Assembly (NCBI GenBank): GCA_002900555.1
Contig: MUGD01000067.1
Location: forward strand, 1-10,610
Origin: Thermoplasmata archaeon M9B2D
GTDB taxonomy: Archaea; Thermoplasmatota; E2; DHVEG-1
Length of the DNA: 10,610 bases
Reading direction: 5' to 3'
The position numbers were made by a program, and so were the translations under genes. Shown one piece after another: positions 1 to 10,610 of this stretch (its first letter is position 1; the number at the start of each line of letters is the position of its first letter). Below the pieces are notes generated by a model that saw only the letters and a list, made by a program, of their open reading frames with translations, made no database searches and had not been told where the DNA came from.

Positions 1-1009
1 AGACTGCCAATTTGGATGTAATCCGAATACTCCCGATCTTCTATGTGACGATTGTAGTACACGCGCGTTGAATGGAAAGAAGCTCGAATCGTCTACAAGG
101 AAAATGCGAGTTGTCAATTTGCCTTTATCAACAACAGAGGATCGCCTAATAGGCGCCCTAGATATCGAGCGTGTTCTTCAAGAAGGCATCCGCGCCTTTA
201 AACCAGGAATACTTGCAGAAGCTCATCAAAATGTCCTTTATGTCGACGAAGTGAATCTCCTACCAGACCACCTTGTTGATGATCTTCTTGATGCAGCGGC
301 AACGAAAATTAATACGATTGAACGAGAGGGCATCTCAATCTCACATCCTTCCAATTTTATCTTGATTGGGACAATGAATCCGGAAGAGGGTGAGCTGCGT
401 CCACAACTACTGGACCGTTTTGCCCTACACATTGCAGTAGGATCAAATCACTCCATCGAGGAACGTATGGAACTTGTCAGACGAAATCTTGAGTTTGAAA
501 GGGCTCCCGATAAGTTCAGAGAAGATTGGTCAGATGAACAGCTAGATCTCGAAAAGAAAATACTTAATGCTAAAGAACTCCTCGAATCTGTGGAGCTTGA
601 TGATATTAATTTGCGTGCAATAGCGATGGCATGCGATGCCCTTGAGGTCGATGGTGTTCGACCTGACATTGTAATCAGTAAGACTGCTATCACCCATGCA
701 GCATTTCAAGGTCGTTCATATGTAGATCTTGAAGACATGAAGATTGCATCCCAACTTGCTCTCAGTCACAGAACAAGACGAGGAGGTCTCCTAGAGCCTC
801 CTTCCCCTGATGATATTGACAGAGCAATAACCAGAGCAATTGAGGTTTCAAAGAAGAAAGATCGACGAAAATCACCAACCGCAGTTCCACAAGAAGATAC
901 CGATTCTTCTGAAAAGGAAGAGAGGCGTAGCGGAGGACGCTTCGGTAGGCAGTCCACTTTTGCCCAATTCGGAAGGCAAGAAGGCAAAAAAAAACTCCGG
1001 GAAAAATAA
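1..1009 (+). CDS. Magnesium-chelatase I-like AAA+ ATPase (BchI/ChlI family), 5' partial
   Basis: The frame is open from the left edge, so the start and the Walker A loop lie outside the window; 335 codons are visible. The visible part opens with the Cys-rich insert of chelatase I subunits (C-x3-C-N-P-N-T-P, then C-D-D-C, positions 5-55). Walker B (NVLYVDEVNLL, about 233-265) and sensor 1 with the arginine-finger region (GTMNPEEGELRPQLLDRF, about 368-421) follow, then the helical lid. In the known family this ATPase forms a hexamer that drives metal insertion into a tetrapyrrole together with a VWA-containing D subunit. The last 45 or so residues are charged and low in complexity, longer than in ordinary BchI and similar to the acidic/proline linker of D subunits. 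The frame stops 13 bases after an A9 run, 44 bases before the next gene. The metal and substrate are unknown: nothing here points to chlorophyll synthesis, and cobalt or nickel chelation or a non-tetrapyrrole role are possible. Confidence 0.9.
   Translation, partial: DCQFGCNPNTPDLLCDDCSTRALNGKKLESSTRKMRVVNLPLSTTEDRLIGALDIERVLQEGIRAFKPGILAEAHQNVLYVDEVNLLPDHLVDDLLDAAATKINTIEREGISISHPSNFILIGTMNPEEGELRPQLLDRFALHIAVGSNHSIEERMELVRRNLEFERAPDKFREDWSDEQLDLEKKILNAKELLESVELDDINLRAIAMACDALEVDGVRPDIVISKTAITHAAFQGRSYVDLEDMKIASQLALSHRTRRGGLLEPPSPDDIDRAITRAIEVSKKKDRRKSPTAVPQEDTDSSEKEERRSGGRFGRQSTFAQFGRQEGKKKLREK
986..994 (+). other. A9 homopolymer; candidate -1 frameshift site joining the ATPase and VWA frames
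   Basis: Nine A residues are read in frame as three AAA lysine codons, followed by CTC CGG GAA AAA TAA. Slipping back by one base gives ACT CCG GGA AAA ATA and so on. That frame has no stop up to ATG 1054, which is in the same frame, so it continues directly into the VWA protein. Purine-rich, SD-like GGAAGG (971-976) lies 9 bases upstream, about the spacing of the stimulatory SD element of bacterial dnaX frameshifting. No strong downstream stem-loop is visible; TCCC/GGGA (1026-1038) gives only a 4-bp stem. A sequencing or assembly indel (A10 read as A9) would produce the same picture. Confidence 0.5.
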
Positions 1010-1053
1010 GAAACCCAGCTGGAAATCCCATTAAGGGAACTATATGCGCCATT

Positions 1054-2484
1054 ATGATGGTTGCAGTATTTTCATACTTCCTATGGATTTTTGTAAGTCC
1101 GATTAACTGGCTATTTGGCTATTGGATTCTTCAATTTCCACCTCTCCATGTACTGCTTATTGATACAGTCATCTTCATCCCTCTCATGTGGCGATTAATA
1201 CGTAAATGGCTTGAGGTCATGACTCGACGAAATAGTGGACCCACAGCAGGAATTGACACTGTAGAGCCTGGAGATGCAAAACCTGAAGACGGTGATGAGT
1301 GGGGGCTTGCTACGAGACCTTACAAACCAGAAAAGCCAAGTCTCATTACTGGACCAAAATCTGAAATCCGAGATTCACCATTTGGTTTGGATGATGGATT
1401 CTTTGTTAAATTACCAGATATAGATACTGGAGAAGAGATCTTTGATACTGCCAAGCTTCAGAAGAGGGCTATGATCCGTTCAAGAGTTACAACTGGGGGT
1501 TGGATTAACAAACGTGTGAGTTCACGAGCAATGGGCTCTCTCAAAGCCTCCGACACATTAAAACAGGGAAGACCAATTCGTTTCCGTATTCCTTCTCATG
1601 AGATAAGTAATATCCATATTCCCGCTACGGTTATGACAGCAATTGCACGATCTGGTCGTATGCTTGAACTACCAATACGGATAGAGCGAGAAGATATACG
1701 CGAGAGTATGTTCACGGGGAAAACACCTTTGACAATTATCCTTGTTATTGATGTAAGTCTGTCAATGAAAGGTAGTATGGAGGAAGTTAGGCAATTTCTA
1801 GAACGTATTGAGCGTGAAACCCGTGGATCAAAGGATAGAACTGGGATTATTGCATTCAAAGATAGTGGAGCAATTGAAGTCCAAGCTCCAACCACAAATT
1901 GGAATAAGATCTATCGAGCTCTGGGCCGCTTGAAAGTTTCTGGACTGACACCGCTTGCAGAAGCCCTCCGGAAAGCAATGGAAACCATTCAAAGGGAGCG
2001 TATGAGAAATCCTAACATCGAACCGCTTTTGATTATTGTTTCTGATTTTTCGCCTAATATCCCATTGGCACAATCTGCTGGTCCAGGACATGACCAGTAT
2101 ACACCGGTCCAAGACCTCATTCGAACATCTCGATTGATACGAAAAGCCAAGATTCGATTGGCTGCAGTTAACGTCGATCCTGAACAGAGCAAATGGCCTA
2201 GATTCTTGAAGCGCCCCTACCATGAGGCTCTTGAATTAGCTACAATGTTAAGAACTCGCAAGGAGGGATTTAGTGATCCCATTGAAACTATTCTTGCAAT
2301 CGATGAATTTCGGAAGTCATTCGGTGCGTATCTAGTCGCTCGTTCTGGTGGAGGACGAGCATATCTTTCACGTGATCTAATGAAAGAAAGGTCTATACTG
2401 AAGGCATTATTGAGTACAGGTCGTTCAAAATCACGCCTCCGTGAAGAGGATTTACGAACTGTTGATGCTTACCTTCCCGAATGA
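1054..2484 (+). CDS. Membrane-anchored VWA-domain protein, chelatase D-like partner of the upstream ATPase
   Basis: 476 residues. Residues 2-22 and 31-50 are strongly hydrophobic and look like two membrane helices, followed by a basic stretch (RLIRKWLEVMTRR). Residues 60-220 form a polar linker region of unknown fold. A von Willebrand factor A domain follows from about 225, with a recognisable MIDAS metal site: D233-x-S235-x-S237 (DVSLS), T299 in GLTPL, and D331 in SDFS. The order linker-VWA and the neighbour resemble the C-terminal half of chelatase D subunits, where the VWA domain recruits the ATPase ring. Membrane helices are not usual in BchD/ChlD; they recall MoxR/VWA (Bat-type) systems. 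The ATG at 1054 is the only good start, but its ribosome-binding site is weak (AAGGGA, 15 bases upstream). This fits the idea that the frame may also be entered by a -1 shift from the upstream gene. Domain call is firm, biological role open. Confidence 0.85.
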   Translation: MMVAVFSYFLWIFVSPINWLFGYWILQFPPLHVLLIDTVIFIPLMWRLIRKWLEVMTRRNSGPTAGIDTVEPGDAKPEDGDEWGLATRPYKPEKPSLITGPKSEIRDSPFGLDDGFFVKLPDIDTGEEIFDTAKLQKRAMIRSRVTTGGWINKRVSSRAMGSLKASDTLKQGRPIRFRIPSHEISNIHIPATVMTAIARSGRMLELPIRIEREDIRESMFTGKTPLTIILVIDVSLSMKGSMEEVRQFLERIERETRGSKDRTGIIAFKDSGAIEVQAPTTNWNKIYRALGRLKVSGLTPLAEALRKAMETIQRERMRNPNIEPLLIIVSDFSPNIPLAQSAGPGHDQYTPVQDLIRTSRLIRKAKIRLAAVNVDPEQSKWPRFLKRPYHEALELATMLRTRKEGFSDPIETILAIDEFRKSFGAYLVARSGGGRAYLSRDLMKERSILKALLSTGRSKSRLREEDLRTVDAYLPE

Positions 2485-2527
2485 TCTGACAGTTTTGCAT
2501 TCTCGATTAGATTATTAACAGAAGCAA

Positions 2528-2551
2528 AGCCATTGACACATGCGCATGGCT
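2528..2551. repeat. Short inverted repeat in the VWA-hypE-like intergenic gap
   Basis: AGCCAT (2528-2533) pairs with ATGGCT (2546-2551) around a 12-base loop. The loop side contains part of the perfect palindrome CATGCGCATG (2539-2548). It is not followed by a T tract on the plus strand. It sits in the 182-base gap between two same-strand genes and could be an operator or an RNA hairpin. Nothing else convincing was seen in that gap. Confidence 0.25.
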
Positions 2552-2666
2552 GATAGATGTCTTCTGTCATAGTGAGCGAGGAGAGTCCCGAATGGGCTTC
2601 AATGAATTTGCTTTTCATGCACCAGACACAAGTCGTGCGCACCTGCCAATTGGAGGAGTATATTGA

Positions 2667-3677
2667 ATGCTTCCAGGTAAAGTGCCACCGGAAATTCTCA
2701 GCAGAATTGTCTTCACGCACCTCGGAGTATTGGATTCATCTGTAATTCTTGGACCAAGACTCGGAGAAGATGCCTCGCTTATTCAAATTGATGAACACGT
2801 AATAGTTGTTTCCACAGATCCTATTACTGGGTCCAAGGAAGACATAGGCTGGCTGGCTGTTCATGTTAATGCAAACGATGTTGCAACCTTTGGAGTGGCT
2901 CCCAGATGGTTCTTAATTTCAATTCTGTTGCCTAATGGAACTACGCCTGAGGAGTTAGGAAAGATAATGGAACAGATAGACAATGCCGCCAAGACATTGA
3001 ACATTGCTGTTGTGGGGGGTCATTCTGAGATAACGGAAAGAATTGACCGACCAATTATTGTGGGCTTTATGATGGGGATCACAAAGAAAGATCAGTTTGT
3101 TACGTCAAAAGGGGCACAACCAGGAGATGCATTGCTGATGACCAAGACTGCGGCCATCGAGGGAACTGCTATTCTTGCCAACGAGGGATATGAGACGCTC
3201 ACTAAAACAATTGATGATCGTGTTATTAAAGCTGCAAGCAAATTAAGAGAGCAGATCAGCGTTGTTAAGGATGGAGTTCACGCTTTTGGAACAGGTTATG
3301 TTCATGCAATGCACGATCCAACTGAAGGAGGACTTGCAGGTGGAATCCATGAATTATGTGATGCAAGCACTCTTGGATTTGAGGTTAATTACGACAAGAT
3401 TCCTATAGCCACACCAACTAGACTCATTTGTGAGGAACTTCAGATTAATCCTCTTGAACTCATCAGCAGCGGAACAATGATTATGAGTTGCTCTCCAGAA
3501 AATGTGGAATCTCTTATTACAGCTATGAAAAGCGAAGGGGTTGATACCACAGCTATTGGTTCTCTGACAAGTGATCCTAAGCACAGGAAGATGCACATCG
3601 ATGGAAAGACCATAGATTTAGAAAGACCCACTACTGATGCTCTTTGGAGTGGTCTAAGAAAGATCAATCCGACATGA
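2667..3677 (+). CDS. AIR synthase-related protein, HypE-like but lacking the C-terminal cysteine
   Basis: 336 residues. The start is fixed by a strong ribosome-binding site, GGAGGAG (2652-2658), 8 bases before ATG. The protein has the PurM/HypE/ThiL/SelD architecture. The N-terminal ATP-binding half carries GEDA (33-36), STDP (49-52) and VNANDVATFG (67-76), then GGHSE (117-121). The C-terminal half carries MHDPTEGGLAGG (215-226) and ISSGTM (266-271), both typical of HypE. HypE dehydrates a thiocarbamoyl group on its own C-terminal cysteine (usually ...PRIC) to make the cyanide ligand of NiFe hydrogenase. Here the protein ends RKINPT with no cysteine, so classical HypE chemistry is unlikely. 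A related ATP-dependent reaction on an unknown carbonyl or amide substrate is the safer statement. Its 3' end overlaps surE, on the other strand, by 14 bases. No other hyp genes are in the window. Confidence 0.85.
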   Translation: MLPGKVPPEILSRIVFTHLGVLDSSVILGPRLGEDASLIQIDEHVIVVSTDPITGSKEDIGWLAVHVNANDVATFGVAPRWFLISILLPNGTTPEELGKIMEQIDNAAKTLNIAVVGGHSEITERIDRPIIVGFMMGITKKDQFVTSKGAQPGDALLMTKTAAIEGTAILANEGYETLTKTIDDRVIKAASKLREQISVVKDGVHAFGTGYVHAMHDPTEGGLAGGIHELCDASTLGFEVNYDKIPIATPTRLICEELQINPLELISSGTMIMSCSPENVESLITAMKSEGVDTTAIGSLTSDPKHRKMHIDGKTIDLERPTTDALWSGLRKINPT

Positions 3678-4443
3678 ATTTCTTTAGACTCTCGATGTCT
3701 TCATCATGAATAAACTCGATTTTCACAGGTGACAATGAAATATTGTTGTTTACTGACACCTCATAAGCATCAGTGCCCTTCATGGCATCCTTTTCAATGC
3801 CCAGATACCAATAATACGGACGACCATTGGGATCCAATCGTCTTTCCACCTCATTATGCATTCGAATCTTTGTTGGCTTTGCAATCACTATCTTGCTTTC
3901 TGCGGATAGTTGAACAGGGAAGTTGAGATTAAGCAAATCAATACCTTTTGGCATCCCTTTCTTAAGTACCCTCATCACTAGTTCTCTTGTGATTCCGCAG
4001 ATATCTGTACAGTCCTGTGTTGAACCTGTTGAGTCAAACCATTCCTGTGGGGATGCTTGACGTGAAACTGCAATTGCTGGAATCCCTTGTATTGCAGCTT
4101 CAAACGCTGCACCTACTGTTCCACTTGTGAGCATGCTTTGGTATCCCAGATTCGCTCCTGTATTTGGGCCCGAAACAAACAGATCAATGTGCTCATAGAA
4201 TGAAGAAGCAAGGATGACAGAATCTGCAGGAGCTCCATCATGACTCACGAAGCTGTATCCATTCATCTCATGTTGTTCAGTGATTCTAATCGGTCTTGTA
4301 AGCGTAAGTGCTTTTCCAGATGCACTACGCTGACTATCGGGAACAATGACAAAAAGCTCTACATCTTTGCTCAATACTTCTGCAAGTTTCAGTAATCCCT
4401 CACTTCGTGGACCATCATCATTAGTCAAGCATACTCTTGGCAA
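3664..4443 (-). CDS. surE: 5'/3'-nucleotidase SurE
   Basis: 259 residues, a normal length for SurE, a metal-dependent phosphatase of nucleoside monophosphates. The N-terminal LTNDDG gives the metal-binding pair D9-D10. S40 in the QRSASG loop and N94 in SGPNTGANLG match the remaining metal ligands of the family. The following TSGTVGAAFEAA block (107-118) is the signature segment, with T in place of the usual Y before SGTV. The start is TTG (4441-4443), supported by AAAGGAAG ending 9 bases upstream; the N-terminus begins exactly where SurE proteins do. It converges on the HypE-like gene with a 14-base overlap. In this window it may feed nucleosides to the uridine phosphorylase about 1.3 kb away, although the two are not in one operon. 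Confidence 0.95.
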   Translation of the reverse strand: MPRVCLTNDDGPRSEGLLKLAEVLSKDVELFVIVPDSQRSASGKALTLTRPIRITEQHEMNGYSFVSHDGAPADSVILASSFYEHIDLFVSGPNTGANLGYQSMLTSGTVGAAFEAAIQGIPAIAVSRQASPQEWFDSTGSTQDCTDICGITRELVMRVLKKGMPKGIDLLNLNFPVQLSAESKIVIAKPTKIRMHNEVERRLDPNGRPYYWYLGIEKDAMKGTDAYEVSVNNNISLSPVKIEFIHDEDIESLKKFMSD

Positions 4444-4510
4444 TTAACTTAACTTCCTTTATGGATTCTTTTCAACCTGAGATAATTGCCTGATAAGAGT
4501 GATGATACGT

Positions 4511-4546
4511 AAAAAGAGAGGTTGTGAGAGCACAATATGCTCCCAC
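4511..4546 (-). terminator. Hairpin plus T-tract terminator after the histone-like gene
   Basis: Read on the minus strand, GTGGGAGCA pairs with TGCTCTCAC (4546-4538 with 4532-4524) around the loop TATTG. This is a 9-bp stem with one mismatch. It is followed by AACCTCTCTTTTTAC, a T-rich run ending near 4511. It begins 26 bases after the histone-like stop codon and ends upstream of surE. Archaeal termination mainly depends on the T-rich tract, so the hairpin may instead act as a 3' stability element. Confidence 0.5.
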
Positions 4547-4571
4547 TCCCGGCATCTAGAATTGTTCTGTT

Positions 4572-4742
4572 TTACAAGTCGTAGCCTTTGAGGGTCTTTC
4601 GCTTGTTCTCATTTGTCCTCTTTGCAGCGGCGTCAAGCATCATCTCGATTTTCTTATCGACAGCGCCATAGAAGTCACCGCTGACCTGAAGGTTCTTTTT
4701 CTTAGCATAGTCCTGAATTGCTTTCTTAACGACAAAACTCAT
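4572..4742 (-). CDS. Small histone-fold protein, DUF1931 type
   Basis: 56 residues starting at ATG 4742. A TTG 12 bases upstream would add four residues, but it lies only one base from the GGAGG site (4756-4760) and so is disfavoured. The sequence follows the compact archaeal DUF1931 pattern: MSFVVKKAIQDY helix, SGDFYGAVDKKIEMMLDAAAKR long helix (residues 21-42), then N-x-RKT (48-50) and a closing DL (55-56). R48 and D55 match the R/D pair that closes the histone fold. The protein ends where the third helix of normal histones would begin, so the fold has a shortened alpha-3. It probably forms dimers and may bind DNA; the third-helix tetramer contacts used by HMf-type histones would be missing. 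It is monocistronic, with its own promoter and terminator, consistent with strong expression. Confidence 0.85.
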   Translation of the reverse strand: MSFVVKKAIQDYAKKKNLQVSGDFYGAVDKKIEMMLDAAAKRTNENKRKTLKGYDL

Positions 4743-4761
4743 TGTCTCTATCAATCCTCCT

Positions 4762-4800
4762 TAGAGTTGCTCTAGAAGGCGCGAAAGTCGTATATAAGGC
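4762..4800 (-). promoter_or_regulatory. TATA promoter of the histone-like gene
   Basis: On the minus strand CTTATATA (4798-4791) is a near-ideal archaeal TATA box. Transcription would start about 25 bases on, near 4768, giving a leader of roughly 26 bases that carries GGAGG at 4760-4756. A small inverted repeat, TAGAG-TTG-CTCTA (4762-4774), spans the expected start point and could be a binding site for a regulator, though it is short. The rest of the 279-base divergent gap up to 5021 is AT-rich, with A/T runs around 4850-4880 and no clear gene. Confidence 0.7.
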
Positions 4801-5005
4801 TTTACAGAGAACGCAATTAAGTGGCGCTTTTTGGCTATTTTAGTGAATTTGCGCATTTTTGAGAAAAAACAACAAAAAATCTCGCTCTTGCACACTTTCC
4901 ACTGCTCATTTCTTGGCCATGCATAGCATACTCTTCATTCGATAATAAAATCCTCAAAACATCTAAAAGACAGGTTCTCGTAATGTTCGCAAGGCTTTGG
5001 ACCCC

Positions 5006-5024
5006 GAGGTGAGTATGAAGATTG
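5006..5024 (+). promoter_or_regulatory. Ribosome-binding site deciding the TTG start at 5022
   Basis: GAGGTGA (5006-5012) matches the archaeal anti-SD and lies 9 bases before TTG 5022. An ATG at 5015 is closer but opens a different frame that does not encode the protein. An in-frame ATG at 5046 has no comparable site. Confidence 0.6.
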
Positions 5025-5792
5025 AGGTACGCTCATGGAATCATAATGGGAGCTATAATCCCCGGAATAATATTCTTGGGTGCGGCAGTGATCAATATTG
5101 CTGGAACCCTTACGAGTGCCCCTACTTGGGATGTCTACGTGATTTGGTTCTTCATAAGCATCATCTTCGCGATTAGCTTGCCGCTGATTATCTATTTGGC
5201 TAAGAGAGATTTCTTCAAGGAGTTTCTGATTTATGAAGCTGGAGGATTTGGACTATTTAGTCCGCTTTGGTTATTCTTCGGAGCTGAAATCTCTGGGGTA
5301 TCTTGGACAGATTTGCTATTGTACGGAATTACATCAGGATTAGTTGGTCCGGGTCCAAATGGTACTATAGTAGGAATTGATGTCCGCAGCATATTCCTGA
5401 TTCCTTTTCTCATCTTGTCTTTCATTTTAGGGTTAATATTCCTACGACCTTCCTTTATTGCACGACATAGTGGGCCAAGAGAACTACCTGAGCTAACAGC
5501 ACTAAAGGAATCAACTGTAGAATCCGAAGAAATAGCTATTGAAGCTGAGATGCCTGATGTGGTGCCACCTACTAAAACTGTTGATAGTGTTGCAAATCTC
5601 AGAGAGGTTCTAATAGAGTTAGGGACAACAGACCCCATCATTAATTTAATTTTGAACTCGGGAATTGGAACTACGACAGAACTTGTGGCTACAAGTCCTG
5701 ATCAACTAGCAAACATTTCTGGTCTTGATAGACGCGCTGCTGAGAATCTGCTGATTTCCGTTCAGAAGAAGCTATGGTTCAGTGATATCTAG
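5022..5792 (+). CDS. Multi-pass membrane protein with C-terminal helix-hairpin-helix domain
   Basis: 256 residues, not recognised as a named family. Hydrophobic segments at about 5-28, 38-60, 74-90 (weaker) and 122-142 suggest three or four membrane helices. A polar, acidic, proline-containing linker follows (150-190). The C-terminal region (about 192-252) contains NSGIGTTTELVATSPDQLA and then ISGLDRRAAENLLISVQ. This is the I-G-T / L-A / I-x-G-L / A pattern of the helix-hairpin-helix (SAM-like) domain seen in RadA N-termini and similar DNA-binding or protein-interaction modules. By topology the domain is probably cytoplasmic. A membrane-tethered DNA- or protein-contact role is inference only. 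The start is TTG with a good ribosome-binding site; ATG 5046 is the alternative and would lose eight residues. The 3' end overlaps the uridine phosphorylase gene by 21 bases, tail to tail. Confidence 0.8.
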   Translation: MRYAHGIIMGAIIPGIIFLGAAVINIAGTLTSAPTWDVYVIWFFISIIFAISLPLIIYLAKRDFFKEFLIYEAGGFGLFSPLWLFFGAEISGVSWTDLLLYGITSGLVGPGPNGTIVGIDVRSIFLIPFLILSFILGLIFLRPSFIARHSGPRELPELTALKESTVESEEIAIEAEMPDVVPPTKTVDSVANLREVLIELGTTDPIINLILNSGIGTTTELVATSPDQLANISGLDRRAAENLLISVQKKLWFSDI

Positions 5793-6539
5793 TTCCGGAT
5801 TACTCAGAGAAATCAAGGCATCAAGAGCCACTGCCACAAGATTATCAAGAGGCGGTTTACCCATTATCTTGGCTTCCTTGTCAACATTCTCTCCTATGAC
5901 AACACAAGCACAGCCAACTTTAACGCCCCTAAGATGACCAATCACAAAAAGTGTCGCAGATTCCATCTCAGTGGCTAATACTCCTGCATCTCTCATTGCT
6001 CCCCACCTTTGTCGCATTTCCTCAGGATTTGTGACATATGACGGATGTTCGCTATAGAATGCATCTTTACTATGACCAATCCCAACATGGAATCGGATGT
6101 TTCTAGTCTTTGCTGCAGTATAGAGCGCTCCAACCACATCTGGGTGAGCAATCGCGGGAAATTCAATAGGCACATACTGTCTTGATGTTCCTTCATCACG
6201 AACTGAGCCTGTGAAGATTACAATATCACCTGTGCCAACATTATGACTAATTGCGCCAGACGTTCCAACTCGAATGAAAGTCTTACATCCGACTTTTACC
6301 AACTCTTCAAGAGCTATCGCCGCTGAAGGGCATCCAATCCCTGTGGAGCATACACCTACTGGAACTCCTTTCCATATGCCCTTAAAACTCCAATACTCTC
6401 TACGTTTCGCAATCTCTGTTGGATGTTGAAAATAATCCTCTGCTATCTTTTTGGCTCGATCGGGATCGCCCGGTAGTAAAACTAATTCCGGAATCTCGCC
6501 GTGAGCAATTCCAATATGATATTCCTTGTCTGGCTCCAT
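5772..6539 (-). CDS. udp: Uridine phosphorylase-like nucleoside phosphorylase
   Basis: 255 residues, the usual length for the NP-I family hexamers that split nucleosides with phosphate into base and ribose-1-phosphate. Matching family positions are H8, the phosphate loop LLPGDPDRA (21-29, R28), R47 in KRREYW, STGIGCPSAAIALEEL (65-80), R90/T93 in RVGTSGA, and the ribose-binding EMES (191-194). These align well by eye with E. coli Udp. The Q-x-R pair that holds uracil in E. coli Udp (166-168) has no clear counterpart: the aligned segment reads FYSEHPSYV. Base preference is therefore less certain than the phosphorylase call. The ATG at 6539 has no strong ribosome-binding site. The gene lies 134 bases downstream of the PRPP-synthetase-like gene on the same strand, so co-transcription is possible. 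Confidence 0.9.
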   Translation of the reverse strand: MEPDKEYHIGIAHGEIPELVLLPGDPDRAKKIAEDYFQHPTEIAKRREYWSFKGIWKGVPVGVCSTGIGCPSAAIALEELVKVGCKTFIRVGTSGAISHNVGTGDIVIFTGSVRDEGTSRQYVPIEFPAIAHPDVVGALYTAAKTRNIRFHVGIGHSKDAFYSEHPSYVTNPEEMRQRWGAMRDAGVLATEMESATLFVIGHLRGVKVGCACVVIGENVDKEAKIMGKPPLDNLVAVALDALISLSNPELDITEP

Positions 6540-6673
6540 GTCACAACCAAGAAATTGGAGAATGAGGCTGAGAAAAGGGTTTCGAAATCCACATACCTAC
6601 TGAATACTAATTTCATTTATCAGGCAGCAACATTCGATTCGCAACTCCTCTTGATGCCTAAGATGATTTGCTA

Positions 6674-7660
6674 TCAGAGTGTTTCTACTAGAGTATTCAC
6701 AATATTGTAACATAGATTCTGGTGTTCTTTACCGAATATTTCTGTGTTCACAGTGTTTGAAGCCACTATCTTCTCATTACACTTTTCAATTAGTCGCTCA
6801 AGAAGCTCCTCTCCTCTCTCTAATAGTGGGACCACGTGAGCTACTGCTAGGACCACTTCTTTTGCTCCTTGCTCTAGCAACCTGTCTCTGGCTTTTAGAA
6901 GTGTGCTTCCACTTTTGGTCAAATCGTCGATGACAACTACATTCAATCCCTTTACATCAAGATCACCATGAAGCTCTACCTTAAAAGAATTCGTTCTACT
7001 CTTACCATAACCATCGATTTTGTACCGTTCCTGTGCACCTTCATCTGGTGCTACAACTATGCATTCTTTGAAGCCAAATTCTTTTTTCGCAAATTCGACT
7101 AGGTCTGGTACTACATCGATTATCTTGTAAAGTCCCTTATCCTTCAGTTCCCGAACCCATTCCAGACTATCGGGAGCATGCGGACTCACGACGTGAACTT
7201 TGTTGCACATCTTTGAAATCGTTTCAATAGCCCATCTCCCTGATGATGCCTCACCTGTTTCAAAGGACTTGTCTTGCAGAGCAAATGGTTGAAATGTAAG
7301 AACGACTTCAACACTTTTTGGTGGTGGGACTGGTTTACATGTATATTGCTTATGTCCAATCTTTTCTACGTGAAGTGGCCTAGATAGCATGTCTAGCAGA
7401 AGTAGTAATTCAACAACACGATCTGATGTGCTGTATTGCTCGTTTTCTGCTGGACCTGAACCTGTGCAACTTTGGACAATGATTACCCTTCGACCAGAAA
7501 GTTGTTCTACTTTTCCTATTTTGACATAGATGTCTGCATTTGGAAACATACGCTTGTAATCATAATTCAAGTCAGAAGTATAAACTCGGAATCCGAGCTC
7601 TTCATATCGACTTTGAAGATGCTCTGCACCGCTTGCTAAGACAACATCATAGTCCTTCAT
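6674..7660 (-). CDS. Ribose-phosphate pyrophosphokinase (PRPP synthetase)-like protein
   Basis: 328 residues, close to the usual 290-320. The two-domain PRTase-fold arrangement is visible: an N-terminal half with SDRVVELLLLLDML (79-92), the substrate region FQPFALQDKSFETGEA (123-138) in place of the usual PYxxYARQDR, VVAPDEGAQERY (202-213) for the VSPDxGGxxRA segment, and the ribose-phosphate loop VVVIDDLTKSGSTLLKA (241-257). PRPP synthetase makes PRPP from ribose-5-phosphate and ATP for nucleotide, His and Trp synthesis. The binding loop reads DDLTKSGST rather than the common DDxxDTGGT, so this is a divergent archaeal type or a paralogue with altered substrate. The gene ends TGA TAG, a tandem stop. 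The ATG at 7660 is the natural N-terminus, with only a weak ribosome-binding site. Confidence 0.8.
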   Translation of the reverse strand: MKDYDVVLASGAEHLQSRYEELGFRVYTSDLNYDYKRMFPNADIYVKIGKVEQLSGRRVIIVQSCTGSGPAENEQYSTSDRVVELLLLLDMLSRPLHVEKIGHKQYTCKPVPPPKSVEVVLTFQPFALQDKSFETGEASSGRWAIETISKMCNKVHVVSPHAPDSLEWVRELKDKGLYKIIDVVPDLVEFAKKEFGFKECIVVAPDEGAQERYKIDGYGKSRTNSFKVELHGDLDVKGLNVVVIDDLTKSGSTLLKARDRLLEQGAKEVVLAVAHVVPLLERGEELLERLIEKCNEKIVASNTVNTEIFGKEHQNLCYNIVNTLVETL

Positions 7661-7760
7661 TGAATAGACCGCCGAGTGTGGCCGAAATTAATACCCTAAA
7701 GAGGTTTGCCCCTCTGATATGTATTTGACTAATTCCCTTTAATCAGCGTCTTTTGTATTG

Positions 7761-7778
7761 AAAACATTAAAATGTTTT
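7761..7778. repeat. Perfect 8-bp inverted repeat between divergent genes
   Basis: AAAACATT-AA-AATGTTTT is a perfect dyad with a 2-base centre. It lies between the divergent PRPP-synthetase-like gene (start 7660) and the secreted-protein gene (start 7836), about 35 bases upstream of the TATA box of the latter. The tight spacing and AT-rich symmetric arms fit a dimeric regulator site better than an RNA hairpin. A second, weaker hairpin, AGAGG/CCTCT (7700-7715), lies closer to the PRPP-synthetase-like gene. Confidence 0.4.
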
Positions 7779-7811
7779 AACTGCCTAATGATGTTGAGTT
7801 TCGGGGCACAT

Positions 7812-7828
7812 CAATATAAACTCAGGTG
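7812..7828 (+). promoter_or_regulatory. TATA box and ribosome-binding site of the secreted-protein gene
   Basis: AATATAAA (7813-7820) is a good archaeal TATA box, which would place the transcript start near 7842. AGGTG (7824-7828) is 7 bases before TTG 7836. The two signals conflict: a start of transcription near 7842 would exclude TTG 7836 and favour ATG 7860 with a short leader. Confidence 0.4.
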
Positions 7829-7835
7829 TACAACA

Positions 7836-8369
7836 TTGGTGGAAAAAAAACTGCGTGGTATGATTTTCATTTTCGTTACCTTGTTTGTTTTATTGGCTTC
7901 AATATCGTCTTCAGCTATTGCCTTTGAAAATACGAAAAATGTGGTTTCTGATGTGGGAACCTTAACTCTATCAGGAACCACTGGGCCTCTATATTATTCC
8001 AATGTATCTGAAGAACACGCGATTTCATGGACCATAAACACAACAACATCTAATTTAATTTCCTACCAACTATTGCACAACGGTACCATTTCAGAGAGCA
8101 GAGTTTTGGAAGTTGGAGAGAACAGTGTCATCCACACTATAACGCCGAGTGAACTTGCTTTGGCTGTTCACAACTTCACTCTCGTTGCGACGGATGAAAT
8201 GGAAACAAAGTCATGGACTGTTTTGGTGACGATTTACTATAGTAGCGCTTTCCATCCAGTAGAAATGACTCCATGGATGTTATTGATAACTGCTGGTTTT
8301 GGTTTCTCGGTGATAATTTATCTATCTTACACACAGCGACTAAGAGTGCCAGTATTTACTAGGAAATAA
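7836..8369 (+). CDS. Secreted, C-terminally membrane-anchored beta-rich surface protein
   Basis: 177 residues from TTG 7836; not recognised as a named family. A signal peptide is clear: basic n-region VEKKLRG, hydrophobic core MIFIFVTLFVLLASISSSA, cleavage probably after A-I-A. The mature part (about 130 residues) alternates polar and hydrophobic residues and has four N-glycosylation sequons (NVS, NTT, NGT, NFT). It ends in a membrane helix (about WMLLITAGFGFSVIIYLSY) and a short basic tail. The W-x-I-N-T / Y-x-L-x-x-N-G-T / F-T-L-V-A-T-D pattern suggests one Ig-like or cadherin-like beta-sandwich, so the protein is exposed on the cell surface. The frame is open upstream to an ATG at 7758, but that would precede the TATA box and overlap the 7761 dyad, so it was not used. 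ATG 7860 is an alternative that would lose the basic n-region. Confidence 0.65.
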   Translation: MVEKKLRGMIFIFVTLFVLLASISSSAIAFENTKNVVSDVGTLTLSGTTGPLYYSNVSEEHAISWTINTTTSNLISYQLLHNGTISESRVLEVGENSVIHTITPSELALAVHNFTLVATDEMETKSWTVLVTIYYSSAFHPVEMTPWMLLITAGFGFSVIIYLSYTQRLRVPVFTRK

Positions 8370-8518
8370 AACAGCAATGTGCATAATCCTTAGAATCAAC
8401 CACTTAAAGTATGATTTTGAGAGCCTATGTTTAAGACTACTATTGTTGGATGATTTCCGGATCTCTGCGTTTCAGTTTTCACCTTTACTCCTCACTTGAG
8501 TAAACCTAAAATGAATGT

Positions 8519-8545
8519 CCTGTGATGAACCACTGTCATCATAGG
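8519..8545 (+). promoter_or_regulatory. 10-bp hairpin in the leader of the zinc-ribbon gene
   Basis: CCTGTGATGA (8519-8528) pairs with TCATCATAGG (8536-8545) with one G-U pair, around the loop ACCACTG. The stem ends 12 bases before the TTG start, next to GGGCTG/GGG, the only candidate ribosome-binding bases. It could control translation, or be a regulator site at the DNA level. The remainder of the 188-base gap (8370-8557) shows no gene. Confidence 0.4.
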
Positions 8546-8557
8546 GCTGTGGGTTGA

Positions 8558-9262
8558 TTGAGTCTAACCGCGAGAGAACTTTTGCAGCGGCTTGCAGAGG
8601 ACACTGGCAGTACATACAGTATTATCGCAAGACGAGTTAACCGCATGATGGGAAAGGGAAAAGGTTTACTTGAGTCAGTTCAAGAGATTGCGAAAGAAAA
8701 CAAATTCAATCCAAAGAAATATCGAATAGATCCTGTGGAGATAGTTGCTGAAACAGAAAAGATTCTTCGTGAAGACTATACACAAACACTCATGATTTCC
8801 GCAGTCCTTGGACAAATGGTTGAAGCTCGAGGGAAGAAACGATTTCCTCCACCTGCCTTTTTTGCATTTATCGAAATGCTCTCCATGGTGTCGGATGTAC
8901 CGCGTGATACAAAATCAGAAACATCGACTGAGATTGAAGAACGTGCGACTCGTGTTATTGAATTGATGACAACACTCGTTTCGCTGATCTGTGAATGGTC
9001 TGAGAAAGGAGTCATTGGCGTTGCTACTGATTGTCCTGAATCTTTACGTGAGGTAGCTCGGGCAGTCTTCCGGAAGACGAAGTTACTCCAAGGTGGTCTC
9101 TGGACCTGCATATCGTGCGGTAATATTGTTGAAGCAAGAGAAACCAAGGCGCTGATGTGTCTTGATTGTGATAAGAAAATCTCATCCTCTCGCAGTATTG
9201 AGGACAGATTTGAATCACTAGGCGGGCGTGACCGAATTGGATATGGACGGACATCTGAATAG
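8558..9262 (+). CDS. Unrecognised protein with C-terminal zinc ribbon
   Basis: 234 residues. The start is TTG 8558: an in-frame TGA lies immediately upstream and the next in-frame ATG would remove a well-formed N-terminal helix. Residues 3-50 are helical and basic (SLTARELLQRLAEDTGSTYSI, then ARRVNRMMGKGKG) and could be a winged-helix or other nucleic-acid contact. The middle part (60-175) is helical with an acidic region at 112-130. Residues 182-204 form a zinc ribbon, W-T-C184-x2-C187 ... C201-x2-C204. The C-terminal tail is charged. I do not recognise the family. Zinc ribbons of this type are common in archaeal transcription, translation and DNA-handling proteins, so a nucleic-acid role is a guess. 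It converges on the next gene with only 9 bases between stops. Confidence 0.75.
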   Translation: MSLTARELLQRLAEDTGSTYSIIARRVNRMMGKGKGLLESVQEIAKENKFNPKKYRIDPVEIVAETEKILREDYTQTLMISAVLGQMVEARGKKRFPPPAFFAFIEMLSMVSDVPRDTKSETSTEIEERATRVIELMTTLVSLICEWSEKGVIGVATDCPESLREVARAVFRKTKLLQGGLWTCISCGNIVEARETKALMCLDCDKKISSSRSIEDRFESLGGRDRIGYGRTSE

Positions 9263-9271
9263 AAGTCTTTC

Positions 9272-9913
9272 TCATATTGATAGATTCAAATCAAGTCCTC
9301 TCTCAAGAAGTTCCAATGCTAAATCGACCTCTGATTGATAGATGGATACATCATCCACTTGAAGCACAAGTTCTTGGTCTTTAGACTCTTCCAAGAAAAG
9401 AATAACCGGGTCAAGACCCGCGACAGATCCTACACTGATTAAAGGCGCAGTTATTCCATCATAGAAATCCACGCGACCAAGAGGAACATCCATTCGTTTC
9501 AGTAATCGATCTCCGCTCTTTGAAAGCACTTGACCACACGTAAGTCCATCGTGAGTAATCATGGTAACAACAAATCTTGTCGGGATATGCCCTCTGATGT
9601 AAAACAGCAAATCTGTCATCCAGTCGTATTCTTTTATCATTACATCTCCAAAAATAATCATCAAATCATCAGCAGCCATTGCATGAACTGGCACAACTGG
9701 AGCTTTGATATCTACAGGATATCGATTCCAGGAGGAAAAAGCTGGAGAATTGAATATCACAAGACTCTCAAATTCGTTCTTTTCATAGAGCTGTCTGCAA
9801 ACTGCATGCCCTATTGGATTTAATCCTAAAATGATCGAGTACGATTCAGTAATCTTTCGTTTTTTATATACCTCAAGAATAGGTGAAATCCATTCCTGTT
9901 CAAACGTAGGCAT
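9272..9913 (-). CDS. Conserved-looking protein, possibly PAC2-like
   Basis: 213 residues. The ATG at 9913 is well supported by GCGGGGT about 8 bases upstream. The protein looks soluble and alpha/beta: strand-G-L-N-P-I-G-helix near the N-terminus (ILGLNPIGHAVCRQL, 28-42), a long middle strand region ending DDLMIIFGDVMI (82-93), FVVTMITHDGL (114-124), then GITAPLISVGSVAGLDPVIL (153-171) and a C-terminal helix rich in L and E (194-206). The early G-x-x-x-I-G turn, the middle 'LLIIxGD' strand and the late G-D-P element before a final helix recall the PAC2 (proteasome-assembly-chaperone 2) family found in archaea. The match was made by eye and is not firm; a nucleotide-binding Rossmann-like protein is the main alternative. 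No membrane helices or signal peptide. Confidence 0.6.
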   Translation of the reverse strand: MPTFEQEWISPILEVYKKRKITESYSIILGLNPIGHAVCRQLYEKNEFESLVIFNSPAFSSWNRYPVDIKAPVVPVHAMAADDLMIIFGDVMIKEYDWMTDLLFYIRGHIPTRFVVTMITHDGLTCGQVLSKSGDRLLKRMDVPLGRVDFYDGITAPLISVGSVAGLDPVILFLEESKDQELVLQVDDVSIYQSEVDLALELLERGLDLNLSI

Positions 9914-10018
9914 TACATTTACCCCGCTTTTTTAATCGAATATGCCTCTAATGACTGTTCGTGTTACTTGAATCACTCTCAAAATAGTAATCACGTAATA
10001 TTCTCAATATGTGGTTAA

Positions 10019-10610
<592 letters not shown>

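Follow-up and report, generated by a model that had tools for sequence, protein, structure and literature searches.

A conserved A9 run in Thorarchaeota looks like a slip site by which one gene may encode both a short, soluble ATPase and a long form with membrane anchor and VWA domain

Introduction

Are the overlapping ATPase and VWA-domain frames found at the start of the window (the whole stretch of 10,610 nucleotides analysed) two genes, or a single gene read in two ways? The frames meet at a run of nine A residues. As judged from sequence comparisons, this Thorarchaeota A9 run looks like a conserved slip site, through which one gene would yield two ATPases, one short and soluble, the other longer, anchored in the membrane and carrying a VWA domain. 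The features of the region are the following.

2..1009, + strand: I-type AAA+ ATPase frame, truncated at its 5' end by the window edge (profile and PDB matches)
971..976, + strand: GGAAGG, SD-like, 9 nt 5' of the A run (sequence; not conserved)
986..994, + strand: A9, candidate slip run (at least nine A in 41/42 loci)
988..994, + strand: heptamer A_AAA_AAA in register (in 38/38 -1 loci)
994..1053, + strand: bridge in the -1 (VWA) frame, TPGKIRNPAGNPIKGTICAI, holding the first residues of membrane segment 1 (codon-position differences)
1007..1009, + strand: 0-frame stop TAA, putative end of the short product (conserved position; codon bias keeping the stop)
1039..1095, + strand: predicted membrane helix 1, straddling the annotated ATG (hydropathy only)
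1054..2484, + strand: VWA-domain frame, with the limits that a gene caller would give (VWA_2, E 2.5e-13; PDB BchD VWA 2x31, E 1e-4)
1144..1200, + strand: predicted membrane helix 2 (hydropathy; the pair is flanked by positive residues on both sides)
2667..3677, + strand: AIR-synthase-like gene that follows (HypE/ThiL/SelD-like; under all NCBIfam cut-offs)

Results

Organization and conservation of the junction

The A9 run is preceded by C985. The ATPase frame reads it as AAA AAA AAA and ends at the TAA at 1007-1009, while the frame one base back is open to the ATG at 1054, and then on to the stop at 2484. The -1 path leading from the ATPase into the VWA frame, signalled in a preliminary description of this DNA, is therefore real.

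Distinct junctions, 42 in all, were compared, namely that of the window and those of 41 relatives. Runs of at least nine A are found at 41 of them; the rest of these oriented loci, 409,740 bases, holds three such runs on the same strand, and the run exceeds chance expectation. The -1 arrangement is kept in 38/42 junctions. Three (L014, L019 and L120) are fused in frame, and one (L001) is discordant, needing +1. The run is A9 in 30 of the -1 junctions, A10 in 4, A11 in 3 and A7 in 1, and A_AAA_AAA is in register in all, ten of them featuring also A_AAA_AAG. Relative to the VWA start, the 0-frame stop has a constant position in 34 of the 38, and is displaced in the others (at -56, -2, -2 and +1). 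A fused relative of L014 is present in the protein collection (P0121, 89%). The fused genes suggest that a short form of its own may not be needed, or may arise in another way. The GGAAGG to which attention had been drawn is present nine bases before the run, but is not a conserved element. Strong SD-like motifs are found just 5' of the run in 15/42 loci only (a looser 4-mer in 30/42), and a conserved SD-like stimulator was accordingly rejected.

Constraints on run, stop and bridge

Codon-position differences are 0.22/0.12/0.60 over codons -45 to -1 of the VWA frame, and by this measure the bridge 5' of the VWA ATG is evolving as coding sequence. Lysine codons of the run are AAA in 42/42 and 41/41 cases, against 457/1116 in VWA genes. 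Codons overlapping the 0-frame stop are similarly biased toward retaining the stop, as judged from counts pooling loci with shared ancestry: Ile is encoded by ATA in 22/24 (309/1464 in the comparison), Val by GTA or GTG in 16/18 (600/1427), Arg by AGR in 38/41 (692/1795). In 8/42 loci the beginning of the run and a VWA-frame stop overlap; the VWA frame must there be entered by a slip on the run or past it. Two hallmarks of fs-chlD genes are thus found, i.e. overlapping AAA+ and VWA frames with a conserved need for -1 (38/42), and an A_AAA_AAR-type overlap site under purifying selection, as denoted by the heptamers in register and the AAA bias.

The encoded products

The ATPase piece matches NCBIfam TIGR02442 (E 2e-109) and BchI/ChlI TIGR02030 (E 2e-86), with scores that, the piece being truncated, are below the whole-protein cut-offs of the models, and PDB ChlI 8osf (E 8e-74). 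A Walker A motif is found in 31/32 listed relatives, the remaining one being cut by the contig end, and the AAA+ gene is single copy in 41 of the 43 class genomes having a match. In the VWA frame, DVSLS at 1750-1764 is presumably the MIDAS-like motif. The AIR-synthase-like gene is found 3' of VWA in 31/32 loci, the exception (L024) being a short contig.

The membrane helices that had been noticed at the junction correspond to two hydrophobic segments, conserved in all the 41 loci scored for hydropathy (L120 is too short). Both segments score at least 1.3 in 41/41 loci, and at least 1.6 in 39/41, and the flanks of the pair are more positive than the loop, on both sides, in 41/41. Such segments are not mentioned in the accessible parts of the fs-chlD literature.

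Probably one gene with two products

Taken together, the locus is probably one gene with a programmed -1 frameshift, giving I-type AAA+ and D-type AAA+/membrane-hairpin/VWA proteins. Ribosomes keeping frame on A_AAA_AAA would stop at 1007-1009, releasing a soluble AAA+ protein of the I-type, which in the window would end in KKKLREK. Those slipping back one base would pass the bridge, and make a D-type protein in which AAA+ is joined by a basic linker and a membrane hairpin of two helices to a MIDAS-type VWA domain. We infer both the ribosomal nature of the slippage and its rate. Short and long forms would assemble into a membrane-tethered AAA+ ring of mixed composition, and the VWA domain would sit on the cytoplasmic side. 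Of the early suggestions, a -1 fusion of AAA+ and VWA, and a locus that could yield both an I-like and a membrane-anchored D-like protein, are supported.

RNA structures 3' of the run were also searched. The consensus of 28 of the 42 sequences has 0 pairs, the window sequence has no notable fold after the run (z -0.26), and z is below -2 in 3/42 loci only (L021, L025 and L023). On average, z is -0.66 after the run, slightly below the 0.06 of a control stretch. The downstream stimulatory structure of fs-chlD genes, which is usual but, in the part of PMC9227772 available, not stated as required, is therefore not found here in either the 28-sequence consensus or the z scores of the 42 loci, and was rejected as a general feature. 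L021 and L025 are peculiar. In the former the long run is lost, and the junction offers just A7 and A5GA3, with CC[A AAA AAA]TAA; the latter has both a long run and an A7 heptamer at the stop. The two share a stem-loop 9 nt downstream (z -2.89 and -3.89, respectively), in which 3/27 pairs are changed on both sides, the shuffle control being weak (60/500). Heptamer at the stop and shared stem favour ribosomal slippage at these loci.

Alternatively, the same two proteins could result from programmed transcriptional slippage, if an extra A is inserted by RNA polymerase at the A9-A11 runs, so that some of the mRNA reads through to VWA. Runs of 9-11 A suit RNA polymerase as well, and nearly all exceed the seven residues needed by a ribosome; a conserved stem is missing 3' of the run, and the three fused loci, L014 and L019 among them, still carry a hidden stop in the alternative frame, which would fit with either state giving both products. 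Against this stand L021, where short runs are combined with heptamer, stop and nearby stem, and five other Asgard-phylum loci (L134, L135, L136, L141 and L158), which need +1 at TTTTTTCGN sites and have TTTTTTCG in the overlap. Polymerase slippage on T runs has a length threshold, against which the T run in TTTTTTCG counts as short. Transcriptional slippage is on the whole rather unlikely. Hidden stops after runs in fused relatives are a lead only, as both runs and stops are to be expected by chance in AT-rich linkers.

It is far less plausible that VWA is a separate gene with its own start at 1054, where initiation might be coupled to the ATPase stop. ATG is found at the equivalent position in 37/42 loci, gene callers list most relatives separately, and most database entries for a "VWA domain-containing protein" start at or near this inner ATG. 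Yet conservation at the protein level extends 5' of the ATG, and 30/42 bridges have no in-frame ATG, GTG or TTG between -66 and -1 (the other 12 have one, at scattered positions). Membrane segment 1 straddles the ATG, which suggests that the separate VWA entries cut through a membrane helix. Finally, SD-like 4-mers are absent at -16 to -4 of the VWA ATG in 42/42 loci, in agreement with the poor ribosome-binding site initially described. Independent start was hence judged unlikely as the main route.

The last explanation, a single fused frame concealed by a recent indel or by an A9/A10 error in sequencing or assembly, is very unlikely: homopolymers are prone to error, three relatives and the sister-group genes are fused, and A9 (L015) and A10 (L120) pieces coexist in one bin (G042), but 38/42 junctions, from many separate assemblies and with four run lengths, agree on -1, the run is retained as AAA codons, the 0-frame stop is constrained, and the search in relatives for a missing run or for stops in the bridge, as had been advised, revealed neither in the 38.

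The notion that the shift is required because a separate chlI is missing was weakened by the sister group. There, fused genes have no run of at least seven A in the linker stretch examined, and the genomes G111, G113 and G116 have one AAA+ copy each and no second ChlI-like gene. A free I-type protein is therefore not strictly needed in the family.

Chelatase or not

The locus has AAA+ before VWA, the domain order initially noted as that of a chelatase D subunit, and its two halves align with successive parts of TIGR02442 (profile positions 57-349 and 394-618). Chelatase function is in contrast doubtful. CobN/ChlH (PF02514) was found in 0/47 class genomes, which are mostly draft bins and do not include that of the window (the L023 contig, among them, is titled a chromosome), while 5/14 control genomes were positive; in the phylum, CobN/ChlH is found in 44/227 genomes. 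In the midpoint-rooted AAA+ tree, which omits L182 because its sequence piece is too short for the AAA+ part, the 12 rows that stem from near-CobN copies group in a single clade (support 96/94) with no Thor rows inside, and are set apart from the Thor group with support 100/100. Neither a large subunit in the genome nor grouping with near-CobN copies thus denotes a CobN/ChlH-dependent enzyme. A true chelatase subunit was judged unlikely, and the complex would act on a partner other than a CobN-type chelatase.

Comparison with known systems

The Asgard AAA+/VWA linker could be, as a tentative proposal with somewhat less than even chances, a standing recoding site. It would operate by -1 on A9-A11 (Thor class; A10 in L130, L131 and L132), by -1 on an A7 heptamer plus stem-loop (L021, and the same site in L025), by +1 on TTTTTTCGN in the five loci mentioned, and fused genes would keep the run with near out-of-frame stops. 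Selection would keep the ratio of free AAA+ to AAA+/VWA rather than a particular signal, and in the Thor class would set the proportion of soluble and membrane-tethered subunits in an AAA+ machine of the MIDAS type, not a metal chelatase. E. coli dnaX is likewise a single gene that supplies, via an A_AAA_AAG site, two AAA+ subunits to the same machine in a fixed ratio. The dnaX shift makes the short form, whereas in Thor-class loci the long form would need the shift. Frameshifted chlD genes are reportedly dealt with in Antonov 2020 (MBE).

According to the accessible parts of PMC3711429 and PMC9227772 (Kuznetsov 2022), fs-chlD genes, described in both bacteria and archaea, similarly have AAA+ followed by VWA, with a -1 shift on a poly-A, A_AAA_AAR-type site in between, yield a short I-like and a long D-like product, and are reported also in genomes lacking CobN/ChlH. 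In E. coli, chelatase cassettes gave 63, 40 and 10% for A11, A9 and A7 (Antonov 2013, PMC3711429). That an archaeal case would in itself be new is not supported, PMC3711429 and two reviews already naming Methanocaldococcus and Methanococcus. Thor-class loci differ, as far as these texts are available, in the Asgard clade, in the two hydrophobic helices right after the shift site, and in having no general stimulatory stem, one relative pair having a second A7 site plus stem; some Asgard-phylum loci differ in using +1 TTTTTTCGN. With TIGR02442 (putative cobaltochelatase) and BchD-ChlD, the locus shares the ordered match of the two halves. Each half alone is below the curated cut-off of 779 bits (366.8 and 101.9 bits when scored separately, the window edge truncating the first), CobN/ChlH is missing from the class genomes searched, the clade is separate, and a membrane hairpin is present.

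The accessible part of a 2021 review (PMC8211752) counts one reported archaeal -1 programmed frameshift, that of the cellular gene fucA1 of Saccharolobus solfataricus (about 5% in E. coli), which encodes a single enzyme, unlike the two-subunit device proposed for the Thor-class locus. Titles and abstract beginnings found in the open literature, the only print covered, name no Asgard frameshift of an AAA+/VWA gene. As far as searched, the Asgard clade, the two helices after the slip site, the 0/47 for CobN/ChlH and the +1 TTTTTTCGN sites are new. The role of AAA+/VWA pairs lacking a chelatase large subunit is called unexplored in the available part of PMC9227772, and the locus is a test case for it. 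Its putative recoding signal, conserved in 38/42 junctions of an Asgard class, is in addition a strong test case for archaeal recoding, on which the presence of a membrane anchor and a VWA arm in an AAA+ protein would here depend.

The AAA+/VWA junction and its conservation

The preliminary description had placed an A9 run at 986-994, with a stop-free -1 path into the VWA frame, and the window sequence carries exactly this. Features of the locus and its surroundings are:

2-1009, + strand: ATPase ORF, 5' part cut by the window edge, ending at TAA 1007-1009
986-994, + strand: A9 run (sequence), read AAA AAA AAA in the ATPase frame
1039-1095, + strand: hydrophobic segment 1 (hydropathy), straddling the annotated VWA ATG
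1054-2484, + strand: VWA ORF, the -1 frame being stop-free from the A9 run through the ORF end
1144-1200, + strand: hydrophobic segment 2 (hydropathy), 3' of the A run like segment 1
2667-3677, + strand: AIR-synthase-like gene (HypE, ThiL and SelD matches, all below cut-off)
4572-4754, minus strand: histone-like gene for a small archaeal protein of 60 aa, its Pfam CBFD_NFYB_HMF match (19.9 bits) lying just below the cut-off of 21.4

The ATPase piece matches ChlI/BchI TIGR02030 (E 2e-86, below the whole-protein cut-off). TIGR02442, a putative cobaltochelatase subunit, is matched in its first half by the ATPase and in its second half by the VWA frame, each below the whole-protein cut-off. Solved structures matching the ATPase are ChlI (8osf, 6l8d) and BchI (1g8p); the VWA frame matches only the BchD VWA domain (2x31).

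From 181 loci, 80 were kept, 32 relatives (L001-L032) and 48 weak bacterial matches, the latter left out. The relatives align to the VWA frame over most or all of its length at 56-88% identity, and 31 are titled Thorarchaeota, Lokiarchaeota or archaeon. Labels of the named relatives are mostly Thorarchaeota, with a single Odinarchaeota, a single Lokiarchaeota and a few Promethearchaeota. The AIR-synthase-like gene directly follows VWA in 31/32 loci; the histone-like gene is present in the stretch examined for 22/32 relatives. The VWA gene was found in 41/47 genomes of one relative's class (the Thor class), which supplied 30 loci and 10 further stretches; a match lacking the N-terminal part (genome G041) and a second piece from G036 were omitted. 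The resulting 73 stretches, window included, reduce to 42 junctions differing within 300 bases around the VWA start, two of them (loci L015 and L120) from the same bin. In that bin, G042, the L015 piece is split and has A9, the L120 piece is fused and has A10; strain variation, a mixed bin or homopolymer error may be involved.

A -1 shift is needed at 38 of the 42 junctions; three (L014, L019, L120) are in-frame fusions, and L001 requires +1. Near the junction the A run reaches at most 9 in 31 loci, 10 in six, 11 in four and 7 in one; among the 38 -1 loci these lengths occur in 30, four, three and one, respectively. Comparison of run length and bridge (994-1053) in relatives, proposed as a check, thus supports the shift. 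Outside the junction, only three A runs of at least 9 occur on the same strand in 409,740 bases. An A9/A10 indel or sequencing error is very unlikely as an explanation, since neither an error nor a neutral run would keep the phase constant while run length varies.

Constraint on run, stop and bridge

The heptamer A_AAA_AAA lies in the ATPase-frame (0-frame) register in 38/38 -1 loci, and the 0-frame stop is at a common position in 34, the four others being at -56, -2, -2 and +1. Codon choice is skewed at both sites: lysine codons in the run are AAA in 42/42 and 41/41 cases (457/1116 in VWA genes), and codons overlapping the 0-frame stop are ATA for isoleucine in 22/24 (309/1464 elsewhere), GTA/GTG for valine in 16/18 (600/1427) and AGR for arginine in 38/41 (692/1795). 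Between codon -45 and the VWA ATG, pairs of sequences differ on average by 0.22/0.12/0.60 at VWA-frame positions 1/2/3, a pattern marking this stretch as translated; in the first 150 bases 3' of the ATG the values are 0.45/0.29/0.64 (41 loci). The bridge holds no VWA-frame ATG, GTG or TTG in 30/42 loci, and a VWA-frame stop overlaps the run start in 8/42. No SD-like 4-mer was found close to the VWA ATG in any of the 42 loci, in keeping with the poor ribosome-binding site noted earlier. All counts in this section stem from related, non-independent sequences. The junction is, with high confidence, a conserved recoding site, ribosomal or transcriptional.

Ribosomal or transcriptional slippage

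An A9-A11 run suits slippage by the ribosome or by RNA polymerase alike, and its length is compatible with the latter. Chelatase cassettes assayed in E. coli frameshifted at 63% with A11, 40% with A9 and 10% with A7 (PMC3711429). No consensus structure downstream of the run was found across 28 of the 42 sequences. The 90 nt 3' of the run fold with a mean z of -0.66, versus 0.06 in a control stretch (41 loci), and z falls below -2 in 3/42 loci (L025, L023, L021). Polymerase slippage is disfavoured by two of these. In L021 the long run is replaced by A5GA3, and A_AAA_AAA stands immediately 5' of the stop; L025 has both the long run and the stop-adjacent heptamer. The two have in common a long stem beginning 9 nt 3' of that heptamer. 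Ribosomal -1 signals classically have this arrangement, and ribosomal slippage is therefore favoured. Cells of the stem are 98% paired (at most 56% when slid), and 3/27 pairs are changed on both sides; the shuffle control (60/500) is weak, with two sequences only. The ribosomal -1 frameshift model, yielding a short AAA+ protein and a long AAA+/VWA protein, is probably correct as stated.

A predicted membrane hairpin in the long product

Membrane helices at the junction had been proposed, and both predicted segments recur in all 41 scored loci (L120 being too short), with hydropathy of at least 1.3 in 41/41 and at least 1.6 in 39/41. Positive charge in both flanks exceeds that of the loop in 41/41. 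This pattern fits a hairpin, predicted from hydropathy, with both ends cytoplasmic. Among 120 matches listed of 7129 in a protein collection, a pair of segments lies between AAA+ lid and VWA in 31, and the other 89, including three VWA-only proteins (P0122-P0124) for which this stretch is not meaningful, have none. The segment pair is found also in the linker of fused genes of the nearest tree group (L122-L126), and in L128.

Other Asgard loci

Sixty further loci of the phylum were classified, a second batch of 20 having been picked for short open frames, so that this is not a random sample: 41 are fused, three -1, five +1, four broken in the AAA+ domain (script label -1), one with masked bases, and six, mostly at contig ends, lack the AAA+ part. 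The three -1 loci (L130, L131, L132) each have an A10 run. All five +1 loci (L134, L135, L136, L141, L158) carry TTTTTTCG in the overlap; TTTTTTCGN would thus appear to act there as a site of +1 recoding within the AAA+/VWA linker. Sites of the UUU_CGN type are known to allow +1 shifts, as in influenza PA-X.

Seven fused relatives (L161, L162, L164, L165, L129, L133, L170) have T7C or A9-A11 linker runs with shifted-frame stops a few codons away. A shift might yield a short form there, as a lead only, chance in AT-rich linkers being possible. In four Asgard-phylum genomes (L151, L152, L153, L155) a short insertion carrying an in-frame stop splits the AAA+ gene at a common site, inside its conserved NPE|GELRPQ motif, and coding resumes directly after it in another frame. 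The insertion looks like a small intron or bypassed element; L153 folds with z -2.40.

Relationship to chelatases and to known frameshifted genes

The identification as a chelatase subunit is doubtful. CobN/ChlH (PF02514) was found in 0/47 class genomes of unstated completeness and 0/10 in another search; 44/227 genomes of the phylum have matches. In an AAA+ tree of 68 rows, including the window and every third Thor relative (14 of 40) and rooted at midpoint for drawing only, with five long-branched rows beside the root, Thor rows form a single clade (support 100/100), adjoining the hairpin-bearing fused group (99/94). Twelve near-CobN copies form a separate clade with support of 96/94, or of 100/100 against the Thor group, and genomes G049 and G124 each host one near-CobN copy plus one separate copy. 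Because CobN/ChlH was not found in the class genomes, near-CobN copies cluster elsewhere and two genomes carry both kinds, the Thor gene is most probably distinct from the chelatase paralogue.

The AAA+ gene was detected in 43/47 class genomes, as a single match in 41; G042 has two pieces, and G031 a second weak match (E 3e-8). As one match is the rule, no separate ChlI gene was seen among these 43. G111, G113 and G116 have a fused gene and a single AAA+ copy each, which weakens the argument for an essential free I subunit.

Frameshifted AAA+/VWA genes are already a known kind. Frameshifted magnesium chelatase genes were reported in 2013 in bacteria, Methanocaldococcus and Methanococcus (PMC3711429; reviews PMC5009743, PMC8211752), and frameshifted chlD across major phyla including archaea (PMC9227772). 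An archaeal case, supposed to be new with its junction helices, is hence not new in itself; the helices may be. A search mostly at title level found neither frameshifted chlD from the Asgard clade nor an account of the predicted hairpin or of the different signal types. Frameshifted chlD genes are reported also from anaerobes lacking CobN/ChlH (PMC9227772).
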